Positions 1-64,000 of a stretch of DNA of 64,000 nucleotides are shown here, piece by piece; position 1 is the first letter of the stretch, and the number at the start of each line of letters is the position of its first letter. Below the pieces are notes generated by a model. The model did not search any database and was not told the origin of the DNA. It saw only the letters and a list, made by a program, of their open reading frames with translations. The DNA is from Gammaproteobacteria bacterium (GTDB taxonomy: Bacteria; Pseudomonadota; Gammaproteobacteria; Pseudomonadales; Azotimanducaceae). The DNA lies in NCBI GenBank assembly GCA_026708185.1, contig JAPOVK010000053.1, positions 1-64,000 on the forward strand, written 5' to 3'. The position numbers and the translations under genes were made by a program.

Positions 1-93
1 GTCGCGCCAAGTCACGTCTCAGGCGCGCCGATCTGTCATTCCCGGACAGGAACTAGTTAGCTGTCCGTCCTGTCTGCGACGCTCGTGTTCACG

Positions 94-140
94 CCGTAGA
101 AAAAAGTCGAAAAAAGTCCTTGCACCGCATTTTTCTACGG
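94..140. other. 11-bp inverted repeat (stem-loop) with A/T-rich arms
   Basis: CCGTAGAAAAA at 94-104 is perfectly complementary to TTTTTCTACGG at 130-140, with a 25-nt loop. The element overlaps the promoter at 120-147, so it could be a regulator-binding site. Read on the minus strand it could instead act as a bidirectional terminator for the esterase gene that ends at 404. The sequence does not decide between these roles. Confidence 0.5.
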
Positions 141-147
141 GTATAGT
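120..147 (+). promoter_or_regulatory. sigma70-like promoter with rRNA-type GC-rich discriminator
   Basis: TTGCAC (120-125), a 16-nt spacer and TATAGT (142-147) match the -35/-10 consensus. They are followed at once by GCGCCGCC, a GC-rich discriminator of the kind found in stringently controlled stable-RNA promoters. No protein gene lies downstream on the plus strand before the antisense esterase gene, so the promoter probably serves a non-coding RNA, or is a remnant. Confidence 0.45.
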
Positions 148-153
148 GCGCCG

Positions 154-300
154 CCCTATGGTTGAGATAGCACGACATAAAGGCGTCGCCGCACGCTGGC
201 GGACGGCTGGTATACAGCCCGTCTCCGTAGTGACCGCGGGCCAGGAGCCCTGTCTCCCGACGTCCACTTAGGTTGTTGCGCCGTTGTCTCCCGGTGCAAC
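154..300 (+). ncRNA. candidate structured small RNA (unidentified)
   Basis: This is the gene-free stretch downstream of the promoter at 120-147. It contains several local hairpins. One pairs GACGGCTG with CAGC(C)CGTC around 198-222. Another is GGGC/GCCC around 238-250. A 9-bp stem with one G-U pair joins 275-283 to 292-300 with an 8-nt loop. No long uridine tract follows. I compared it by eye with 6S, 4.5S SRP, RNase P, tmRNA and the 5' end of 16S and saw no convincing match. It may simply be structured intergenic DNA. Confidence 0.22.
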
Positions 301-403
301 GCCGGCGAGATGACGATCACTCTCTCCCTCCCCTCCCCTCAAGTCATCGTCGTCTCGTCGGCGTTCCCGGTTCTCCCCGAACCATGCGCTGTCCTTGGAA
401 GCC

Positions 404-2218
404 TCAGTCGGGCGGACCCATTGCACTCATCGGCGCGAGCATGGCATCCGAACGGTCGCGAGCCGCCCGTTTCGCCTCGCCGGGCCCGCGCAAGGCGCGC
501 CCGATGAAGTCGAGAGCGGCGAGCATGCGTTCCGGCGCAACCGGGACATGCGCCTCGCCAAGAACCAGTCGATACTCGTGGGGAATCCGCTGTTCCGTGA
601 GGACCTGGTGCAGGAATTCGTTGCCGACGTGGTTGTGGAACTGATCCTCGGCGCCGCACTCGACCAGGATCGCGAGCTTGCTGTCGCGGAGCCGGTCGGG
701 ATCGGCGGCGGCGACGCTTGCCGGGTTGTTTGCCGCCCAGAACGCGGGATCGACCGGGGTGCCGAAGCGCGTGCCCAGACGCGGTCGTTTCCACCCTTCG
801 TACCAAGCCGGGAGATCGTCGAACTCGAGCGCGGGCTCGATACCCGCCGCCATACCAGCCACGGCGAAGAACGCGTCTGGGTTCTTGAAAGAGACCCGGA
901 GCGCGCCGACGCCGCCCATGGAGTAGCCTGCGATTGCCACCCGCGACGGATCCCCCCCGTGCCGTTCGCCGATCTGGTGCGGGAACTCTCCGGCGAGCAA
1001 CGTCGTCCATCGCTCGGAACCGTCGTGGAAGTCCATGTAGTAGCTGAGCGCCGTAGAGGATGGCGTGGCGACGACCATTGGTGGCAGTACTCCGTCGCGC
1101 CATGCCCGCTCGAACAGGTCTCGGCTGCTCTTGAGGGCGGTCCGGTCGCCGCCCCCGCCGTGGAGGAAGAGTAGGACCGGCAGCTCGTGGGCGCTGGCAT
1201 CATCTACCAGGAACGCTGGTCCCGGCCGCAGCACGCTGTACTCCAGGGGGCTCGGGACAAGCCCGGTATCGAGGGTGGCTTCGCGGTAGTCCGATGCGTC
1301 GGCGTGCTGGCGCAGGAACTCGACGATCTGCGCCGTGGGCTGGTCCGCGTCGGTGCCCAGCATGTTGTTGAGTTCGCCGTGGTCCCGGCCCACGGCCTCC
1401 AGCACGGTGGCAACGTGGCCAGCGTCGTTGAGCCGGTTCGCAAATGGAATCGTCTGCGTCGCCGCCGCTGGCCGGCCTTCCGAGTAGAAGATCAGGAACG
1501 CCGGGTGCGGCGCGCCGTATTCCACGTGATGCCAGGGCGAGACCGCTTCCGCGTCCGGCTCTTCGCCGAAAACCCGTTGGTGCAGGGTCGCCTCGGTCTC
1601 GTCCAAGAGTTTCGGGAGGTCGTATACGGCGGTGTCGAGCGAAACCACGCCGCGCACCGAAGCCGGGTGAACGCCCGCTTCCTCAAGGAATGTCTCGTTG
1701 GTTCCGAGCAGGGAGACGAGGTGGGCACCGGCCGAATGGCCCACGAGAAAGAGGGTGTGCGGGTCGCCGTCGAACTCGTCGGCGTGGCGCGTCAACCATC
1801 CCGCGGCGGAGGCCACGCTCTGTGCCATCTCCGCCACTGTCGCATCGGGCCGAAGGCGGTAGTTGGCACTGGCGTAGACGAAGCCCTCCGGGACCAGGGC
1901 GAGCGGCTGCAGGAAGGCCTGCGCCTTGGTCCCCGCTATCCAGCCGCCGCCGTGGACGTAGAGCACGATCGGCCTCCGGGCCTTCGCGCCGGCCGCGTCG
2001 CTCGGCATATAGAGATCGAGGGTCAGGCGCTCTCGGTCAACCCCAGGCAGGTCGGCGTAGACCACGTCGCGGCGAACCTCGATGCCTGCGTCTTCGATCC
2101 GCTCCGCCGCTTCCGCCGCAAGTCCTTGCGCCCGCTCTTGGGCTTGTGTGGGGGTGCCGGCCGTCCCGAGAGCTACCACCATGCACATCCTCCCGAGCGC
2201 CGTACGGCCACGTTGCAT
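404..2218 (-). CDS. secreted protein with two alpha/beta-hydrolase (esterase) domains
   Basis: A 604-residue protein starting at the methionine that opens a signal peptide (cut near TQA-QE, about residue 27); the frame is open further upstream without a signal. Domain 1 (about 50-310) is an HSL/carboxylesterase-like alpha/beta hydrolase: oxyanion motif HGGGW at 89-93, nucleophile in GHSAG (Ser162), catalytic His in RDHGEL (His280). Domain 2 (about 325-595) is an esterase-D-like hydrolase: HGGGG at 353, nucleophile GYSMGG (Ser433), a later Asp in GAEDQF and a His in GEAH. Both triads look intact, so the protein probably hydrolyses esters outside the cytoplasm; the substrate is unknown. It diverges from the beta-lactamase-like gene at 2391. 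Confidence 0.85.
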   Translation of the reverse strand: MQRGRTALGRMCMVVALGTAGTPTQAQERAQGLAAEAAERIEDAGIEVRRDVVYADLPGVDRERLTLDLYMPSDAAGAKARRPIVLYVHGGGWIAGTKAQAFLQPLALVPEGFVYASANYRLRPDATVAEMAQSVASAAGWLTRHADEFDGDPHTLFLVGHSAGAHLVSLLGTNETFLEEAGVHPASVRGVVSLDTAVYDLPKLLDETEATLHQRVFGEEPDAEAVSPWHHVEYGAPHPAFLIFYSEGRPAAATQTIPFANRLNDAGHVATVLEAVGRDHGELNNMLGTDADQPTAQIVEFLRQHADASDYREATLDTGLVPSPLEYSVLRPGPAFLVDDASAHELPVLLFLHGGGGDRTALKSSRDLFERAWRDGVLPPMVVATPSSTALSYYMDFHDGSERWTTLLAGEFPHQIGERHGGDPSRVAIAGYSMGGVGALRVSFKNPDAFFAVAGMAAGIEPALEFDDLPAWYEGWKRPRLGTRFGTPVDPAFWAANNPASVAAADPDRLRDSKLAILVECGAEDQFHNHVGNEFLHQVLTEQRIPHEYRLVLGEAHVPVAPERMLAALDFIGRALRGPGEAKRAARDRSDAMLAPMSAMGPPD

Positions 2219-2390
2219 CCGCGAGTCCGGCCTGATCAGCCACGAAGCCGGCGACAATAGCACGCGGTCGGCATGGCGGTGTCGCTTGGCGGTACCGCGT
2301 GTGCGTACCTGGCGGTACTTGGACGACATGGATTGCGTTTCCGTTGGGCCGTGGCGATCCTGCGTGCCTCGAATCGAACTCGGTGCGGCC

Positions 2391-3503
2391 ATGGACAGTC
2401 GTTTTCGTTCCTTGCTCCCGATCGCGGCCCTTGCCTGCTGTCCCGCGGCGTCCGGCATGGACGAACCCGCCTTGGCGGCGCTCCTCGAAGAGGCCCGGGC
2501 GACGATGAAGATGCCGGGTTTGCGTGCCGCGGTCCGCTACCCCGATGGCCGGACCGTCCTTGCCGCCACCGGCCTCGCCGATGTCGAGGCCGGCGTCCCG
2601 CTCGACAACGAAGTCGGCATGCCCGGCGGCAGCACTGGCAAGACCTTCGCCGCGGCCCTGACCATGCTGCTCGTGGAAGACGGCCTGCTATCCGTCGACG
2701 ACCTGGCGGCCCATTGGCTCGGCGACGCGGACTGGTATGCCGAGTTGCCCAACTCTGACCAGATCCGTGTTGAACACTTGCTGTCGCACTCGGCGGGCCT
2801 CTCCGACTATCCGCAGACCATGGGCTACCGGATGGGTTCGGTCTGGCGCGTCCTGCGACGCGGGTCGGTGCAGTTCGAGCCGGAGGAACTGATCGGCTTC
2901 GCGACGACGCGCAAGCCCGTCTACCCCGTCGGCGAAGGCTTCCGGTACACCGACGCTGGGTACCTCGTGCTTGGCCGCGTCATCGAGGCTGCGACGGGGC
3001 GTCGTTACTACGACCTGCTAGCCGAGCGGATCCTCAAGCCCCTCGAACTCGATGGGATCCGGCCCCAGGATCGGTCGATCCTCCCCGGCATCACGCCCGG
3101 GTACACCATGGGCGCCCGCAATCTGCGCGACGATGGCACCATGAAGATCGATCCGTCCTCGGAGTGGACCGGCGGCGGGCTCGTCACGACGCCGGCCATG
3201 CTCGTGCAGTTCCATGCGGCCCTCGCAGCCGGCGACGTGGTCGGGCCTGCGAGTTTCAAGGCCATGCTCGTGGGCGGCTGGCGCGACCCGGCAAACCCGG
3301 GCGAGCACTACGGGTTCGGGCTATTCGTCCACGACGACGGTGCGCGGTTCAGTCACGGCGGCCTTTGGCCGGGCTACCGCACCCACGTCGCGCACGACAT
3401 GGCGACCGGCATGACCGTCGCCGTGCAGACGAACCGCGACGGACGCGTGGACATGGCGGGACTCGCCGCCCGGGTTGCCACGGTGGCCGTGTCGGGCCCA
3501 TAG
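2391..3503 (+). CDS. beta-lactamase-fold serine hydrolase (class C / esterase family)
   Basis: A 370-residue protein with a short N-terminal hydrophobic signal (residues 1-22), which decides the start. Penicillin-binding-fold motifs are present: SxxK as STGK at 81-84, the second motif as YTD at 186-188 where YxN is usual, and an HGG motif near the C-terminus in place of KTG. The family includes class C beta-lactamases, D-aminopeptidases and esterases of the EstB type. With its neighbour on the other strand also an esterase, an exported ester or amide hydrolase is more likely than antibiotic resistance. The Asn-to-Asp change in the second motif makes the substrate class uncertain. Confidence 0.85.
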   Translation: MDSRFRSLLPIAALACCPAASGMDEPALAALLEEARATMKMPGLRAAVRYPDGRTVLAATGLADVEAGVPLDNEVGMPGGSTGKTFAAALTMLLVEDGLLSVDDLAAHWLGDADWYAELPNSDQIRVEHLLSHSAGLSDYPQTMGYRMGSVWRVLRRGSVQFEPEELIGFATTRKPVYPVGEGFRYTDAGYLVLGRVIEAATGRRYYDLLAERILKPLELDGIRPQDRSILPGITPGYTMGARNLRDDGTMKIDPSSEWTGGGLVTTPAMLVQFHAALAAGDVVGPASFKAMLVGGWRDPANPGEHYGFGLFVHDDGARFSHGGLWPGYRTHVAHDMATGMTVAVQTNRDGRVDMAGLAARVATVAVSGP

Positions 3504-3530
3504 CTCGAAGCGGGGACGCCCTCGAGGTGC

Positions 3531-3548
3531 GCGGGCCTCCCGGCCCGC
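3531..3548. terminator. GC-rich hairpin after the serine hydrolase gene
   Basis: GCGGGCC and GGCCCGC form a perfect 7-bp stem with a tccc loop, 28 bp after the stop codon at 3503. There is no T-tract on either side, so this is a terminator-like hairpin rather than a canonical intrinsic terminator. Confidence 0.35.
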
Positions 3549-3678
3549 AATGCACGTGGTACCAGGCTGAAATGCGGCGTTGACGTGGCGGACCTACCGG
3601 TCCGCGCGTACCTTCATGCTGCTCGGCGGGACTTGGGACGGTATATTCGCCCGACTGTCCGGGCGAGAGCTGACGACG

Positions 3679-4290
3679 ATGCCATCCGCGATCCGTAGCG
3701 GCCGCTTCTGGCTGTGGCATGCGCCCCTTCTCCTCTGGCTTGCGTTCTGCTTCTGGTATACCAACACCGCCGGTCCGTTGACGCCGGACGAGATCGAGGA
3801 CCTGACGACGCGCTTGGCGCAAGGCGGCACGCCAGCCGAGGGCGTTGAGCGGATCAGGCGTTTCATGGCCGAGGACGAGGGCGACCAGTTCCTGATGGTC
3901 AACCTCCTGCACAGGGCATCGACGCCGGACGCCGACAAGTCGATGGCCCGTTACATGGCCCACATGCTCCCCGCCATGCTGAAGCGCGCCAGCCATCCGA
4001 TGTTGTCCGGCGCGACGGTTGCCGACGCCATGGATCTCGCGGGAATCGAGGGTGCCGAGACCTGGTCGAGCGTCGGCGTGGTGCGCTACCGGAGCCGTCG
4101 AGACCTCATGGCCATCGCAACCGATCCCGCGTTCGGCGGCGAGCACGAATTCAAGCTGGCGGCGCTTGCCAAGACCATTGCGGTGCCGGTGCAACCGGAT
4201 ATCTACCTTGCCGACCTGCGCGTGCTTCTACTTGTGGTCCTGCTCGCGGTGGTCGGCGTCGTCAATGCCTTGTGGAGAAGTCGTGTTTGA
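3679..4290 (+). CDS. membrane protein with DUF1330-like domain between two TM helices
   Basis: A 203-residue protein from the ATG at 3679; an in-frame ATG at 3616 is an alternative start. One hydrophobic segment lies near residues 10-27 (WHAPLLLWLAFCFWY) and another near the C-terminus (VLLLVVLLAVVGVVNALW). The middle reads like a DUF1330 / dimeric alpha-beta barrel module: FLMVNLLHR, then a Tyr-rich helix, then VGVVRYRSRRDLMAIATDPAF. The 3' end overlaps the GST-like gene that follows, implying translational coupling. Function unknown; a membrane-anchored small-molecule-binding or monooxygenase-like fold is possible. Confidence 0.7.
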   Translation: MPSAIRSGRFWLWHAPLLLWLAFCFWYTNTAGPLTPDEIEDLTTRLAQGGTPAEGVERIRRFMAEDEGDQFLMVNLLHRASTPDADKSMARYMAHMLPAMLKRASHPMLSGATVADAMDLAGIEGAETWSSVGVVRYRSRRDLMAIATDPAFGGEHEFKLAALAKTIAVPVQPDIYLADLRVLLLVVLLAVVGVVNALWRSRV

Positions 4291-5311
4291 CAACCCCATT
4301 GCCGTGCGCGGCGCCCCCGGTTCGCCCTATACCCGCAAGATGCTCGCCGTGTTGCGTTACCGCCGCATCCCGTACCGGTTTCTCGTTGGGCTTTGGACGA
4401 AAGGCGAGATCGACAGCCTGCCGGCGCCGAAGGTGGACCTGCTGCCGACTTTCTATTTCGAGACGGACGACGGCGGCGTCGAGGCGGTGGTGGATTCGAC
4501 GCCGATCATCCGGCGCCTGGAGGCGGACATGCTTGGGCGCTCGGTGATCCCCCGCGATCCGGCGCTTAAGTTCATCGACTACCTGCTCGAGGACTACGCC
4601 GACGAGTGGCTGACCAAGGCGATGTTCCACTACCGGTGGCAATACGGGGCGGACATCGAACTTGCCGGGGAGATCCTGCCCCGCTGGCGCGACCTGACGG
4701 CGAGTGCCGAGGAGATCGCGCCACGCGCCAAGTTCGTCCGGGACCGGCAGATCGCCCGCCTCTACGTGGTTGGCAGCAACGACGTCACGCTGCCCGTCAT
4801 CGAAGCGAGTTACAAGCGGCTGATCGGTCTGCTCGATGCGCACATCGGCAACGGGCCGTTCCTGTTCGGCGGGCGGCCGAGCGCGGCGGACTTCGGGCTC
4901 TACGGCCAATTGACGCAACTCGCGACGTTCGACCCCACGCCGTCCCGGCTGACCGCGGATGCCGCGCCGCGGGTGGTGGCTTGGGTGCAGACGGTGGATG
5001 ATCTGTCCGGGCTGGATCCAACCGACGACGACTGGATCGGGCGCGACGAGGTCCCCGACACGCTTAACGCCTTGCTTGCGGAAGCCGGCAAGACCTACGT
5101 GCCGGTGCTCCTTGCGAACGCCAAAGCTGTCGATGCGGGCGCCGACCGTGTCGTCGCCGAGGTCGACGGCGAGGCCTGGGTGCAGCAACCCTTCCCCTAC
5201 CAGGCGAAATGTCTGCAGTGGGTACGACAGGAATACGGCCGCCTGGACCCGGCCGACCGCAGGGCTGTGGACGGGATTCTCAACGGAACCGGTTGCGACG
5301 CGTTGTTCTGA
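4283..5311 (+). CDS. glutathione S-transferase-like protein
   Basis: A 342-residue protein. The GTG at 4283 is chosen because GGAG lies 6-9 bases upstream and it overlaps the preceding stop (GTGTTTGA); an ATG at 4265 is also in frame. The N-terminal thioredoxin-like GST domain has GSPYTRKML (residues 11-19) and a DST segment that would bind the gamma-glutamyl group. The helical GST C-domain carries FLFGGRPSAADFGLYGQL near residue 200, and about 90 extra residues follow. It is larger than ordinary GSTs (about 210 residues). Coupling to the membrane protein upstream suggests a shared job, which the sequence does not identify. Confidence 0.8.
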   Translation: MFDNPIAVRGAPGSPYTRKMLAVLRYRRIPYRFLVGLWTKGEIDSLPAPKVDLLPTFYFETDDGGVEAVVDSTPIIRRLEADMLGRSVIPRDPALKFIDYLLEDYADEWLTKAMFHYRWQYGADIELAGEILPRWRDLTASAEEIAPRAKFVRDRQIARLYVVGSNDVTLPVIEASYKRLIGLLDAHIGNGPFLFGGRPSAADFGLYGQLTQLATFDPTPSRLTADAAPRVVAWVQTVDDLSGLDPTDDDWIGRDEVPDTLNALLAEAGKTYVPVLLANAKAVDAGADRVVAEVDGEAWVQQPFPYQAKCLQWVRQEYGRLDPADRRAVDGILNGTGCDALF

Positions 5312-5330
5312 AGGGGGTTCGCCTGGCCCA

Positions 5331-7529
<2,199 letters not shown>

Positions 7530-7536
7530 CGCCCAC

Positions 7537-8952
7537 TCACGCGACGCTGAGCGCCTTCTGGATCTCACGGCTCACCAGCCACAGCCGGTCCTGGCCCCAC
7601 ACCGCGAGCAAGGTCTCGCCGTCCTTGCCGATCAGGTGGAAACTCGGTACCCCCCAAAGGCCGACCTCGTACATGGCGACCCGGTTGCGCTCGATCGCGT
7701 CTTCCCAGTCGGCGTTGTCGATGATCGGCGCGGCATCTAGCCACGATAGCCCCGCCGCCTCCACGACCCGTCGCATGCCCGCGTCGCTCCCCGTATTGAT
7801 GCCCTCGCGGAAGGCCGCGTGCATGAACGCGCTCAGCAACTCGGCGCCGCGGCCTTGCGATTCGGCCCACGGATAAAGGGAATAGCATCGCCGGACGGGA
7901 TTGCCGATCGGGTCGCAGACCTTGCCCCAGGGCTTGTCGGGGGCGAGAGCGTGCGCCTCGCGGCTCGAATCGCTGAAGATGTACATGCCCTTCTGCCGGG
8001 GCACGGACAGGCCGCGCATCACCATGGGCAGGACGGGGCGCACGCAGGGATTCACACCGGTGTCCCGTGCGAGCGCCACCGCGGCGTCGAACACCGCCGC
8101 CGTGTACGGACTGCGGGCCGATGGGTAGATCTCCAGGGTAAGGGATCCGTCGTCCCGGAGCGGTCCGGACTCGACTGCGGGTCGCGGCGCCAGTTGGTCG
8201 CCGTCCACACGGCGGGCTCCGAGTTCGGCCAGCCGGCGCTCGAGGTGGTACATCCGGTCCACGCCCCAGTACCACTCGTCGCCGTAATGGAACATGGCAC
8301 CGGAGTAGTGCCCCAGTTTCGCGCGCCGCGCATCACCCATCGCGATCCGCTCCGTTGCGACGGCTGGATCAACGGGCGGGTGCCGCCTCGCCAGTTCCGA
8401 CATGGCATCGGGCGAGGCGGTCCACAACGCCTCGCCAACGAGCGGCGCCACGTCCGGGAAATCCGCGTTGTCGAGCCCGGCGAGAATGCGCTGTGCCAAA
8501 TCGAGCAGATCGGCCTCGGCGTCGGTCCGCGATCGTTGTACGCCAGGGACGCCGGCTTCGGCCGGAAAGCTCAATCCGAAGTGCGGCGCGATCTGGGCGG
8601 CGTCGTAGCGGGACAGGGCGAGCAGCAGTTCCGGTTCGGGGGCGCTTTTGCCGTCCGCACCGGGTACGAGGTGGCTGACGATCTCCACGTCGTAGGTGTC
8701 AAGGAGGGGACGCAGAAGCTGAACGGCGAGGTGGCTGTAGCCGTCGTCCACCTGGTGGAAGTACTCGATCACGTGCCCACGACCCGCCTTGCGTCGTCGG
8801 CGTTCGGCCTTGGCACGTTTCTTCCGCACACGCTCGCCGCTCGCCATGCGCCGCAGGAACATCGAGATCGCCCAGCGCTGCAGCCCCGAGGGGTCCATGG
8901 TCTCGAGGCCGCCCTGGTCTTTGTATTGCGGCGTTGCTGGCGCGGTGGTCAT
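7537..8952 (-). CDS. DsbA-family / 2-hydroxychromene-2-carboxylate isomerase-like protein
   Basis: A 471-residue protein with two thioredoxin-fold (DsbA-like) units. The first starts at about residue 60 (VIEYFHQVDDGYSHLAVQ) and the second at about 255 (LEIYPSARSPYTAAVFDAAV). The second ends with the typical GLWGVPSFHLIGKD strand-turn (cis-Pro) and a C-terminal helix. Neither domain has CxxC at the active site (SPYT and GYSH instead), as in HCCA isomerases, so it is unlikely to be a disulfide oxidase. No signal peptide is visible. First gene of a two-gene unit with the VCBS protein. Confidence 0.75.
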   Translation of the reverse strand: MTTAPATPQYKDQGGLETMDPSGLQRWAISMFLRRMASGERVRKKRAKAERRRRKAGRGHVIEYFHQVDDGYSHLAVQLLRPLLDTYDVEIVSHLVPGADGKSAPEPELLLALSRYDAAQIAPHFGLSFPAEAGVPGVQRSRTDAEADLLDLAQRILAGLDNADFPDVAPLVGEALWTASPDAMSELARRHPPVDPAVATERIAMGDARRAKLGHYSGAMFHYGDEWYWGVDRMYHLERRLAELGARRVDGDQLAPRPAVESGPLRDDGSLTLEIYPSARSPYTAAVFDAAVALARDTGVNPCVRPVLPMVMRGLSVPRQKGMYIFSDSSREAHALAPDKPWGKVCDPIGNPVRRCYSLYPWAESQGRGAELLSAFMHAAFREGINTGSDAGMRRVVEAAGLSWLDAAPIIDNADWEDAIERNRVAMYEVGLWGVPSFHLIGKDGETLLAVWGQDRLWLVSREIQKALSVA

Positions 8953-9014
8953 GGCCGACCCTGGTGGTGTAAGGTCGCTCGATTGTGATGCACGCCTACT
9001 GAGGAAGGAAGCTC

Positions 9015-10718
9015 ATGCCGAATTCGTCCCATGACCTGTTGATTTCCGGCGGCACCGTCGTCGACGGTTCCGGCGCAGCCCCGAAACGGGCCGATGTCGC
9101 GGTCGACGACGGCCGAATCACCCGCGTCGGCGACTTGTCCGGCGCCGAAGCCGCCAGGACCATCAATGCGGCGGGCAAGATCGTCACCCCGGGCTTCGTC
9201 GACCTGCATACGCACCTCGACGCCCAGATCGGCTGGGATCCCGAGATGCGCCCGAGCTCCTACCACGGTGTCACGACCGCGCTGATCGGCAACTGCGGCG
9301 TGACCTTCGCGCCCTGCGGCGAGGACAACCGCCGCTACCTGGCCGAACTCATGGAGGCGGTGGAGGACATCGCGGCGGACGCCATCATGGACGGGCTGCC
9401 GTGGAACTGGACGACCTTCGGTGAATACCTCGACTGCGTGCAGTCCCTCAAGCCGGCGCTCAACGTGGTCGGCATGTGCGGCCACTCGGCGATCCGCTTC
9501 GAGGCCATGGGCGACAAGAGTTGCGACGAGGGCGTACAGGCCGACGAACGCGAACTGAAGCGCATCGTGGAACTGGTGAAGGAGTCGGTCCAAGGTGGTG
9601 CCGCCGGCTTCTCCACGTCCCGTTTCCTCGGCCATCGAGTACCGGACGGCCGCCTGACACCGGGCACGTGGGCCGATCCGCGGGAAACCCGCGCCATCCA
9701 GGAAGCAGTGGTGGAAGCGGGCGGCCGCGGCGGCATGTTCCAGGTCGCGCCGGATATGCGAACACGTTACGACGTCGAGCGGCAGATGTTCGAGACCGGT
9801 GCCGAGATCGGCTGCCAGGTGCTGTTCTCAGGCGGCACGGGCCCGGACGGCGACGGTGGCGTCTCGCGTTGGGCCGAGTTTTTCGAGCGCAACAACGAGG
9901 ACGGCAAGCGCGTCACGGGAATCTGCCATACGCGGCCGAGCGGTTCGTTCTTCGGCCTCGCCCAGCAGGCCTTCCTGCGCACGCCGGCTTGGCGCGAGAT
10001 GATGAAGCTGCCGACCATCGAGGACCGCGTTGCCGCGCTCAAGGATCCGGCGACGCGCGAGAAGCTCGTCAGCGAAGCCAAGGAAGCCGGCGGCTTCGGC
10101 CAGGTGGCGCGCATCCTGCACCCGTTCGGCACGGACGAATACCCGGACTACGACCTCGGCAACGAGAGGAACCTGCAGAAGCTAGCGGACGATGCCGGCA
10201 AGGACCCGGTTGACGTTTACGTCGAGCGCCTGATCGCCTCGGAGGGTCGCGAGCTGTGGAACCTCTGGGCGTTCGGTGGCGCACTCGAGAACCAGTGGAA
10301 CTACATGCGCCTGCCCCACGTCGTGCCGATGCTCGGCGACGCCGGCGCCCACGTCGGCCAGTTCACCGACGCCGACTCGCCGACCTTCCTCTTGAGCGAA
10401 CTCACGCGCGACCGCGGCGTCTACTCGCTGGAGGAGGCGGTACACCGCATCTCCGGGAAGTCCGCGCAAGTGCTCGGCTTGAAGGAACGCGGCGAGATTC
10501 GCGAAGGCTGGCATGCCGACATCAACGTCATCGACTATGCCGAACTGCGCTCCTGCCACCCCGAGTACGTCCGCGACTTCCCGCACAACGGCGGTCGGCT
10601 CGTGGTCAAGAGCAAGGGCTACGACGCCACGATGGTCGCCGGCAAGGTCGTGATCGAAAACGGCCAGTACACGGGCGACCGGCCGGGGACGGTGATCCGG
10701 GAGTTCATCCGGGGGTAG
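9015..10718 (+). CDS. N-acyl-D-amino-acid deacylase / D-aminoacylase family amidohydrolase
   Basis: A 567-residue metallohydrolase of the amidohydrolase superfamily. The N-terminal beta-sandwich strand LLISGGTVVDGSG leads to the metal site GFVDLHTHLDAQ and the signature GVTTALIGNCGVTFAPC, which is typical of D-aminoacylases. The C-terminus returns to the sandwich (REGWHADINVIDYAELR). Family members remove N-acyl groups from D-amino acids or hydrolyse related amides. A GAGGAAG-like Shine-Dalgarno precedes the ATG. It diverges from the DsbA-like gene with a 62-bp shared promoter region. Confidence 0.88.
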   Translation: MPNSSHDLLISGGTVVDGSGAAPKRADVAVDDGRITRVGDLSGAEAARTINAAGKIVTPGFVDLHTHLDAQIGWDPEMRPSSYHGVTTALIGNCGVTFAPCGEDNRRYLAELMEAVEDIAADAIMDGLPWNWTTFGEYLDCVQSLKPALNVVGMCGHSAIRFEAMGDKSCDEGVQADERELKRIVELVKESVQGGAAGFSTSRFLGHRVPDGRLTPGTWADPRETRAIQEAVVEAGGRGGMFQVAPDMRTRYDVERQMFETGAEIGCQVLFSGGTGPDGDGGVSRWAEFFERNNEDGKRVTGICHTRPSGSFFGLAQQAFLRTPAWREMMKLPTIEDRVAALKDPATREKLVSEAKEAGGFGQVARILHPFGTDEYPDYDLGNERNLQKLADDAGKDPVDVYVERLIASEGRELWNLWAFGGALENQWNYMRLPHVVPMLGDAGAHVGQFTDADSPTFLLSELTRDRGVYSLEEAVHRISGKSAQVLGLKERGEIREGWHADINVIDYAELRSCHPEYVRDFPHNGGRLVVKSKGYDATMVAGKVVIENGQYTGDRPGTVIREFIRG

Positions 10719-10728
10719 CTAGCCCGCT

Positions 10729-11997
10729 TCAGCTTTCGAGGAAGGGCCCCGTGACTTCGTAGGTCAGCCCGTCGCTTAGCGAGCCCGACCGGCCGCGCTG
10801 GGAACTGAAGTACAGGCGCGTCATGTCCGGGCTGAAGGCGGGCCCGGTGATTTCCGAGCCCGAGTGCCCAACGAGCCGGAGCAGGGGCAAGACGTCGCCG
10901 TCGGTGGTGATGACCACGATTTCCAGATTGTCCCCGTCCTCGGCGACGAGCAGGTGCCCGTCGTGGGTCACATCGATGTTGTCCGGGCTGCCGAGGATGC
11001 GTCTATCGGCGGTTGCGCGGTTGTAGATGATCTCCATGCTCTGCTCGGCGATTCGGTAGCCGTACACACGGTGGTCGCCGGTGGTCGTGAAGTAGACGGT
11101 GCCGTCGTGGTAGACCATGCCCTCGCCGCGGTTGAAGGCCGTGCTGCTCGGAACTTGACGGCGGGTGGATACGCTGCTTCCTGCGGGATCCGAGAGGCCG
11201 ATCCATGACACGGTATCGTCGTCGTCCGTCCTTGCGACTTCCAAGGTACCTGACTCGAGGTTGGACCGCCCGTCGCTGTCCACCTCGTCCGGCGTGAAGC
11301 GATAGAAGCGCCCGTCGCTTCGGTCCTCGGTGAGGTAGATCACGCCGGTCAAGGGATCAGCGACTGCGGCCTCGTGGTTGAAGCGGCCCAACGACGGATA
11401 GCTTCGGGCAGACTCTTCCCCCATGGGGTCGCATTCCCACACAAGCCCGTTCGAGACTTCCTCGCACGACAGCCAAGTGCCCCACGGCGTGCGCCCGCCA
11501 GCGCAGTTGCGTCGTCCGCCGGACATGATCGAGTAGGCATCGACAAGTTCGCCGTTGGCATCGAAGCGCAATGCGCCGACGCCGCCGGACCCGCCGTCCA
11601 GCTCGCTGTTGCTGACGTAGATCCACCCGCCATCCGGGTGCTCGAACGTGTCGCCGTCGTCGGGCGAGCCATGCCAACGGTAGGTGCTGCTCGCGACCGG
11701 CCTCTCGCCGGCCGTGGCGATTAACCGGGACGAAAACCCTTCCGGAAGCTGAATCCCATTCGCGTCGGCCGCTTGCAGCGAGCCGATTTCCGGCAATCTG
11801 GACGGCGGAAGGCTGGCCTGCGGCTCGCCTACCAGGCGGTGTAAAAGGGCATACCGCCCCGCCCTCGACCGGGGCATTTCTTCGTCTTCGGCAGCGAACG
11901 CCCGGAGCAGCGACGGTGGGGCGAGGAGGCACGACGCCGTTCCGGCGGCGAGGCGCAAGAACTCGCGTCGTCGAATTGGCCTTGGATCTGGCGGCAT
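10729..11997 (-). CDS. Tat-exported PhoX-like (DUF839) protein
   Basis: A 422-residue protein. The start at 11997 places a twin-arginine signal at the N-terminus (RRREFLRLAAGTASCLLAPP); the open frame upstream is only the shadow of the LMF gene. The body is a beta-propeller of the PhoX/DUF839 type: WGTWLSCEE, GRFNHEAAVADP, YLTEDRSDGRFYRFTP, GSPDNIDVTHDG and GPAFSPDMTRLYFSSQRG are characteristic blocks with acidic metal ligands. PhoX proteins are periplasmic Ca/Fe alkaline phosphatases, but many family members are uncharacterised, so phosphatase activity is inferred. Confidence 0.85.
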   Translation of the reverse strand: MPPDPRPIRRREFLRLAAGTASCLLAPPSLLRAFAAEDEEMPRSRAGRYALLHRLVGEPQASLPPSRLPEIGSLQAADANGIQLPEGFSSRLIATAGERPVASSTYRWHGSPDDGDTFEHPDGGWIYVSNSELDGGSGGVGALRFDANGELVDAYSIMSGGRRNCAGGRTPWGTWLSCEEVSNGLVWECDPMGEESARSYPSLGRFNHEAAVADPLTGVIYLTEDRSDGRFYRFTPDEVDSDGRSNLESGTLEVARTDDDDTVSWIGLSDPAGSSVSTRRQVPSSTAFNRGEGMVYHDGTVYFTTTGDHRVYGYRIAEQSMEIIYNRATADRRILGSPDNIDVTHDGHLLVAEDGDNLEIVVITTDGDVLPLLRLVGHSGSEITGPAFSPDMTRLYFSSQRGRSGSLSDGLTYEVTGPFLES

Positions 11998-12062
11998 GCG
12001 AGTCGTTCCAGATTGGGCGGCTTGACCATAGCATAGGACCCGCGGCACGGCTCTGCCGCCGT

Positions 12063-13832
12063 TTACTCGTCGACTACCAGTGGCTCGTGGGTCACCGTTG
12101 GCACGCGCCGCGCGATCGGTCCGAGCCACAGTCTCGGGTTGGACCGTGTCCACCAACGCCCAACGTCGGCGTGGTCTGTGGGAGCGTCGGCTTCCGTGAA
12201 GCGGTAGCGGTAGGAGATGATCCGAATGTACTTCGGCGGACCGTCGCCGAATGGCGACTCGATCCACCTGAGTACTGTGGGTTCCGCCTGGAACAGCCTG
12301 AAGACCAGGTCGTGTACCCAGGGCACGCGCTGCGGCACCGTGAGTGCGGCAAACCACATCTGCCAGTCCAGCCGGGGCTGGTGCGGTGTCGCCCAGCCCG
12401 GAACGCGGTCGACGTCGCCCGGCTTGAACGGGAACTCGTACTCGAGCCATGTGTCGCCATCCATCGAGCCCTCGATGATCAGTTCGCGGCGTTCGGTCGT
12501 CATCACCGCGAACAGGCCGTAGCGGTTGACCAGGCGCAACGGGTCGACCCATTGCGCCGGATTCGGAAAATGCACGAAGGCCGCAACCGTCTGGCATAGG
12601 CCGAGCGCGATCACCGCGCCGGCGAGCCAGCGCGCCCCCAACCGTTGAGCACTGAAGCGCGGTCGGGGCGCGGCGCCATCGCGGCGCAGGAAGCGATCGT
12701 CCAGCAACGCGATGCACACGACGATGGTCAGCAAGTTGAAGAAGTTGTAGCTGCCGGTCACGAAAATCAGCACCTCGAGGAAGACGAAGGCGAGTGCCGC
12801 CGCGGCGCGCATCTTGCGCGGCGCCAAGATGAGAAAGGGCAGCACCAGTTCGATAGCGAAGGTGGCAGCCACCGCGAACTTGAGGACGGTTGCTGGCAAC
12901 TGATGAGCGAACCAGGCGAGCGCGTTCGGCAGCGGCTGGGTCTCGAAGTGGTACTCCAACGCCGACAGGTCCGCCCACACGGGATCTCCGGAGAGCAGCT
13001 TCACGGCGCCGGAGAGGAACATGAACCGGAAAGCGAGCAGCCGCAACACCCAGATGCCGGCCGTCGGCGAGCGGGCGAGGATCGCGACGGCGAAGAGGGA
13101 CTCGACGAGAAACGTGTCCCACTGGTAGGCGGTGAAGGTCTGACCGACCCCGAGAAGGGATAGGTACGCAGCGTAGGCGCCGAGTGCCGCCGTGGCCTTG
13201 AGCCTGCCGACAAGGCCGACCAGGGCGCACAGGACTCCGAATCCGAGCGCCCAGTGGGGCGAGATGCCGAACCATAGGACCGTTGGCACGCGCCAGTACC
13301 CGCCAACGCCGAACGTGGCGTACACGGCATCCAGGTACTCCCCGGCCGGGAGCACACCGTTGTCGCCGATCAGCGCCTCCGCCTGCAGCCAGAACGACGC
13401 GAACGCCACGAGCACCATCGCCATGACGCCCCGGTAGACGACCTCGGCCGTCAGTTCGAAGCGAGCGGGCTTGAGTTCGTGGCCGAAAAGCCACCGAGCG
13501 ACATGCAGGCAGAGAACGCGGTGGCGCGAGACCCACCGGTATAGGCACTCCGCGACGGCTGCGAATCCGGGCACGTGCCGGTAGACCCGGAGCCAGGACT
13601 TGCGGCCGCCGATGGCAAGCGTCTGGAAGGCGGCGTCGGCGCCCGACGCGGCGGAGCCTGGCGCGAACAACCAGATGGACGCGGCAAAGTCTTCAGCCCC
13701 GTGATCGGGGTATTGGTCCGCGACGTCCTGGTAGGGGACGTACTCCACGCCATCGCCGGTGATAGCGTGCGCGTAGTCCACGGTGTAGCGGCAGAAACCG
13801 CATTCGCCGTCGTACACCAGCCGCGGAGTCAT
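12063..13832 (-). CDS. DCC-domain / lipase maturation factor (LMF) fusion membrane protein
   Basis: About 589 residues; a start at 13856 is also possible. Residues 1-115 are a DCC (DUF393) thiol-disulfide oxidoreductase-like domain with DGECGFC. The rest is a polytopic lipase maturation factor protein: LIGDNGVLPAGEYLD, QTFTAYQWDTFLVESL, RFMFLSGAVKLLSGDPVWADL, YHFETQPLPN and GSYNFFNLLTIV closely follow the LMF consensus, as does a C-terminal soluble part (WLEYEFPFKPGD, PRLDWQMWFAAL). LMF1 in animals assists lipase folding in the ER; bacterial roles are unproven. Several esterases in this window are potential clients. Confidence 0.85.
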   Translation of the reverse strand: MTPRLVYDGECGFCRYTVDYAHAITGDGVEYVPYQDVADQYPDHGAEDFAASIWLFAPGSAASGADAAFQTLAIGGRKSWLRVYRHVPGFAAVAECLYRWVSRHRVLCLHVARWLFGHELKPARFELTAEVVYRGVMAMVLVAFASFWLQAEALIGDNGVLPAGEYLDAVYATFGVGGYWRVPTVLWFGISPHWALGFGVLCALVGLVGRLKATAALGAYAAYLSLLGVGQTFTAYQWDTFLVESLFAVAILARSPTAGIWVLRLLAFRFMFLSGAVKLLSGDPVWADLSALEYHFETQPLPNALAWFAHQLPATVLKFAVAATFAIELVLPFLILAPRKMRAAAALAFVFLEVLIFVTGSYNFFNLLTIVVCIALLDDRFLRRDGAAPRPRFSAQRLGARWLAGAVIALGLCQTVAAFVHFPNPAQWVDPLRLVNRYGLFAVMTTERRELIIEGSMDGDTWLEYEFPFKPGDVDRVPGWATPHQPRLDWQMWFAALTVPQRVPWVHDLVFRLFQAEPTVLRWIESPFGDGPPKYIRIISYRYRFTEADAPTDHADVGRWWTRSNPRLWLGPIARRVPTVTHEPLVVDE

Positions 13833-13861
13833 CTTGCGCCCGGATGGTAGCATCACGGTCG

Positions 13862-14644
13862 ATGCAGTCCCCCGATCCGGCGTCCCTGGCTGGCGTCCTC
13901 AGGGCCAACACGACGGACGGCGCCGCGGTTCTCGCCCGCCAAGCGATCGCCTTGTTGCGAGACTACGTCGCTCGCGCGCCGACCGATGGGCTGCACGCGG
14001 CGACCGCGGATTGTGCACACGTGCTTGCAGAGGCGCGGCCCGACATGGCAGCGGTCGGCAACCTGGTCCGATGTTGGCACGACTCGTTTGCGTGGCCGGA
14101 CGCGGACTTCCGCGCGTCAGCGTTGGCGCATTGCGACGCGGTGCTCGACCGCGCGGAACGAGCGCTCGCGGAGACCCTCGCCGACGCGCGTAGCCGCCTC
14201 GCCAGCCTCACCGCCGACAGCGAGGTCCTCACGCACAGCGCCTCGTCGACCGTACGTGCCACGGTCGCCGGCTTGCCTTTCCGGTTGCTGGTGACGGCAT
14301 CGGAGCCGGGCGGGGAGGGTCGCCGCTTCGCCGCGGAGATGGGCGCTCGCTGCCTAGAGGACGATGAAGGTCCAGCGGCCGCGGCTGAAGCGGCGGCGGT
14401 GGTCGTGGGTGCCGACGCCATCGGTGCGGAAGCCTTCGTGAACAAGGTTGGCACGCGCGTTCTGGGCGAAGCCGCGCGACGGGCCCGAACGCCGTTCTAC
14501 GTCGTCGCGGAGAGCTACAAGTGGCTCCCGCCAACCCAACCGTTGATCGCCGGCGGGCCGTTCGAGGCCGTGCCCAACGCGCTCGTCACCGCGTTTCTAT
14601 GCGACAGGACGCCAGGCGTCTCGTTCCGTCCGGTTAGCGGGTAG
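13862..14644 (+). CDS. eIF2B alpha / IF-2B-family protein
   Basis: A 260-residue protein. The C-terminal half has the family hallmark VVVGADAIGAEAFVNKVGT, followed by PFYVVAESYKWLP, as in eIF2B-alpha, archaeal aIF2B and sugar-phosphate isomerases. The N-terminal half is helical (about 1-120) and precedes VLTHSASSTV. The catalytic Cys of methylthioribose-1-phosphate isomerase is not visible, and the protein is shorter than MtnA (about 340 residues). A sugar-phosphate or nucleotide-binding role is more likely than translation initiation, but the substrate cannot be read off. Divergent from the LMF gene. Confidence 0.72.
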   Translation: MQSPDPASLAGVLRANTTDGAAVLARQAIALLRDYVARAPTDGLHAATADCAHVLAEARPDMAAVGNLVRCWHDSFAWPDADFRASALAHCDAVLDRAERALAETLADARSRLASLTADSEVLTHSASSTVRATVAGLPFRLLVTASEPGGEGRRFAAEMGARCLEDDEGPAAAAEAAAVVVGADAIGAEAFVNKVGTRVLGEAARRARTPFYVVAESYKWLPPTQPLIAGGPFEAVPNALVTAFLCDRTPGVSFRPVSG

Positions 14645-14650
14645 ACCGCC

Positions 14651-16213
14651 TCAAGGCGAAGCGATTCCCGCGCGTGCCGCCCAGATTGCGTTCAGCTTGT
14701 CGACAGCCGCCTTCCGGTGCCCGCTGCCGGCTTGGATCTTGTCGCCGAGTTCCAGGTGCTGGTCCGATTCCGCATCGTACGCGGGCCATGCCGGCAGACC
14801 GTCGACGTTGGGGTCTCCGGTGGCGGCGAACTGCACCCAGTAGCGGATCATCGCATCGGCTAACGCCTGGTCCGTGCCGTTGCCGGCCGCCGGGCCGGTC
14901 AGGTTGTTGAACGCGTAGCCGATCTCGGCGGCGTGGGCAGCCCCCATCATGGGATTGGCGATCGAGCGGCGGCTGAAGTGGTACTGCCAGGCCGCCGACG
15001 GCACGTTGGCCATGCCGGCGAGCATGTTGCGCGTGCCCCACACGAACCAGGTATCGGTGATGAACTGGTTCTTGGCCTGGAACAACGAAGCGGCGTCAGT
15101 CGCCGGATACAGCGCCAGGACGGCCGCAGCATGTTCGCCGAGGCCGGCCTTCGTACCGGCCTCGTAGTCGGCCACGGTGTTGAACGGCAGCATGCCGACG
15201 AACATGGTGCCCTCGTCCGTGTTGGTGCCCGCCATGACCGGCACGTCCATCTGCTTGCCGGTCGCGAACACGGTCAGGACGTGGTCCGGCATGAAGTCGG
15301 CGTCGATGGTCACATGGACCCCGAAACCGGCCTGCTGAGCCGTGTTCATGGTGTCCATATCCACCGCGCGAAGGGCCTCAAGCGAGTCCGCTTCGGGGAA
15401 TTGCGCGGTCACCCAGTTGACGCCGCGCTCCTCGGCGCTTGGCCCGGCCGGCGAACCTTCGGTGAGCGCCGCGTAGTTGGAGTCCGTGAGCCACGCGCTC
15501 TGCACGATGGCGCGGTGGAAGAGGCCCTTCGAATGCGGCGACGCGAGCAGTGCCTGAACGCTGGTCCCGCCGGCCGATTCGCCGAAGATCGTGACGTTGC
15601 CCGGGTCGCCGCCGAACCCCGCGATGTTGCGTTGCACCCACTTGAGGGCGGCGACTTGGTCGAGCAGGCCGTAGTTGCCGGAGGTGCCGCTCTCCGCCGA
15701 GAGCAGCGGATGCGCGAGGAAGCCGAGCGCGCCGAGCCGGTAGTTGATCGAAACCAGGACGACGCCGCGCTTGGCGAGGTTGACGCCGTCGTATATGGCT
15801 TGGTGGCTCCAGCCGAGCGACAGCCCGCCACCGTGAATCCAGACCATGACCGGCTGATTGGCGTCCGTACCCGCGGCCGTCGTCCAGACGTTGAGGAAGA
15901 GGCAATCCTCGGAAAGCGTCGGCAAGGCCTCGCCGGTCATTTGTGCAAGGCCGGGACCTTGTGGGCAGATTTCGCCGAATTCGTTGGCCGAGCGGACGCC
16001 TTCCCACGCGGCCGGGGGCATCGGCGGCGTCCAGCGGGCGTCACCGACGGGCGGCGCGGCATAGGGAATGCCGCGGAAGACGTGGACGCCCCCGGCGTCA
16101 TCGGCTGCGGCGCCCTCGATCACGCCCGTGTCGAGTTCGACCTGGGCGGCGAGTGCGAAGGGTGCCAGCAGAATCGAGGCCAGTGCCGAAACGCCTGCGA
16201 TCATTGAAGACAT
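14651..16213 (-). CDS. type B carboxylesterase, exported
   Basis: A 520-residue protein, with the start at 16213 chosen because it opens a signal peptide (cleavage near ALA-AQ). Hallmarks run in order: FRGIPYAAPPVG, EDCLFLNVW, oxyanion hole HGGGL, nucleophile motif TIFGESAGG, a Glu in TNTDEGT and the catalytic His in HAAEIGYAF. The triad is therefore complete. It hydrolyses carboxylic esters in the periplasm or outside. A second, lipoprotein member of the family is encoded at 56001. It converges on the eIF2B-like gene with 6 bp between stops. Confidence 0.92.
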   Translation of the reverse strand: MSSMIAGVSALASILLAPFALAAQVELDTGVIEGAAADDAGGVHVFRGIPYAAPPVGDARWTPPMPPAAWEGVRSANEFGEICPQGPGLAQMTGEALPTLSEDCLFLNVWTTAAGTDANQPVMVWIHGGGLSLGWSHQAIYDGVNLAKRGVVLVSINYRLGALGFLAHPLLSAESGTSGNYGLLDQVAALKWVQRNIAGFGGDPGNVTIFGESAGGTSVQALLASPHSKGLFHRAIVQSAWLTDSNYAALTEGSPAGPSAEERGVNWVTAQFPEADSLEALRAVDMDTMNTAQQAGFGVHVTIDADFMPDHVLTVFATGKQMDVPVMAGTNTDEGTMFVGMLPFNTVADYEAGTKAGLGEHAAAVLALYPATDAASLFQAKNQFITDTWFVWGTRNMLAGMANVPSAAWQYHFSRRSIANPMMGAAHAAEIGYAFNNLTGPAAGNGTDQALADAMIRYWVQFAATGDPNVDGLPAWPAYDAESDQHLELGDKIQAGSGHRKAAVDKLNAIWAARAGIASP

Positions 16214-16291
16214 AGCGAGAAACCGTCCTGAAGGTCGGCGTAGCATATCCGAGACCACGCGGGATCAGTCGAATCGGAACGTCGTGAGCCA

Positions 16292-17041
16292 ATGGACACC
16301 TGGTTGACCGTCGCTGCGACCATTTGGGCTGTCGGAGCCCTGCCTACGCTGGCGGCAGGACTTCGCGGTTGGGATCCCGTTGGGCGGCTCGGGCGAAGCG
16401 GCGTCGGCACCCGTGTGAGCGCCCGGTGGGGGTGGTTCGTGTTCGAACTTCCCGCCCTGGTGACCTTCCCGGCGATCTACTTGGCGAGCGCCAACCACCA
16501 TCTGGTCGGCAACGTCGTCCTCGGCCTATGGCTTGCCCACTACGGTCACCGCGGTCTGGTGTGGTGCTGGCTGGTGCCGAAGCGTGGTGCGACGGTGCCC
16601 GTGGCCATGTGCGGCGCATCGATCGGTTTCAACCTGGTCAACGGCGCGTTGCTGGGCTGGTTCATGGGGTACGTTGCCGAGTACGCCGCACACTGGCTGA
16701 CTGATCCCCGCTTCGTTGTTGGCATCGGTCTTTTCGCAGTCGGCGCGGGGCTGAACGTCTGGGCGGACTACCGGCTCAGGTACCTGCGCAGGTTGAGCCG
16801 GCAAGACCGAGTGGTTCCGACCGGCGGACCCTTCCGCTTCGCGTGTTGCCCGAACCTGACGGGAGAGATCATCGAGTGGGTCGGCTTCGCCTTGCTGACC
16901 TGGTCGCTGCCGGGCCTCGCCTTTGCCCTCTGGACAATCGCCAACCTGGTCCCGCGGGCGCTGTGGCGCCGGACCTGGTATCGGGGCAACTTTGACGACT
17001 TTCCTCGGGAGCGAGCGGCGCTGGTCCCAGGAATCCTGTAG
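16292..17041 (+). CDS. 3-oxo-5-alpha-steroid 4-dehydrogenase-like membrane protein
   Basis: A 249-residue polytopic membrane protein with about six hydrophobic segments. The C-terminal third matches the steroid 5-alpha-reductase signature: NLTGEIIEWVGFALLTWSLPG, then FALWTIANLVPRAL, then WYRGNFDDFPRERAALVPGIL. Such enzymes reduce a C=C bond of 3-oxo-steroids or related isoprenoid lipids with NADPH. The true substrate in a bacterium is uncertain. It diverges from the carboxylesterase gene with a 78-bp gap. Confidence 0.85.
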   Translation: MDTWLTVAATIWAVGALPTLAAGLRGWDPVGRLGRSGVGTRVSARWGWFVFELPALVTFPAIYLASANHHLVGNVVLGLWLAHYGHRGLVWCWLVPKRGATVPVAMCGASIGFNLVNGALLGWFMGYVAEYAAHWLTDPRFVVGIGLFAVGAGLNVWADYRLRYLRRLSRQDRVVPTGGPFRFACCPNLTGEIIEWVGFALLTWSLPGLAFALWTIANLVPRALWRRTWYRGNFDDFPRERAALVPGIL

Positions 17042-17078
17042 GGTCAGTTCCTCCACAGTTGACGCATGGCGGAGCTCG

Positions 17079-17411
17079 ATGTATTGGCGACGTAGCCACG
17101 CAGTCCTGACTGTACTGGCAATCGGCATGGTCATGCTGCTCACGTCCTGCATCTTCATCGTCCCCGACACCCGTAGCAAGGGACCCTTGCGCGTCGAACT
17201 CCCCATGCCGGCCAAGAACCCGACCGTTTCCTATGACGGTCGACCTCGACGATCTTTCGTGCGACGAGTTGAAGGTTGCGCTCGACGTCCTCCCCAAGCC
17301 TGGGAGGTCATGGGGTGCTGCGCGCGGAACCGACATCCAGAGCAGTCCGCGGGAATGGCAGATCAGGCGTCGCTTGCGCGAGATCGAGAATGCGATCGCC
17401 GCCCGGTGTAG
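17079..17411 (+). CDS. small putative lipoprotein (possibly frameshifted)
   Basis: Up to 110 residues. The N-terminus is a convincing lipoprotein signal: basic start MYWRRS, hydrophobic core LTVLAIGMVM and lipobox LLTSC. After about residue 50 the product becomes Arg-rich and shadow-like (GRPRRSFVRRVEG). The +1 frame begins a better-looking protein at 17233. The original gene may be one lipoprotein of about 120 residues interrupted by a single-base indel near 17225-17240. Confidence 0.45.
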   Translation: MYWRRSHAVLTVLAIGMVMLLTSCIFIVPDTRSKGPLRVELPMPAKNPTVSYDGRPRRSFVRRVEGCARRPPQAWEVMGCCARNRHPEQSAGMADQASLARDRECDRRPV

Positions 17412-17442
17412 CCCCGTGCTGGAACTCCCGGAGGGGCTATAG
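17233..17442 (+). CDS. small acidic/helical protein or C-terminal half of the lipoprotein
   Basis: A 69-residue reading frame overlapping the lipoprotein frame. It starts MTVDLDDLSCDELKVAL and ends with a helix RRLREIENAIAARC, which looks like real protein composition (acidic, amphipathic). No strong Shine-Dalgarno is visible before its ATG, favouring the view that it is the displaced 3' part of the upstream gene. No family recognised. Confidence 0.4.
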   Translation: MTVDLDDLSCDELKVALDVLPKPGRSWGAARGTDIQSSPREWQIRRRLREIENAIAARCSPVLELPEGL

Positions 17443-17444
17443 GG

Positions 17445-18428
17445 TCACGCTGACGGACGGGCTCCGGGGCGCTCCGGCAACGCATCCACCATGGCCCGGA
17501 TGTGATGGATGGTGGTACCGCAGCAACCGCCGATGATCTGCACGCCGCTCTCGACCCAGCCGCGGCAGTATGCCGCGAAGTCGTCCGGGCCGACCGGCAG
17601 AGGGCTGCGGGTAACCGCGTCGTAGCCGTTCGCTTCGGGGTAGGCCATGACCGGGCCGCGCCAGCGTTCGAAGAGGACATCGAGCCCCGGTGCCATCGAC
17701 TTGACCGAACTGTGCATGATCCCGAGGACCTGCGGGTCATACGCGGCGAGCGTGTCGATGATCGTCTCGAGCGGCTGCGTCGGTCCTTGCTCGTAGTCGT
17801 CCGGGAGTAGGTGCGGGTCTTCCTCCCCCTGGTGCCAGCCGACCATCTTGCCGTCCCGTCCCCGACTGGTGCTCATCCCGGTCCACACGGGCAACCCGGT
17901 GGCGACGGCCGCCTCCATGAGCCGGACGGAGTGCTCGGTCTCCAGCATCATCTCCATCAGCAACAGGTCGCAGCCGGCCTCGGCGAGCGTATCGGCGATC
18001 TCCCGGTAGTTCGCCGCTTCCTCCTCGGGCGTCGGCAGGTACTGCGGGTCGGTGGCGACCGTGCCCGGTATCCAGGCAACGTGGTTCGACAGCGACCCGG
18101 CGATCGCGACCTCCCGGTTCGGTGCAACGCGGTCTCGCGCTTCCCGGGCAAGCTCGACCGCACGGCGGGTAACGGCCACCGCCTGGTCGCCGTAGCCGGC
18201 GGCCGCGAGCACGTGCCGACAGTTGGAGAACGTGTTGGCCGTAATCACGTCGGCGCCCGCCGCCAGGTAGGCCTCGTGCACTTGGCGCACGATGTCGGGA
18301 TCCGTCACATTGGCCACACCGCACCACGCCACGGGATGCATCTTCCCCCCGAGACGGCCGATCTCCGAGCCGATGGCGCCATCGAGCACGATGACGTCGC
18401 CGACTGCGAGTTTTTCGTCGAGAATCAT
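17445..18428 (-). CDS. homocysteine S-methyltransferase family protein
   Basis: A 327-residue TIM-barrel protein. The start at 18428 is set by AGGAGG eight bases upstream. Family features are VIVLDGAIGSEIGR at the N-terminus, AYLAAGADVITANTFSN with the first zinc Cys just after it (NCRHVL), and the paired zinc cysteines in GGCCGTT near the C-terminus. Enzymes of this family transfer a methyl group (from S-methylmethionine or a betaine) to homocysteine. No vitamin B12 domain is present. Single gene, convergent with the small lipoprotein. Confidence 0.85.
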   Translation of the reverse strand: MILDEKLAVGDVIVLDGAIGSEIGRLGGKMHPVAWCGVANVTDPDIVRQVHEAYLAAGADVITANTFSNCRHVLAAAGYGDQAVAVTRRAVELAREARDRVAPNREVAIAGSLSNHVAWIPGTVATDPQYLPTPEEEAANYREIADTLAEAGCDLLLMEMMLETEHSVRLMEAAVATGLPVWTGMSTSRGRDGKMVGWHQGEEDPHLLPDDYEQGPTQPLETIIDTLAAYDPQVLGIMHSSVKSMAPGLDVLFERWRGPVMAYPEANGYDAVTRSPLPVGPDDFAAYCRGWVESGVQIIGGCCGTTIHHIRAMVDALPERPGARPSA

Positions 18429-18475
18429 CCAGAGGCCCTCCTTCAAGCGTCATTGGGTGAACGGACATGGCGGCC

Positions 18476-19426
18476 TTACAATGTTGCGCGGTCGGTCACG
18501 TTCGTGAGGCGGTATGTGTCCCGCTTGCGCTTGCTGACGACGAACGGATAGGTCGTGCGTTCGACCTCGAACAGTCTGGTGTCCCCCAACCTCAGATCAT
18601 GCACTTGGTCAGCCAGGGTTTTGTGATAGCCGAGGCGTAGTTTTTCGCCTGTGTCTTGACGCTCGATCTCAATACGGTTGCGGACCGACAGGACGTTCAC
18701 GGTAGCTAGGACGCACTCGGTCGTGGTGGTCGGCTCGCCGATTTCGTCGAGCAGAGCCCGGACGCGAGTGACTTCGGTCGGTCTGCCGTCCCACCGATAG
18801 ATTCGGTCTGGAGCACTCCACTCGAGATCGGCCGCGAGGTATTCGGACTCGAGACGGGACAGGAATACACCCATCGACCTCCCGGCATTGATCCCGATCG
18901 CATGAACGCGGTCGGCGAAGTCGTCTACGTCCGAGTCGAGCAGGTCGAACACATCCCTGAGCGCTGACTCTAAGGCGGAGACGCCTGAAAGATCGGGTGC
19001 CGTATTGCCCAGGATGACCAGTTCCGTGCTGCCCATCTCCAGACCCGCGAGGCGTAGGTCAAGGTGCCGGACGAACTTCTGGTCTATTCGAGAGACGTCG
19101 CCGCCACGATCCCAGAACCGCCAGGCCGATTGTTCCAGAACCGCGTTGAAAGGGGTGATGAAGTTGGACAGCGCGCGTAGCGGGAGTGTCCCCGTCGCCA
19201 GGTGCGCGCCATCGAGCCTTAGACGAACCACCTCGTGCGCCCTCTCTGCCTTGGCAACCCGCAACCGCTTCTGGATGTCGATGCGGAGCTTCGTGGAAGA
19301 TGATAGGAAGACTTGCTCTACCTTCGGTCTCTTGGATCGGGCGACAAGCTCCTCATCGCGTTCGACCATGCCGCTCACGCGCTGCAACTCGTGCTCGAGC
19401 TCGGCGATGTCGTCCGGATAGTTCAC
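18476..19426 (-). CDS. uncharacterised partner of nucleotidyltransferase-fold protein
   Basis: A 316-residue protein I do not recognise. It begins with a long predicted coiled coil (about 1-70; MNYPDDIAELEHELQRVSGM, then a Lys/Arg-rich helix). A mixed alpha/beta region follows with GSTELVILGNTAPDLSG near 135-150. The C-terminal 100 residues are strand-rich (VLATVNVLSVRNRIEIERQD, RLFEVERTTYPFVV). No signal peptide, TM segment or enzyme motif is evident. Its ATG overlaps the stop of the nucleotidyltransferase-fold gene (ATGA, 19423-19426), so the two are almost certainly co-translated and may form a complex. Confidence 0.7.
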   Translation of the reverse strand: MNYPDDIAELEHELQRVSGMVERDEELVARSKRPKVEQVFLSSSTKLRIDIQKRLRVAKAERAHEVVRLRLDGAHLATGTLPLRALSNFITPFNAVLEQSAWRFWDRGGDVSRIDQKFVRHLDLRLAGLEMGSTELVILGNTAPDLSGVSALESALRDVFDLLDSDVDDFADRVHAIGINAGRSMGVFLSRLESEYLAADLEWSAPDRIYRWDGRPTEVTRVRALLDEIGEPTTTTECVLATVNVLSVRNRIEIERQDTGEKLRLGYHKTLADQVHDLRLGDTRLFEVERTTYPFVVSKRKRDTYRLTNVTDRATL

Positions 19427-19890
19427 AGCTTGATGAAGGGAATGCCCTTGGCATTGTCTCGGTCGGGGTTTCGCGAGAACAGGCTAAAGTAGTAGCTCCT
19501 TCTATTGAGGTCGCTGGCTTCGAACACGTAGAAGTCGACCTGCCATCTGGCTCGCACGTATCCACGATTCTGGTAGTCCGACAGGAAATCGAGCCGGTTG
19601 AGATGCTCATCTGACATCGCGCTGGCGGTGACCAGTGGCATCGAGAGCACCAAGTCAATGTCTCCAGGCTCCGGCTTCTTCGTCGCGTAAGAACCGTCGA
19701 TCCACAGTTCGCCATGCGCTCCTAGGCGCTCAAGTTCGCCGATGAACAGCCTCAGCTGGCTGGTGAGTCGGCGGCGCAAGGGAGTGTCGAACCCTGGTCC
19801 AATGAACAGCCGGCCGATGTCGTCACGCGAAATCTCGGCCAAGCCCGGTGCGAAAATGGGAGGGAATGTGGGTTTTGTACTTGGCGGCAT
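19423..19890 (-). CDS. nucleotidyltransferase-fold protein (DUF6932-like)
   Basis: A 155-residue protein. The core motif GELWIDGSYATKKPEPGDIDLVL contains the pol-beta nucleotidyltransferase pattern GS-x(n)-DhD (about residues 66-79), and a later strand WQVDFYVF supplies a third acidic residue. The N-terminus (PPIFAPGLAEISRDDIGRLF) fits small proteins of the DUF6932 type found in mobile islands. It leads a two-gene unit with the coiled-coil protein. Minimal nucleotidyltransferases often act in toxin-antitoxin or defence pairs; that role here is inference. Confidence 0.7.
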   Translation of the reverse strand: MPPSTKPTFPPIFAPGLAEISRDDIGRLFIGPGFDTPLRRRLTSQLRLFIGELERLGAHGELWIDGSYATKKPEPGDIDLVLSMPLVTASAMSDEHLNRLDFLSDYQNRGYVRARWQVDFYVFEASDLNRRSYYFSLFSRNPDRDNAKGIPFIKL

Positions 19891-20119
19891 AGTTGGGAGT
19901 AGGAGCGAAGAGCTCGATCCTCACGCAGTCCTCTGATCATACGGGCGGTGTAGGTCTGCATCCAGACCCCGGGGCTCTCCTCCCGGCCGGACGCGACCTG
20001 GCTAGCCCCAAGCTTGGGCTGTGGCGGGAAGCTACGTGTGACGCTTCAGCCGGCCCGCGAGCTTCGATTGCGAATAGCGACTTGCTGGGCGACCCCGCCC
20101 GGATGGGGGCGGAGACGGT

Positions 20120-21082
20120 TCAACGATCCTTGAGCAGCCCCTCGAGCTCCGCGATGGTTATGCGTCCTGGCTTCAGGCTCTCGCGCACTAGCCGATTGCC
20201 GATCTCTTGGACGATCTCGTTGGCCCGGACGTCGACCCCGTATTGCCGACCGAGGAGGACGATTTCGCCGTTGAGGAAGTCGGTCTCGATGTCGCCCGTC
20301 CCGCGCATCATGCTCTGCAGGGACGAGCCGCCGTGGCGGTTGTGGCCGGGGACCGGCGCGCCGTTGATCGTGCCGCGGCGGGCACGCGTCTCCTCGACGG
20401 TCGCGCAACGGATTCCCGCGGCGGCATAGCAGGCGAGGGCCTCTTCGCGGAGAACGCGGGCGATCTCGCGCGAGCCTTCGCCGGTGGCGGCATTTACGGC
20501 ATTGCTCAAGTTCGCCAAGAGCTTCTCGTACTTGTGGCGCATGATGTCCGCGTCCGGCACGGCACTGAAGCCGGCCTTCGCGAGGGCGGCCGTCACCTCG
20601 GTGATGTAGTCGTCCACGCCGCTCGGGTAGCAGCCGGCGTCGAGGCCGCCCGCTGTGTTCTCGGCGAAGTTGACGACGACGCCGGGTTCGAGGTGTTCGG
20701 CGGGAAGCCAGACGACCATGCCGTAGGTGTGCGGAAACCGGCGCAACGCCGACCGCTCGTTCTCGACGCCGTTCTGGCAGCAGATCACGTGCGCTTGACC
20801 CCCCGTCGCGCTGTATAGGTCGCGCAAGGCCTCCTCGGTGTGCTGGCTCTTCATGCACAGGATCACCGCATCGTCGGGTGCGATGTCGGCATCGCGGGGA
20901 TGGTCGGCGCACGGGATGTCGAGGAACAGGTCCTGGGTTGGCGAGACAAAGCGCAGGCCGTCGCGCTGGATCGCCCGGAAGTGGTCTCCGCGCGCGATCA
21001 GGCACACCTCGTAGCCGGCTAGGTGGAGGCGCGCGCCGATCGTTCCGCCGATTCCGCCGGCCCCGTAGATCACGTAGCGCAT
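20120..21082 (-). CDS. 2-dehydropantoate 2-reductase-like (ApbA/PanE family) oxidoreductase
   Basis: A 320-residue NADP-dependent enzyme. The Rossmann motif YGAGGIGGTIGARLHLAG is at the N-terminus and ILCMKSQHTEEAL at about 75. The C-terminal helical domain carries the conserved Lys helix (KYEKLLANLSNAVNA) and a DFLNGEI segment. Ketopantoate reductase is the founding member, but many paralogues reduce other 2-oxo or 3-oxo acids. As the third gene of a PhyH-GH4 operon (TGATG overlap with GH4), a catabolic role is more likely than pantothenate synthesis. A GC-rich 6-bp hairpin lies just past its 3' end (20095-20112). Confidence 0.85.
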   Translation of the reverse strand: MRYVIYGAGGIGGTIGARLHLAGYEVCLIARGDHFRAIQRDGLRFVSPTQDLFLDIPCADHPRDADIAPDDAVILCMKSQHTEEALRDLYSATGGQAHVICCQNGVENERSALRRFPHTYGMVVWLPAEHLEPGVVVNFAENTAGGLDAGCYPSGVDDYITEVTAALAKAGFSAVPDADIMRHKYEKLLANLSNAVNAATGEGSREIARVLREEALACYAAAGIRCATVEETRARRGTINGAPVPGHNRHGGSSLQSMMRGTGDIETDFLNGEIVLLGRQYGVDVRANEIVQEIGNRLVRESLKPGRITIAELEGLLKDR

Positions 21083-22566
21083 CAGTCGGCCGCCTGGAGT
21101 TCCTCGACGGTACGTGTCTTGAGCCGTACGGCCCCGACCGTATCGCCGCGTGCTAGCGAGGGCTCGCTGGCCAGTCGACGCCGCGCGGCATCGATTTCAC
21201 CGGCGTATTGCGGTAGCCACTCGGCCTGGGCGACGAGCATCTCGTCCACCATTTGCCAGACCTCCGGGGGATTGCACACGGCGCCGACCAGCGGATCGAG
21301 TAGGATCGCCTGCTTGAGCAGTTCAACGTCGCCGGTGACGGCTGCTTTCGTCGCCATCCGCTGGACCTGGATGGAGTTGTTGCAGATCGCGGCGCAGCCG
21401 AGGGGCAGATCGCCGACCACGGGGATCGACAGGCCGTTGCGATCGACGTAGCCGGGGACCTCGACGATGGCGTCGTCGGGCAGGTTGGTCACGATGCCGT
21501 CGTTGCGCACGTTGAAGTGGCCGCGGTAGACGCGGCCCGTTGTCATCGACTCGATGATGTACGAGCCGTGTTCGTCGCTCCGTTTCTCGGGGGCAAAGTC
21601 CCACGCCGGCCCGTCGCGCCACTTGGGGAAGTCGGTCTCGAACCAGTTGCGGTTCTCGGTGCAGACCCGGAGATAGCCGCCGGTCTCGCCGAGGATCCAG
21701 GCGTCCGTGGAGATCCAGTCGCGGATCTCGTCCGGGCGCTTGCGGTACCAGGGCAGGTACTCGGACAGGTGCCCGTTCGACTCGGTGCTGAAGTAGCCGA
21801 AGCGGCGGATGATGTCTATGCGCACCTTCTCGCGTTCACGAATCACCGGGTCGGCTTCGAACAGCTCCAGGAGGTCGTCCGCCCAGTCGACGCCGTCGAA
21901 GAGGACCTTGAAGTACCAAGTCTGGTGGTTGATGCCCGCGGCGACGATGTCGACGTCGGCCTTGGTGATGCGGCGGAAGCTTGAGTCGTCCTCGGTCCGT
22001 CCGTCGTTGACGTGGCGCTCGAAGAGTCGCGCGAGCAGGTGGTGCCCGCCTTGAACCCCGTGGCAGAGGCCGATCGTCCTGACGGGCGAGTGGTCCAGTG
22101 CCGCCCAGGTGTTCATCGCCATCGGGTTGGCGTAGTTCAGGAGCACGCGGTCCGTGCCGGCGTAGCGTTCGATCTGATCGACGAGCTCGAGGATCATCGG
22201 CACGGTGCGTTGGCCGTACATCAGCCCACCGGCGCAGATCGTGTCGCCGACGCACTGGTCGACGCCGTATTTCAGCGGGATTTCGACGTCCGTTCGAAAA
22301 CCGTCCAGTCCACCGACACGCGCCGTGTTGATCACGAAGTCGGCGCCTTCGAGCGCCGGTTCGCGTTCGGTTCCGGTCGACACTGTCGCCGGGACGCCGT
22401 TGGCCTCGATGTCGCGCCGGCAGAGCGTCGCAACCAAGCTCAAGTTGGCGGCACTGATGTCCTGGAACGCGAACGCCGTGTCCTGCAGTTCCTCCACGGA
22501 GAGGATGTCGCGTACCAGGCGTCGTGTGAAGCCGATGCTGCCGGCCCCGACGATTGCGATCTTCAT
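21082..22566 (-). CDS. glycoside hydrolase family 4 (alpha-galactosidase/glucosidase-like)
   Basis: A 494-residue GH4 enzyme, which uses NAD and a divalent metal in a redox-assisted glycosidic cleavage. The start at 22566 has GGAGGTG upstream and overlaps the PhyH stop by ATGA. Motifs are the dinucleotide fold AIVGAGSIGFTRRLVRDIL, the metal/substrate region NYANPMAMNTWA and GLCHGVQGGHH with the conserved Cys-His ligands, and INHQTWYFKVL. The set of motifs is closest to alpha-galactosidase/alpha-glucuronidase-type GH4. Cytoplasmic; no signal peptide. Confidence 0.9.
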   Translation of the reverse strand: MKIAIVGAGSIGFTRRLVRDILSVEELQDTAFAFQDISAANLSLVATLCRRDIEANGVPATVSTGTEREPALEGADFVINTARVGGLDGFRTDVEIPLKYGVDQCVGDTICAGGLMYGQRTVPMILELVDQIERYAGTDRVLLNYANPMAMNTWAALDHSPVRTIGLCHGVQGGHHLLARLFERHVNDGRTEDDSSFRRITKADVDIVAAGINHQTWYFKVLFDGVDWADDLLELFEADPVIREREKVRIDIIRRFGYFSTESNGHLSEYLPWYRKRPDEIRDWISTDAWILGETGGYLRVCTENRNWFETDFPKWRDGPAWDFAPEKRSDEHGSYIIESMTTGRVYRGHFNVRNDGIVTNLPDDAIVEVPGYVDRNGLSIPVVGDLPLGCAAICNNSIQVQRMATKAAVTGDVELLKQAILLDPLVGAVCNPPEVWQMVDEMLVAQAEWLPQYAGEIDAARRRLASEPSLARGDTVGAVRLKTRTVEELQAAD

Positions 22567-23420
22567 GAAGCACCTCCTGATTGGACGTGGAACCGGTCGA
22601 CGAATTCGCCGCTCGCCTTCATCCGCTGGTAGCGCCACTCCCACGGCGACTCGCGCAGGCGGTTCGGGCCGTTGCGGATGTCGTAACCCATGTTGGCCGC
22701 CTTCGGGTAGTGGCTGTAGATCATCATCCGTCGCGGTGCCCCGGATTCGTTGGGGCTAGACGTGTGGATCAGGCAGCTATGGAAGAACATGACCGATCCC
22801 GCCGGGGCGTCGATGGGCACGGCGTCGGCGAGGTCGACGGTATCCGGCGGCACCTCGAGGCCGTTGCGAACGCGTAGATGCTCGATGTGGTCCTTGTGGC
22901 TTCCGGGGAACACCTTGATCGTGCCGTTGTGCTGGCTGCAGGCGTCGAGGGTGAGCGCCGAGGAGATGATCTCCTTCGGATAGTCGTTGTAGCGGTAGTA
23001 CGCATAGTCGTTGTGCACGGGGAACCGGTCGTCGTCCGCGGGAGTGCGGAAGAACTCGACACCGTTCAGCGCCGGGACGGGCTGCTTGTAGTTCAGCTTC
23101 TCTTCCATAAGGACGGGCTCGTCGTCCATCAGCACCGCCATGGGCTTGAGCAGCCGGTCGTCGGCGGATGCTTCGGCGAGGTGCAGGGCGAGGTCGATGA
23201 TCGGCTGGATCTTGCGCACCACCATCGTGCCGTCCGTTTTGCGGCGGATGTCGAGGCGACGACTCTGCCGTTCGTTGGCGAGCGACGAGTTGATGATGAG
23301 CTCGAGAATGAAGTCCGCATCACGGCGCAAAGCGGCGACTTCGTCGGCATCGAACACCGCCGGCAACACGACGTAGCCGTCGCGTTCGAAGGTGCTCAAG
23401 AGGTGCGATGGCATGGCCAC
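22563..23420 (-). CDS. phytanoyl-CoA dioxygenase (PhyH) family protein
   Basis: A 285-residue Fe(II)/2-oxoglutarate dioxygenase. It opens with the family phrase FERDGYVVLPAVFDADEVAALR. The iron triad is visible as H-x-D in PVHNDYAYYRYND and a distal His in SCLIHTSSPNESG, followed by an Arg for 2-oxoglutarate (PRRMMIYS). Family members hydroxylate diverse small molecules. First gene of a three-gene operon with GH4 and a reductase, all overlapping, which suggests stepwise oxidation and cleavage of a glycosylated compound. Confidence 0.88.
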   Translation of the reverse strand: MAMPSHLLSTFERDGYVVLPAVFDADEVAALRRDADFILELIINSSLANERQSRRLDIRRKTDGTMVVRKIQPIIDLALHLAEASADDRLLKPMAVLMDDEPVLMEEKLNYKQPVPALNGVEFFRTPADDDRFPVHNDYAYYRYNDYPKEIISSALTLDACSQHNGTIKVFPGSHKDHIEHLRVRNGLEVPPDTVDLADAVPIDAPAGSVMFFHSCLIHTSSPNESGAPRRMMIYSHYPKAANMGYDIRNGPNRLRESPWEWRYQRMKASGEFVDRFHVQSGGAS

Positions 23421-23558
23421 GATGGTAGCCGCTCGAGAAAATGAAGAAAGTATGGAACGCGACTCTTTAAGCGTTTGATGTCGCTTGCAAATGTCAAATC
23501 GACCCCTTGGGAACCCCGGTTTCGGGCTGTTCGGGCGTTTCGTTCTGCTATATTTCTA

Positions 23559-23693
23559 GGCCTCACTAGTCGGGGCTGCGTCGCTTTTGGCGACGTTCGC
23601 GCAGCCGCTCTAAGCGACCCGTGCGAACCGTGCAATGTGCAGTTCTCCTCGGCAGGGCGATCTCACTGAACACTCAGCCCGACTAGTGAGGCC
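23559..23693. repeat. 135-bp element bounded by 19-bp inverted repeats (MITE-like or long stem)
   Basis: GGCCTCACTAGTCGGGGCTG (23559-23578) is the reverse complement of CAGCCCGACTAGTGAGGCC (23675-23693) except for one extra G. The about 96-bp interior has no reading frame of note. The element fills most of the 303-bp gap between the PhyH operon promoter and the end of the thiolase gene. No clear target-site duplication is visible. It may be a miniature transposable element or a long regulatory or terminator stem. Confidence 0.6.
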
Positions 23694-23723
23694 AACCGCT
23701 GAAGATTCAACCAAAACAAGCCG

Positions 23724-24857
23724 TTAGGGCTGTTGGTTCGTCATTACGATGCACCCGCTGGCGGCGAACATCCCGCCGACCCCGAGGCATACGGAGATCT
23801 CCGCGTCCGGCACCTGGGCGGGTGCCGTGCCGCGCATCTGGCGCACGCTCTCCTGCAGCGCGTACATCCCGTACATGCCGGAGTGCATGTAGGACAGGCC
23901 GCCGCCGTTGGTGTTGAGCGGCAGCTTGCCGCCGGGCCGCGTATTGCCGTCCTCGATGAAGCCGGCAGCCTCGCCACGTTCGCAGAAACCTAGGTCTTCG
24001 AGACCCCAGATCGGCAGGTGGGCGAAGGCGTCGTAGACCATCAGGTGGTCGACGTCGCCGTGGCTGATGCCTGCGGAACGCAGCGCTTCGCCGCCTGCGA
24101 TCCGAAACGCCTGCGAACTGGTCAGGTCCTTCATCTGGCTGACCATGGGGGACTCCACCGACTCGCCGCTGCCGAGGATGTACACCGGCTTGTTGGGGAA
24201 GTCCTTGGCGCGTTCCGCCTTGGTCATGATCAGGGCACCGCCGCCGTCGGTGACCAGGCAGCACTCGAACAGGTGGAAAGGGTAGGCGATCATGCGCGAG
24301 TTCATCACGTCTTCGACCGTGATCGGATCCCGGAACGACGCCCGCGGGTTCATGCCCGCCCACTCGCGCTGCACGACGGCGACCATCGCCAGTTGCTCGT
24401 GGGTCATCCCGTACTGCTTCATGTAGCGCAGCACGCCGATCGTGAACATCGTGGTCGGCCCCATCCCGCCGTAGGGCCCCTCGAACTGCGCGGGGAGCGA
24501 TGCGCGACCGCCGCCTCCGCCGCCCCGGCCGACGCCGGAGCGTCCGCTCTCCCCGTGGGTGATCAGGATCGTGTCCGCGTAACCCGCCTCGATGGCGGCT
24601 GCCGCGTGGCGGACGTGCAGCATGAACGAGCAACCGCCGACGGAACTGCCGTCCACCCAGCGTGGCTCGATGCCGAGGTAGTGGGCGATGGCGATGGGCG
24701 ACTCGCCTGCGGTTGCGACCCCGTCGATGTCCTTGGCCTGCAACCCGGCATCCGCCAAGGTATTGAGGGCGGCATCGGCATGGAGCTGGATCTGGCTTAA
24801 GTCGGGAATCTTGCCGAGTTCAGTGGTCTCGGCGGCACCGACAATGGCTACGGTCAT
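23724..24857 (-). CDS. thiolase-family protein (SCP-x / lipid-transfer type)
   Basis: A 377-residue thiolase-fold protein: MTVAIVGAAETTELGK at the N-terminus, DIDGVATAGES, VGGCSFMLHVRHAAAAIEAGYAD at the position of the acylated Cys, INLNTNGGGL-type strand (PLNTNGGGLSYMHSGMYG) and C-terminal CLGVGGMFAASGCIVM. It belongs to the subgroup of SCP-x-like thiolases encoded next to DUF35 OB-fold proteins, which it is here (3-bp gap). Such pairs cleave branched or steroid-side-chain acyl-CoAs by retro-aldol or thiolysis. The exact substrate is unknown. Confidence 0.88.
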   Translation of the reverse strand: MTVAIVGAAETTELGKIPDLSQIQLHADAALNTLADAGLQAKDIDGVATAGESPIAIAHYLGIEPRWVDGSSVGGCSFMLHVRHAAAAIEAGYADTILITHGESGRSGVGRGGGGGGRASLPAQFEGPYGGMGPTTMFTIGVLRYMKQYGMTHEQLAMVAVVQREWAGMNPRASFRDPITVEDVMNSRMIAYPFHLFECCLVTDGGGALIMTKAERAKDFPNKPVYILGSGESVESPMVSQMKDLTSSQAFRIAGGEALRSAGISHGDVDHLMVYDAFAHLPIWGLEDLGFCERGEAAGFIEDGNTRPGGKLPLNTNGGGLSYMHSGMYGMYALQESVRQMRGTAPAQVPDAEISVCLGVGGMFAASGCIVMTNQQP

Positions 24858-24860
24858 GGC

Positions 24861-25280
24861 TCAGCTCCCTTTAGGCCGAAACAGTGGAATGGCGATGTCG
24901 CCGTGGTCCTCGAAGGTCACCTCGAGCGGCATGTCCAGCACGAGCGCCTCGGGCGTCTGTGGGCAGTCGACGATGTTGCTCATCATCGTGGGGCCTTCCT
25001 CGAGCTTGACCAGCGCGATGGCGTAGGGGCCGTCGAAGGACGGATGCGGGCGATAGTTGATCACGTAGCTCAAGAGCGAGCCGTTGCCGCTCGCCACGAA
25101 CCACTCGACGTCACTCGAACTGTTCCCCGGGCACACGGGCCTTGGCGGAAAGTAGACAGTGCCGCAGTCGATGCAGCGTTGCAGGCGCAGTTCGCCCACT
25201 TTGGTGCCGTCCCAGAAGTGCTGGGTCTCCGGTGTCGGCTGCGGCAACGGTCTAGGCCGCAACCCGGTAGAGTCCGCCAT
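24861..25280 (-). CDS. Zn-ribbon OB-fold (DUF35) protein
   Basis: A 139-residue protein. The N-terminal rubredoxin-like zinc ribbon has CIDCGTVYFPPRPVCP, followed by an OB-fold (GNGSLLSYVINYRPHPSF, ALVKLEEGPTMMSNIV). It acts as the partner subunit of the thiolase encoded directly downstream, together forming a heteromeric acyl-CoA lyase or thiolase. Confidence 0.88.
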   Translation of the reverse strand: MADSTGLRPRPLPQPTPETQHFWDGTKVGELRLQRCIDCGTVYFPPRPVCPGNSSSDVEWFVASGNGSLLSYVINYRPHPSFDGPYAIALVKLEEGPTMMSNIVDCPQTPEALVLDMPLEVTFEDHGDIAIPLFRPKGS

Positions 25281-25372
25281 GGAGTGTCCTTGCTTCGATC
25301 AAAGCGCGCGAGTATAGCCAATCGACTGCGGCCGCAGCGCCTGATCGAGTCGCCACGCCGGGCGTCGGGCGG

Positions 25373-26135
25373 TCAGCCGCCGCGGGCCTCCTCCGCGGAT
25401 CGCCGGGCGCGGACGATGCAGCGCACCCGGTTTGGCTCGACTTGGAATTCCGGATCCTGTTGGCCGTTGTTGCGCAGAGCCTGCCGGGCAGCAGGAATGC
25501 CGAACCCATAGCGCTGCACGAGGCCCAACACCCGCATGGCCTCGGCGAGAACCGGGTTTCGGTAGTCGACCACGCCGGGTTCGGCGAAGTTGTCGACATT
25601 CACGCTGCCGTAGGGACCGCCGGGGCTGCCGATTTCCACGCGGTCGTCAAACCAGTAGACCTGTACGGGTGCATTGGTACGTTCGTAGGTGCGGTGCATC
25701 ACGGCGTTGCGAACGAGTTGCTGGAGCGCATTCGTCGGGTAGATCGACGCCCGCTTCTCCACGGCCTCCGAAAGAAAGTCCACGGCGGTTCGGTTGTGAG
25801 CTACCAGCTTGTCGTCGAGCGGGCGTATGAGATCCGTGATCGGGCCTTCGCAGCGGGCCTCGTCCAGTACATCGCCACCCCATTCAGTCCCCGCGATACG
25901 CAAGAACTGGACGTAAGCGCCCGGGACGTGATCAATCCCGATGGCGCTCCCGCGTCCGTAGCGCCGACGAAGACTACGCCCGCCTGCTGGTGGTCCGGCA
26001 AGTCGTTGGCGAAGGCGCACACTGCCTTGCGGAGCCGCTGGGGCGAGTCGGCGTTGAGCGACTCCTCGCGTTCGGCCAGGTCCGACTGCAGGTCGGCAAG
26101 TAGGCTCTCGAGTTGGCGATCCGTGTAGGTGTCTG

Positions 26136-26139
<4 letters not shown>
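25373..26139 (-). pseudogene. broken AlbA/Schlafen-type ATP-binding protein (internal deletion and frameshift)
   Basis: The first about 65 codons, from a GTG at 26139 (GTGA overlap with the cysQ stop), read DTYTDRQLESLLADLQSDLAE, then FANDLP and GVVFVGATDAGAPSGL. That is the start of an AlbA_2 (Schlafen-type) domain. Around 25930-25945 the homology jumps to another frame and resumes far downstream in the family: PGAYVQFLRIAGTEW, RPLDDKLVAHN, NALQQLVRNAVMHRTYE (the HATPase_c_4-like part), ending at 25373. From memory of the family, roughly 150 residues are missing at the joint. The gene is therefore a deletion remnant. Confidence 0.72.
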
Positions 26140-26927
<788 letters not shown>

Positions 26928-26944
26928 GCCGGTAGTATAGGGCG

Positions 26945-27604
26945 ATGATCGACTGGTCCCGGATCGACACCGTCCTGCTCGACATGGACGGGACGCTGAT
27001 CGACCTGCGCTTCGACAACCACCTGTGGAACGTGGTCGTGCCGGACCGCTACGGCGAAAGGGAAGGCGTAGCGCGGGAACGGGCCGTCGAAATCCTCTAT
27101 CGCGACATGCTGGCGTCCAAGGCCACGCTCGACTTCTACGACCTCGACTACTGGGCCCGCGAGACCGCGCTCGACATCGACGCGATCCACGAGGAGTTGA
27201 TGCCGCTCATCCGCTACCGTGAGGATGCACCGGCGTTCGTGTCCGCGGTACGGGAGTCGGGTCGCCCGGTGGTGCTGGCCACCAATGCGCACCCGAAGAG
27301 CCTTGCGGTGAAGCACAAGGCCATCGGTTTGCTCGACACTGTGGATAGTTTTGTGTCCGCCCACGACATCGGCGTGCCAAAGGAAGACGTCGCCTATTGG
27401 CAACGACTGGCGTCCGACTTGGGTGACGGGCGTTACGACCCGGCCCGAGCGCTACTCGTCGACGACAACATCCTGGCGCTGGAGGCAGCGGACCACGCGG
27501 GCGTCGGCCACCTGATGTGCGTCGCGCAACCCGATTCGGGCGGCCAGCGACGAACGGACTTGCCGTACCCTTCGTTCACACGGTTCGCGGAGATCATGCC
27601 GTGA
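26945..27604 (+). CDS. yrfG: HAD-family GMP/IMP nucleotidase (YrfG type)
   Basis: A 219-residue HAD phosphatase. Motif I is VLLDMDGTLIDLRFDNHLWN, where the LRFDNHLW stretch is specific to the YrfG group. Motif II is the Thr of LATNAHPKSL, the lysine is in DIGVPKED, and motif IV is LLVDDNILAL. In enterobacteria this protein dephosphorylates purine nucleotides and is encoded next to hslR, as here, where its stop overlaps the hslR start (GTGA). Confidence 0.88.
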   Translation: MIDWSRIDTVLLDMDGTLIDLRFDNHLWNVVVPDRYGEREGVARERAVEILYRDMLASKATLDFYDLDYWARETALDIDAIHEELMPLIRYREDAPAFVSAVRESGRPVVLATNAHPKSLAVKHKAIGLLDTVDSFVSAHDIGVPKEDVAYWQRLASDLGDGRYDPARALLVDDNILALEAADHAGVGHLMCVAQPDSGGQRRTDLPYPSFTRFAEIMP

Positions 27605-28017
27605 GTGCCGGACAGAACGACGGTGAGCCCCGCGTCCGTCTGGACAAGTGGCTGTGGGCGGCCCGCTTCTACAAGTCGCGAAGCCTTGCGAAGACCGCCA
27701 TCGACGGTGGCAAGGTGCATCTGAACGACGCGCGCGTGAAGGCCGCGAAGGAGGTCGCCGTGGGCGACACGTTGACCATCACCCGCGGCGACGCCGTTCA
27801 GACCGTGGTCGTCACCGCCGTTGCGGAACGGCGCGGCAGCGCCACGATCGCCGCGACGCTCTACACCGAGACGACCGAGTCGATCGACGCCCGCGAGTCG
27901 ATCCGCGCCCAGCGCCGGATGGAACGTGCTGGCCTGACGATCCCGAAGCGCCGACCGAGCAAGCGCGATCGGCGACAGTTGCGGGCGGTGAAGACCTTGC
28001 CAGAGAGTCCCGACTGA
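27601..28017 (+). CDS. hslR: heat shock protein 15 (HslR), S4-domain ribosome-rescue factor
   Basis: A 138-residue protein with a GTG start at 27601 overlapping the yrfG stop. The S4 RNA-binding domain spans about residues 10-65 (RVRLDKWLWAARFYKSRSLA, GGKVHLNDARVK). A basic C-terminal tail ends KRRPSKRDRRQLRAV. HslR binds 50S subunits carrying stalled nascent chains. Length, tail and neighbour agree with gammaproteobacterial HslR. Confidence 0.92.
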   Translation: MSAGQNDGEPRVRLDKWLWAARFYKSRSLAKTAIDGGKVHLNDARVKAAKEVAVGDTLTITRGDAVQTVVVTAVAERRGSATIAATLYTETTESIDARESIRAQRRMERAGLTIPKRRPSKRDRRQLRAVKTLPESPD

Positions 28018-28053
28018 CGCCCTAACTTGCCTCTTTTGGCGAAAACGTCATAC

Positions 28054-28077
28054 TGATGCCAACTCTCTGAGGCATCA
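28054..28077. promoter_or_regulatory. inverted repeat upstream of VapBC, probable operator
   Basis: TGATGCC (28054-28060) and GGCATCA (28071-28077) are perfect 7-bp arms around a 10-bp spacer, ending 7 bp before the antitoxin ATG. Type II antitoxins of the ribbon-helix-helix class bind such palindromes to autoregulate. Confidence 0.5.
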
Positions 28078-28084
28078 AGATGCT

Positions 28085-28375
28085 ATGCGCACGACGCTGA
28101 CCATCGACGACGATCTGGCCGTGGCGCTGAAGAGGTCGGCGCAGCACAGTGGCAAGTCATTCAAGGCCATCGTCAACGAGGCCATCCGCCGCGGACTGTC
28201 GTCTGGCGAGAAACCCGCAAGTCGGCGGGAACGGTTTCGTGTCTTGTCGGCACGGAGGGGGTTCTTACCCGGTGTCGATCCGCTGAAGCTCAATCAACTC
28301 GTTGACGAGTTGGAGGTGGACGGATTCCTGGAACGCTCGCACGGCAGGGATTCCGATGCTCATCCCGGACGTTAA
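28085..28375 (+). CDS. VapB-like ribbon-helix-helix antitoxin
   Basis: A 96-residue protein. The N-terminus MRTTLTIDDDLAVALKRSA plus KSFKAIVNEAIRRGL is a ribbon-helix-helix DNA-binding module. The C-terminal part (FLPGVDPLKLNQLVDELEVD) is the toxin-wrapping region. The gene overlaps the PIN toxin gene by 20 bp, as expected for a type II module. First gene of the accessory island. Confidence 0.88.
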   Translation: MRTTLTIDDDLAVALKRSAQHSGKSFKAIVNEAIRRGLSSGEKPASRRERFRVLSARRGFLPGVDPLKLNQLVDELEVDGFLERSHGRDSDAHPGR

Positions 28376-28793
28376 CCTGCTGGTCTACGCGTACAACGAA
28401 GACGCACCATCCCACTCGGCCGCCAAGGAATGGTGGGAGACGCTTTTGTCGGAGGACGAGCCGGTTGGCTTGGCTTGGGTTGCCATGCTGGGTTTCGTTC
28501 GCATCATGTCGAATCGTCGAGTCTTGGCATCCCCGATGCCACTCGTGGAAGCCGTCGGTCACTGCAGGGCGTGGCTGGCCATGCCGAACGTCCGCATTGT
28601 ACTCCCTGGTCCGAGCCACTTGGATGTCATGGCCAGTCTCCTCGGTGGGCCGATGGGGTCCAACCTCGTCACCGATGCGCACTTGGCGGCTTTGGCAATC
28701 GAAAACCAGGCCGAGCTGCAGTCCAACGATAGCGATTTTGGTCGTTTCTCGGGATTGAGGTGGCGGAATCCGGTCGCCGGAATGGGTGAATAG
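28356..28793 (+). CDS. VapC-like PIN-domain ribonuclease toxin
   Basis: A 145-residue PIN protein from the ATG at 28356. Acidic residues are visible as D in MLIPDVNLLVYAYNED, E in the helix around VEAVGHCRAWL and D in the NLVTDAHLAALAIE and SNDSDFGRF segments, so the metal site looks complete. VapC toxins cleave tRNA or rRNA. Paired with the overlapping ribbon-helix-helix antitoxin. Confidence 0.88.
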   Translation: MLIPDVNLLVYAYNEDAPSHSAAKEWWETLLSEDEPVGLAWVAMLGFVRIMSNRRVLASPMPLVEAVGHCRAWLAMPNVRIVLPGPSHLDVMASLLGGPMGSNLVTDAHLAALAIENQAELQSNDSDFGRFSGLRWRNPVAGMGE

Positions 28794-28935
28794 GTTCGCC
28801 GATGGGCCGACACATTCGGCGGACGCGAATGTGGTCGCCACCTGTCATCCGCCGGGACGTCCTGCTCGGTTGATGGCCTCGGCCTGCTGGCGCTACATAC
28901 ACTTCGCCGCAGCGTCCACCCACCGGAGCCGTGCG

Positions 28936-31900
28936 ATGTTCGCTAGCCACGCCCTGACGGCCTGCGTCGCCGAATTGCGCTCATCCTGGCGCCGCGTACG
29001 GACGTTTGTCTTCGTCGCAGTAGCGGCTACCGGGATCGTCTCGACTCTCGTCCTTGCATCGCTGGCCACCGGCCAGGTTGCGCCCTTGGCTGGCGCGTAT
29101 GCGCCGCGGTTCGTGTTGTCCGCCGTCGGCAGCGCCTGGTTGTGGCTGTTCATGATCGCCGCCGTGTTCCTGGGCTTCGACGCGCGACAGCAGGATGAAC
29201 GAGCGCGCGTCGCCGAGGTTCTCGACGCCAGGCCGGTATCGAACCTGGCGCTCCTGTGTGGCCGCCTGATGGGGACGATCCTCGTGGCTTGGCTGTCGCT
29301 GGCTGCCATCGCTTTGGCGATCCAAGGCGTCGGAACGGTCGGGCGAATAGTCCACGAGGCGTCTGGCAGCGAGAGCGCCACGGTCGCTTGGCGGCTTGCG
29401 GTGGCGGTGGAGCCGGTGTCTCTCGGGATGCTGCTGACGGTGGATGCCGTGCCCGCGCTTGCGTTTGCGGCGGCATTGGCGACGTTCCTTGCGGCGGCGT
29501 TCCGGCGCCGGGCCCTAACGGTCCTCGTCGCGCTCACGCTCATCGCCGTGCACATCTACGCTGTCGCCAACACGCCGATGTCGGCGTTGTCGGCCATCTC
29601 GTTCGTCACCAGCTATGCGGATTTCGCTTCGGACATCCTGCCGACGTACCCCGACGTGCCGACGCTCGTGCAACGCGCTGCGCTGCTCCTGTTCGCGGCC
29701 GCGTTGCTGCTCGGGGCGGCGGCACTGGGCCCACGCGCCGATGACCGGTCGGGCATCCGTCGCGGGATGGTTGCGATCCTGCTGACCGCGCTTGGCGTTG
29801 CGGGCCTCGCGGGTGTGGTTGCACACGCCGCCAGCGACTCCGCGACTCGCCGGCAATGGCTCACGGCCCAGGAAGCGGCGCGGGGTTTCGTTTTTCCGGA
29901 CATCCGCCACGTTCGTGGCGAGATCCGGATCGAACCGGGCGAGGAACTGGCCCTGGACCTCGAGTTGCGAGTTGCCGCGGCGACAGGTACCAGCCTGGAC
30001 CGTTTGTACTTCACGTTGAATCCCGGAATGGCGGTCCATGCGGTCGAGATCGGGGGCGAGCCCGCCGAGATGACGCGCGGCGACGGAATCCTCGCAGTCG
30101 AGCTCCGGGAAACCCTCTCCGCCGGTGCCGAAGTCAAGCTGACGCTCCGAGCGAGCGGGGTGCCGGATGGGCGCTTCGCCTATCTGGACAGCGCAGTCGA
30201 CTGGCGCCGTTTGCCCGCGTCCAACGCCTTGGTCTTGCTCGGCACGGACGCACTCGTCTTCGCAAGGACCTACGTTGCGCTGATGGCTGCGGCGGCGTGG
30301 CTTCCAACCGCCGGTCCAAACTTGGCGGACCGTGCCCCGGACGCCTACACCGCGGACCTCACCGTGCAGGTGCCGGAAACGTGGCTGGTTGCAGGACCAG
30401 GGCGTCGTGAAGCGGTCCGGCCGGGAGTTTTCCGGTTCAGACCGGGGGCAGCCGTAGCGGATGTTGCGCTGTTCGCCGCGCGCTTCGAGCGGCGTGCGGT
30501 GGAGACGGCCGGTGTGATGCTCGAGCTTCTCGTGGTTCCGGAGCATGCTGGCCACCTCGACGGGCTCGGCGAGGTGATGGCGGGCGAAAACGGCATCATC
30601 GCACGGGTCGGGGACATGCTCGACGAAGCAAAGCGCCGTGGACTGCCGTACCCTCTCTCGGGGTTCGGCATGGTTGAAGTGCCGGCGCGGCTACGCGGCT
30701 ACGGTGGTGGCCGGCAACTGGATACCGTTCTCTTTCCACCCGGACTGGCGCTGGTGCGCGAGTACGGTTTCCCTACGCGTTTCGAGCGCGCCTACCTGGA
30801 TCGCGCCAACTTCCTGACCGTACCGAAACGGTCGACCGAAACGGCGGATCGCAAGCAAGGCACGTTGTATAGGCTTTTTCGCTACGAGGCCGCGGGGGGC
30901 GGACTTCACCATGTGGCCCGCCACGTGTTTCCGGTTCGGGGCGCGGCCGAAGTTCCGGGCAGCATTGCCGTGGATGCGTTGACTCGCGTACTGGCCGTGG
31001 GGACCGTCTGGCAGTTGTACAGGACGGGGTCGAATCCACCGTTCACGACGCATCGGTTTGCGGCTGCGCCAGCCGTCCGGACCAACCCTTTGCGGTCGCT
31101 TGTATGGGGTGGGGGGCCGTCGCGGCTGCATGCGGCGGACCGACCGGCGGTGTGGGAAGCGGCCGAACGGACGGCGCTGACCGATCTTGGTGTTCTCGAC
31201 AACGCGGGGCTCGCCATGGACGTGCTGAGGCTTCGGGTCGACCATGCCGCCAATGCGCTGCGGGACCGGTACGGTTTGGACAAGGCCGGCGCGATGCTAG
31301 CGGATCTGCGCCGTGCGACGGGCGGAACCAGTTTCGACTTGGACGCCTTTAAGGCGGCGAGCGCTCGCGCGGACATGGACGTCGAGGCGTTGCTTGGCGA
31401 CTGGCTGAACGCCACGGGCATGCCAGGCTTTCGCGTGTCGGCCGTCGACGTGTTCAGAATCCCGGACGGCGATGACGGAAAGCCGCGCTACCAAGTACTC
31501 GTCAACGTGAGGAACAGCGAGCCCGTCCCGGGTCTCGTTCGCCTGACCTATGCTGTTCGATTGGCTGGGACGGTGGTCCTCCCGGAGGGAGTGCCGTCGA
31601 TTGCCGCCGTCAGGCCGCATCACTCGCCCCCGATCCCTGTTGCCGCCAATTCGGCTGTCCGGGTCGGGCGCATTCTGGAGCAGCCACCGGAGGCGGTCTG
31701 GTTGCAGACGTACTTGTCACGGAATCGTGGGGAGCTGTACCTGCCGGTGCCCGACTTCGACACGGAGAAGGTTGTCGCGGGCGAGCCGTTGACGGATGTG
31801 GAACCCAGCGACTGGCAAGCGACGGATCGTGGCATCGTCGTGGACGATCTGGATGACGGGTTCCAGGTGGAATCCACGGTTTCCGCTACGCGCCTGGGTG

Positions 31901-32367
31901 GCGCGGCGGTTCCGAACGAAACCGACCGTGGTCTGCCGGTCTATCGAAGAGCACCGCAGTCGGGTTGGGCGCGGCAACAGTTGCCGACGGCCTGGGGCCG
32001 GTACCGGCGAACCGTCGTGCGGATTGTCGATGGCGAAGGCTCGAGCCGCGTGGCCTTCGACGCCGAACTGCCCGAGCAAGGGCGATGGCAACTGTCCTAC
32101 CACGTACCCAGCCTCCGCATGGTGGGGTTGGGCAGCGAGGCGTGGGGCCCCGCCGACGAGGTGGGCACACACCGTCTGGATATCACGAGTACCGGAGTTG
32201 CGATCACGGTCGACTTCGACGCGGCGGCGGCCGTGCAGGGATGGAACCGCATCGACGTCTTCGATCTTCCCGGCGGAGTCGTTCGGGTCGCCGTTTCGGA
32301 CGTGACGTCCGGCCGGTCGGTAGTGGCGGACGCGGTTCGCTGGGAGCGGGTGCATCATGTCCGCTGA
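28936..32367 (+). CDS. giant membrane protein: ABC-2-like permease + degenerate M1-like region + golvesin-like C-domain (copy 1)
   Basis: A 1143-residue protein. The ATG at 28936 has GGAG eight bases upstream, and the same context precedes copy 2. Residues 1-370 hold about eight TM helices and an ABC-2-type permease signature (RVAEVLDARPVSNLALLCGR). Residues about 370-510 are an extracytoplasmic beta domain. Residues about 515-870 resemble an M1 aminopeptidase region (FGMVEVPARLRGYGGG, LGDWLNATGMPGF), but HExxH is replaced by YEAAGGGLHH. Residues 965-1143 look like a golvesin C-terminal domain (GIVVDDLDDGF, then VVADAVRWER). No ABC ATPase gene is nearby. Probably an envelope protein of unknown function. 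Confidence 0.75.
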   Translation: MFASHALTACVAELRSSWRRVRTFVFVAVAATGIVSTLVLASLATGQVAPLAGAYAPRFVLSAVGSAWLWLFMIAAVFLGFDARQQDERARVAEVLDARPVSNLALLCGRLMGTILVAWLSLAAIALAIQGVGTVGRIVHEASGSESATVAWRLAVAVEPVSLGMLLTVDAVPALAFAAALATFLAAAFRRRALTVLVALTLIAVHIYAVANTPMSALSAISFVTSYADFASDILPTYPDVPTLVQRAALLLFAAALLLGAAALGPRADDRSGIRRGMVAILLTALGVAGLAGVVAHAASDSATRRQWLTAQEAARGFVFPDIRHVRGEIRIEPGEELALDLELRVAAATGTSLDRLYFTLNPGMAVHAVEIGGEPAEMTRGDGILAVELRETLSAGAEVKLTLRASGVPDGRFAYLDSAVDWRRLPASNALVLLGTDALVFARTYVALMAAAAWLPTAGPNLADRAPDAYTADLTVQVPETWLVAGPGRREAVRPGVFRFRPGAAVADVALFAARFERRAVETAGVMLELLVVPEHAGHLDGLGEVMAGENGIIARVGDMLDEAKRRGLPYPLSGFGMVEVPARLRGYGGGRQLDTVLFPPGLALVREYGFPTRFERAYLDRANFLTVPKRSTETADRKQGTLYRLFRYEAAGGGLHHVARHVFPVRGAAEVPGSIAVDALTRVLAVGTVWQLYRTGSNPPFTTHRFAAAPAVRTNPLRSLVWGGGPSRLHAADRPAVWEAAERTALTDLGVLDNAGLAMDVLRLRVDHAANALRDRYGLDKAGAMLADLRRATGGTSFDLDAFKAASARADMDVEALLGDWLNATGMPGFRVSAVDVFRIPDGDDGKPRYQVLVNVRNSEPVPGLVRLTYAVRLAGTVVLPEGVPSIAAVRPHHSPPIPVAANSAVRVGRILEQPPEAVWLQTYLSRNRGELYLPVPDFDTEKVVAGEPLTDVEPSDWQATDRGIVVDDLDDGFQVESTVSATRLGGAAVPNETDRGLPVYRRAPQSGWARQQLPTAWGRYRRTVVRIVDGEGSSRVAFDAELPEQGRWQLSYHVPSLRMVGLGSEAWGPADEVGTHRLDITSTGVAITVDFDAAAAVQGWNRIDVFDLPGGVVRVAVSDVTSGRSVVADAVRWERVHHVR

Positions 32368-32897
32368 CGGCGTCGGGCTTGTTGAGGATGCCTAAGACGT
32401 CTGGAGCGACAGCCAACCTCATTCTCGAGTCAACACGGTCCCGCCGCCACCGGCTTCGCTTCCTGGACGAGCTCGATGAAGCTGCCAGCATCACGGGGCG
32501 AGACGTGGTGCTTGTCGTTCGAGCCGTGTTGCTCACGGTATCCATCAGGCCGGGTCGGTAGGGGATTGGCCGCGGCATCGCTCGCGCAGGTGTCGGACGG
32601 GCATGCCGGTTCGCGGGCCGAAGTCGAGGTGGGCCACCCTTTGTCCACAGCGCCTGCTGGATCGAACCGGACCGCACCATGGACAAGGCCTGGGCGACCC
32701 GGTCGGCCGTGCCGCGCGCCGACGCGACCTGTCGCACAACGATGCTGCCGGAGATCGAACTCGTGCTGATCGGGCAACGATTTAGTTGGGTGGCTATGGG
32801 GCGCTTTCATCAGGCAAGCGCGGGCGAAACGCGGGGCAATGAGAACGCCTGCGGCGTAACCTCCGCGTGCGTGTCTAGCCACCGGAGCCGCGCTTCC
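32368..32897. other. 530-bp spacer between the two giant paralogues
   Basis: I see no convincing gene here. Short frames on both strands are Arg/Pro-rich and look like shadows. The only shared sequence with the region upstream of copy 1 is the ribosome-binding context CACCGGAGCCG just before the ATG at 32898. No inverted repeats or transposase remnants were noticed. Confidence 0.5.
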
Positions 32898-35800
32898 ATG
32901 TTCGCCGCCCAGGCCCTAGCAGTCTGCCTCGCCGAGTTGCGCTTCTCCGTCCGCCGCGTGCGGACCTACGTCTTCGTGGTTGTGGGGGCCGCCGGGATCG
33001 TTGCGACGCTGGTCCTCGCTTCGCAGGCGACGAGTTCGGTGGCGCCGTTGGCGGGCGCCTACGCCCCAAGGTTCGTTCTATCGGCCATGGGCAACGCCTG
33101 GCTGTGGCTCTTCGTGGTCGCCGTCGTGTTCTTGGCCTTCGACGCCCGTCAGCAGGACGAGCGCGCACGCGTGGCCGAGGTACTGGATGCGAAGCCGACC
33201 TCCAACCTAGCGCTGCTCGCCGGGCGCCTCACCGGGACGGTCCTGATCGCTTGGCTGGCCCTGGTCGCCATCGCGGTGCTGGTCCAGGCGGTCGGCACCG
33301 TCGCTCGCATGGTCCACGAGGCTGCCGGCGAAGAAACCGCGACGCTCGCGTGGTGGTTGGCCGTCGTCGTCGAGCCGACCTCGCTGGCGACGCTGTTGAC
33401 CTTTGATGCCGTACCCGCGCTCGCCTTCGCCGCCGCGCTCGTGCTGTTCCTGGCGACGGTATTGCGGCGTCGTCTCCTAACCGTCCTCGTGGCACTCGCG
33501 CTTGTGGGTGCACATGTCTACGCGGTGGCCATCGTGCCGATGGTCCTGTTGCCGGTCGTGTCCCTGGTCACCAGCTATGCGGACTTCGCCTCGGACGTGG
33601 TTCCGACGTTCCCTGAACCTACCGTCCTGGCGCAACGGGCGGTGCTGGTGTTGTTTGCGATTGCGCTCTTGTTCGCGTCGGCGGCGCTGCACTCCCGTGA
33701 CGACGGCGGTTCCCGACTGCGGCGCGGGATGACCGCGGTCCTGTTCGCGGCCTTGGGCGTTGCTGCCATCGTCGGCCTCGTTGCCGCGTCCGTGGACGAT
33801 TTCTCGGTTCGGGAACGATGGCTCGCGGCGCAGGAGGCGGCCCGCGAACTGCCGTTCCCTGACCTTCGCCACGTCGGCGGCGAGGTGCGGATCGAGCCCG
33901 GCAAGAACATGGCCTTGGATCTCGATCTACGGATCGCGGCACCGCCCGGGAAAACGCTTGCCCGGTTGCACTTCAGCCTGAATCCCGGCTTGACGGTGGG
34001 CTCGGTCGAAATCGCAGGCGAACCCGCGAGAGCCACGCACGTGGACGGCATCCTCACCGTCGACCTTCCCCGGCCAGTCGATTCGACTACCGAACTGCCG
34101 CTGTCGCTTCGGGCAAGCGGGATGCCGGACAGTCGCTTCGCCTACCTGGACAGTGCCGTGGACTGGCGCCGGCTGCCCGCGTCCAACAGGTTGAACCTGC
34201 TCGGTACGGATGCTTCGGTTTTCTCGCGATCCTACGTCGCGTTGATGCCCGGCGTGGCGTGGCTCCCGACGACGGGGCCGAACCTGGCCGGTCGCAGGGC
34301 GGACGCGTTTGCCCCGAGTCTCACGGTGCGCGTGCCCGCAGGCTGGCTGGTTGCCGGACCGGGTCGTCGCGAGCCCGTAGCTGTCGGCGCATTTCGGTTC
34401 GAGCCGCGCGCGGCTGTGCCCGAGGTCGGTCTGTTCGCGTCGCGCTTCGAGCGCCGCACCGTTGAAGTCGCCGGTGTCATGCTCGAGATCCTCGTCGTGC
34501 CCGAGCACGCCGGCCAACTCGACGGCCTCGTCGAGGTGATGGAGGACGAAAACGGCATCATCGGGCGTGTCGAGGAGATGCTCGACGAGGCCGAGGAGAG
34601 CGGACTGCCGTATCCCTTCGCGGGATTCAGCATGGTCGAAGTGCCAGCTCGACTGCGCGGCTACGGCGGTGGGCGGGCGCTGGATACGACGCTCTTCCCG
34701 CCGGGGTTGGCGCTGGTGCCGGAGTACGGGTTTCCGACGCGTTTCGAGCGGGTGCACACCGACCGGCGCACGACGTTCGGGATCGGCCCGAACCTGGCGA
34801 CTGAATCCGCGGACCGGAAACAAGGCACGCTGTGGCGCCTTTTTGCGCACGAGAGTGCGGGCGGCGGACTGCGGCACCTGGCGCGAAACGCTTTCTCGGT
34901 CGGGAGTGCGCCGAGCCGGGACTCGGCGGCGCTGGACGCGCTGTGCCGCGTGCTGGCCGCGCGGATCGTGTGGCGGCTGTACGACACGGACTCGGACGCC
35001 CTGTTCACCGCGCATCGCTTCACTGACGAGTCGACCCGCCCGGACAACCCGTTGTTGTCGCTCGTCTGGGGCGGAGGTCCTTCCCAAGTTCGGACTGCGG
35101 CGAGCCGGCCGACTGTATGGGAAGCCGCTGGGGAGACGGCACTGGCGGATCTCGATGGGCTCGCGGACGCGGCGCTCGCCCAGGATGTCCTCGCGCTGCG
35201 CATCGACCACGCCGTCAGGGCGATCCAGGATCGCTATGGTCTGGAGAAGGCTGCGGCCCTGCTGGTCGCGTTGCGGGAGCGTTTGAGCAGCACCGGGTAC
35301 AGTGCTGAGGATCTCGCCCAAGCCAGCGTTGAAGCGGAAATGGACATCCACGCCCTGCTGGGCGACTGGCTCGGTGCCACGGCCATGCCGGGCTTTCGAG
35401 CCTCGGCCGTCGAAGCGTTCAGGATTCCCGATGCCGATGACGGCAAGCCGCGCTACCAGGTATTGCTCGATATACGCAACAGCGAGCCGACGCCGGGCCT
35501 GGTCCGGCTGACGTATGCTGGCAAGCCCCGCGCCGGGCGTTGGGTGAACTCCGACCCGATCCCGATCGCCGGCGACTCGTCAGTCCACATCGGACAGATC
35601 CTGGCGCAGCCGCCGGAGGCGGTCTGGGTGCGCACGTACCTGTCGCGGAATCGGGCCGAAATGAGGTTGCCCGTCGCCTCGTTCGACGCGGAGGAGGTCG
35701 TTGAACGGGAGGTCTTCGCTGCAGTGCGACCAAGCGATTGGATTCCTGAGGACCGCGGCATCGTCGTGGACGACTTGGACGGTGGCTTTGGGCTGGAGTC

Positions 35801-36320
35801 CGCCGATGACGCCTCGCGGCTGGGCGGTGGTACGACGGTGTCCGACGGGGTCGAGACGGACGCCGGGTTACCCATCTTTCGCCGGGACCGTCGGCCGGGC
35901 TGGACGCGGCAGGCCTTGCCCACGGCCTGGGGACGATACCGGCGTACGGTGGCGCGCATCGCGGCGGGCCAGGGCACGGCGCGGGCGAATTTCGATGCCG
36001 AGTTGCCCGAGGCGGGCCGGTGGCTCTTGTCCTACCACGTACCGGATCTTGAGCAGGTCGGGATGTATAGCTATTTCAGGAGCACCAACGACGATCAAGG
36101 AGTCCACGGCATCGAGGTCTCCAGCGGCGACACGACGACGACCGTGGACTTCGATGCGGCTGCGGCGACGCCGGGATGGAACGAGATCGATGCGTTAGAT
36201 CTAGCCGCAGGCCCGGTCCGGGTAACCGTATCGGACAAGACCTCCGGCAACGCCGTGGTCGCGGATGCGATCCGTTGGGAACGTAGCACTTCGCGCGCGC
36301 CAGTACGCCTTAGTGAATGA
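32898..36320 (+). CDS. giant membrane protein: ABC-2-like permease + degenerate M1-like region + golvesin-like C-domain (copy 2)
   Basis: A 1140-residue paralogue of the preceding gene with the same architecture throughout: TM permease part 1-365 (EVLDAKPTSNLALLAGR), M1-like region about 510-865 (FSMVEVPARLRGYGGG, LGDWLGATAMPGF) and golvesin-like domain about 953-1140 (GIVVDDLDGGF, VVADAIRWER). The M1 zinc motif is again missing (FAHESAGGGLRH in its place). Many long blocks are identical to copy 1, for example YLDSAVDWRRLPASN, while TM loops and the segment near residue 880 differ. It is therefore a diverged tandem duplication. Both copies read as intact. Confidence 0.75.
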   Translation: MFAAQALAVCLAELRFSVRRVRTYVFVVVGAAGIVATLVLASQATSSVAPLAGAYAPRFVLSAMGNAWLWLFVVAVVFLAFDARQQDERARVAEVLDAKPTSNLALLAGRLTGTVLIAWLALVAIAVLVQAVGTVARMVHEAAGEETATLAWWLAVVVEPTSLATLLTFDAVPALAFAAALVLFLATVLRRRLLTVLVALALVGAHVYAVAIVPMVLLPVVSLVTSYADFASDVVPTFPEPTVLAQRAVLVLFAIALLFASAALHSRDDGGSRLRRGMTAVLFAALGVAAIVGLVAASVDDFSVRERWLAAQEAARELPFPDLRHVGGEVRIEPGKNMALDLDLRIAAPPGKTLARLHFSLNPGLTVGSVEIAGEPARATHVDGILTVDLPRPVDSTTELPLSLRASGMPDSRFAYLDSAVDWRRLPASNRLNLLGTDASVFSRSYVALMPGVAWLPTTGPNLAGRRADAFAPSLTVRVPAGWLVAGPGRREPVAVGAFRFEPRAAVPEVGLFASRFERRTVEVAGVMLEILVVPEHAGQLDGLVEVMEDENGIIGRVEEMLDEAEESGLPYPFAGFSMVEVPARLRGYGGGRALDTTLFPPGLALVPEYGFPTRFERVHTDRRTTFGIGPNLATESADRKQGTLWRLFAHESAGGGLRHLARNAFSVGSAPSRDSAALDALCRVLAARIVWRLYDTDSDALFTAHRFTDESTRPDNPLLSLVWGGGPSQVRTAASRPTVWEAAGETALADLDGLADAALAQDVLALRIDHAVRAIQDRYGLEKAAALLVALRERLSSTGYSAEDLAQASVEAEMDIHALLGDWLGATAMPGFRASAVEAFRIPDADDGKPRYQVLLDIRNSEPTPGLVRLTYAGKPRAGRWVNSDPIPIAGDSSVHIGQILAQPPEAVWVRTYLSRNRAEMRLPVASFDAEEVVEREVFAAVRPSDWIPEDRGIVVDDLDGGFGLESADDASRLGGGTTVSDGVETDAGLPIFRRDRRPGWTRQALPTAWGRYRRTVARIAAGQGTARANFDAELPEAGRWLLSYHVPDLEQVGMYSYFRSTNDDQGVHGIEVSSGDTTTTVDFDAAAATPGWNEIDALDLAAGPVRVTVSDKTSGNAVVADAIRWERSTSRAPVRLSE

Positions 36321-36375
36321 CGCGTCCCGCGGCGTGTAGCCGTAAACTCTAGCCAGGCTAGGCGCAGGAGTCGGC

Positions 36376-36630
36376 ATGGCCCAGTTCAATGTGCATCAAG
36401 CCAAGACCTACCTATCTCAACTGCTCGCGCAGGCGGAGGCAGGCGAGGACGTGGTCATCGCTCGCAGGGGCGAGCCAGTCGTTCGGTTGGTTCTCTGCAA
36501 ACCGCATGTCAAGCGGCGTTTCGGCGCAATGAAAGACCAGATCCACATCGACGACGACTTCTTGGACGTGCTGCCAGAGGACGAGTTGAAGGCGTGGGGG
36601 AGTGACGATACGGCACCGCGCATCTGGTGA
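36376..36630 (+). CDS. Phd/YefM-family antitoxin, apparently without a toxin
   Basis: An 84-residue protein. It starts MAQFNVHQAKTYLSQLLAQ and continues EDVVIARRGEPVVRLV, the Phd/YefM DNA-binding fold. The acidic C-terminus (DDDFLDVLPEDELKAW) is the usual toxin-binding part. No toxin gene follows in the next 130 bp; the next module has its own antitoxin. Either the toxin has been lost or it shares a toxin with the neighbouring VapBC. Confidence 0.82.
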   Translation: MAQFNVHQAKTYLSQLLAQAEAGEDVVIARRGEPVVRLVLCKPHVKRRFGAMKDQIHIDDDFLDVLPEDELKAWGSDDTAPRIW

Positions 36631-36730
36631 ACTCACCACGGGTCGCGTCCGACCCGAGCAGGACGTTTTCGAGTGGCACGTTTGGTGCACCCCAGCTAGT
36701 GTGGACACGCCGGGTGGTTGACACTACCCT

Positions 36731-36750
36731 ATGTGTGGACAGTCACACAT
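36731..36750. promoter_or_regulatory. palindromic operator upstream of second VapBC
   Basis: ATGTGTG (36731-36737) and CACACAT (36744-36750) are perfect 7-bp arms with a 6-bp spacer. They lie 12 bp before the antitoxin start and just downstream of a TTGACA -35-like hexamer (36718-36723). This position suits autorepression by the VapB protein. Confidence 0.5.
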
Positions 36751-36762
36751 GAGGTCGCACAG

Positions 36763-36960
36763 ATGGCCACGAATCTCGCTATCGATCCGGAACTGCTCAA
36801 CAGGGCGCTTGCCATCGGTGGCGAAAAGACCAAGCGGGCAACGGTCAACAAGGCGCTTCGGGAGTTCGTCGCTCGGCGGGAGCAGAAAAGCCTGGTCGAG
36901 CTGTTCGGGACCTTGGATTGGGACGATGGCTACGACTACAAGTCGGAACGCAGCCGGTGA
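36763..36960 (+). CDS. vapB: VapB-type antitoxin
   Basis: A 65-residue protein: MATNLAIDPELLNRALAIGG, then TKRATVNKALREFVARREQ, the typical VapB (type II, DUF2191-like) DNA-binding part. A short acidic tail follows (ELFGTLDWDDGYDY). The start is taken at 36763; the frame upstream runs through the palindromic operator. It overlaps the toxin gene by GTGA. Confidence 0.88.
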   Translation: MATNLAIDPELLNRALAIGGEKTKRATVNKALREFVARREQKSLVELFGTLDWDDGYDYKSERSR

Positions 36961-37367
36961 AGCTGTTCGTCGACACCAGCGTCTGGTCGCTGGCCCTGCG
37001 ACGCGATTCATCGGCAGGACCGGAAGTGCAGAGGCTTCGTGACGCGCTCATCGACGGCGAGTTGATCAGCACGACGGGCCTCGTCCTACAGGAGCTCCTC
37101 CAAGGCTTTCGTGGTCCGAAAGCGCCCGCGCTCGTTGCGGAACGCCTTGCCACAACGGACTGGGTTTCACCGACCCGAGTCGACCATGTCGAAGCAGCGG
37201 ACATCCGCAATGCGTGCCGTAGACGCGGTGTGCAAGTGGGGACGATTGGTGCTTTGCTGGCCCAGCTTTGCATCAGTCGCAACTTGACGATGCTGACGAC
37301 AGACCGCGACTTCGAGCATGTCGCCGGCTTGACGCCCCTCGAGGTCTGGTCCGCCTCCGGCAGTTGA
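36957..37367 (+). CDS. vapC: VapC-type PIN-domain toxin
   Basis: A 136-residue PIN ribonuclease with a GTG start at 36957 (VKLFVDTSVWSLALRRD). Conserved acidic residues are D6, E in LVLQELLQGF, and D near the C-terminus in LTTDRDFEHV. It pairs with the VapB immediately upstream. Different subfamily from the PIN toxin at 28356. Confidence 0.88.
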   Translation: MKLFVDTSVWSLALRRDSSAGPEVQRLRDALIDGELISTTGLVLQELLQGFRGPKAPALVAERLATTDWVSPTRVDHVEAADIRNACRRRGVQVGTIGALLAQLCISRNLTMLTTDRDFEHVAGLTPLEVWSASGS

Positions 37368-37452
37368 GGTGTGCCGGGGACCTGCGCCGGGTTCAACCGC
37401 TTGGAAGCGTATGATTGCCGCGTAGCTCGCATTCGGTGACTGCACATCGGGC

Positions 37453-38619
37453 ATGGGATTCGACAAGGCACTTGCAGAGGCATTCGCTCGTGATGTGGAC
37501 CGGGACCGGGCGCGGTACTTCGCCGGTCGCGCTGACGAGATCGCCCGTTTCGACCTTCGCCTAGGATTGCTGAAGGACCAAGTCGCCGCCGGGCATACCC
37601 CCTCGAGCTTGGCGATGGTCTTTCAGGGGCCGCCCGGGTGTGGCAAAACGTCGCTCGTCGACCACCTCGGCAAGCGGCACGTGGACGTCCTGTTCGTCAA
37701 GGCCGAGAAGCGCCATCTCGTCACCGCCGAGAAGGTCATGGAGCGCGTCCGGCAAGCCGCTACGGCGACGGGCCTGCTTCGCGTCGGGAAACGCACAATC
37801 GGTCTTGTCGCCGAGGCGATGGGTGCCAAGGAACTCGCTCGCTCGGCGAGCGAGATTATCGGTGACGCGGCTGCCGAACGGAGTTGCGTCGTGGTCCACG
37901 TTGACGAGGCGCAGACACTCGATGCTGGGCAGGAGGAGGGACTCCTGTCGTTGCAGCAGGGCTCATTGGACATCCCCGTGCTGCCTGTCTTCACCGGCCT
38001 GTCGCACACTGCGGCGTCCTTGAAAGCAGTGCCGGGGATGTCGCGGCTGGCCGATGGCTCCGTGGTCAATATGACCAGCATGCTCGAGGACGAGTGCATC
38101 GAGTCCACGCGTGCAATGCTCGACTCGATGGGCGCAGTCGGCAGCGTCGGAGAGAACGAGGATACATGCCGCTACGTCGCCAAGCTGTCCCGCGGCTGGC
38201 CGCAACACCTCAACCGGGCCCAGGCGGCGCTTTGCCAGGAGCTTGTGCGCACGGATGGGCAGACGGGGTCCGTGGATCGACGCGTAGTTCGCCAACGTTC
38301 GGATGAGGCGCGGTTCAGCTACTACAGGAGTCGCTTGGATGACCCCGTGCTTGCCGTTAGGCCGGCACTGGTGGCCGCGCTGGCGGGACGCCTCGAACGG
38401 GACAGGCCGTACGATCTCATCGCGCTGACTGACCTGTGCGCTGCGCAGATGGCCAAGCTGGACATCGAGCCGAAACGCTGGTTCGACCCGAAGGATTACG
38501 TCTACGCCATGATTCAGCGCGGGGTGCTGGCGCAGAACGACCGCGACCTGTACACGGTCGCCATCCCGTCCATGAAGGACTGGTTGTTGAGGACGTACGG
38601 CCGGCCTGACAGCGAGTAA
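37453..38619 (+). CDS. stand-alone AAA ATPase (Orc1/Cdc6-like layout)
   Basis: A 388-residue cytosolic P-loop ATPase. Walker A is GPPGCGKTS (59-67) and Walker B is VVVHVDEAQ (146-154). A sensor-1-like segment follows (LPVFTGLSHT), then a helical lid (LSRGWPQHLNRAQAALCQE). The C-terminal about 90 residues resemble a winged helix (FDPKDYVYAMIQRGVLAQND). The layout resembles single-gene ATPases of mobile or defence loci. No partner gene is adjacent; the toxin gene upstream ends 85 bp before. Function unknown. Confidence 0.72.
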   Translation: MGFDKALAEAFARDVDRDRARYFAGRADEIARFDLRLGLLKDQVAAGHTPSSLAMVFQGPPGCGKTSLVDHLGKRHVDVLFVKAEKRHLVTAEKVMERVRQAATATGLLRVGKRTIGLVAEAMGAKELARSASEIIGDAAAERSCVVVHVDEAQTLDAGQEEGLLSLQQGSLDIPVLPVFTGLSHTAASLKAVPGMSRLADGSVVNMTSMLEDECIESTRAMLDSMGAVGSVGENEDTCRYVAKLSRGWPQHLNRAQAALCQELVRTDGQTGSVDRRVVRQRSDEARFSYYRSRLDDPVLAVRPALVAALAGRLERDRPYDLIALTDLCAAQMAKLDIEPKRWFDPKDYVYAMIQRGVLAQNDRDLYTVAIPSMKDWLLRTYGRPDSE

Positions 38620-38702
38620 CGTTCACCGCCGCGCGCGGGAGTGTTGTCCTAATCAAACTCTGAACTCGGCAGGCCTCGAGCTGCAAGGTGGTTGCCAGGG
38701 TT

Positions 38703-38718
38703 CCTTTGTTTTCAAAGG
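38703..38718. terminator. short hairpin after the AAA ATPase gene
   Basis: CCTTTG and CAAAGG form a 6-bp stem around a TTTT loop, about 85 bp after the ATPase stop. No T-tract follows, so terminator function is weakly supported. The rest of the 38620-38831 gap contains nothing else I recognise. Confidence 0.25.
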
Positions 38719-38831
38719 TATGCCCTAGCCGTCAATCAACTCCTCCGGTTTACAACTGGGCGTGCGCAATTGCATCGTCGTCGTCCGCGCACTAGGCTCG
38801 CCGCTTCCCACTGACCGACCCAGGAGCACCG

Positions 38832-39704
38832 ATGAAACTCGGCGTCGTTTTCCCGCACCACGAAATCGGTACGGATCCGGGTGCGATCAAGGCCTACGCC
38901 CAAGGTGCCGAGGCACTCGGGGCCGACCACATGCTCATCTACGACCACGTCCTCGGTGCCGATCCCGACAGGCCCGGCGGCTGGACGGGCCCGTATGACA
39001 AGGACGTCGCCTTCCACGAGCCGTTCACGGTGTTCTCGTTCATGGCGGCGGTGACGGAGACGATCGAGTTCGCTACGGCCGTGTTGATCCTGCCGCAGCG
39101 CCAGGCGGCGCTGGTGGCGAAGCAGGTGGCGGAGTTGGCGATCCTGTCGGGCAACCGGTTCCGGCTCGGCATCGGCACGGGGTGGAACGAGGTCGAGTAC
39201 GAGGCCCTCGATGTCCCGTTTGCGCGCCGCGGCAAGCGCCAGGAAGAGCAGGTCGAACTCATGCGCAAGCTCTGGGCGTCCGACAACCTGACCTACGGGG
39301 GCGACTTTCACACCGTGACCAAGGCCAGCATCCTGCCGCGCCCGACTCGGCCCGTGCCGATCTGGTTCGGCGGCGGGGCACCCGCGTTGCTCAAACGCTG
39401 CGCCCTGATCGGCGACGGCTGGGTGCCTCTCGGCGGGCCGGGCGAAGGCTCCGCCAACGCGCTGCGCCAGATCCGCGCCCACCGGGAAGCGGCCGGCCTG
39501 GCGTGGGACGGCTTCGGAATCCAGGCCCAGGCCCAGTTTCGCGGCGGCACGCCGGAACGCTGGCAGAACCACGCATCGCGCTGGGTGGATCTCGACTGCA
39601 CGCATATCGCCATCGCCACCCACAACGCGGGCAACCGTACGGTAGACGACCACCTGGCCGCGGCGCGCGCCTACTTCGACGCGGTGGGAGACGTCGCCGC
39701 CTAA
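38832..39704 (+). CDS. luciferase-like (LLM class, F420/FMN-dependent) oxidoreductase
   Basis: A 290-residue TIM-barrel flavin/F420 enzyme: MKLGVVFPHHEIG, then AEALGADHMLIYDHVLG, TAVLILPQRQAALVAKQVAEL, RFRLGIGTGWNEVEYEAL and PVPIWFGGG. This is the LLM class F420-dependent TIGR-type fold. Whether F420 or FMN is used cannot be told; no F420 biosynthesis gene is in the window. AGGAG lies 6 bases before the ATG. It is followed after 4 bp by the ABC-F gene. Confidence 0.88.
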   Translation: MKLGVVFPHHEIGTDPGAIKAYAQGAEALGADHMLIYDHVLGADPDRPGGWTGPYDKDVAFHEPFTVFSFMAAVTETIEFATAVLILPQRQAALVAKQVAELAILSGNRFRLGIGTGWNEVEYEALDVPFARRGKRQEEQVELMRKLWASDNLTYGGDFHTVTKASILPRPTRPVPIWFGGGAPALLKRCALIGDGWVPLGGPGEGSANALRQIRAHREAAGLAWDGFGIQAQAQFRGGTPERWQNHASRWVDLDCTHIAIATHNAGNRTVDDHLAAARAYFDAVGDVAA

Positions 39705-39708
39705 TGCC

Positions 39709-41565
39709 ATGCTGCAACTCACCGACTTAACGCTGCATCGCGGCGACAAGGCACTCTTCGAGCGCCTGAACCTGACGATCTACGATGGCCACAAGGCTGG
39801 CGTTGTCGGGCGCAACGGTGCCGGCAAGACCACCCTGTTCGATGTCATCCGCCGACGGCTGCAGCCGGAGGAGGGCACGGTCGAGTGGCCGCGGAGCTGG
39901 CGCCTCGCCGCGTTGGACCAGTACGTGGAGCCGTCACCCAAGTCCGCGCTCGACTTCGTGCTCGACGGCGATGCCGAATTGCGGCGCGTGGAGCATGCCA
40001 TCGCGGCGGCGGAGAGACGCGGCGACGACCACGCTCTCGGGATGCTCTACTCGGACTACGAGGACGTCGGCGGCTACGACGCCCACGCTCGCTGCGGCGA
40101 GATCCTCGGTGGTCTCGGGTTCGCCCGCGACGATTTCGACAAGGCGCACCGGGCGTTCTCTGGCGGCTGGCGCATCCGCCTCCATCTTGCCCGCGCGTTG
40201 ATGACGCCATCGGAATTCCTGCTGCTCGACGAGCCGACCAACCATCTCGACCTCGAGGCGACGCTGTGGCTCGAGTCCTGGGTACGCAAGTACCGGGGCA
40301 CGCTGTTGACCATCGCTCATGACCGCGACTTTCTCGACAGGACGGTCCAGGAGATCGTGCATCTCGAGGACGGCCAGGCGGCGCTGTACTCCGGCGACTA
40401 CAGTGGCTTCGAGCGCCAGCGCGCGGAGGCGCTGGTCCGGCAGGCGGCGGTCTACAAACACCAGCAGCAACGGATCGGCGAGATCCAGCGCTTCGTGGAC
40501 CGGTTCCGCGCCAAGGCCAGCAAGGCTCGCCAGGTGCAGAGCCGAATCAAGGCGCTCGAACGGATGGAGAAAGTGGCGCCCGTGCACGCGGAGTCGCCGT
40601 ACCGGTTCGCCTTCACTCAGCCGAAGAAGATCTCCAACCCGACGCTGATGCTCGACGCCGTGTCGTTGGGCTATGGCGAGACCGCCGTGCTTGAGGAGGT
40701 GACGCTGCGCGTCTACCCGAACGACCGCATCGGCGTTCTCGGCGTCAACGGCGCAGGGAAGACGACGTTGTTGCGCTGCCTCGCGGGCGAGTTGGCGCCC
40801 ATGGACGGCCGCTTCACGCGCGGCAGGCACTCGTCGGTCGGCTACTTCGCCCAGCACCAGCTCGAGTCGCTCGATCTCGCCAAGACGCCGCTGGAACACA
40901 TCGACGAAGCGGCCGGTCAACCGGGCATGACCAGCCAGCAGGCCCTCGACTACCTCGGCGGCTGGGGCTTCCAGGGCGACGACGTCCGTCGACCTGCGGA
41001 GACGTTCTCCGGCGGCGAGAAGGCGCGCCTGGTCCTCGCGATCATCGCCTGCCAGGAACCGGCCGTGCTGGTCCTCGACGAGCCCACGAACCACCTCGAC
41101 CTGCAGATGCGCGAGGCGCTCGCCGTCGCTCTGCAGCAGTACGAGGGTGCGCTGCTCCTGGTCTCCCACGACCGACACTTGTTGCGGGCATGCGTCGACG
41201 ACTTCTGGCTCGTCGCCGACGGCGGCGTGAGCCGCTTCAAGGGCGACCTCGATGCCTACGCTGCGCTGCGCCAGGCACGACCGGCCAAGGTCCGCCGGCG
41301 CAACAAGGCGGCGCGGCGGTCCGCGGTTCGACCACTGGTGCAGAAGCAGCGCAAGATCGAGGCCGAGATCGAGACCCACGCCAGGCTGGTCGACGATCTG
41401 GAACGTCGGCTCACCCTCGCATCGGCACAGCGCAAGGTGGATGAAATCAACGCGCTCTCGGCGGAGCGCAAGCAGACCGGTGCCGCCTTGCAGCGGCTCG
41501 AGGCGGCGTGGCTCGCGACCCAGGAGAAGATCGACGCGATGGGTGGCGAGGAAGCGTTGCGTTGA
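39709..41565 (+). CDS. yheS: ABC-F family ATPase (YheS/Uup type)
   Basis: A 618-residue soluble protein with two ABC ATPase domains and no TM segment. Domain 1 has VGRNGAGKT (33-41), FSGGWRIRL and LLLDEPTNHLDL. The interdomain linker (about 225-300) is charged and helical (the P-site tRNA interaction motif region). Domain 2 has GVNGAGKTT, FSGGEKARLVLAI and VLDEPTNHLDL. A C-terminal coiled coil is rich in Lys/Arg (KVRRRNKAARRSAVRPL, RKIEAEIETHARLVDDLERR). ABC-F proteins act on ribosomes; the C-terminal extension and sequence are closest to YheS. Confidence 0.88.
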   Translation: MLQLTDLTLHRGDKALFERLNLTIYDGHKAGVVGRNGAGKTTLFDVIRRRLQPEEGTVEWPRSWRLAALDQYVEPSPKSALDFVLDGDAELRRVEHAIAAAERRGDDHALGMLYSDYEDVGGYDAHARCGEILGGLGFARDDFDKAHRAFSGGWRIRLHLARALMTPSEFLLLDEPTNHLDLEATLWLESWVRKYRGTLLTIAHDRDFLDRTVQEIVHLEDGQAALYSGDYSGFERQRAEALVRQAAVYKHQQQRIGEIQRFVDRFRAKASKARQVQSRIKALERMEKVAPVHAESPYRFAFTQPKKISNPTLMLDAVSLGYGETAVLEEVTLRVYPNDRIGVLGVNGAGKTTLLRCLAGELAPMDGRFTRGRHSSVGYFAQHQLESLDLAKTPLEHIDEAAGQPGMTSQQALDYLGGWGFQGDDVRRPAETFSGGEKARLVLAIIACQEPAVLVLDEPTNHLDLQMREALAVALQQYEGALLLVSHDRHLLRACVDDFWLVADGGVSRFKGDLDAYAALRQARPAKVRRRNKAARRSAVRPLVQKQRKIEAEIETHARLVDDLERRLTLASAQRKVDEINALSAERKQTGAALQRLEAAWLATQEKIDAMGGEEALR

Positions 41566-41710
41566 GGACACGGCTCCGGGGCGCTCGATGGACACCCACG
41601 TCCGTGCATCGGTATGCTCGCCGCAGGGGTGGCCATCGCCAGAGGCTCATGATCCGGTACCGGGACGGTCTCCCGTTCCAAGGACGCGTTTGGCTGGGTG
41701 GCGCCCCTGA

Positions 41711-43066
41711 ATGCCCATCGTGTCCGAGATTGATCGGGTGACCACAAGCGAAAACAAGATCTACCTTCCGGAGTCGCGGCTTCCGCGGAGCTGGTACAAC
41801 ATGGTGGCCGAGCTGCCGTTTGAAGTTCCGAGGCCACTTCATCCGGTCGAGGACCGAGGCGTCGAAATCGACGACTACGACTGGCTATGGCCGCTCGAGT
41901 GTCTTCGAATCGAGCTGCAAGAAGGCAGATACGGGACCGATCCGTGGATAGAGATCCCGGAATTCATAGCGGAAGTCTACCGTCGCTATCGTCCGTCACC
42001 CTTGGTGAGGGCCCGTTCGCTGGAGAGGCACCTGGGAACCCCTGCCGAGATCTACTACAAGCGTGAAGATCTCAATCCTGCGGGAAGCCACAAATTCAAT
42101 ACGGCCTTGGTACAGGCGTACTACGCGGCGCGCGAAGAAAACTCGCAGATTCACAGCATGGTCACCGATACGGGCGCCGGGCAGTGGGGAGCAGCCCTGG
42201 CGATGGCGTGCGAAACGCTCGGACTCGGTTGTGATGTGTTCATGATTCGCAAGAGCTACGAGGAGAAGCCGTATCGACGCTACCTGATGCGCATGGCGGG
42301 CGCAGACGTGTACTCCTCGCCTAGCCGGTTGACGAAAACCGGACGGGAGATCCTCAAGGACGATCCGGAGAACTCCGGCAGTCTCGGCATCGGCATGAGC
42401 GAAGCCATCGAGTTCGTCAAGGAGGATCGCGGCAGACGGCTGGCCTTGGGGTGCATGTCGTACTACGCCGTTCTCCACCAGTCCATCATCGGCTTGGAGA
42501 CGAAGCTGCAACTCGAACAGATCGATCGGTCGCCTAGCCTGATGATCGGCTGCGTGGGGGGAGGCAGCAACTTCACGGGGTTCATAGCACCGTTCGTCCC
42601 GGAGAAGGTCGGCGGCAGCCCCATCGAGTTCCGCGCCATAGAGCCGGAATCGATACCCACGTTGAGTCGCGGTGAGTACCGATACGATTGGGCCGACTTC
42701 TCCGAGCTGACGCCGCGGATCCTGATGTACACGCTCGGCCATCGATTCGTACCGCCGCCGGTTCACTCCGGCGGACTGCGTTATCACGGCAAGACGCCCG
42801 TACTCTCGGCATTGGTCAAGAACGACCTCGTCGGCACCCGGACCTTTGGCCAAAGCGAGGTCTTCGACGCGGGACGGGTGTTCCTGAAGACCGAAGGCGT
42901 TCTTGCCGCGCCGGAAAGTGCTCATGCCGTCCTGGGAGCCATCGATGCGGCGAAGGATGCGTCAAGAACTGGGCAGAAGCCGGTGATCGTGTTCTGCCTG
43001 TCGGGTCACGGCTATCTCGATCTGCAGGGCTTTTCGGATGTGCTCGACCTTGACCCATCGGATTAG
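41711..43066 (+). CDS. TrpB2-like PLP-dependent enzyme (tryptophan synthase beta-like)
   Basis: A 451-residue fold-type II PLP enzyme of the TrpB2 group. Motifs are LPRSWYNMVAELPFEVP (group-specific start), RPSPLVRARSLE, KREDLNPAGSHKFNTA (Schiff-base Lys), TDTGAGQWGAALA, the phosphate-binding GCVGGGSNFTGF and a C-terminal FCLSGHGYLDL. TrpB2 proteins condense serine or phosphoserine with indole or an unknown acceptor and act without the usual TrpA. No trp gene is nearby. It overlaps the beta-RFA-P synthase gene by 29 bp, which ties the two functionally. Third codon positions here look less GC-biased than in flanking genes. Confidence 0.88.
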   Translation: MPIVSEIDRVTTSENKIYLPESRLPRSWYNMVAELPFEVPRPLHPVEDRGVEIDDYDWLWPLECLRIELQEGRYGTDPWIEIPEFIAEVYRRYRPSPLVRARSLERHLGTPAEIYYKREDLNPAGSHKFNTALVQAYYAAREENSQIHSMVTDTGAGQWGAALAMACETLGLGCDVFMIRKSYEEKPYRRYLMRMAGADVYSSPSRLTKTGREILKDDPENSGSLGIGMSEAIEFVKEDRGRRLALGCMSYYAVLHQSIIGLETKLQLEQIDRSPSLMIGCVGGGSNFTGFIAPFVPEKVGGSPIEFRAIEPESIPTLSRGEYRYDWADFSELTPRILMYTLGHRFVPPPVHSGGLRYHGKTPVLSALVKNDLVGTRTFGQSEVFDAGRVFLKTEGVLAAPESAHAVLGAIDAAKDASRTGQKPVIVFCLSGHGYLDLQGFSDVLDLDPSD

Positions 43067-44054
43067 CACACCCTCGCGGCTGCATTTCACGCTGATCGAC
43101 ATGAACGGCGAGCTTGGCCGCATCGACGGCAGTCTCGGCCTTTCGATCCAAGATCCATGCGTATCGCTCGAGTTCGGTCCGCACGAGCGAACGGTGGTTC
43201 GCGGAGGCGCTCCTTGTGACCGGGAGATGGTCTTGGCTGAAGTCGCGGCAAGCAGCGAGATCCTCCAAGTGGAACCGGGCATCGAAATCCTCATCCGCCA
43301 AGTGATTCCGGCGCACCAGGGACTGGGATCGGGGACGCAGACCAGGCTCGCAGTGTTGAGTGCTTTGAATCAACAACTCGGCTTGAACCATTCCACGTCA
43401 GAGCTGGGAACCATGTCCACCCGGGGAGGCACATCGGGAATCGGAATCAGTGCGTTCAGGTGTGGCGGCTTTTTGCTCGACGGAGGCCATTCCGTGCGGG
43501 TGCAGAAGCAGTCGTTCGCCCCGTCGCACTTCGCGACCAAGGCAGGCCAACCGCCTCTACTCATGCGTACCGACTTCCCGACGAGTTGGGGGATAGTCCT
43601 TTTCATTCCGAGCCGTCACCAGGGTCTGTCAGGCTCCGACGAGCTTGACTTCATGCTCGCGAACACGCCGATCCCGCTTGATGAAGTCCAGTCGACGTCC
43701 CACATCATCCTGATGCTCCTTTTGCCCGCTTTGCGGGAACTCGATCTCGAGACCTTCGGCTCTTGCGTCAGCGCTCTTCAGGATGTGGGTTGGAAGAGAC
43801 GACACTGGATGCGGCCCGATATCCAGCCGCTTCGGTCCGTGAGGTCCGCGTTTGGCGCGACTGACGGAATCCACGGATGCGGACTCTCATCGACAGGTGC
43901 GACCATCTTCGGTTTCTTTGATGCGGCCACGTTCTCCGATGACGAGGTGTCGGCAAACCTGCGCAGCGAGTTGAGGAACGGGGAAGCGACTCCGGGACGA
44001 ATCGTGTGCACTCGGGCCAACAATTCCGGAATGCAACTGGCAGCAGCAGGCTGA
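43038..44054 (+). CDS. beta-ribofuranosylaminobenzene 5'-phosphate synthase-like (GHMP kinase fold)
   Basis: A 338-residue protein of the beta-RFA-P synthase family. Its opening PSRLHFTLIDMNGELGRIDGS is the family signature. The GHMP ATP-loop-like motif is IPAHQGLGSGTQTRLAVL (about 92-110), and GTSGIGISAFRCGGFLLDGGH follows. In methanopterin synthesis this enzyme joins a benzoate to PRPP with decarboxylation, making a C-C glycosidic bond. No other methanopterin gene lies in this window, and the partner gene is a TrpB2, so a different C-riboside product is plausible. Starts inside the TrpB2 gene. Confidence 0.82.
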   Translation: MCSTLTHRISTPSRLHFTLIDMNGELGRIDGSLGLSIQDPCVSLEFGPHERTVVRGGAPCDREMVLAEVAASSEILQVEPGIEILIRQVIPAHQGLGSGTQTRLAVLSALNQQLGLNHSTSELGTMSTRGGTSGIGISAFRCGGFLLDGGHSVRVQKQSFAPSHFATKAGQPPLLMRTDFPTSWGIVLFIPSRHQGLSGSDELDFMLANTPIPLDEVQSTSHIILMLLLPALRELDLETFGSCVSALQDVGWKRRHWMRPDIQPLRSVRSAFGATDGIHGCGLSSTGATIFGFFDAATFSDDEVSANLRSELRNGEATPGRIVCTRANNSGMQLAAAG

Positions 44055-44102
44055 ACACACGCTTCTGCCTTGGATCAACCCCAACCAGCTAGGAGGGAAC
44101 AC

Positions 44103-44390
44103 ATGGCGGCATACGTGATCGTCAATGATGAAGTATTGGATGAAGGGACTTTCTCGGACTTTCGAGAACGGATCGGCGCAACGGTCGATGCCCACGGCGG
44201 TCGTTACCTGGTGCGCGGTGGCAGCCTTGAAGTGATCGAAGGCAGTTGGTCCGCTGATCGCCTGGTCGTGGTGGAGTTCGACGACGTCGGCGCCGCACGG
44301 GCATGGCTCAGTTCGCCCGAGTACACCGAGCTCAAAGGAATCCGGGAGCGGTCGGCGAACGCGAACGTGATACTCGTCGAAGGCGTTTAG
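44103..44390 (+). CDS. DUF1330 protein
   Basis: A 95-residue dimeric alpha/beta-barrel protein: AAYVIVNDEVLDEGTFSDF, GGRYLVRGGSLEVIEGSW, RLVVVEFDDVGAARAWLSSPEY. The strong Shine-Dalgarno AGGAGGG at 44091-44097 fixes the start. It is third in the TrpB2/RFA-P synthase unit, 48 bp downstream. DUF1330 proteins have no settled function; the fold often binds or isomerises small aromatic or oxo compounds. Confidence 0.85.
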   Translation: MAAYVIVNDEVLDEGTFSDFRERIGATVDAHGGRYLVRGGSLEVIEGSWSADRLVVVEFDDVGAARAWLSSPEYTELKGIRERSANANVILVEGV

Positions 44391-44445
44391 CTCCGGCCTT
44401 CTGACGGTCGAGGCAGCCGGCCACAACGGTCGCCGCTGTCTCGAC

Positions 44446-46179
44446 TCATCCCGTCTGTTCGACTTTCACGGTGACGACGTCGACGCCGTGGTACTTCCTG
44501 TGGTGAACCGCCGATGCGTAATGTCGCAACAGCCGGAAGGACAGTTCGCGGTCATCGTGGACTTCGGCTTCCTCGCTCATGTAAGCGAGTCGATCCTCGA
44601 TGTTCTGCTCTTCGAAGACGGAAAGCAGGTCCATCTCGACGGCATCGTCCTTTGAACGGGCCACGATGATGAGTCGCGTATCCGTGACATCGTCCTCGGT
44701 CGCCGAAGACAGCAGACACTGCAACGACTCCTCGCCGGATGCACGGAGCCGATTGGCCGACTCCTCGTTCCATCCGATGGCGTTGGCGAAGTTCTGGAGG
44801 AACGCGTCGATCCTTGCGAGGGACGATGCCGCAAGTTCCACTTCGAGCTTCTTGCTGCGCGGGCTGGTCAACTCCAAGAGCGTCGTCAGGGCGACCATCA
44901 CCAGGATCCCGGCGGTCGTTCCGTTTGCGAGGATGGAGACCCAGAGCGCATCCGTACGCACGCCGAAGAGGTTCAGACTTTCGACCCCGAGCCCTACCGA
45001 AAGGGTCGTCGCAACGATCACCGTGTTTCGTTGGTCGAGTCCTTCCCTGAAGAGCATACGCATCCCTTCGACCAGCAGCATTCCCATCACCATCAGTAGC
45101 AACGAAGCCACGACGGCGCTCGGGGCGGCGAGCAACAAGCCCGTGACCTTGGGAAAGAACGCGAGCAGGATGAGTACGGCGCCGATCCAATAGCCGATGC
45201 CGCGAAACGCAATGCCTGTCAGATTGATCAAGGAAATGCTGGACGGCGAATAGGGCACGGTGGGTGGCGTCCCAGCCAAGCCGGACAGGAGCCCTCCTAG
45301 GCCACTTGCGTTGACAGTGCCTTGCACCACGCGGAAGTCGATGGCTCGTGGTCGGCGAAGGGAAACCTGCTGAATTACGACACCATCGCCGCCGATCTTC
45401 ACGGCGACGACAAGCGTCACGAGCACGAAAGTCGGCAATAGCGTCCAGAACTCGGGCCCCAGTGTCAGACCAACTCCGGGCCACGCGCCGAAATCCGGCA
45501 ACTGGATCCACGGTACCTGCTTGAGAAACTCGAGGTCGTAGAGGTCGAAGTACGCGGCGACGACACAACCGGACAAGATCCCCGTGAGCGGCGCCCACAG
45601 CCGCAGGGTTCCCGAACCCTTCAGAGACACCACGACGGCGGTGCCCAAGGTGGCTGCGACAACCAGTGGGCTCGCAATCAGCGGCGTGCCTTCGGGCACA
45701 CTCGCCAACCTGTCCACGGCGACGGCAATCACCGAAATGGAGATCAGCATCAGCGATGCGCCGCAAACGACGGGCGTGATGATCCTCCTGAAAAACGGAA
45801 GCCAGGCGGCAAAAGCAAACTGGACGACGGAAGAGACAACGATGAGGCTGGCGAGCGTTGTCCAGCCTCCCGCATTGATGGCCACGACCGAGATGGCGAC
45901 GAAATGGGGTCCGGCACCGCACAAGAGTAGATGCCCTGCACCGAAACGTCCGATTCGAGATGCCTGCAAAGCTGTTACGGCACCACCGATGAGCAGAGCG
46001 GAACAGATTGCCCAAGCGAGGTACGCCTGACCCTCGTCGGAAGCCCGGACGATCATGGTGACCATCACGACCGTGTTGATCACGGCGACCACGGCGCCCT
46101 GCACGGTCACGCTCAGCGTTGCCTGGGCGGAACAAGGCTCTTCGGGTTCGTTCCGAATGCTCTTGTTCAGCGTGTTCAA
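44446..46179 (-). CDS. NCS2-type nucleobase permease fused to RsbW-like cytosolic domain
   Basis: A 577-residue protein. Residues about 20-445 are a 12-14 TM nucleobase:cation symporter-2: GAGHLLLCGAGPHFV and the family segment GLGGLLSGLAGTPPTVPYSPSS, then FPKVTGLLLAAPSAVVASLLLMV. Residues about 450-577 form a soluble domain (IDAFLQNFANAIGWNEESANRLRASGEESLQCLL and later RLLRHYASAVHHRKYHGVDVVTVKVE), whose first helices resemble anti-sigma/HATPase (RsbW-like) folds. Ordinary xanthine/uracil permeases lack this tail. Convergent with the DUF1330 gene. A transporter for a base used by, or produced by, the adjacent pathway is a reasonable guess. Confidence 0.75.
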   Translation of the reverse strand: MNTLNKSIRNEPEEPCSAQATLSVTVQGAVVAVINTVVMVTMIVRASDEGQAYLAWAICSALLIGGAVTALQASRIGRFGAGHLLLCGAGPHFVAISVVAINAGGWTTLASLIVVSSVVQFAFAAWLPFFRRIITPVVCGASLMLISISVIAVAVDRLASVPEGTPLIASPLVVAATLGTAVVVSLKGSGTLRLWAPLTGILSGCVVAAYFDLYDLEFLKQVPWIQLPDFGAWPGVGLTLGPEFWTLLPTFVLVTLVVAVKIGGDGVVIQQVSLRRPRAIDFRVVQGTVNASGLGGLLSGLAGTPPTVPYSPSSISLINLTGIAFRGIGYWIGAVLILLAFFPKVTGLLLAAPSAVVASLLLMVMGMLLVEGMRMLFREGLDQRNTVIVATTLSVGLGVESLNLFGVRTDALWVSILANGTTAGILVMVALTTLLELTSPRSKKLEVELAASSLARIDAFLQNFANAIGWNEESANRLRASGEESLQCLLSSATEDDVTDTRLIIVARSKDDAVEMDLLSVFEEQNIEDRLAYMSEEAEVHDDRELSFRLLRHYASAVHHRKYHGVDVVTVKVEQTG

Positions 46180-46190
46180 ATTCGTCCTCG

Positions 46191-47540
46191 CTAGGTTCCG
46201 GCCATCAACGCGACGAGCAACCCCAAGTCGACAGGCTTGCCGTCGAAGAGCAGCTCGCCGTCGCGGTAGGTGGCATGGATCTGGTACTCGTTGGCCGACT
46301 CGCCCACGAGCCCGAGGCGGGCCATCCCGGGGAGGAGTCTGGTGAGCGCGCTGACGCCCGCGGCCCGCACCAGATCCTTGTGCATCGATGCATCGAGTTC
46401 CGCGGAAGTCACACGGGCGAGAGTTGCGAAGTCGGTGGCCACGGGGGCGTCGCCGTGTTGGTCGCCGCGGTAGTCGACATCGAGCATCGCCTTGAACGGC
46501 ATATCGGCGTAACGTAACGACAGCTCCTCGATCCGCAATGTGATGCGTTCGCGCAGGGCGTCGGCCATCGCTTCGCTGGCCGAAGATGCATCCGCGAACC
46601 CATCGGCGCTCTCGGCCAAACGGGCTGCAGCGCGCACGGGGTAGGTCGCCGCGATGTCGAGTGCCACGCTATCGAGCTGCACATTGCCGAACCGGAGCCG
46701 GATCGCGGTGTGGCGGTTCGTTCCGACGAGATTGTCGTCGTCGATGCTCGTCGCGGCGTCGAACCGCGCACTGTCCATCTCGAAAACGCTCGCGCCTCCG
46801 CTCGACACGGAGACGCGTTCCACCGTGACCACGGCGTTGCCTAGCCAGGAGTCGCCGATCGCAACTTCCCGCTGGGCGTCCCCCGCCCACTCGAGCCTGG
46901 CGATTTCGAGGCCAGACACGCCGGTGTCCGTCACACCGAGCCGATGGAGCGTGCCCGAGGAACGTCCGCGCGTACCGTCAGGGCTGACGTTTACGGTCGC
47001 ATCGAGGCCCGCGAAGCGAATCTCGGTGGCACCATCGTCGGCTGTGCGGAACGGTGGCACCTCAATGGCGATGGTTGCTCCACCCAGGAAACTGACCAAC
47101 GCGGCCAACCGGGCGATGGCCTCGACACCGGACTGGGCGAGGAACTTGTCAAGATCCGGCACCGTCGTCGCGTCGATCGCGAGCTCGGCGCTGCCCCAGC
47201 CGACTCCCCACAGATTGCCGACAAGCACCGGCCCGTGCCGCAGGGTAATCGCCCGTGGCATCGTTACCCGGTACGACCCGGCCAAGTCGAGAGGGACGGC
47301 GGCAGCTCGGCCTTGTTCGCCGAACGTCGCCTCGACGGTCACGGTCGCCGTACTGCTAAACCAACCGGTTTCCCAGTTGTCGAACCACACGGCGAGCATG
47401 ACGTCGGGTCGGAAGGACTCTCCCAAGGCGTTGAGCCGCGGCTCGAGCAGTGACCGCGCGCGTGCGCCGAAAACCGGCGGCAGGACGATGCACGCCAAGA
47501 GCACGATGATCCCTGCGACCAGGGCGATGCGCCTGACCAT
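46191..47540 (-). CDS. DUF945 (YdgA-like) protein
   Basis: A 449-residue protein anchored by an N-terminal TM helix (RRIALVAGIIVLLACIVLPP); the start at 47540 begins it. The typical DUF945 phrase VWFDNWETGWFSSTATVTVE follows, then RHGPVLVGNLWGVGWGSAEL, and a long strand-rich periplasmic repeat region. YdgA-like proteins belong to the AsmA-like/repeat-beta envelope group; function unknown. Divergent from argE with a 141-bp gap. Confidence 0.8.
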   Translation of the reverse strand: MVRRIALVAGIIVLLACIVLPPVFGARARSLLEPRLNALGESFRPDVMLAVWFDNWETGWFSSTATVTVEATFGEQGRAAAVPLDLAGSYRVTMPRAITLRHGPVLVGNLWGVGWGSAELAIDATTVPDLDKFLAQSGVEAIARLAALVSFLGGATIAIEVPPFRTADDGATEIRFAGLDATVNVSPDGTRGRSSGTLHRLGVTDTGVSGLEIARLEWAGDAQREVAIGDSWLGNAVVTVERVSVSSGGASVFEMDSARFDAATSIDDDNLVGTNRHTAIRLRFGNVQLDSVALDIAATYPVRAAARLAESADGFADASSASEAMADALRERITLRIEELSLRYADMPFKAMLDVDYRGDQHGDAPVATDFATLARVTSAELDASMHKDLVRAAGVSALTRLLPGMARLGLVGESANEYQIHATYRDGELLFDGKPVDLGLLVALMAGT

Positions 47541-47681
47541 GCCTGCAACCGGCGGGAAACGCCGCACCACCGTACTGTGTAAGGCGTCCGCGGCGCAACA
47601 GCCCGCGCCGTACGTCTTGAACGTCACGCCGCAAGTACCGTCAAACGCCTACAATGCTCTTTGCCTGCACGGAGATGTGCG

Positions 47682-48821
47682 ATGCCGTTGCCCAACACCT
47701 TGGAGATGCTGAGGACGCTCGTTGGCGAGCCTTCGGTGAGTTGCATCGATCCGGCCATCGACCAGAGCAATCATTCGGTTGTCAATCACCTGGCGAACTG
47801 GCTCGACGACCTCGGCTTCGACGTCGAAGTCGTCCCCGTCCCGAACAAACCGGGCAAGAGCAACGTGATCGCACGGCGCGGCAGCGGCACCGATGGCTTG
47901 GTGCTGTCCGGGCACACCGACACCGTGCCGTTCGACGAAGCGCTTTGGCACTCCGATCCATTCGAGGTGAACGAGCGCGACGCGAAGTTCTACGGTTTGG
48001 GCACGTGCGACATGAAGGGGTTCTTCCCGCTGGCACTGGCGGCTGCGGCACGCCACGCCGACAGCAAGCTCAAGAAGCCGCTCACCGTCATCGGCACGGC
48101 CGACGAGGAGTCGACGTTCGCGGGCGCTCGATACCTCGCAGCGCGCGGCGAGCCGAAAGCGGCGGCCGCGGTCATCGGCGAGCCCACGGGGATGACGCCG
48201 ATCCGCGCCCACAAGGGTTTCACCAGCGCGTCCATTGCCATTCAAGGCTCCTCCGGACACTCGTCGAATCCCGCTCTCGGCGACAACGCGCTCGACGCCA
48301 TGTATCGGGTGATGGGAACGTTGATCGCGTTTCGCCGGGAACTTGGCGAACGGCACTCGGACCCGAGCTTTGAAGTCCGCGTGCCCACGCTGAACCTCGG
48401 CTGCCTGCACGCCGGCGACAACCCGAATCGGATCTGCGGGCATGCGGAACTCAAGATCGACCTGCGCGTGCTTCCGGGCATGGACACCGCGGCCGTGCTC
48501 GACGAGCTCGATGGACGCGTGCGCGAAGCCTGCGCAGCCACGCCTGTGACGATCACCGCGCTGAATCAGCCCGTGCAACCGTACGAAACCCCGGCAGACG
48601 GCCGCTTGGTGAAGACCCTCGAGACGCTTTCCGGCAAACGGGCAAGAACGGTGGCGTTCGGCACCGAGGCACCTTTCTTCCAAGCGCTCGGGATGGAAAC
48701 CGTGGTGTTCGGCGCCGGCTCCATCGACCAGGCGCATCAACCGGACGAATACCTCGATGCGGCGCAGATCAAGCCCATGGAAGACGCGCTGACGACGCTG
48801 ATCGCGCAGTATTGCTGCTAA
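47682..48821 (+). CDS. argE: acetylornithine deacetylase ArgE (M20 family)
   Basis: A 379-residue di-zinc amidohydrolase: first metal site LSGHTDTVPFD, bridging Asp in GLGTCDMKGF, catalytic Glu pair in TADEESTFAGARYL, dimerisation/lid region GDNPNRICGHAELKID and C-terminal His in GSIDQAHQPDEYL. It removes the acetyl group in arginine synthesis. It is four bases upstream of argA, so the two are co-transcribed. Confidence 0.92.
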   Translation: MPLPNTLEMLRTLVGEPSVSCIDPAIDQSNHSVVNHLANWLDDLGFDVEVVPVPNKPGKSNVIARRGSGTDGLVLSGHTDTVPFDEALWHSDPFEVNERDAKFYGLGTCDMKGFFPLALAAAARHADSKLKKPLTVIGTADEESTFAGARYLAARGEPKAAAAVIGEPTGMTPIRAHKGFTSASIAIQGSSGHSSNPALGDNALDAMYRVMGTLIAFRRELGERHSDPSFEVRVPTLNLGCLHAGDNPNRICGHAELKIDLRVLPGMDTAAVLDELDGRVREACAATPVTITALNQPVQPYETPADGRLVKTLETLSGKRARTVAFGTEAPFFQALGMETVVFGAGSIDQAHQPDEYLDAAQIKPMEDALTTLIAQYCC

Positions 48822-48825
48822 GACC

Positions 48826-50052
48826 GTGAGCGACTCTTATGCGCAGTGGTTTCGCGCCTCCACGCCGTACATCCGCGCTCACCGCGGGCGGACCTTCGTG
48901 GTGATGCTGGGCGCGGATGCGCTCACCAGCGACAACCTCGTCAATATCGTCCACGACCTTGCCTTGCTCACCGTCCTCGGTGTGCGCTTGGTGGTCGTCC
49001 ACGGAGCGACGATGGAGGTCGTGGGCCCACTGGTCGAGGACGATCTGCAGACCGCGCAGCAGGGCTCGAACGTCGTGCGCGCGGACCTCGAGGCGCTGTT
49101 TACCACCGGGATCCCGCAGAGTCCGTTGCGGAATCGACACATCGGCGTCGTGAGCGGCAACCTGGTGACGGCGCAGCCGCTCGGCGTGGTCGACGGCGTG
49201 GACCAACTCGGCCGCGGCAAGCCGCGACGCGTCCAGGTCGATGTGGTACGCAGGTTGCTAGACGCCGGCAACGTGGTGTTGCTGCCACCGGTGGGGTACA
49301 GCGCCTCCGGCGCGGCCTACTTCATCGCGCCGGAGATGCTGGCCGTCCGCGCGGCGGTGGACCTGAACGCGGACAAGCTCATCGTCTATCACGCGGACTC
49401 GAGGATCGACGAACGTGGCGATCTGACGACCAGCGCCTTCGCCGAGATCCGCGACCAGAAGGACTTGGATCCAGTGACCGATCGGCGCCTGGCCGCCATG
49501 GCGCAGGCATGCCGAGACGGTGTCGACCGCGCCCACCTCGTAGGGTTCTCCGAGGACGGCGTCTTGCTGAAGGAGCTGTTCACGGCCGAAGGCGCGGGGA
49601 CGCAGGTCGGCGACGGCGATTATCGGGTGATCCGGCGTGCGAGACCCGCAGACGTCGGCGCCATCGTCGAGCTGATCCGCCCACTCGAGGACTCCGGCGT
49701 CCTGGTGCGACGCCCGCGGGATCGCATCGAAAGGGATGTCGCCGACTTCTTCGTCGCGGAACTCGACGGCGCCTTGACCGGCTGCTGTGCCCTGATCGAC
49801 CTCGGTGACGGCAATGCAGAACTCGCCTGCCTCGTGGGGGGCAACGCGGTGGGGTCGCGTTTGCTTGCGGCGGTGGAGGAAGCAGCCAGGAACCTGGGCG
49901 TTGGCCGGCTGTTTGCGCTGACGACCACTGCGGCGGACTGGTTCGTTGAGCATGGTTTCGCGATCAAGACGGTCGCTGAGTTGCCGGCAGACCGGCAAGG
50001 TCTCTACAACTTTCGCCGCAACTCCCAGGTGCTGCTCAAGGAACTCCAATGA
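48826..50052 (+). CDS. argA: N-acetylglutamate synthase ArgA (kinase-like + GNAT)
   Basis: A 408-residue protein with a GTG start four bases after argE. The N-terminal amino-acid-kinase domain (about 1-260; TFVVMLGADAL, LLTVLGVRLVVVHG, NVVLLPPVGYSASGA) is the arginine-sensing part. The C-terminal GNAT domain (about 265-408; DYRVIRRARPADVGAIVELIRPLED, GSRLLAAVEEAARNLGVGRLFALTT) catalyses acetyl transfer to glutamate. It ends with NFRRNSQVLLKEL, the classical ArgA tail. Complete and of usual length. Confidence 0.92.
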   Translation: MSDSYAQWFRASTPYIRAHRGRTFVVMLGADALTSDNLVNIVHDLALLTVLGVRLVVVHGATMEVVGPLVEDDLQTAQQGSNVVRADLEALFTTGIPQSPLRNRHIGVVSGNLVTAQPLGVVDGVDQLGRGKPRRVQVDVVRRLLDAGNVVLLPPVGYSASGAAYFIAPEMLAVRAAVDLNADKLIVYHADSRIDERGDLTTSAFAEIRDQKDLDPVTDRRLAAMAQACRDGVDRAHLVGFSEDGVLLKELFTAEGAGTQVGDGDYRVIRRARPADVGAIVELIRPLEDSGVLVRRPRDRIERDVADFFVAELDGALTGCCALIDLGDGNAELACLVGGNAVGSRLLAAVEEAARNLGVGRLFALTTTAADWFVEHGFAIKTVAELPADRQGLYNFRRNSQVLLKELQ

Positions 50053-50076
50053 AGTCCCGAGAACCATCCACGGTCC

Positions 50077-50691
50077 TCACGGGGACGGTGCGGGGTCTGC
50101 GTTCCCCGCCGACTCGGCCGCCGTCGGCGGCGGACCACCGGGCGTGACGGTCGCCGGGGTAACCGTGAAGTGCGGGGCCGCGGCGTTGTACAGTCCGAGC
50201 GCAGCGATCAGCGCAAGGGTCAGGAAAAGGTGGCGCCCCTGGGCTTCGAACTTGCCGTTCTGCGCATCGAGCTTGGCATTGACTTCAGCTTTGAGGACAT
50301 CGAGCTGACGTACGACCTCGCCGACCTCGCGCTTCAATTCAGCCCTCAGTTCCTCCTTTGTATGGTCCAGTTCGAGGCGAACCTCACCGGTTTTGCGGTC
50401 GAGGTCCCCGCGTAGTTCCGCGAGGCCGTGTTCCAGGTCGCCGCGCAGTTCCGCGAGGCCGTGTTCCAGGTCGCCGCGCAGTTCCGCCAGCTCGTGTCCC
50501 GTTTTCGCGCTGAGTTCGGCCACCGCATGGCCCAGATTGCGCTCGGTGGCACCTAGGTCATCTCTCGTCGCCACCCCGACGGACAGTTCGTCGTTGATGG
50601 CCCGCGCCATCGCTTCGGCTTGATGAGCCTCGACGCCGGCCTCGCGCAGGCGATTGGCGTATCGCAGCGTGTCGATCACCGTGGCGTCCAT
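50077..50691 (-). CDS. DUF1640-like coiled-coil membrane protein
   Basis: A 204-residue protein. The N-terminus DTLRYANRLREAGVEAHQAEA is the DUF1640 (CCDC90-like) opening. A long coiled coil follows, with an 11-residue repeat GLAELRGDLEH (about residues 66-100). One C-terminal TM helix (LFLTLALIAALGL) precedes a short Pro/Thr-rich tail. The start at 50691 is preferred because family homology begins there. Role unknown; the eukaryotic relative regulates a mitochondrial calcium channel, but no such role is implied here. Confidence 0.78.
   Translation of the reverse strand: MDATVIDTLRYANRLREAGVEAHQAEAMARAINDELSVGVATRDDLGATERNLGHAVAELSAKTGHELAELRGDLEHGLAELRGDLEHGLAELRGDLDRKTGEVRLELDHTKEELRAELKREVGEVVRQLDVLKAEVNAKLDAQNGKFEAQGRHLFLTLALIAALGLYNAAAPHFTVTPATVTPGGPPPTAAESAGNADPAPSP
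50404..50502. repeat. 33-bp tandem repeat inside the DUF1640 gene
   Basis: Two near-identical 33-bp units (50404-50436 and 50437-50469) and a diverged third (50470-50502) encode the 11-residue heptad-compatible repeat GLAELRGDLEH. Copy number is likely to vary between strains by slippage. Confidence 0.85.
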
Positions 50692-50848
50692 CGTCGTGCC
50701 CGTTGCGCCGAAAAATAACACTATGGACCGTCGAACGGCCGGTGTATGTAGGAAATCAGCCCGACGTGTCAGTAAAAGGCGCGGCGGACTCATGCCCATG
50801 CAGCGGCCAACGGGTAGCATACGGCCCGCCGACAGTCAGGGAGTCGAC

Positions 50849-52525
50849 ATGACCGACACGAAACGACCCTTCTCATCCATCGTTGTCGATGGCGTCGAGC
50901 AGGCACCCAGCCGGGCGATGCTCTACCCGGTTGGCTTCAAGCGCGAGGACTTCGCGAAGGCGCAGGTCGGCATCGCGTCGACCTGGTCGATGGTCACCCC
51001 CTGCAACATGCACATCAACGACCTCGCGGACGCCGCCGCGATGGGTGCCGACGAGGCGGGCGCGAAGAGCGTGGTGTTTAACACCGTCACCGTTTCCGAC
51101 GGCATTTCCATGGGCACGCCTGGCATGCGCTACTCGCTGGTGTCTCGCGAGGTGATCGCGGACTCGATCGAAACTGTCGTCGGCGCCCAGGGCTTCGACG
51201 GCTTCGTCGCCATCGGCGGCTGCGACAAGAACATGCCGGCGTGCGCAATGGCGATCGCCCGCATGGACCGGCCGGCCGTCTTCGTCTACGGCGGCACGAT
51301 CCAGACCGGCGAAGAGCGCCGCGACATCATCTCGGTGTTCGAGGCGGTGGGTGCCCGCGCGGCCGGGACTATCGACGACGACGAACTGCTCGCCGTGGAG
51401 CGGACCGCGATTCCGGGGCCGGGATCCTGCGCGGGCATGTATACGGCCAACACCATGGCATCGGCCATCGAGGCGATGGGCCTGTCGCTGCCGAACTCGT
51501 CGGCGCAGGAGGCCGTCAGCGAGAACAAGCGTCGCGACGCCTACGAGGCGGGCGCGGCGGTGGCACGCCTGGTCCAGGCGGGCATCAAGCCGTCCGACAT
51601 CCTCTCCATGGAGGCGTTCGAGAATGCCATCACCGTGGTTACGGCCTTGGAGGGCTCGACCAACGCCGTGCTGCACCTGCTCGCCATCGCAAGCGCAGCC
51701 GGTATTCCACTGACCATAGACGACTTCACGCGAATCGGCGCGAAGATTCCGGTACTGGCCGACATGCGACCCGCCGGCAACTACGCCATGTCGGAGCTCA
51801 TCGCGATCGGCGGTATCCAGCCGCTGATGAAGACCCTGCTCGATGCCGGCATGCTGCACGGCGACTGCTTGACGGTGACCGGCAAGACCTTGGCGGAGAA
51901 CCTGGCCGACGTCGCACCGTATCCCGCCGACCAGCGCATCATTCGGCCGCTCGACGACCCCATCAAGCCGGACGGGCACCTCGTGATCCTGCGCGGCAAC
52001 CTCGCGCCCGAGGGGGCCGTCGCCAAGATCACCGGCCACGAGGGCCTGCGCTTCAGCGGCACCGCCCGCGTCTTCCATGGCGAGGAAGCGGGCATGGCCG
52101 CGATCATGGACGGCACGGTACAGAAAGGCGACGTGGTGGTGATCCGCTACGAAGGCCCCAAGGGCGGTCCGGGCATGCGCGAGATGCTGAGTCCCACCAG
52201 CGCGATCAACGGCCGGGGGCTGTCGTCGGACGTGGCGCTGATCACCGACGGCCGCTTCTCGGGTGGGTCGCACGGCTTCGTCATCGGCCATGTCACGCCC
52301 GAGGCTTTCGAGGGCGGCCCCATCGGTCTCGTCGAAAACGGCGACACCATCACCGTCGATGCCGAGCGGCGCGAGATCAACCTGGCAGTCGATGCGGACG
52401 AGTTGTCTGCGCGCAAGCAGCGCTGGCAACGCCCGGCACCGTATGCGGAGCGGGGCACGCTGGCCAAGTACGCGAAGCTGGTGTCGTCCGCTTCCGAGGG
52501 GGCGGTGACGGACAGGAATCTGTGA
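50849..52525 (+). CDS. ilvD: dihydroxy-acid dehydratase IlvD
   Basis: A 558-residue Fe-S dehydratase of the IlvD/Edd family, which makes branched-chain 2-oxo acids. Cluster cysteines lie in TWSMVTPCNMH, IGGCDKNMPAC and GPGSCAGMYTANTM. The C-terminal barrel has GPKGGPGMREMLSPTSAI and DGRFSGGSHGFVIGH. No ilv partner is adjacent. A start at 50849 fits the family length and is preceded by CAGGGAG. It diverges from the DUF1640 gene. Confidence 0.92.
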   Translation: MTDTKRPFSSIVVDGVEQAPSRAMLYPVGFKREDFAKAQVGIASTWSMVTPCNMHINDLADAAAMGADEAGAKSVVFNTVTVSDGISMGTPGMRYSLVSREVIADSIETVVGAQGFDGFVAIGGCDKNMPACAMAIARMDRPAVFVYGGTIQTGEERRDIISVFEAVGARAAGTIDDDELLAVERTAIPGPGSCAGMYTANTMASAIEAMGLSLPNSSAQEAVSENKRRDAYEAGAAVARLVQAGIKPSDILSMEAFENAITVVTALEGSTNAVLHLLAIASAAGIPLTIDDFTRIGAKIPVLADMRPAGNYAMSELIAIGGIQPLMKTLLDAGMLHGDCLTVTGKTLAENLADVAPYPADQRIIRPLDDPIKPDGHLVILRGNLAPEGAVAKITGHEGLRFSGTARVFHGEEAGMAAIMDGTVQKGDVVVIRYEGPKGGPGMREMLSPTSAINGRGLSSDVALITDGRFSGGSHGFVIGHVTPEAFEGGPIGLVENGDTITVDAERREINLAVDADELSARKQRWQRPAPYAERGTLAKYAKLVSSASEGAVTDRNL

Positions 52526-52562
52526 CGCCGATGTGGCGCGAGCGGCAGGTGGCGGAACATCC

Positions 52563-53114
52563 ATGGATCCGCTACTGCTGACGCCGGCGGATGTAGACAC
52601 CGCCCGCTGGGAACTGTGTGGTGATCCGGAGCGCTCCTGGGCCGCCTACGGAGGGGCGATGCGGATGTACCGGTTTGCCTTGGGTCGCACCTGGGACGTG
52701 TCGAAGCCGTCGGCACTCTGGATTCTCCTCAACCCGGCGACCGCTGACCACGACTCCGACGACAGGACGACGCTCAGGCTGGCCGGGTACGCGGAGTCGT
52801 GGGGCTGCGGTGGCTTCGTCGTGGTCAATCTGTTCGCCCTGCGATCGAGCGATCCGAAGCGCTTGCGGTACGCCCCGGACCCCGTCGGTCCGGGCAACGA
52901 CGAGGTGGTCCTGCGAGCGGCGACCCTTTCCGGCTTTGACCCCGTCTGCGGATGGGGCAATCAAGGTGCCCTCCGAGGTCGGGCGCAAGCGGTCACTGAG
53001 ATGCTGGCCACGAATGGCGTCACGCTGACGGCCTTGGCTGTGACCGCGCTCGGCAGTCCGTCGCACCCGCTCTATCTGCCTCGCTACCTGACTCCGTCGC
53101 CATGGCAACCATAG
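52563..53114 (+). CDS. DUF1643 protein
   Basis: A 183-residue protein: RFALGRTWDVSKPSALWILL, then NPATADHDSDDRTTLRLAGYAE and WGCGGFVVVNLFALRSSDP, the DUF1643 consensus. The C-terminal half has a Rossmann-like VCGWGNQGALRGRAQAV. DUF1643 proteins are small single-domain proteins of unknown function, common on plasmids and phages. It follows ilvD by 37 bp. Confidence 0.85.
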   Translation: MDPLLLTPADVDTARWELCGDPERSWAAYGGAMRMYRFALGRTWDVSKPSALWILLNPATADHDSDDRTTLRLAGYAESWGCGGFVVVNLFALRSSDPKRLRYAPDPVGPGNDEVVLRAATLSGFDPVCGWGNQGALRGRAQAVTEMLATNGVTLTALAVTALGSPSHPLYLPRYLTPSPWQP

Positions 53115-53234
53115 GCGAGTCGCCAGCCTGTCCCGCAGCATCGCGAATCGGGCGGTATGGGAATCGGGCCCGGATAGTTGAAAGGGCCTGTCGCGCCGGA
53201 CAGAATCTCACGAAACCACGCACGGGGAGGGCAG

Positions 53235-54326
53235 ATGAAGATCACCAACGTCAAGGTGGACGTTTTCAAGTGGCAGGTGGAACCGTGGCGGGTCGGCGCC
53301 GGCATGCGTTTCGGCGGACCGCGCCAGCTTGGCGTCGTCACCGTCGAGACCGATGAGGGGATCTCCGGCCACGCCTTCCTGTCCGGCCCGAACCACCACG
53401 CCCAGCCGCTGATCGACATCGTCAAACCGCGCGTGATGGGCCGCGACCCCCAGGACATCGGCGCGATCTGGCGTGGCCTTTGGCGACAGACCCGGGCCGT
53501 GTCGACGTCCGTGATCGGGGCCGTCGACATCTGCCTGTGGGACATCAACGGCAAGATTGCCGGGCAACCCATCCACCGCCTGCTCGGCACCTGCAAGGAC
53601 TCCGTGCCCGTCTACTCCAGCACGGCCTACTGGGAGACCAAGGAGGAGTACCAGGAAGAAGCGCTGCGTTTCAAGGAAGACGGGTGGACTGCGCACAAGA
53701 TCCACCCGCACTCGGACCCCAAGGCCGACGTCGCGATCTGCGAAGCCGTCCGCGAGGCGGTTGGCGACGACATGAAGCTCATGCTCGACTCGATGTGGGC
53801 GTACGAGTACGAGGACTCGGTCCGCGTGGGACGCGCGATCGAGGATCTCGACTACTACTGGTACGAAGACCCGCTCGCCGAGGAGGACCTCTACAGCTAC
53901 GTCAAGCTCAACGAGAAGCTCGACATCCCAATCATGGCCACCGAGTTCGCTCCCGGCCGCTACTACGGCATGACCCAGTGGATCACCAACTACGCCACCG
54001 ACATCCTGCGCGGTGACGTCGCGGTGACCGGCGGCATCACGCCGCTCGTACGCCTTTGCCACCTGGCCGAGGGCTTCAAGATGAAGTGCGAGATCCATCA
54101 CGGAGGCAACTCGCTGAACAACGTCGCCAACCTGCACGTCACGATGGCGGTCCCCAATTGCGAGTTCTACGAGTTCTTCCCGTGCACGGGTTCGAACGTC
54201 TACGGACTCGCGGAGGACATCGACATGTCGGGCGGCGTCGTGCAGGCGCCGACGGGGCCGGGGCTTGGCTACGAGATCGACTGGGAACGGCTGCGGAAGG
54301 ACCACGTCGGTACGATCGGTGACTGA
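53235..54326 (+). CDS. mandelate racemase / enolase-superfamily sugar-acid dehydratase-like
   Basis: A 363-residue enzyme. The start at 53235 has GGGAGGGC before it. The capping domain is residues 1-120. The barrel carries the metal ligands D in LMLDSMWAYEYED, E in YYWYEDPLAEEDL and E in PIMATEFAPG. The second-strand base position reads AHKIHPH, so KxH instead of KxK, and the C-terminal His is in CEIHHGGNSLNNVANLH. This subgroup dehydrates acid sugars; the exact sugar is unknown. Confidence 0.85.
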   Translation: MKITNVKVDVFKWQVEPWRVGAGMRFGGPRQLGVVTVETDEGISGHAFLSGPNHHAQPLIDIVKPRVMGRDPQDIGAIWRGLWRQTRAVSTSVIGAVDICLWDINGKIAGQPIHRLLGTCKDSVPVYSSTAYWETKEEYQEEALRFKEDGWTAHKIHPHSDPKADVAICEAVREAVGDDMKLMLDSMWAYEYEDSVRVGRAIEDLDYYWYEDPLAEEDLYSYVKLNEKLDIPIMATEFAPGRYYGMTQWITNYATDILRGDVAVTGGITPLVRLCHLAEGFKMKCEIHHGGNSLNNVANLHVTMAVPNCEFYEFFPCTGSNVYGLAEDIDMSGGVVQAPTGPGLGYEIDWERLRKDHVGTIGD

Positions 54327-54354
54327 AGCCGTCATCTCCCCGACAAGAGACATA

Positions 54355-54397
54355 ATACTGTCCCTAACGGTAGAGAATGGGTAGAGTTGGACAGTAT
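54355..54397. promoter_or_regulatory. paired operator half-sites upstream of hipBA
   Basis: ATACTGTCC (54355-54363) and GGACAGTAT (54389-54397) are exact inverted copies separated by 25 bp, about three helical turns centre to centre. They end 20 bp before the TTG start of hipB and overlap an AT-rich -10-like TATATT, so HipB binding would block transcription. Confidence 0.6.
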
Positions 54398-54417
54398 ATT
54401 GTCTAGATGAACGTGCC

Positions 54418-54711
54418 TTGGCCCGTCTACCTCTTCACACGGCGCGGGACGTACAGACTTCGTTGGCCGCCGCCGCCCGCGACCGGCGCCAGGCCCGAGG
54501 GTACTCGAGAGCCGCGCTTGCCCGACTGAGTACGGTCCCTGCCGCGACCATCAAGCGATTCGAGACGACCGGACAGATCTCGCTGCGCCAGTTCCTGCTT
54601 ATCTGGCAGTGCGTGGATCGCCTAGAACGCGTTGCTTCGCTGTGTGACCTACCGCCGTCGCTGCCGCGAAGCATCGACGAGGTGTTGGCGGACGATCGGG
54701 CCGACCGGTGA
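54418..54711 (+). CDS. hipB: HipB-like XRE antitoxin
   Basis: A 97-residue helix-turn-helix protein: SLAAAARDRRQARGYSRAAL, then TVPAATIKRFETTGQISLRQF. The only start compatible with the frame is TTG at 54418; the nearby ATG at 54407 is out of frame. The gene overlaps hipA by GTGA. It would both bind the operators upstream and neutralise HipA. Confidence 0.85.
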   Translation: MARLPLHTARDVQTSLAAAARDRRQARGYSRAALARLSTVPAATIKRFETTGQISLRQFLLIWQCVDRLERVASLCDLPPSLPRSIDEVLADDRADR

Positions 54712-55997
54712 CTGCGTTCGAAACCGTCCGCCGACTCGACGTGCACCGCGTGTTCGCCACGGGCGAGCGCCGATCGGTCGGCGAGTTGGCCCAGAACCGC
54801 CAAGGCGTGTTCTTCCAGTACGACGCCGACTACCTCCGTTTCGGTCCGAGCCTGTCGCCATTGACGCTCGCCTTCGACGGTTCGCTGCAGCGGGGGCCTT
54901 CGAGCCCGCACGACGGTCTGCATGGGGTCTTCGCAGACTCCCTCCCCGATGGCTGGGGCAGATTGCTGATGGACCGTGTCTGTCGGCGCCACGGCGTACT
55001 CCCGAGCGAGCTGACCCCGATGGACCGCCTGTCCTATGTCGGGAACCGGGGCTTGGGCGCATTGCAGTTCTCTCCGCTCTCGCCTTTCACGCCCGAGTCG
55101 CCAACCGATGTCGACCTGATCGAACTGGGCGAGCGAGCGCGAACGTTGTTCGAGGACGACAGCGCGGAGGTCTTGCCGGAACTCGCCGCGACCGGCAGCT
55201 CGGGGGGCGCGCGCCCGAAGGCCGTGGTCTACCTGCCGGCGGGGGGTGACTCCCGCATGAGCACGCAGCCAGATCCTGGCTTGGAGCCCTGGCTCGTCAA
55301 GTTCACTTCCGCTTCGCTGCCGTTGGGTCACGAGGAGAGCTTGTGCGAGGCGGCGTACCTCACCCTGGCTCGAGAGGCCGGTATCGACACGCCCGAATGG
55401 CGGCTGATCCCAACTAGCGGGCGAGCGGGACCATCGGCCATCGCATCGCTGGCGCTGAAGCGTTTCGACTGCACGCCCGATGGCGGTCGCCTACATATGC
55501 TGAGCCTGTGCGGCTTGCTCGACGCGGACTTCCGTGCGCCGTCCATCGACTACGAGGACTTGATCAAGGCAAGCCAGGTCCTTTGCGAGAGCCCGGCGGT
55601 CGGGCAGAGCCAGTTCCTCCGTGCCGTGTTCAACCTGTTCGCCCTCAACCAGGACGACCACACCCGCAACTGGGCGTTCCTGCAAGACGACGACGGGCGT
55701 TGGCGACCATCGCCGTGTTACGACGTGACGTTCAGCCCGAGTCCGTATGGCGAACACACGACCGCATTCGTGGGGCACGGCGCGACGCCGCCGCTCTCGG
55801 CCATGCAGCAGTTGGCGGCGCAGGCCAATCACGCAAGCTGGGGACGCGCCCGCGAGGTGATCGAGGAAGTCGTGGACATCATCCAGCGATGGCCGACGGT
55901 CGCGGCCGGACTGGGCGTGCGGCCGGAGACGCGCCGGTTGGTCGGACGTCGCCTGGATGAAGTCCGCGTGGCGAATCGAGCGCTGCCCGGGCGCTAA
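54708..55997 (+). CDS. hipA: HipA-family serine/threonine kinase toxin
   Basis: A 429-residue protein with a GTG start. The HipA N-domain has DGLHGVFADSLPDGWGRLLMD and RLSYVGNRGLGAL. A Gly-rich loop GSSGGARPKAVV and WLVKFTS (ATP lysine) follow. The catalytic loop is LNQDDHTRNWAFL (N-x-DDH-x-x-N), then the metal site PCYDVTFSP. All kinase residues look present. In E. coli HipA phosphorylates GltX and induces persistence; the target here is not predictable. Confidence 0.9.
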   Translation: MTAFETVRRLDVHRVFATGERRSVGELAQNRQGVFFQYDADYLRFGPSLSPLTLAFDGSLQRGPSSPHDGLHGVFADSLPDGWGRLLMDRVCRRHGVLPSELTPMDRLSYVGNRGLGALQFSPLSPFTPESPTDVDLIELGERARTLFEDDSAEVLPELAATGSSGGARPKAVVYLPAGGDSRMSTQPDPGLEPWLVKFTSASLPLGHEESLCEAAYLTLAREAGIDTPEWRLIPTSGRAGPSAIASLALKRFDCTPDGGRLHMLSLCGLLDADFRAPSIDYEDLIKASQVLCESPAVGQSQFLRAVFNLFALNQDDHTRNWAFLQDDDGRWRPSPCYDVTFSPSPYGEHTTAFVGHGATPPLSAMQQLAAQANHASWGRAREVIEEVVDIIQRWPTVAAGLGVRPETRRLVGRRLDEVRVANRALPGR

Positions 55998-56000
55998 GCG

Positions 56001-57623
56001 TTAGTCGGTTTCCGCCTGCAGCCGCGCGTTCTCGCGCTGCAGCGCCCAGGCGCGCTCGAAGAGTTCCATCTTGGCCGCTCGCAGGCCGCCGCTCCGTGCG
56101 CCGGTGTCGGCACCGAACTCCATATAGGCCTCGTTTTCGGGCGTGTACGCTGGCCACTCGGGCAACCCCTCGCCGTTCGGATTGCCGGTGCGGGCGAACT
56201 GCGTCCAGACCGTTGCCATAAGGTCCGACAGGGCGTGGTCCGCGTCGGCGGGCACTGCGCCGAACAGATCGACGTTGCCGAAGACGTAGCCGATCTCAGC
56301 GGCGTGGAAAGCGCCGTATCGATCGCTTTCCGCAATGGGCGGCTCCTTGGTGAACCAGTAGAGCCAAGTCTCGCTCGGAACGGTCTGCATGGCCCTGGCC
56401 CAAGCGCGCATCGGCCAGGTGAACATGGCATCGCCCATTAGGTCCATCCAGGACTCCATGGCCTCGGCGTCGTCGGTCGCCGGATAGAGCGCGCGGACAT
56501 CGTCGGCGACTTCGCCGAGCGTCGCGGCGACATAGGCCTCGAACCCGGCCACTCCGTCGCCGAACGCCGGTCCCAGGTAGGAGAAGAGCGCGGTTCCCTC
56601 GTCCGCGTTGGAGCCGATCATGACCGGCACGTCGGCCTGTTCGCCCCGGGCGAAGATCGACGCCAACTCGTCCGGGATGACCTCGCCATCGACGATGCCG
56701 AGGGCTTGGGAAAACGCGGGGTTCGACAAGAAGGTGGCGAGGACGTGGTCCGCGGGAAGCGTTCTGAGTGCCGAAAGCGACGCGTCGCCCCCGTCGCCGG
56801 CAAGCGCCGCCGCGAACTCGGTGCCAGCCGTTTCGGCGGCGTCCGCAACCGTCATCGGGCCGAAGGCACCGCCGCTTTGGCCGATCACGCGATGGAACAG
56901 GCCCCGCGCGAGCGGGCTTGCCTGCAGGAAGGACACGCTCATCGACCCGGCGGACTCGCCGAAGATGGTGACGTTGCCCGGGTCGCCGCCGAATTGGGCG
57001 ATGTTGTCTCGCACCCACTCGAGCGCCGCAATCTGATCGCGGATCCCCTGGTTTCCTGACACACCGCTCTCGCTTTCGGCGCGGAGGTCCGGCAGCGCTA
57101 GGAAGCCGAAGGGGCCGAGGCGGTAGTTGATCGTCACCAGCACGACGCCTTTCGCGGTCAGCAGTTCGCCGGGGTAGGCGTCTCCAGAGCCGACCGTGAG
57201 GCCCCCACCGTGAATCCACACCATCACGGGTTCGGCCTCGTCGACATGTTCCGCCCGCGTCCAGACATTGAGCAGGAGGCAGTCTTCGTCCATCGCCGCA
57301 ACAGCGGTCGCCGCGTCGTAGAAGCCTCCCTGGTCTCCCTGCTGCACGCAGCCGGGTCCGGGGGCGGTTGCGTCGCGCACGTCTTGCCAAGGTTCCACCG
57401 GAGCGGGCGGCGCCCAGCGCCTGTCGCCGACGGGCGGGGCCGCGTAGGGAATGCCGTGGTACTGCTTGAGACCGTCTTGGCCGACCAAGCCTCGAACGAG
57501 CCCTCCGGTGACGGCTACCTCGGCACCGACGGCGGCTGGTCCGCGTGGCTCGGCGACATCGGTGCCGCAGCCGGTCGTGACAAGTCCGAGCGCGGCGAGC
57601 GCTAACGTGGTGCGTATCTGCAT
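56001..57623 (-). CDS. type B carboxylesterase, lipoprotein
   Basis: A 540-residue protein. The start at 57623 gives a lipoprotein signal ending LVTTGC, so it is probably anchored in the outer or inner membrane. Family motifs are YHGIPYAAPPVGDRRW, EDCLLLNVW, HGGGL, nucleophile TIFGESAGS, Glu in SNADEGT and His in FHAAEIGYVFGN. The triad is complete. A paralogue lies at 14651. Convergent with hipA (3 bp between stops). Confidence 0.92.
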   Translation of the reverse strand: MQIRTTLALAALGLVTTGCGTDVAEPRGPAAVGAEVAVTGGLVRGLVGQDGLKQYHGIPYAAPPVGDRRWAPPAPVEPWQDVRDATAPGPGCVQQGDQGGFYDAATAVAAMDEDCLLLNVWTRAEHVDEAEPVMVWIHGGGLTVGSGDAYPGELLTAKGVVLVTINYRLGPFGFLALPDLRAESESGVSGNQGIRDQIAALEWVRDNIAQFGGDPGNVTIFGESAGSMSVSFLQASPLARGLFHRVIGQSGGAFGPMTVADAAETAGTEFAAALAGDGGDASLSALRTLPADHVLATFLSNPAFSQALGIVDGEVIPDELASIFARGEQADVPVMIGSNADEGTALFSYLGPAFGDGVAGFEAYVAATLGEVADDVRALYPATDDAEAMESWMDLMGDAMFTWPMRAWARAMQTVPSETWLYWFTKEPPIAESDRYGAFHAAEIGYVFGNVDLFGAVPADADHALSDLMATVWTQFARTGNPNGEGLPEWPAYTPENEAYMEFGADTGARSGGLRAAKMELFERAWALQRENARLQAETD

Positions 57624-57720
57624 GGCTGAATCCCCTCCGGGTCTTGTTGGGTCTAGCGGTCGCGTCTCCGACACATCGCTAAACTACGGTCAATGAAGGT
57701 CTTGAGGGCGGCTTAAGCGA

Positions 57721-58980
57721 GTGGGCAGGATACGCGAGCTATTCCGCGACCGCGCGGTTCTTTCGTGGGCGCTCTACGACTGGGCGAACTCCGTTTTCGC
57801 GACCACCGTGATCGCGGGGTTCTTCCCGGTGTTCTTCAAGCAGTATTGGAGTGCGGGCAGCGACGCCGTCACCAGCACGGCCCAGCTCGGCTTTGCCAAC
57901 TCGATCGGCAGCGCCTTCATTCTCATCGCGGCGCCGGTGCTCGGTGCGCTTGCAGACAGCGGCGCGGCGCGCAAGAAGTACCTCGCCGCCTTCACCGGCT
58001 TAGGCGTCGCGATGGCGGCCGGGCTCTGGTTCGTTCCGGAAGGCGACTGGTCGTCGGCCGCCATCGTCTACGTGCTGGCGACCGTCGGCTTCTCCGGCTC
58101 GATCATCTTCTACGACGCCCTGATCGTGTCGGTGAGTCCTACCGAGCGCGTCGACGAGGTCTCGGCATTCGGCTTCTCGCTCGGCTACATCGGCGGCGGC
58201 CTGTTGTTCGCGCTCAACGTCGCCATGACGCTGTCACCGGCGACGTTTGGCTTGGCCAGTGCTGCCGAAGCGGTGCGGCTGTCGTTTTTGACGGTCGCGG
58301 CTTGGTGGCTGCTGTTCTCACTGCCGCTCTTCCGCTACGTGCCCGAGCCGGGGCGGGTTGCGCAAGCCGCATCGGTGCTCGGCACGGCGTTTCGCTCCCT
58401 CGGCAAGACGCTCGGCGACTTCCGCGGCAATCGGATGGTCGGCCTCTTCCTGCTCGCCTACTTTTTCTACATCGACGGCGTGCACACGATCATTCGCATG
58501 GCGGTGGACTACGGCCTGTCGCTGGGTTTCCCGTCCGAGAGCCTGATCGTGGCGTTGCTCATCACGCAGTTCGTCGGCTTCCCCGCCGCCTTGGCGTTCG
58601 GCATCGCCGCGCGGCGCTTCGGTCCCAAGCCGGCACTCTACGTCGGGGTGTTCGTCTACGTGGCCGTGACGGTCTACGCCTATTTCATGGACTCGGTGGT
58701 CGAGTTCTACGTCTTGGCTGCGACGGTGGGGCTGGTGCAAGGCGGCGTCCAGGCGGTCTCGCGTTCGCTGTACGCGCGATTCGTGCCGCCGGCGCAGAGT
58801 GGCGAGTTCTTCGGCTTCTTCAACATGCTCGGCCGCTTCGCGGCGATCATCGGACCGGCCCTTGTAGCGGTGACCGGCGTTCTCACCGGCAGCTCTCGGC
58901 TCGGCATTCTCTCCGTCGTCTTGGTGCTGGGCGTTGGTCTCGTCCTGCTTACGTTCGTGCGCGTGCCCAAAGCTGCATGA
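57721..58980 (+). CDS. MFS transporter, UMF1 (Atg22-like) family
   Basis: A 419-residue, about 12-TM protein with a GTG start. Its opening VLSWALYDWANSVFATTVIAGFFPVFF is diagnostic for the UMF1 family. Later blocks include GFSLGYIGGGLLFALNV, YFFYIDGVHTIIRMAVDYG and GGVQAVSRSLYARFVPP, all typical. The family includes a fungal vacuolar amino-acid exporter; bacterial substrates are not established. Confidence 0.88.
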   Translation: MGRIRELFRDRAVLSWALYDWANSVFATTVIAGFFPVFFKQYWSAGSDAVTSTAQLGFANSIGSAFILIAAPVLGALADSGAARKKYLAAFTGLGVAMAAGLWFVPEGDWSSAAIVYVLATVGFSGSIIFYDALIVSVSPTERVDEVSAFGFSLGYIGGGLLFALNVAMTLSPATFGLASAAEAVRLSFLTVAAWWLLFSLPLFRYVPEPGRVAQAASVLGTAFRSLGKTLGDFRGNRMVGLFLLAYFFYIDGVHTIIRMAVDYGLSLGFPSESLIVALLITQFVGFPAALAFGIAARRFGPKPALYVGVFVYVAVTVYAYFMDSVVEFYVLAATVGLVQGGVQAVSRSLYARFVPPAQSGEFFGFFNMLGRFAAIIGPALVAVTGVLTGSSRLGILSVVLVLGVGLVLLTFVRVPKAA

Positions 58981-59119
58981 CCGGGGACTGGTGACGATCC
59001 GCATCGGCCCGATCAGGGGTCTCGCGAAACGTCGTTGTTGATTCGGCCGTATCCTTTTCCCGTCGGTCGGGGTCTTTCTTCAGGCAAGTGCGTTGCGACT
59101 CGGAAAGGGTAACCACACC

Positions 59120-60943
59120 ATGAAGACATCCCGGCCCAAGAGTTCGTCGTTAGCCGAAACCGTTCAACGTGCCCAGCGCGGGGAACTGGCTGCGTTCCGC
59201 GAACTCGTGCTGCGGTTTCAGGACATGGCGGTCGGCTACGCGTTCTCGACGCTCGGCGACTTCCATCTGGCGCAAGACGCCGCCCAGGAGGCGTTTCTCG
59301 CCGTGTCTCAGGATCTCGCGTCGCTTCGGCAGCCCGGAGCGTTCGTGCCCTGGTTGCGGACGGTAGTCTCCAAGCACTGCGACCGCATCAGCCGTCGCCG
59401 CCGCGATGCCGAGCCCCTGGAAGCGGACGACGAGCGCTTGCTCGCCGATACCCCGTCGCCCCTCGATGCGATCGAGCAGGACGAAGTCGAGGAACTCGTG
59501 GGTCGCGCCATCGCGTCGCTGCCGACTAAGCAACGCGACGTCGTCGCGCTCTACTACATCGGCGAGCAGTCGGGCCGCGATGTGGCCACGTTCCTCGAGG
59601 TGCCGCTCACCACCGTCAAGAAGCGCTTGCATGACGCCAAACCGAAACTGAGAAGGAGCATGGCAAGAATGACCAAGGAGTTCTTGGAAGAAAACAGGCC
59701 GTCCCGGGACAGCGACTTCAGCGAACGGGTGCTGCGGCTGGTCGCCCCGGATCCGAGCCAGGACGCGGACGCGGTCTACCGGCTGTTCGAGGCCGAAGAC
59801 CACCCGAGCCGTCACGAGTGGCGAGCCGGACGTCTCGCCGACAGCCACGTTGACTGGCGCGTGTCGCGGATCGCCTTCGCGCGCGAAGGGGGAGCGGAGC
59901 GGCTCGTAGCGGCGCTGAACGTCTACGACCTTGCGATGCACGTCGGCGGGGCCGAGATCCGCGTCGCTGGCATCAACGGGGACGTTCAGAGCCCAGACCT
60001 GGCGGGTTCGCGAGGTGACATGCTCGACCGGATCGTACGCGAAGCCCTCGGATGCCTACGCGAAGAGGGCTACGACATGGCAGTGACGTTCGACGACGAG
60101 GCATTTTGGCTGCGTCACGGGTTCGCGCTCGGCTGGCGAGCCCTGCAGTGGCAGGTTCTCGCGGCCGACCTTCCGGTGGTCGATGTACCGGAACTCGAGC
60201 GCGTCGAGTCGATCCATGCCGACGACTTGGCCGCGGTCTACAACGGCGCGACCCGCGGGCTGACCGGCACCGCCCGCCGTCCGACCTACCGGCGCAATAA
60301 GCATCCCGGGGAGTTCTCGACGTACTTGTGGCGGGGCGCGGACGGGTCGACGGCTGGCTATGTCAGCGGCAGCCCGGGACCCGGTGAATACTTTTGGGTG
60401 GACGAGGTTGCCGGCGACGCGACCACGTGCCTCGCGGTACTGCGCTCCCTTGCCGAGACCGAGGATTGCGAGGAGCTCTACTTCGACCGACTCCACTACA
60501 AGAGCGCCGTCGGCGTGCAACTGCGGCAGATGGGCTCAACCCGCCTGTTCACGGGTCACAGGTCCGGCAAGGCACGCTGGTACGTGGCGAGGATCGTCAA
60601 CCTCAACGCCACGGTTACCAAGCTGGCACCGATGCTCCACGAACGGCTTCTGGCTTCCCCATTGGCCGGGTGGCGTGGGTCGCTGTCCATCCGCCTCGAA
60701 CAGGACCATGGCGCCGAGGCCATCACCCTGGTGGTTCAGGACGACGGGGTGGACGTGCGCGACGGGGCGGTCGGCAGCCATGCCATCAGCGGCGGCCAGG
60801 CGGTCGCGCAGCTTCTGCTCGGCTCCGAGGAGGCGGATGAAGTGGTCGCCGTGAACGGCATCGAAGTCCTCGGCGATGCCGCCGCCCTGCTGCCCGTGCT
60901 GTTTCCCGCCCAGTGGCCGCAGATGGAGAACCAAGCGCTGTAA
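59120..60943 (+). CDS. sigma-70-like (ECF) factor fused to Eis-like GNAT and SCP2 domains
   Basis: A 607-residue fusion. Residues about 10-95 are sigma region 2 (RELVLRFQDMAVGYAFSTLG, DAAQEAFLAVSQDL, PWLRTVVSKHC). Residues 128-180 are region 4 (ASLPTKQRDVVALYYIGEQS, VPLTTVKKRLHDAK). Residues about 200-460 form a tandem GNAT-like region (YDMAVTFDDEAFWLRHGFALG, TRLFTGHR), and 490-600 an SCP2-like domain (GSLSIRLEQ through LPVLFPAQWPQM). GNAT-GNAT-SCP2 is the layout of Eis acetyltransferases. No anti-sigma gene adjoins. The sigma part may regulate genes in response to the catalytic or lipid-binding part. Confidence 0.78.
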   Translation: MKTSRPKSSSLAETVQRAQRGELAAFRELVLRFQDMAVGYAFSTLGDFHLAQDAAQEAFLAVSQDLASLRQPGAFVPWLRTVVSKHCDRISRRRRDAEPLEADDERLLADTPSPLDAIEQDEVEELVGRAIASLPTKQRDVVALYYIGEQSGRDVATFLEVPLTTVKKRLHDAKPKLRRSMARMTKEFLEENRPSRDSDFSERVLRLVAPDPSQDADAVYRLFEAEDHPSRHEWRAGRLADSHVDWRVSRIAFAREGGAERLVAALNVYDLAMHVGGAEIRVAGINGDVQSPDLAGSRGDMLDRIVREALGCLREEGYDMAVTFDDEAFWLRHGFALGWRALQWQVLAADLPVVDVPELERVESIHADDLAAVYNGATRGLTGTARRPTYRRNKHPGEFSTYLWRGADGSTAGYVSGSPGPGEYFWVDEVAGDATTCLAVLRSLAETEDCEELYFDRLHYKSAVGVQLRQMGSTRLFTGHRSGKARWYVARIVNLNATVTKLAPMLHERLLASPLAGWRGSLSIRLEQDHGAEAITLVVQDDGVDVRDGAVGSHAISGGQAVAQLLLGSEEADEVVAVNGIEVLGDAAALLPVLFPAQWPQMENQAL

Positions 60944-60944
60944 G

Positions 60945-61406
60945 TCACGGTGCGGCGGCCAAGTGCTCGCGGATTCTTGCCGCAACGGCAAGGCGCTCGG
61001 CGACGGGCGTCGTGTCGAAGTGAGCCTCGCCGAATATCGCGGATCCCTCGTCCCCCTCGGGTCGTGGCACGACGTGGACATGCACGTGCGAGACGGTCTG
61101 CCCGGCGCTCGAGCCGTTGTTCTGGAAGATGTTCACTCCCGGTGCGCCGAATGCCGAGCACGCCGCCACCGCGATCCGCTGCGCGTGGACGGTCACGGCG
61201 CTCCACTCGTCGGGCGTCATGTCGAAGATGGTGGCCACGTGCCTGTCCGGAATCACCAGCGTCGCCCCGGGGCGGTACTGTCGAGGGTTGACGAAGGAAC
61301 TGACGCCGTCCGACTGGCTGACGAATGCGCATCGCGGATTCGCGCCCGAGAGGTTTCGGCAGAACGGGCATGCGGGGTCATGGTCGCGGTCCGGTGGCAC
61401 GTTCAT
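60945..61406 (-). CDS. HIT-family hydrolase
   Basis: A 153-residue protein. The zinc-ribbon-like start CPFCRNLSGANPRCAFVSQSD and the strand PGATLVIPDRHVATIFDMTPDE lead to the histidine triad HVHVHVVPR (about 107-115). HIT proteins hydrolyse nucleoside-linked phosphoramidates or dinucleoside polyphosphates. It converges on the sigma-GNAT gene with one base between the stop codons. Confidence 0.88.
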   Translation of the reverse strand: MNVPPDRDHDPACPFCRNLSGANPRCAFVSQSDGVSSFVNPRQYRPGATLVIPDRHVATIFDMTPDEWSAVTVHAQRIAVAACSAFGAPGVNIFQNNGSSAGQTVSHVHVHVVPRPEGDEGSAIFGEAHFDTTPVAERLAVAARIREHLAAAP

Positions 61407-61628
61407 GTCGGTGCAGAAGGAAAGAACCCGCCGCGATTCTAGGGACGTCTTCCGCGACAGTCGACGGCAGCCGCCCGGATTCGCACGGCTACAGTCCGAT
61501 CCGGACGGCATCGCGGCCGAGCGCTTGCGGGTTCTTGTGGCCAGCGTGCGGACATCCCGCCCGCATCGGGGCTTGACACGGAGTCTCGCGTCCGGAGGTT
61601 TGCGCACGCGGCGTTTTATCCTTGTAAT

Positions 61629-61647
61629 TTGTCCACGCTGTGGACAA
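61629..61647. promoter_or_regulatory. palindromic operator at the ATPase start
   Basis: TTGTCCAC (61629-61636), GCT, GTGGACAA (61640-61647): perfect 8-bp arms with a 3-bp spacer, ending 11 bp before the ATG at 61659 and abutting the GAAAGGA Shine-Dalgarno. A bound repressor or an RNA hairpin here would block expression. No regulator gene is next to it. Confidence 0.5.
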
Positions 61648-61658
61648 TATGAAAGGAT

Positions 61659-62840
61659 ATGGTTCCTCGCAACGCCCAACCGGACCTTTTGGCCGCGCTC
61701 GCCGTGCAGCCAGCGGTCGCCATCATCGGTCCGCGTCAATGCGGCAAGACGACGTTGGCGCTCGATGTTGCCGGGCAGCGCGAAGCTGTCTACCTGGACC
61801 TCGAGGATCCGGACGACCGCAACCGCCTTGCCGAACCCGTGCTGTACCTCGACAGTGTCGATGACCGGCTCGTCATCCTGGACGAGATCCACCGTACACC
61901 GGAGCTATTCCAGACGCTGCGCGGCGTGATCGACGAAGGCCGTCGCCGCGGTAAAGGCGTCGGAAGGTTCCTCGTTCTCGGCTCGGCGTCGATCGACATG
62001 TTGCAGCAGACTGGCGAGTCCCTGGCGGGTCGAATCAGCTATCTCGACCTGACGCCGTTCACGCCCTTGGAAGTGGAAGCGGATCGAGCGGCGCGCGAGC
62101 GCCTCTGGCTGCGCGGCGGATTCCCGATGAGCTACCTCGCGCCCGACGACGCCGCAAGCCTGGCGTGGCGCCGCGACTTCATCCGTACCTACCTGGAACG
62201 CGACGTGGCGGCGTTCGGCCCCCGCATCCCCGCGACCGCCTTGGAGCGACTCTGGACCATGCTGGCGCACCGGCAAGGCCAGTTGCTCAATGCATCCGCC
62301 TTGGCCCATGCGCTCGACGTCAGTCCGCAGTCCGTGACGCGCTATGTCGATCTCCTGGTCGACCTGCTACTGGTCCGGCGCCTGTCGCCTTACGTCGCCA
62401 ACGTCTCCAAGCGCCTCGTGAAGTCGCCGAAGGTCTATGTGCGCGACAGCGGCCTGGTTCACGCACTGCTGGGCATCCCCACGCTGCAGGCGTTGGCCGG
62501 CCATCCCGTCGTCGGCCAAAGCTGGGAGGGTTTCGTGATCGAGACGCTGGTCAGCGCGACTCCGTGGCCCGCCACGGCGTGGTTCTATCGAACGAGCGGC
62601 GGTGCCGAAATCGACCTGGTCGTCGAGTTCGCCTCCCACGAGACTTGGGCCGTCGAGATCAAGCGATCCCTCGCCCCGAAAGTCACCCGTGGCTTCCACA
62701 CGGCGTGCGCCGATCTGACGCCGGCGAGGGCGTTCGTGGTGTACGCGGGGGACGAGCGGTTTCCGATGGCACGAAGCATCGAAGCGATCGGGGTCGTGGA
62801 ACTCGCGACCATGCTCGCCGAGCGAGCCGACGCGCCGTAG
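61659..62840 (+). CDS. AAA_14 / DUF4143 ATPase
   Basis: A 393-residue protein: Walker A GPRQCGKTTL (24-33), Walker B LVILDEIHR, sensor FLVLGSASIDML, then RTYLERDVAAFGPRI. The C-terminal DUF4143 nuclease-like domain (about 190-380) has GQSWEGFVIETLVSA, FYRTSGGAEIDLVVEF and WAVEIKRSLAPK, an E-x-K restriction-endonuclease-like core. These single-gene ATPases are widespread and largely uncharacterised; roles in mobile-element control have been proposed. Expression is likely governed by the palindrome upstream. Confidence 0.9.
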   Translation: MVPRNAQPDLLAALAVQPAVAIIGPRQCGKTTLALDVAGQREAVYLDLEDPDDRNRLAEPVLYLDSVDDRLVILDEIHRTPELFQTLRGVIDEGRRRGKGVGRFLVLGSASIDMLQQTGESLAGRISYLDLTPFTPLEVEADRAARERLWLRGGFPMSYLAPDDAASLAWRRDFIRTYLERDVAAFGPRIPATALERLWTMLAHRQGQLLNASALAHALDVSPQSVTRYVDLLVDLLLVRRLSPYVANVSKRLVKSPKVYVRDSGLVHALLGIPTLQALAGHPVVGQSWEGFVIETLVSATPWPATAWFYRTSGGAEIDLVVEFASHETWAVEIKRSLAPKVTRGFHTACADLTPARAFVVYAGDERFPMARSIEAIGVVELATMLAERADAP

Positions 62841-63081
62841 CCGCACGGAAACGCGAGTCGCGGCCGGGCAGGTTCTCGAGCCCGCGTAGTCCCGGATCGG
62901 CTGCACGGTCACTCGGCATGGTCAAAAGCGAACGCCCGCAGTTCGCTTGCGAACACCGGCCTTGCGCCAGATGCGTCAGTCGAGATGGACTCATGCCTTC
63001 CATGAAACAAATGCCAAAGGGAGCGTAGCGACCGTCGGTGGTTGTTGCATGGGAGGTCGGCGTGGCCTTGGGCCGGAGGCG

Positions 63082-63112
63082 GACCCGCGCACAGCGCAGC
63101 GAAGCGCGGGTC
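63082..63112. other. GC-rich hairpin in the 62841-63201 gap
   Basis: GACCCGCGC (63082-63090) and GCGCGGGTC (63104-63112) form a perfect 9-bp stem with a 13-nt loop. The surrounding GGCC-rich flanks can extend it imperfectly. It could end transcription of the ATPase gene or shape the leader of the permease gene. The rest of the 361-bp gap holds nothing I recognise. Confidence 0.45.
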
Positions 63113-63201
63113 AGGCCCTGGGGCGCCCCCGACAGGGAATCAGCGCCGTGGCACGGCATTGGCATGTGCAGGTCATAGCTGACGACCGAGGAACACTGTC
63201 G

Positions 63202-64000
63202 ATGGCACAGGCATCTCTCATAGACCTCCGCCAAGCCGCCCGCAGCCTCGCTCGCGCGCCGGGATTCACGACCGTGGCCGTGCTCACGCTCGGGGTTGGC
63301 CTTGGGCTCGCGACGGCGATCTATGCGGCGCTCAAACACCTGGTCATCGATCCGTTGCCGTTTCCCGACGCGGATCGACTGATGGTGCTGCTGAGCGAGG
63401 TGCCCGGTTCCGGGACGGACGACGTATGGGGCGCCTCGACCACCCAGTTCTTCCATTTCCGTGACAACGCCGAAGCGCTTGAGGAAATCGGCGTGATGCG
63501 AGGAATGGTTCCGGTTGATGTATCGATCGGTGGTATCGAGATGCGCCTCGGGGTCATGCTGGCCTCGGCGAGCGTGAAGCGCATGATTGGTGCACACGCC
63601 ATCCTCGGTCGCATGTTGACCGACGCCGACGATCAGCCGGGCGCACCGATCACGGCGGTTCTGAGCGAGGGCTTTTGGCGCACGCAGTTGGGCGCCGATC
63701 CGGATGTCGTGGGGAAGGCGCTCAGCGCGCAACTCGGCTCGGAGTCACGCCTCGTCGAAGTCGTCGGCGTCGTCGCAGCGACGGGCAGCGAGTGGTTCGA
63801 CACGCCGGATGCCTGGTGGCCGAACCAGTTGGATCCGGCCGGCCCGCACTACAACCAGCACGACCTGTTCCTGGTCGCGAAACTCAAGCCTGGCGTGGCG
63901 GCGGAAGCGGCGCAGGCCGAGGCGGACGGCATGACCGACCAGTTCGCGGATGTCTATCCGGACGTCTACGGGACTTTCGAAGTGGAAGGCGGCGAGATCG
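63202..64000 (+). CDS. ABC transporter permease, MacB/ADOP type (3' end outside window)
   Basis: The first 266 residues of a permease. The start SLIDLRQAARSLARAPGFTT, TM helix VAVLTLGVGLGLATAIYAAL and DPLPFPDADRLMVL match the first repeat of FtsX/MacB-like 'duplicated orphan' permeases (ADOP). The periplasmic MacB_PCD domain follows (GRMLTDADD, AVLSEGFWRTQLGADPDVVGK). GAGGAA lies about 9 bases before the ATG. Such proteins usually carry eight TM helices and pair with a MacB-type ATPase, which is not in the window. Confidence 0.85.
   Translation, partial: MAQASLIDLRQAARSLARAPGFTTVAVLTLGVGLGLATAIYAALKHLVIDPLPFPDADRLMVLLSEVPGSGTDDVWGASTTQFFHFRDNAEALEEIGVMRGMVPVDVSIGGIEMRLGVMLASASVKRMIGAHAILGRMLTDADDQPGAPITAVLSEGFWRTQLGADPDVVGKALSAQLGSESRLVEVVGVVAATGSEWFDTPDAWWPNQLDPAGPHYNQHDLFLVAKLKPGVAAEAAQAEADGMTDQFADVYPDVYGTFEVEGGEI

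Follow-up and report, generated by a model that had tools for sequence, protein, structure and literature searches.

Within the window, that is the whole 64,000-nucleotide stretch of DNA analysed here, positions 41711-46179 hold a module of four genes encoding a TrpB2-type PLP enzyme, a beta-RFA-P synthase homologue (RFAPS), a DUF1330 protein and a convergent NCS2 permease. We observe the module itself, its conservation, the absence of two methanopterin markers and changed active-site residues. With a confidence that stops slightly short of even, we propose that the four genes form a small pathway of mostly sponge-associated bacteria that would make an aryl or heteroaryl C-ribotide, its enzymatic steps being predicted. 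In a literature search limited to papers other than subscription ones, no description of this module was found.

All four genes lie at the coordinates given in a preliminary description of this DNA. The TrpB2 gene (41711..43066, forward strand) encodes a member of a divergent module subfamily that scores 562.6 bits against NF009057 (cut-off 366) and falls below TIGR01415 trpB_rel (505.8 vs a cut-off of 518.85 bits). It runs into the RFAPS gene (43038..44054, forward strand), whose product, a GHMP superfamily protein predicted to be a PRPP-dependent C-riboside synthase, scores 235.9 bits against the subfamily model TIGR00144 (cut-off 113.5). The 29 bp overlap reported at first holds when counted from the RFAPS ATG; counted from a TTG twelve bases on, which may be the true start, it is 17 bp. 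The TTG is favored because an in-frame stop follows the ATG in the relatives L041 and L042, and the TTG is open in 12 relatives inspected by eye. The DUF1330 gene (44103..44390, forward strand; 95 aa; PF07045, 99 bits, cut-off 23) has AGGAGG upstream, in agreement with the strong ribosome-binding site first noted. The permease gene (44446..46179, reverse strand; TTG start; PF00860, 127.7 bits, cut-off 27) is indeed convergent, at 55 bp rather than 56. It has an extra C-terminal domain (44449..44907, reverse strand) that models as an RsbW/SpoIIAB-like anti-sigma fold. Domain scores, conservation and dN/dS values of 0.011-0.173 across all four genes (window vs two relatives) rule out chance ORFs. 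No phosphatase is found within the four-gene core, which counts against a C-riboside pathway.

Module-type RFAPS genes were collected from 21 loci, 13 Proteobacterial, including the window, and 8 Gemmatimonadota; the carriers are mostly bacteria assembled from marine sponges. DUF1330 adjoins RFAPS at all 21 loci, NCS2 is present at 18 of them and TrpB2 at 13/13 Proteobacterial ones. In the 12 Proteobacterial relatives TrpB2 always overlaps the RFAPS start, and their flanks mostly differ; the module is conserved while flanking genes change between loci. It should be noted that these counts are not independent, since several loci are closely related (L037, L040, L049). L084/L086 (G641), with the length (17,136 bases) and coordinates of L045, apparently represent the same contig and were counted once in the locus totals; G831, with the coordinates of G474, is probably the same genome. 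Two apparent gene interruptions by an internal stop (TGA in G376, TAG in G000) were dismissed, the matches being taken to run past the gene ends and the ORF lists showing open frames.

In Gemmatimonadota, DUF1330 is kept at 8/8 loci and NCS2 at 7/8, the eighth contig starting 137 bp before RFAPS; TrpB2 was not found at any of the eight in the stretches read, some of 4-7 kb. The genes stand on one strand, in the order NCS2 > DUF1330 > RFAPS or NCS2 > RFAPS > DUF1330, and this arrangement ties the permease to the pathway. PhyH and SDR genes, or genes for a TrpD-like protein and a sulfatase, adjoin the same core. The recurrence of TrpB2, DUF1330 and permease that the preliminary description proposed to look for was thus found; the TrpB2 linkage itself is conserved at the Proteobacterial loci and not seen in Gemmatimonadota. 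Since all eight Gemmatimonadota loci are without it, TrpB2 is not obligate in the module and may be a side branch.

The module was probably passed between lineages. Horizontal transfer as a single block is suggested by the lower G+C of the window, but not by every locus (module vs flank: 0.49 vs 0.472 for L043, 0.509 vs 0.504 for L044, 0.558 vs 0.507 for L098). A plasmid search gave no NCS2 relative at 1e-20 and 39 records with RFAPS, all below 60% identity (highest 34.9% among the best 20 of the 39). Among 8 pattern matches in viral contigs there was no TrpB2 relative, in a scan sensitive to close relatives alone.

As RFAPS belongs to the TIGR00144 family, it could be imagined that the module enzyme is the only MptG of its genome, serving methanopterin synthesis. 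We regard this as most improbable and reject it. Fae was found in 0/16 and MCH in 0/23 RFAPS-bearing bacterial genomes, the window's 97% complete genome being among those tested for these two markers; MCH was present in the controls (3/3 methylotroph-type genomes and 2/2 archaea). Moreover, the 21 module sequences form one clade (SH-aLRT 100) that stands apart from archaeal enzymes (32 sequences) and those of methylotroph type (29 sequences), so that the distinction from methanopterin-linked enzymes anticipated earlier is borne out. A complete methanopterin pathway elsewhere in the genome had been named as evidence against the original reading; neither Fae nor MCH was found there. The accompanying statement that no methanopterin or tryptophan genes are present is correct for Fae and MCH and has to be amended for tryptophan: outside the module, the genome has a TrpB1 gene (C31:32370-33416) flanked on both sides by trpF-like and trpA-like genes, as judged by eye.

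The best PDB match of RFAPS is ForT (6yqq, E 6e-33). In an alignment of 17 module rows, 16 of them readable (L042 is near-empty; 15 distinct genes, as L084 is the L045 gene; five newer Gemmatimonadota left out), the equivalents of ForT Thr138, Ser174 and Glu211 are retained in 16/16 readable rows, as are Asp21/Arg28, matched to M. thermautotrophicus Asp19/Arg26. Two studies assign these residues roles in catalysis and aryl-acid binding (PMC9832568; PMC6787355). The phosphate-loop motif is also retained. ForT Ser21 corresponds to His16 in the window RFAPS; ForT Lys263/Gln266 correspond to His256/Arg259 in one alignment, in columns that are uncertain, the HMMER alignment pairing them otherwise; their apparent lack speaks against the proposed pathway. 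From homology and the retained residues, RFAPS is predicted to form a C-C riboside bond from PRPP with loss of CO2.

Alternatively, RFAPS may have drifted to another reaction, yielding an N-riboside or O-riboside or acting in a kinase-like manner, with no C-riboside made. The window enzyme scores 276.8 bits against the methanopterin equivalog NF040726 (cut-off 328), which is also missed by the module sequences L047 (286.2) and L044 (275.4) and passed by the archaeal L050 (420) and L051 (342) and the Gemmatimonadota-class L102 (366). This shortfall would be compatible with another reaction as well, as would the long stem of the module clade (1.33 changes per column). ForT itself needs Glu211 and forms a C-N nucleotide from an altered substrate (PMC9832568). 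However, retention of this Glu, of the phosphate-loop motif and of the aryl-acid Asp and Arg argues against drift, which we consider unlikely.

Turning to TrpB2, Lys128, the PLP lysine by motif, is invariant across 44 sequences, and the GGGSN loop is retained in the module enzymes. Position 153 is Asp in 13/13 module TrpB2s and Glu in one archaeal TrpB2 and in the 30 ordinary TrpB2s that were read, out of 50 other genomes matched. According to one study, this Glu activates the indole N-H, and Gly, Ala or Ser in its place lets bacterial TrpB use phenols (PMC12727527). Asp153 retains a carboxylate, so the module enzyme may still use indole. A further alternative takes TrpB2 for an ordinary tryptophan synthase that salvages indole and stands upstream of RFAPS by chance, the functional unit being RFAPS, DUF1330 and NCS2. 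The Gemmatimonadota loci would agree with this, as would the 3/13 module-TrpB2 genomes in which a second TrpB was not found; an outlying trpB2 in a genome with an operonic trpB1 is common in archaea (PMC1854888). Against it stand the constant overlap with RFAPS amid differing flanks, the TrpB1-type second gene of the other 10/13 genomes and 88 positions fixed across the module TrpB2s for a residue unseen in the 30 ordinary TrpB2s or the archaeal one. We find this explanation improbable. That TrpB2 is the sole tryptophan synthase of the window's genome is rejected, given the separate TrpB1.

Known NCS2 proteins are nucleobase or ascorbate transporters. In 18/18 module NCS2s, the TM8 substrate-site Glu, which we take to be a ligand site in this family, is replaced by Lys261 (column from a UapA alignment); Glu or Asp occupies this position in nine other NCS2s, among them two paralogues from the window's genome. 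Lys261 may hint at an anionic substrate and does not prove it. A permease next to a PRPP-using enzyme resembles the xpt-pbuX layout, in which xanthine phosphoribosyltransferase is paired with its permease. The module could accordingly scavenge an aromatic acid, or a base analogue, of sponge origin and ribosylate it for degradation or detoxification, TrpB2 acting as a lyase or dehydratase. In favor of this, NCS2 is a core member in both lineages. At three Gemmatimonadota loci, moreover, genes for a TrpD/phosphorylase-family protein and a sulfatase lie upstream in the same orientation, compatible with an external conjugate being processed. Such salvage is nevertheless rather unlikely in our view: C-C-forming and beta-substituting families are unusual for degradation, and no recurrent ring-cleaving gene was noticed, a minority of the shared gene clusters being annotated.

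In the C-ribotide pathway that we propose, the NCS2 permease, its acidic substrate-site residue now Lys, would import an aromatic or heteroaromatic carboxylate. RFAPS would then join this carboxylate to PRPP with loss of CO2 and pyrophosphate, giving a C-linked riboside 5'-phosphate, as its homology and retained residues suggest. The Asp-variant TrpB2 might add an alanyl unit, from serine or O-phosphoserine, to the aromatic ring or a precursor, yielding an amino-acid-bearing product; this step is the least certain and would be missing from the Gemmatimonadota version. DUF1330, presumably a small dimeric alpha-beta-barrel-type fold, might, as a guess, assist as an isomerase or cyclase. The C-riboside pathway first put forward thus gains from the recurrence of the module, the separate clade and the lack of Fae and MCH, its chemistry being deduced from homology and conserved residues alone. 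A bolder reading, possible yet doubtful, is that of a sponge-symbiont natural-product pathway in which the aryl C-nucleotide made by RFAPS and an alanyl side chain from a neofunctionalised TrpB2 would give C-riboside amino acids. RFAPS enzymes outside methanopterin synthesis would then have repeatedly recruited tryptophan-pathway relatives, since TrpB2 is found here and TrpD-like or TrpF-like genes accompany other RFAPS clusters in Gemmatimonadota-class genomes, in what would be a 'C-ribosyl' parallel to the making of tryptophan.

Enzymes that cleave ordinary nucleosides do not readily attack C-nucleosides, and to our knowledge few routes to them have been described. If the proposal is true, finding one compact module in sponge symbionts that are not related to each other would indicate a common metabolite of the symbiosis and provide a new C-C-bond-forming enzyme pair; the product, if made as proposed, would be of a small-molecule kind so far undescribed. 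A role of TrpB2 outside tryptophan synthesis would also become a directly assayable question.

Compared with known systems, the module RFAPS is homologous to MptG over almost its full length (best identity 44% in 60 archaeal genomes, at most 40% in class-level bacteria) and shares its aryl-acid Asp and Arg, along with the Glu required by ForT. It differs in its separate clade, its sub-cut-off equivalog scores in three scored sequences and its neighbors TrpB2, DUF1330 and NCS2, in genomes where Fae and MCH were not found. The module TrpB2 resembles TrpB2 tryptophan synthases, which Busch is said to have described in 2014 as 'O-phospho-L-serine dependent', in NF009057 membership, PLP lysine and GGGSN loop; it has, however, Asp for the catalytic Glu, overlaps RFAPS and is 41-45% identical to 30 class-level TrpB2s that share at least 59.6% among themselves. 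The permease has the PF00860 domain of NCS2 nucleobase permeases (UapA 5i6c, PbuX), but combines Lys at the substrate site with the anti-sigma-like C-terminal domain and lies far under the TIGR00801 cut-off (139.5 vs 291.8 bits). Finally, ForT of formycin synthesis and the RFAPS-like enzyme used in pyrazofurin synthesis (PMC8724604) are likewise RFAPS homologues serving outside methanopterin, with the Thr138, Ser174 and Glu211 equivalents in common; the module enzymes belong to different phyla, stand at loci where incidental inspection showed none of the purine-like tailoring genes known from formycin clusters, have His for ForT Ser21 and do not retain Lys263 and Gln266 in the alignment used.

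Four adjacent genes occupy positions 41711-46179 of the window, a 97% complete assembly of 5.13 Mb being the source of this contig. They encode a TrpB2-type PLP enzyme, a homologue of beta-RFA-P synthase (RFAPS), a DUF1330 protein and, on the opposite strand, an NCS2 permease. The reading frames of TrpB2 and RFAPS share 29 bp if ATG is taken as the start, or 17 bp if TTG is. The TTG start is open in the 12 relatives compared, and in two loci (L041 and L042) an in-frame stop follows the ATG. Purifying selection acts on all four genes (dN/dS 0.011-0.173 across them against two relatives). Upstream, at 38832-39704 (+), the window encodes a luciferase-like monooxygenase that scores 227.6 bits with TIGR03619, an 'F420-dependent' family (cut-off 166.9).

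Scanning genome contigs for RFAPS, with patterns built from the window's sequence so that close relatives come first, returned 17 loci, 15 bacterial (66-87% identity) and two archaeal (40% and 33%). DUF1330 adjoins RFAPS in all 15 bacterial loci, TrpB2 lies directly upstream with an overlap in 12, and NCS2 is present in 13; it is missing from the 8 kb read of L042, and the contig of L041 stops before any NCS2. Within the 12 TrpB2-bearing loci, the permease gene is convergent in nine, on the same strand in one (L036) and not seen in two. In the class of one Gemmatimonadota locus, RFAPS was found in 10 of 47 genomes, eight being of the module type (58-66%), three of which were already in the set. 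The five newly found loci all carry DUF1330 and four carry NCS2, the fifth contig starting 137 bp before RFAPS. The recurrence of TrpB2, DUF1330 and permease around RFAPS, which the preliminary description named as support for a module, is borne out: DUF1330 accompanies all 21 module RFAPS, window included, NCS2 18 and TrpB2 13. These 13 comprise the window and 12 MAG loci, of which 11 carry the label Gammaproteobacteria and one Rhodospirillales; for L036 the label was given by the depositor and could be a binning effect. TrpB2 is absent from the eight Gemmatimonadota stretches, and three of these genomes (G380-G382), searched for TrpB2 elsewhere, gave TrpB1-type matches only.

When twelve window proteins were compared, both flanks were common to L035 only. 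ilvD and argE lie near the module in L044, and two flanking families are weakly matched (32-40%) in five loci (L037, L038, L039, L044, L049); beyond these, the comparison revealed no common flank. The G+C content of the four genes is 0.60-0.61, versus 0.657 for the window. In seven other loci, module G+C is lower than that of the flanks in L035, L037, L038 and L047, but equal or higher in L043, L044 and L098. Because the difference holds in some loci and not in others, acquisition of the module as one block is only suggested.

Other genes keep company with the module, in few cases and some of them from close relatives. Three Gemmatimonadota loci (L046-L048) run on into PhyH and SDR genes. In three others (L098, L100, L101), a TrpD/phosphorylase-family protein and a sulfatase are encoded upstream on the same strand, giving an operon-like array of TrpD-like, sulfatase, NCS2, RFAPS and DUF1330 genes (L098:9560-15570). 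In the Gemmatimonadota-class genome G683, a 40% RFAPS is directly followed by a TrpF (PRA isomerase) family protein (L102:9782-11491; PF00697, 98 bits). The TrpD-like and TrpF-like proteins score under their NCBIfam cut-offs. A GMC-type oxidoreductase, named by eye, is found near the module in 5/12 TrpB2-bearing relatives, at two different positions.

In the window's order, RFAPS occurs in 3 of 293 sampled genomes: the window's, G641, which belongs to the same family and is seemingly the genome of L045, and one with a 30% relative in a different context. A 30% relative in a genome of this order (L104:9864-11045) has a very long branch, an unrelated context and 157 bits against the methanopterin-type equivalog (cut-off 328). 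The orders of L036 and L044 have RFAPS in 1/22 and 2/194 genomes, one of the latter probably being that same 30% relative. At class level, 49 of the 369 genomes sampled carry an RFAPS, with at most 40% identity in all but the window's; in the phylum, permease relatives (E 1e-30) occur in 8 of 398, the window's counted. The MAG isolate labels of named loci (RHO, COS, IRC, SB06xx) fit reef-sponge studies. Excerpts of one study equate IRC with Ircinia ramosa and RHO with Rhopaloeides odorabile, and name a Nitrospira SB0677 (PMC12203066); host sponges in passages of another include Rhopaloeides, Coscinoderma and Ircinia (PMC8163846). COS would then stand for Coscinoderma, and all SB06xx bins would be sponge-derived.

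The absence of methanopterin genes, previously noted for the window, extends to the genomes for two markers: MCH (PF02289) was found in none of the 23 bacterial genomes with RFAPS (the module's 21, G682 and G683) and Fae (PF08714) in none of 16 bacterial module genomes. Fae was detected in both archaea, and MCH in both archaea and in 3/3 class-level genomes with ordinary methylotroph-type RFAPS. The predicted separation from methanopterin-linked enzymes was likewise recovered in a rapidly built maximum-likelihood tree (86 rows), where the 21 module RFAPS form a single clade (SH-aLRT 100; stem of 1.33 changes per column) and 29 methylotroph-type RFAPS a separate one (SH-aLRT 100). The 32 archaeal sequences group with those of the Gemmatimonadota-class genomes G682 and G683. 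Proteobacterial and Gemmatimonadota module RFAPS are only weakly separated (27 and 83), and neither ForT, the formycin-pathway homologue, nor the G474 sequence, both on long branches, is placed with certainty. The three module RFAPS scored (of 21) fall below the equivalog cut-off; two archaeal sequences and that of G683 exceed it, yet MCH was not found in G683. The module is real and conserved, and the RFAPS at its core lies outside methanopterin synthesis; no paper on it was found in the literature searched.

Among module TrpB2s, identity to the window's protein is 84-96%. The latter shares 41-45% identity with 30 TrpB2s of the same class, themselves at least 59.6% identical to one another. 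A search of 274 genomes gave matches in 50 other genomes, and the 30 are those returned as loci. RFAPS is absent from the loci of these 30 (about 3.3 kb each). At 88 positions, a residue fixed in module TrpB2s is absent from the 30 and from one archaeal TrpB2; among these, Asp153 replaces a Glu found in all 31. According to excerpts of PMC12727527, this Glu activates indole via N-H and is essential for tryptophan formation, bacterial TrpB becomes able to use phenols when Gly, Ala or Ser replaces it, and a plant TrpB-like enzyme without it did not use phenol. A role in tryptophan synthesis is unlikely, since 10/13 TrpB2-bearing module genomes possess a second, TrpB1-type gene, the window genome's being flanked, by eye, by trpF-like and trpA-like genes.

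The best PDB match of the permease is UapA (5i6c, 1.5e-8). A Lys of the window permease aligns to the Glu of the UapA TM8 motif, which we take to be a ligand residue. Lys261 is present in 18/18 module permeases and absent from nine other NCS2s: Glu occupies the position in one of two long paralogues of the window genome, in a third long one (G1261) and in six shorter ones, and Asp in the other paralogue. Such a charge reversal points to an anionic substrate, and this would fit with the acid required by RFAPS. The C-terminal 153 residues (44449-44907, minus strand; aligned in 14 sequences, window's included) were modelled with a pLDDT of 71 for the best of five models and 31-48 for the others. 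Foldseek pairs the model with the anti-sigma factors UsfX, SpoIIAB and RsbW (best E 1.3e-7; the top 19 have a TM by target of 0.67-0.84), which suggests that the permease may have a second role in signalling linked to its substrate. The two long paralogues, on contigs C11 and C17, share this domain; glycolate-oxidase-like genes neighbour one, and a methyltransferase-like gene the other (by eye).

In RFAPS, the equivalents of ForT Glu211, Thr138 and Ser174 are kept in every one of the 16 rows that could be read (of 17 aligned; 15 distinct genes). According to excerpts of PMC9832568, E211A alone among the variants was measured with confidence to be inactive. The ForT Ser21 position is His, as in bacterial and archaeal RFAPS of the same alignment, and Lys263 and Gln266 are not kept, in a stretch of uncertain alignment. 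In the M. thermautotrophicus enzyme, Asp19 and Arg26 affect aryl-acid binding, as described in excerpts of PMC6787355; Asp21 and Arg28, matched to them by our own numbering, are likewise kept in all 16 rows. Because these ForT and aryl-acid-binding equivalents are kept, we predict module RFAPS to be a working C-riboside synthase using PRPP and an aryl carboxylate. A C-riboside as putative product is the best-supported reading of the module from its sequences, and the module may work like the C-riboside synthase system of the ForT kind.
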